Part shown: positions 1-6,382 of the stretch, one piece after another
Layout: every line of letters begins with the position of its first letter
Numbering within the stretch: position 1 is the stretch's first letter
NCBI GenBank assembly: GCA_017550775.1
Contig: JAFZOA010000647.1
Location: forward strand, 1-6,382
Reading direction: 5' to 3'
DNA length: 6,382 nucleotides
Source: Ruminiclostridium sp.
GTDB lineage: Bacteria > Bacillota_A > Clostridia > Oscillospirales > Ruminococcaceae
Translations under genes and position numbers: made by a program
The notes under the pieces: model-generated
The model's database searches: none
Told to the model about the DNA's origin: nothing
The model's input: only the letters and a program-made list of their open reading frames with translations

Positions 1-1315
1 CACGAGGGAGCTCACCGAGTATATCTCCAACCGCATCAACAGCAGCGATATCGTGAAGGAGCAGCAGGATACCGAGGAGTACGACGTGTTCACCGGGCTT
101 CCGTTCAAGGGAACCGAGCCCGGCGACAAGGCGGAGGCTGACGCAAAAGCCGCTGCGGAGGAAAAGAAGCGCGAGATCGAAGAATTCCGCACACAGCTCA
201 CGGAGGCGGCTGAGCAGATGCGCGCCGCACAGGAGCAGCTTGCCCGGATGCAGGAGGCTTCCGGACAGATGCCGGATATGCAGGCGCTCATGGAGTCCAT
301 GTCCCCCGAGGAGCAGGCGGCTTTCGCACAGATGACCCCGGAGGAACAGCAAGCATTCATGATGTCCATGATGCCGGAGTCGGAAATGCCCGAGCTGCCG
401 GATATGTCGTCCATAATCGCAATGCTCCCCGAAGAGCAGCAGGAGCAGCTTTCCGGCATGACCCCCGAGGAGCAGATGTCCTTCCTCATGGAGCTCTCAG
501 GTGAGGGCGCGACCGGCTCTATGTCGGATATGTCGTATCTCGCGTCGGGGTTTGACCTCTCGGATTACGACTTCTCATCGTTCGATATGGAGAATATAAC
601 CGACGAGCAGATGTCGTTCTTCATGTCCATGACCGACGAGCAGCGCGCCGAACTCATGAAGCAGTTCGGAAGTATGTCGGTGGCATCCAACGTAGTTTCC
701 AACTCGTCGCAGTTTGAGAACCTCCGCACGCTCGGAGTTATAAGCATGGACACACCCTCGTCAATAGCGATCTATCCGCTCAACTTTGAGGCGAAAGAGC
801 GCATAGTGGAGATCATCGCGGACTACAACAGCCAGCGCAGCGAAAATGACCGGATCACCTATACCGACATCGTGGGTATGCTCATGTCGTCGGTAACGGA
901 TATCGTCAACGCCATAAGCTATATCCTGATAGCCTTTGTTGCTATCTCGCTCATAGTCTCGTCCATTATGATAGGTATCATCACCTATATCTCGGTGCTC
1001 GAACGCACGAAGGAGATCGGCATTCTCCGCTCTATCGGCGCGTCAAAGAAGGACATTTCCCGCGTGTTCAACGCCGAGACGATCATCATCGGTTTTATCG
1101 CCGGCGGTCTCGGAATAGGCGTGACGCTGCTGCTGCTGATACCGATAAACCTGATAATAGAGAACATCACCGATATTGTCGGTCTTGCCATACTCCCGCC
1201 GCTCGGAGGCGCGATACTGATAGCGATAAGCGTTATCCTCACGCTCATTGCGGGTCTGTTCCCGTCAAGCGTGGCGGCGAAGAAAGACCCGGTAGTCGCT
1301 CTCCGGACAGAATAG
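1..1315 (+). CDS. ABC transporter permease, MacB/FtsX-like, C-terminal part (5' end outside the window)
   Basis: The frame is open from base 2, so the start lies upstream; the GTG at 53 is only an internal Val codon. The visible 437 residues hold the end of a large extracytoplasmic domain and a typical FtsX/MacB C-terminal core. Numbering from the GTG, there is a charged coiled coil at about residues 25-70, a Met-rich repeat at 73-205, a small mixed domain at about 210-280, and three membrane segments at about 285-314, 343-369 and 378-404. The motif ERTKEIGILRSIGASKKDI (317-335) follows the first of these helices and is the family's cytoplasmic coupling loop; the end PVVALRTE is also typical. 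Such proteins use ATP to extrude peptides, drugs or lipoproteins, or act mechanically on envelope proteins. In Firmicutes the ATPase is often fused at the N-terminus, which cannot be checked here. The substrate is unknown. Family call firm, role open. Confidence 0.9.
   Translation, partial: TRELTEYISNRINSSDIVKEQQDTEEYDVFTGLPFKGTEPGDKAEADAKAAAEEKKREIEEFRTQLTEAAEQMRAAQEQLARMQEASGQMPDMQALMESMSPEEQAAFAQMTPEEQQAFMMSMMPESEMPELPDMSSIIAMLPEEQQEQLSGMTPEEQMSFLMELSGEGATGSMSDMSYLASGFDLSDYDFSSFDMENITDEQMSFFMSMTDEQRAELMKQFGSMSVASNVVSNSSQFENLRTLGVISMDTPSSIAIYPLNFEAKERIVEIIADYNSQRSENDRITYTDIVGMLMSSVTDIVNAISYILIAFVAISLIVSSIMIGIITYISVLERTKEIGILRSIGASKKDISRVFNAETIIIGFIAGGLGIGVTLLLLIPINLIIENITDIVGLAILPPLGGAILIAISVILTLIAGLFPSSVAAKKDPVVALRTE
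269..667 (+). repeat. Met-rich helical repeat coded within the ABC permease
   Basis: Six related motifs occur as three pairs, each pair exactly 11 residues apart: MSPEEQ/MTPEEQ at residues 83 and 94, LPEEQQ/MTPEEQ at 125 and 136, and ITDEQM/MTDEQR at 182 and 193 (numbered from the GTG at 53). A P/F-D-M motif precedes each pair (residues 74, 116, 177). I count 23 methionines in residues 73-208, about 17 percent. The pattern suggests short amphipathic helices each capped by S/T/L-P-E-E-Q. It lies in the extracytoplasmic part of the exporter, just after a predicted coiled coil. A role is not known; peptide binding or metal binding by Met side chains are guesses. Confidence 0.8.
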
Positions 1316-1331
1316 TTCCCACATAACAGCA

Positions 1332-1374
1332 ATTGACCGGCTGTGTATCGTTTACCGGCACACAACCGGTCAAT
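1332..1374 (+). promoter_or_regulatory. Imperfect 15-bp inverted repeat between the ABC gene and the mannanase gene
   Basis: Bases 1332-1346 pair with 1360-1374 with 14 of 15 positions complementary (C1341 opposite A1365 is the exception), around a 13-base loop. An alternative 5-bp hairpin, ACCGG 1354-1358 with CCGGT 1366-1370, would compete with it. No T-run follows on either strand, so it is not a standard intrinsic terminator. It begins 17 bases past the ABC stop codon. It could be an atypical transcript end for the ABC gene, an mRNA-stabilising hairpin, or an operator or leader structure for the mannanase gene. I cannot choose between these. Confidence 0.55.
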
Positions 1375-1381
1375 AACGTAC

Positions 1382-1395
1382 CCCGGAACACCGGG
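1382..1395 (+). promoter_or_regulatory. Small GC hairpin in the mannanase leader
   Basis: CCCGG (1382-1386) and CCGGG (1391-1395) form a perfect 5-bp stem around the loop AACA, ending 12 bases before the ribosome binding site of the mannanase. It could tune translation, or be chance in GC-rich DNA. Confidence 0.3.
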
Positions 1396-1407
1396 ACATG
1401 TAACAAC

Positions 1408-1414
1408 GGAGGAG
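1408..1414 (+). promoter_or_regulatory. Ribosome binding site fixing the mannanase start
   Basis: GGAGGAG matches the anti-Shine-Dalgarno sequence almost perfectly and puts its GGAGG core 5 bases before the ATG at 1418. This fixes the start there rather than at the in-frame GTG at 1343, which lies inside the upstream inverted repeat and would place a non-signal-like extension before the lipoprotein signal peptide. Confidence 0.9.
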
Positions 1415-1417
1415 AAC

Positions 1418-2455
1418 ATGGAAAAGATCAAGGTATTTGCCGCAGTCGTATTTGCGGTGCTGGCATTTGCAGGCTGCACCTCGGACAAGATACTTGACGA
1501 ACCCACCCCGGTCACCGCCGCAGTGGACGAGAAAGCGAAGGAGACCGCAGCCGCGTCGGGCGGATTTACCGTGAGCGGCTCGACCCTGCTGGACGCGAAC
1601 GGAAATGTGTTTATAATGCGCGGCATCAATCATGCACACACATGGTACAAGAACAAGGACGATACCGCGCTCGAAGCCATTGCCGCCACCGGCTCCAACT
1701 GCGTGCGGCTTGTGCTCGCAAACGGCATACAGTGGGAAAAGGACAGCCTTGAGAACATAAACAGGCTTACCGACAAGTGCCGCGAGCTTAAAATGGTCGC
1801 GATACTTGAAGTGCACGACGGTACCGGGAACGATGACCCGAAGGTGCTCGATGAGATAGCGGATTACTGGATAGAAATGAAGGACGCTCTGATAGGCAAA
1901 GAGAGCTATGTTATACTCAACATCGCCAACGAATGGTTCGGCTCATGGGGCAAAAACAAGCAGTGGGCGGACGCGTACATCGACGTTATCCCGAAGCTCC
2001 GCGACGCGGGCATAAAGAACACTGTCATGGTTGACGCGGCGGGCTGGGGACAGCTCGGAGAATGCATTGCGAGCGAGGGCAAGCGTATCCTCGCCTCCGA
2101 CACGCTCTCAAACACCATGTTCTCCGTCCATATGTACGGCACCGCGGGAGGCAGCAAGGCGTCAATCAAGAAGAACATCGACGGGGTGCTCGGCGAGGGG
2201 CTCTGCCTGTGCATCGGGGAGTTCGGCTATACCCACAGCGACGGCGACGTGAAGGAGGACTACCTCATGGAATACTGCGTTCAGACCGGGGTAGGCTATC
2301 TCGGTTGGTCATGGAAGGGCAACAGCGGCGGTGTGGAGTACCTCGATATCGCGAAGGAGTGGGACGGCTCGGTGCTCTCCGGCGACTGGGGAGAAGTGCT
2401 TGTGAACGGCGCAAACGGCATCAGAGAGACATCTGAGCAATGCACGGTATTCTGA
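1418..2455 (+). CDS. Beta-mannanase lipoprotein, glycoside hydrolase family 5 (subfamily 8 type)
   Basis: This 345-residue enzyme is predicted to cut internal beta-1,4-mannosidic bonds of mannan, glucomannan or galactomannan at the cell surface. A short signal peptide ends in a lipobox-like LAFAGC, making Cys20 the probable lipid anchor; about 28 residues of Ala/Glu/Thr-rich spacer follow. The catalytic barrel runs from about residue 49 to the C-terminus. Visible family residues are Arg97, His133, the acid/base Glu172 in NIANEWFG, His238 and Tyr240 in SVHMY, the nucleophile Glu268 in IGEFGY, and Trp299 in GWSWKGN. The stretches MRGINHAHTWY, DAAGWGQ and GWSWKGN match subfamily 8 mannanases of Bacillus as I remember them. 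No carbohydrate-binding module or dockerin is present. The catalytic domain has seven cysteines, many for an exported protein but less surprising in an anaerobe. A strong hairpin downstream suggests it is transcribed alone. Confidence 0.93.
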   Translation: MEKIKVFAAVVFAVLAFAGCTSDKILDEPTPVTAAVDEKAKETAAASGGFTVSGSTLLDANGNVFIMRGINHAHTWYKNKDDTALEAIAATGSNCVRLVLANGIQWEKDSLENINRLTDKCRELKMVAILEVHDGTGNDDPKVLDEIADYWIEMKDALIGKESYVILNIANEWFGSWGKNKQWADAYIDVIPKLRDAGIKNTVMVDAAGWGQLGECIASEGKRILASDTLSNTMFSVHMYGTAGGSKASIKKNIDGVLGEGLCLCIGEFGYTHSDGDVKEDYLMEYCVQTGVGYLGWSWKGNSGGVEYLDIAKEWDGSVLSGDWGEVLVNGANGIRETSEQCTVF

Positions 2456-2494
2456 TACTATAATCACATCAAACTATAGACAGGACAGATCAGC

Positions 2495-2529
2495 GTTTCT
2501 TCTCCCCGCCTCCGGCGTGGAGAAGAAAC
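2495..2529 (+). terminator. Hairpin terminator after the mannanase gene
   Basis: GTTTCTTCTCC (2495-2505) pairs perfectly with GGAGAAGAAAC (2519-2529), an 11-bp stem. After one mismatch it continues inward as CGCC/GGCG (2507-2510 with 2514-2517) around the loop TCC. It starts 39 bases after the stop codon. The downstream tail is only moderately T-rich (TGTCTTGTTGT from 2534). A second, outer stem can form between 2480-2487 and 2534-2541 with one G-U pair, which would consume that tail. Termination of the mannanase transcript is the simplest reading, and it would insulate the following operon. Confidence 0.65.
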
Positions 2530-2537
2530 AAAATGTC

Positions 2538-2572
2538 TTGTTGTCCGTTTATTGATTTGATATCAGTATAAG
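2538..2572 (+). promoter_or_regulatory. Possible weak promoter for the three-gene operon
   Basis: The 118 bases between the terminator hairpin and the TerB gene must hold a promoter if the operon is independent. The best -10-like match is TATAAG at 2567-2572, with TTGTCC at 2541-2546 too far away (20-base spacer). TTGTTG (2538-2543) and TATCAG (2561-2566) have a 17-base spacer but poor matches. An 8-bp palindrome TGATATCA (2558-2565) sits in the same place and could be an operator or chance. No assignment is convincing. Confidence 0.25.
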
Positions 2573-2595
2573 ACCGTAAGTGTGAAAGGCGGCAA

Positions 2596-2739
2596 ATGAA
2601 GGGAGAGAGGCTTTCTGAGCGACGCAAAGGACATAATATCCGATGTTATGAAGAATGTTTCGTTCTCGGGGAAGGTCTACAACGACGTTCCTCTGCTTCG
2701 GGTCGCCTCCGAGCTCCCGCAGCCCCCGAAACGAAATGA
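2596..2739 (+). other. Short overlapping reading frame (47 codons) in front of the TerB gene
   Basis: An ATG at 2596 has a well-placed AAAGG (2585-2589, 6-base spacing) and opens 47 codons that overlap the start of the TerB gene in another frame, ending at TGA 2737-2739. The peptide begins MKGERLSERRK and resembles no family I know. It may be a leader frame, a chance frame, or the true 5' end of the TerB gene separated from it by a single-base frame difference near the CTTT at 2611-2614. See the TerB entry for the competing start sites. Confidence 0.25.
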
Positions 2740-4150
2740 CGCGGTACCGGACAGGATACTCGAAATGAAAAGGCTCGTGTATTCACCTGAGTTTATCGGC
2801 AAGTCTTACACACAGGTCTTCTATGATCTCGGAAAGTTCATGGAGGACTTCGAGGACGACTGTCCCTACCCATTCGACATAGAGGTACAAAGACCCAGCT
2901 ACTCCTACATGACTGCCGAGCAGCTCCGCGGGTACTTCACATGGCGGACGGGCGTGCGCAGGGGCGAGTACAGACCCGCTCCGACAGTGTTCAGAATGCT
3001 GTATATGTACGAGCTTCTCAACCTTATCGGAGTGAAGAACGCGGAGGAAGCGTACCGGAAGATCCGTGAGGCGGAGCGTGAGTTCTCGTCCGACCCGGCT
3101 CTTTGCAGACTGATATCCGGCTGGATTAAGGATCTTGTCGTGTATTACGGGCTTCCGAAGGAGTACGCCTTCGAGCCGGATACCGGTACCGCCTCCGCAT
3201 TGAAAGACTACGCCGAAAGCACGGACAACGAGCTTTTCAAGGCTATGATGACGCAATCATACTACGATATCGGCGGCTCGTCATTCTATAAAGCATACCC
3301 CGACGACTTCCGCTTTACCGCCTGCACCGCGTACAGAAAGCTTGCCGCGCATTACGACAAGCACAACAAGCGCTCGCTGTTTGAGAAATACTTCGTGTAC
3401 AGCACAAGCTACAGAAAAAGTATGTTCACCGGAGCTGTGTTTCTTGACAAGCTTACCCAGACCCGCGTATATGACGCGGGTAACAACGAAAAGTACGAAT
3501 GCCGGAACGGAGAATGGTATTACACCAGACAATTGATAAACGCGTATGAAAGCCGCTCATTCGGCGACTTTATGAGATCGGTGGACTGTCTCATGCGAAA
3601 CCGTTTCCGGTTCAGGTTCAAAATGCGCAAATGCGAAGCCAATGACACGGAAAAGCGAATCATAGAGGAAAGCATTGACGAGCTCATGGAGCGAAAACGC
3701 CTCGCGAGCCTTCCGAAGATAGAGATCGACGTGGAAAAGCTCGGCAATATCAGAAAGTCCGCCGACTCGACCCGCGACAAGTTGATAGTAGACGAGGAAG
3801 CAGAGTCGGCTGACCCAGAGACACCGGTTCCGAAGGCATCGGTTTCGGAGACACCGGTGCCGGTGACACCCGCTCCCGAAACTCCTTCCGTAAGCGAAGA
3901 GCCGCCTGCTCGGCAGTCCGCCGACGACCACGGCGGCTTACCGCTGAACGACGAGGAATACGCGTTCCTGCACCGGTTGCTTTACGGCGGCACTGCTCCG
4001 ACCGGAGGGACTCTCCCGTCGCTGCTCGCGGACTCGGTGAACGAAAAGCTGTTTGATCTGTTCGGAGATACCGTGCTGGAGATCGGCGGCGGAGAGCCGT
4101 GCGTGATAGAAGATTACACGGACGAACTGAAAGGAATGATAAAGGAATGA
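2648..4150 (+). CDS. TerB_N/TerB_C domain protein, first gene of a Shango-like defence operon
   Basis: This protein of about 500 residues has a TerB_N-type N-terminal half, an acidic Pro/Thr-rich linker, and a TerB_C-type C-terminal domain. The TerB_N signature is the stretch from QLRGYFTWRTGVRRGEYRP (92-110) to LYMYELLNLIGV (118-129). The linker (about 380-430) holds three decapeptide units. The last 70 residues carry the TerB_C pattern VNEKLFDLFGDTVLEIG (464-480) and a final DYTDELKGMI. A basic aromatic patch, RNRFRFRFKMRK (317-328), may touch nucleic acid or membrane. There is no signal peptide or membrane helix. TerB-type domains are linked to envelope stress, metal resistance and DNA-processing operons; a TerB-domain protein is one of the three Shango components. 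The ATG at 2648 lacks a well-spaced ribosome binding site (AAAGGA is 16 bases away). The in-frame CTG at 2615 has AAGGGAG 9 bases ahead and would add SDAKDIISDV. The downstream ATPase gene overlaps by 4 bases. Confidence 0.85.
   Translation: MKNVSFSGKVYNDVPLLRVASELPQPPKRNDAVPDRILEMKRLVYSPEFIGKSYTQVFYDLGKFMEDFEDDCPYPFDIEVQRPSYSYMTAEQLRGYFTWRTGVRRGEYRPAPTVFRMLYMYELLNLIGVKNAEEAYRKIREAEREFSSDPALCRLISGWIKDLVVYYGLPKEYAFEPDTGTASALKDYAESTDNELFKAMMTQSYYDIGGSSFYKAYPDDFRFTACTAYRKLAAHYDKHNKRSLFEKYFVYSTSYRKSMFTGAVFLDKLTQTRVYDAGNNEKYECRNGEWYYTRQLINAYESRSFGDFMRSVDCLMRNRFRFRFKMRKCEANDTEKRIIEESIDELMERKRLASLPKIEIDVEKLGNIRKSADSTRDKLIVDEEAESADPETPVPKASVSETPVPVTPAPETPSVSEEPPARQSADDHGGLPLNDEEYAFLHRLLYGGTAPTGGTLPSLLADSVNEKLFDLFGDTVLEIGGGEPCVIEDYTDELKGMIKE
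3818..3907 (+). repeat. Three 30-base units coding a decapeptide linker repeat
   Basis: The linker reads ETPVPKASVS, ETPVPVTPAP, ETPSVSEEPP, a 10-residue period at residues 391-420 of the TerB protein. At DNA level GAGACACCGGT recurs exactly 30 bases apart (3818-3828 and 3848-3858); the third unit is diverged. Such in-frame tandem units form a flexible spacer and can change copy number by slippage without breaking the gene. Confidence 0.8.
4130..4135 (+). promoter_or_regulatory. Ribosome binding site of the ATPase gene inside the TerB gene
   Basis: AAAGGA lies 11 bases before the ATG at 4147, inside the last codons of the TerB gene. A second AAAGGA (4141-4146) abuts the ATG and is too close to act. 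The ATG overlaps the upstream stop as ATGA, so ribosomes ending on the TerB frame can restart at once. Confidence 0.7.
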
Positions 4151-5469
4151 AGATACCGAAGAGGATAGCCTCGGCGGTCATAAACTCACTGAAAGGCGGC
4201 GTTGTACCGCGCATAGGGCTCCCGTACATAACCGTCGGGCGCGAGACAGAGATAGACGCGCTGCTGCACGATGTTGAGATCATCGAGGACGGCGGTGCGT
4301 CCTTCCGCTTCATTGTCGGAAAGTACGGAAGCGGCAAGAGCTTCCTGCTCCAGACCATACGCAGCCACGTCATGGACAGAAATTTCGTGACCGTGGATGC
4401 CGACCTCTCGCCGGAGCGCCGGCTTCAGGGCACAAAGGGTCAGGGGCTCGCGACCTACAAGGAGCTTATCCGCAATATGTCCACCAAAACCTGTCCGGAC
4501 GGCGGCGCGCTCACGCTGATACTCGACCGCTGGATAAGCGGGGTGCAGTCCGAAACAGCGGCGGAAAGCGGACTGTCCCCGGACTCCCCGGAGTTTAAAG
4601 CCGCGGTGGAGAAGAAGATCTACTCGGTTATAAACTCGCTCAGCGAAATGGTACACGGCTTCGACTTCGCAAAGCTGCTCACGGTGTATTACCGCGCGAG
4701 CATAGACGGCAACGACGAGAGCAGAGCGAAGGCGGTCAAGTGGTTCCGCGGAGAGTACGCCTCAAAGACAGAGGCCAAGTCCGAGCTCGGCGTGAACATC
4801 ATCATTACCGACGACGACTGGTACGAGTACATTAAGCTGTTCGCCGCGTTCCTCGAAAAAGCGGGCTACAGCGGGCTTCTCGTACTTATCGACGAGCTTG
4901 TGAACATCTACAAGATTCCCAACGGGATCACCCGCCAGTACAACTACGAGAAGATACTCATGATGTACAACGACACGCTCCAGGGCAAGGCAAAGCACCT
5001 CGGCATCATCATGGGCGGCACGCCTCAGTGCATCGAGGACACCAGGCGCGGAGTATATAGCTATGAGGCTCTGCGCTCGCGGCTCGCGGAGGGGCGCTTC
5101 GGGCGCGAGGGCGTGAAGGATATGCTCGCGCCGGTGATACACCTCTCACCGCTTACCTACGAGGAAATGCTGGTTCTGACCGAGAAGCTTGCCAATATCC
5201 ACGCCCAGCTTTTCGGCTACGAGCAGAAGATCACACAGGACGACCTTATCGTGTTCATAAAGACCGAGTTCGGGCGGATAGGCGCGGACTCCCACATCAC
5301 CCCGCGCGAGGTCATACGCGACTTCATTGAGCTGCTGGACATAATATACCAGAATCCGGAGCTCGATATCTCCGGGTTCATATCGTCCGGCGGAATGACC
5401 TACTCCGACCCGTCCGGAAGCGACGATGACGACGGCGGAGAAGGCGGTTTTTCGGAGTTTGAGATATGA
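4147..5469 (+). CDS. P-loop ATPase of the BrxC/BrxD (DUF2791) family
   Basis: This 440-residue cytoplasmic AAA+-like ATPase is the second gene of the operon. The N-terminus reads MKIPKRIASAVINSLKGGVV and leads to RIGLPYITVGRETEID (22-37), typical of the family. Walker A is GKYGSGKS (58-65), Walker B is LLVLIDEL (244-251) with Asp249 and Glu250, and GIIMGGTPQ (286-294) sits where sensor 1 is expected. ALRSRL (308-313) may hold an arginine finger. ITPREVIRDFIELLDI (384-399) looks like the C-terminal lid or winged-helix part. The last 20 residues form a Gly/Asp/Glu tail ending in FSEFEI. Relatives include the BrxD ATP-binding protein, found beside the Lhr-like helicase BrxHI in type 2 BREX, and the ATPase of Shango. 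I infer that it loads or controls the helicase encoded next, using ATP. The start at 4147 is chosen from the family N-terminus and the ATGA overlap; an in-frame GTG at 4099 would only read the TerB_C codons out of phase. Confidence 0.92.
   Translation: MKIPKRIASAVINSLKGGVVPRIGLPYITVGRETEIDALLHDVEIIEDGGASFRFIVGKYGSGKSFLLQTIRSHVMDRNFVTVDADLSPERRLQGTKGQGLATYKELIRNMSTKTCPDGGALTLILDRWISGVQSETAAESGLSPDSPEFKAAVEKKIYSVINSLSEMVHGFDFAKLLTVYYRASIDGNDESRAKAVKWFRGEYASKTEAKSELGVNIIITDDDWYEYIKLFAAFLEKAGYSGLLVLIDELVNIYKIPNGITRQYNYEKILMMYNDTLQGKAKHLGIIMGGTPQCIEDTRRGVYSYEALRSRLAEGRFGREGVKDMLAPVIHLSPLTYEEMLVLTEKLANIHAQLFGYEQKITQDDLIVFIKTEFGRIGADSHITPREVIRDFIELLDIIYQNPELDISGFISSGGMTYSDPSGSDDDDGGEGGFSEFEI
5454..5457 (+). 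promoter_or_regulatory. Ribosome binding site of the helicase gene
   Basis: GGAG (5454-5457) lies 8 bases before the ATG at 5466, within the last codons of the ATPase gene. The start and the ATPase stop overlap as ATGA (5466-5469), the same junction type as the previous pair. Confidence 0.65.
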
Positions 5470-6382
5470 ATGTGTTTGACAGATACGCGCCGTTCGTGCA
5501 GGACTTTATTTACCGGAACAACTGGGAAAGCCTGCGCGCGATACAGGCGGCCGCCGGTGACGCGATCTTCGGGAGCGACGAGAATGTCCTACTCTCGGCA
5601 TCTACCGCGTCCGGCAAGACCGAGGCGGCGTTCTTCCCCATACTGACGCTGTTCTCGGAGGATATGCCGAGGTCGGTGGGGGCGCTGTACATAGGCCCCC
5701 TCAAAGCCCTGATAAACGACCAGTTCCAGCGTCTCAACGACCTTTGCGCCGAGGCGGGAATACCGGTCTGGCACTGGCACGGCGACGTTTCCCAGTCCCA
5801 CAAATCCCGGCTTATGAAGCACCCCTCCGGGATATTGCAGATCACCCCGGAATCGCTGGAAGCTATGCTGATGCGCAAGCACGCCGCGATAGGAAAGCTT
5901 TTCGGCGACCTGCGCTTCATCGTGATAGACGAGGTTCATTCCCTTATGCGCGGCGACAGGGGCGGCCAGACTCTCTGCCTTATCGAACGCCTGTCGAAGC
6001 TCGCGGGAGTAAACCCCCGCCGCATCGGGCTGTCCGCGACTATCGGCGACCTTGAGGCTGCGGGAGAGTTCCTTGCCGCGGGCTCCGGGAGAGGTACGAT
6101 CATACCGCGTATCGAAGCCAAGGGCGTTAAATGGCGGCTGTCCATGGAGCACTTCTATGTCTCGGATATACAGGCCGCCGAGGGCAAGGAGCCGCTCAAC
6201 GCGCTCCCGGTGCTCGAACAGGCGACCGATACCGCGCCGAAGTACGCCGACCCGGGAATGGGGTATATCTTTGAGCACACCAAGGGGAAGAAGTGCCTTG
6301 TATTCGTGAACTCCCGCGAGGAATGCGAAGCCGTGACCACAACTCTGCGCTCTTATTGCGAGGCCAACCACGAGCCGGACAG
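5466..6382 (+). CDS. Lhr-like superfamily 2 DEVH helicase, N-terminal part (3' end outside the window)
   Basis: The first 305 residues of a DEAD/DEAH-type helicase are visible, and the frame stays open to the window edge. Motifs in order are a Q-motif-like WESLRAIQAAAG (20-31), motif I STASGKTEAA (46-55) with Lys51 for ATP, motif Ia YIGPLKALINDQ (75-86), WHGDVSQSHK (104-113), motif Ib QITPESLEAML (125-135), motif II IDEVHSL (154-160) with Asp155 and Glu156, and motif III LSATIGD (189-195). From about residue 274, KGKKCLVFVNSREECE opens the second RecA-like domain. The layout matches Lhr-type DNA helicases, which translocate 3'-5' along DNA or on hybrids; in defence loci the close match is BrxHI or the Shango helicase. 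Full-length members are much longer, so most of RecA2 and any C-terminal domain lie beyond 6382. The gene is translationally coupled to the ATPase gene before it. Confidence 0.93.
   Translation, partial: MNVFDRYAPFVQDFIYRNNWESLRAIQAAAGDAIFGSDENVLLSASTASGKTEAAFFPILTLFSEDMPRSVGALYIGPLKALINDQFQRLNDLCAEAGIPVWHWHGDVSQSHKSRLMKHPSGILQITPESLEAMLMRKHAAIGKLFGDLRFIVIDEVHSLMRGDRGGQTLCLIERLSKLAGVNPRRIGLSATIGDLEAAGEFLAAGSGRGTIIPRIEAKGVKWRLSMEHFYVSDIQAAEGKEPLNALPVLEQATDTAPKYADPGMGYIFEHTKGKKCLVFVNSREECEAVTTTLRSYCEANHEPD

Follow-up and report, generated by a model that had tools for sequence, protein, structure and literature searches.

Shango is a defence operon known from Pseudomonas and Escherichia coli, in which genes for a TerB-like protein, an ATPase and a helicase (SngA, SngB and SngC) are found together. 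Phage protection has been reported for the Pseudomonas system, tested in Pseudomonas aeruginosa PA14, in a paper that cites another for protection by E. coli Shango (PMC10250203). PMC10952713 lists the TerB core domain, PF05099, for Shango, PMC10221251 gives a length of 2544 bases for SngA from Sulfitobacter, Shango in rumen microbes has already been published (PMC13356809), and further sources are PMC11096173, PMC10924106 and PMC12458937. A related ATPase-helicase pair, BrxD-BrxHI, is tightly linked in type 2 BREX and has a possible helicase-loading role (PMC12839542), and SngC has been placed in one group with BrxHI, DruE and DpdJ (PMC12278908). Word searches of the open-access literature, as titles, abstract starts and passages, returned no description of a TerB-less or soluble Shango, and in the excerpts of the open-access literature searched we found no phage test of the Bacillota Shango lineage.

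Gene content and identity of the operon

The window, by which we mean the whole 6,382-nt stretch that was analyzed, contains three forward open reading frames, each overlapping the next according to the ORF list and translations. These genes, and the motifs of the second and third, are as follows.

2615..4150, + strand: sngA, with its probable start set from homologue N-termini and a frame check; PADLOC SngA 203 bits, Pfam TerB_N and TerB_C
4147..5469, + strand: sngB, BrxC/BrxD-family AAA+ ATPase; PADLOC SngB 637.4 bits, PF10923 574.3 bits
4318..4341, + strand: Walker A of SngB, GKYGSGKS; G[KR]YG[SA]GKS in 58/58 aligned proteins
4879..4905, + strand: Walker B of SngB, LVLIDELVN; DELVN in the six commonest variants listed, which make up 52/58 proteins
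5466..6382, + strand: sngC, SF2 helicase, N-terminal 305 residues; PADLOC SngC 419.5 bits, next BrxHI 225.8
5595..5639, + strand: SngC helicase motif I (SASTASGKTEAAFFP), with SGKT, from alignment with relatives
5922..5945, + strand: SngC helicase motif II (VIDEVHSL), with DEVH, from alignment with relatives

The initial annotation had described three compact, overlapping genes, and both junctions, sngA/sngB and sngB/sngC, proved to be 4-base ATGA overlaps, which suggests translational coupling. It had also called the domains correctly: TerB_N and TerB_C are found in the first gene, the second product (440 aa, from an ATG at 4147) matches PF10923 BrxC_BrxD at 1.9e-172, and the third, read to the window end, matches DEAD at 1e-28 (Pfam). 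We take PF10923 to be the family formerly called DUF2791, the name under which the ATPase had been annotated. Its Walker A GKYGSGKS and Walker B LIDEL, and the SGKT and DEVH of the helicase, are all present in the window and kept in relatives, and helicase motif VI is found in 57/57 aligned full-length SngC relatives. As for the annotated extent, 2648 to 6382, the genes stand, the start at 2648 probably does not (see below), and the third gene is cut by the window end, with 305 of approximately 745 residues present (the length in relatives).

In PADLOC, the best-matching profiles of all three proteins are those of Shango, with the SngA match covering profile positions 66–527 of 528, and the three genes are adjacent on one strand in the order sngA-sngB-sngC. 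Judged by these matches, the window holds a Shango operon of a Ruminococcus/Ruminiclostridium-like Clostridia bacterium up to about three quarters of its length (sngA, sngB and the initial 40% of sngC), and we regard this identity of the three genes and their architecture as close to certain. The same three kinds of gene make up the PA14 and E. coli systems, in identical order in E. coli. Upstream of sngA lie genes for an ABC permease and a GH5 cellulase (Pfam), and an 11-base inverted repeat (2495–2505/2519–2529), found by eye, is located between the cellulase gene and sngA.

SngB and SngC resemble BrxD and BrxHI of type 2 BREX in being adjacent genes for an ATPase and a helicase of the same families, and the tight linkage of that pair (PMC12839542) would also suit a reading of the locus as the ATPase-helicase part of a type 2-like BREX rather than Shango. 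The profile scores separate the two clearly, however: SngB scored 637.4 bits with its Shango profile versus 162.4 with BrxD, the 305 residues of SngC scored 419.5 versus 225.8 with BrxHI, and a full-length SngC relative (L001) scored 927 versus 408.6. The NCBIfam BrxD model gave 163.7 bits, below its cutoff of 350. Unlike type 2 BREX, the window holds no methyltransferase, PglZ or PglW, and SngA has no BREX profile match; pglX, pglZ, brxC and pglW are not among the three window proteins (the window ends inside sngC), and no pglX, pglZ or pglW appeared among the 25 of 28 PADLOC families listed (E 1e-10) for 87 neighbours of the relatives. We therefore consider the BREX reading extremely improbable.

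The nearest solved chains to the full-length SngC of L001 by sequence are 5v9x, 7lhl and YprA. The first two are named only "ATP-dependent DNA helicase" in the structure table; we take them to be Lhr-type helicases, and the "Lhr-like" label first given to SngC fits. No nuclease was recognised in the three window proteins.

Architecture of SngA

ORF callers place the sngA start at ATG 2648, which gives a frame of 2648–4150 and 500 aa. The true start is probably CTG 2615, which would lengthen the protein to 511 aa: the frame opens at 2600 and has CTG 2615 and ATG 2648 as its sole start-like codons up to there, most of 22 aligned homologues begin upstream of ATG 2648, and several of them have an M-(A/S)-D start aligned with the CTG, which itself follows a purine-rich stretch, AGGGAGAGAGG. 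The in-frame sequence 5′ of ATG 2648, SDAKDIISDV, agrees with the M-(A/S)-D homologue starts, and L001 has an ATG start, likewise preceded by a purine-rich stretch, at the equivalent place. The protein has the following parts.

2804..3274, + strand: TerB_N domain, residues 53–209 of the 500-aa form; PF13208 2.5e-19; mainly helical in the AlphaFold2 model
3689..4132, + strand: TerB_C domain, residues 348–495 of the 500-aa form; PF15615 2.4e-17; contains a low-pLDDT linker
3920..4147, + strand: possible C-terminal winged-helix module of SngA, residues 436–511 of the 511-aa form

The linker corresponds to residues 394–436 of the 511-aa form, where pLDDT is mostly below 50, and the possible winged-helix module belongs to a stretch that aligns with other SngAs in profile comparison.

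For the TerB core, we compared 20 SngAs from other records (18 non-Bacillota and 2 Paenibacillus, with several of the enterobacterial ones closely related) with Bacillota-type SngAs. Pfam found TerB_N and TerB_C in 20/20 and PF05099 in 16/20 of the former, with PF05099 between TerB_N and TerB_C wherever its place was given (9 of 10 SngAs), versus TerB_N and TerB_C in 22/22 and PF05099 in 0/22 (E ≤ 1) of the latter, the window included. A custom HMM of the TerB region, trained on 8 non-Bacillota SngAs (threshold E ≤ 1e-3) matched 18/20 of the comparison set, 10 of them outside the building set, and both misses were the Paenibacillus SngAs (0/2), so that a TerB core was detected in 18/18 non-Bacillota SngAs examined. 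The same HMM matched 0/120 Bacillota-type proteins, and 0/80 SngAs from genome loci (the best 80 of at least 459 relatives), where the best E was 0.29. TerB_N and TerB_C are 139 residues apart in the window and 339 apart in Pantoea (L102). The window lineage falls outside Shango in the strict printed sense, that is, with a PF05099 TerB core in SngA. The "two-domain TerB protein" of the initial annotation turns out to describe a real lineage difference, since the core of non-Bacillota SngAs went undetected in the Bacillota type.

A hydropathy scan (19-residue window, threshold 1.6) gave a second difference. A hydrophobic segment lies upstream of TerB_N in 17/18 non-Bacillota SngAs, the exception being Nonomuraea; there is one segment in E. 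coli, Salmonella and Pantoea and two in Aeromonas, Burkholderia and Teredinibacter, and in Azospirillum the segment lies in open frame 5′ of the annotated start. Klebsiella SngA (L093), from outside the comparison set, also has one. Extra Pfam modules were found in some of these proteins, namely TM2 in a haloarchaeon, DUF805 in Rhizorhabdus and PG_binding_1 in Methylobacterium and Mesorhizobium, the segments adjoining the last being weak (1.70–1.73). In the window SngA no transmembrane-like segment was found (maximum hydropathy 1.05), and a segment upstream of TerB_N was seen in 0/120 Bacillota-type proteins, 0/80 loci (the best 80 of at least 459; L031 and L078 begin at a contig end, which cuts the N-terminus, and L071 ends at one) and 0/2 Paenibacillus SngAs. 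Segments elsewhere occurred in 2 of these best 80 loci and 11/120 proteins, none N-terminal and all at residues 114–188, where TerB_N lies in the window SngA; at 1.65–1.81 their strength falls in the same range as the weakest segments of non-Bacillota SngAs, and solubility is therefore not proven by the scan alone.

Like the window, Gram-negative and archaeal SngAs of this kind have TerB_N and TerB_C beside SngB and SngC; unlike it, they carry a TerB core and, N-terminally, membrane modules or peptidoglycan-binding ones. The E. coli and window SngAs match one PADLOC profile (334 versus 203 bits), but E. coli SngA, the comparison here rather than that of PA14, is 769–775 aa long and has both a TerB core and a hydrophobic segment at its N-terminus, whereas the window protein is 500–511 aa long and has neither. 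The role of "envelope link" once proposed for the TerB protein is not supported for the window SngA, given its lack of a transmembrane-like segment; for Gram-negative SngA it is plausible.

Two Paenibacillus plasmids carry Shango operons close in kind to that of the window, L081 and L082, with SngBs 55% and 51% identical to it, SngAs similarly devoid of TerB core and hydrophobic segment, and SngBs in the same clade. They differ from it in being plasmid-borne and, for L082, in an extra N-terminal SngA region of approximately 600 aa without a Pfam match. In an unrooted SngB tree of 44 tips, the window, 24 loci and both Paenibacillus systems form one clade with support 1.0; the 24 are a chosen subset of the 80, mostly Bacillota and Coriobacteriia, with L050, L051 and L060 coming from otherwise-labelled MAGs. 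These sequence comparisons place the window in a Bacillota/Coriobacteriia lineage whose soluble-looking SngA is pared down to TerB_N and TerB_C. Of the earlier proposal, a version of Shango or a sister system, the Shango half is supported by the profile matches; "sister system" is stronger than needed, the SngB tree being in agreement with a Bacillota/Coriobacteriia subtype of Shango. The lineage appears to be a TerB-less variant of a known defence operon, undescribed in the open-access literature searched.

Distribution of the operon and divergence of its genes

A scan of genome contigs returned at least 459 SngA relatives, of which the best 80 were used as loci. Among the matches listed, the nearest proteins and loci came mostly from Ruminiclostridium/Ruminococcus-type MAGs, several of them from rumen and gut samples. 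In these best 80 loci, SngB is the next gene after SngA in 76 and SngC was found in 66, two genes after SngA in 52 of them; SngC was missing from 14 loci: in 8 of these the contig runs out at or just beyond SngA or SngB, and in the other 6 (L009, L027, L041, L043, L073, L074) tblastn with full-length SngC found none. The sngA-sngB-sngC order thus recurs in this sample, with exceptions.

The gene neighbourhood bears on whether this could be a chromosomal housekeeping operon, for example for DNA repair or replication restart, that merely resembles a defence system. We scanned 87 of the 187 listed neighbour proteins of the relatives, mostly the innermost. Their Pfam families (25 of 93 listed) were metabolic and regulatory, and PADLOC at 1e-10 gave one or two members per model, mostly ThiF-like E1-E2 (25 of 28 families listed), from which it follows that the Clostridia operon usually lies apart from known defence genes. 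This, the common gene neighbourhoods of several R. flavefaciens-like genomes, and strong purifying selection on SngB and SngC would all suit a housekeeping role. The operon is, however, patchy within genera: in one genus SngA and SngB occur in the same 48/120 genomes (lists compared by eye) and in another SngA occurs in 14/71, absences that are upper bounds since genome completeness is not stated. Shango is also carried on plasmids of many other bacteria, and SngA changes rapidly, with one apparent allele replacement (below), all of which makes a housekeeping operon unlikely in our view. Some E. coli Shango loci adjoin AbiE-type genes or integrases.

SngA evolves much faster than SngB and SngC. 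For the window (with its partial SngC) and the 57 of the best 80 loci with long enough SngB and SngC (23 were dropped), median pairwise identity was 0.374 for SngA, 0.755 for SngB and 0.767 for SngC, with a median SngA/SngB distance ratio of 2.85. SngA was less identical than SngB and SngC in 1653/1653 pairs, and in 29/29 non-overlapping pairs. Compared with its nearest relatives among these loci, the window shows 46–47% identity in SngA and 89–90% in SngB and SngC. SngA is also the most divergent protein in nearly all listed pairs of E. coli and plasmid Shango, as in L084 versus L085 (0.52, 0.84 and 0.71 for SngA, SngB and SngC), the three being about equal in near-identical pairs.

Weak constraint on a scaffold protein that neither faces phage nor confers specificity could be the whole reason for the fast evolution of SngA. 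The dN/dS values are below 1 throughout, with 0.05–0.30 for SngA in the 10 pairs (of 12) whose dS was finite, and the linker of low model confidence is also the least conserved part of SngA; these SngA values and the linker accord with such a scaffold. Against this, SngA was less conserved in 289/375 comparisons with syntenic neighbours, and in 46 locus pairs sharing at least 3 single-copy neighbours, SngA fell below the neighbour median in 41 while SngB and SngC lay above it in 35 and 41. In the pair L008 and L010, moreover, dS was 0.84 for SngA, approximately 5 times that of SngB (0.18) and 7 times that of SngC (0.12), an excess for which constraint on protein sequence alone is an insufficient explanation. 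Identity of the flanking blocks of this pair is 93.5% (a figure that takes in sngA) and 96.6%, and 79% in a single further block approximately 3 kb past sngC. Most of the divergence within sngA falls before a point roughly two thirds to three quarters of the way along the gene. The pattern suggests replacement of this stretch by another allele, the sole clear case among the 12 pairs examined. We hold the scaffold explanation to be a real possibility, though one short of even chances.

A possible mechanism and its implications

The mechanism we propose instead, in which SngB loads SngC and SngA is the trigger or specificity subunit, is tentative. SngB, as an ATPase of the BrxD kind, would load or activate the SngC helicase on invading DNA, by comparison with the BrxD-BrxHI pair (PMC12839542). 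SngA would dock on SngB-SngC through its C-terminal part, its variable N-terminal and middle parts would supply the trigger or specificity, and the complex would then block phage DNA replication, a likely target given that no nuclease was recognised. A cytoplasmic trigger is to be expected for the anchorless window SngA, if the protein really is soluble.

A bolder version, which we put forward as a rather doubtful conjecture by analogy with HsdS of type I restriction, is that Bacillota Shango is a distinct cytosolic subtype with SngA as an exchangeable specificity subunit. Fast-replaced N-terminal and middle parts would redirect a fixed SngB-SngC engine, the TerB_C part would keep the docking site, and in Gram-negative bacteria and archaea the same slot would be fitted with envelope-sensing modules. 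Taken as a whole, a Bacillota/Coriobacteriia lineage of Shango with a soluble-looking SngA that has neither TerB core nor anchor, together with the more tentative mechanism proposed above, is in our judgement the likely explanation of the locus.

Shango is described by its TerB-like protein, and yet both the TerB core and the anchor seem to be missing from a lineage well represented in MAGs of rumen and gut Clostridia. If this lineage still blocks phage, Shango can in essence work with neither TerB core nor membrane anchor, and SngB, SngC and the conserved C-terminal part of SngA would be the core to study. Comparison of membrane-tethered with soluble SngA would offer a direct test of whether the events that Shango senses take place on DNA or at the envelope, with the fast-evolving SngA as the subunit to swap in such tests.

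Start of sngA and its upstream neighbours in the window

Within the region 2600-2650, sngA probably starts at the CTG at 2615, while automatic ORF callers place its start at the ATG at 2648, 11 codons downstream. The following features lie upstream of the gene:

2-1315, ABC permease with an FtsX domain
1343-2455, GH5 cellulase, which carries a lipoprotein-like signal
2495-2529, inverted repeat of 11 bases in the intergenic stretch that separates sngA from the cellulase gene

The upstream part of the permease is unusual in composition, being rich in Met, Glu and Gln, and the cellulase fits what would be expected of a fibre-degrading gut bacterium. No T run follows the inverted repeat.

Apparently incomplete or rearranged loci

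SngA-like genes without an adjoining SngB or SngC were seen in L099 and in L009 and L100, the latter two lying on contigs of equal length and apparently being one and the same locus; the genome of L100 (G102) does encode SngB, on a different contig. After the sngA-sngB pair of L027, L041, L043, L073 and L074, no sngC was found within the following 1.6-8.7 kb. Insertion sequences lie within or adjoining the E. coli Shango loci L087 and L089, where, by annotation, SngA is split (L087), or SngB is shortened and SngA missing (L089). At a contig end, L097:1-462 carries a tandem SngA C-terminus, in which a unit of ~80 residues that includes the conserved end of the protein is repeated near-exactly; this may be either a real duplication or an assembly artefact.

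Plasmid carriage and envelope modules

Our search of a plasmid collection returned 677 records with SngA relatives, mostly from Klebsiella (450) and Salmonella (144), and 541 of the 677 were predicted to be conjugative.

A peptidoglycan-binding domain, identified by Pfam, precedes a hydrophobic segment in Alphaproteobacterial SngAs:

L103:46-3489, SngA with peptidoglycan-binding domain
L111:107-3907, SngA with peptidoglycan-binding domain (L106/L111)

The frame upstream of SngA in a further locus, L109, looks similar to these proteins.

This architecture hints at envelope sensing in Gram-negative Shango.
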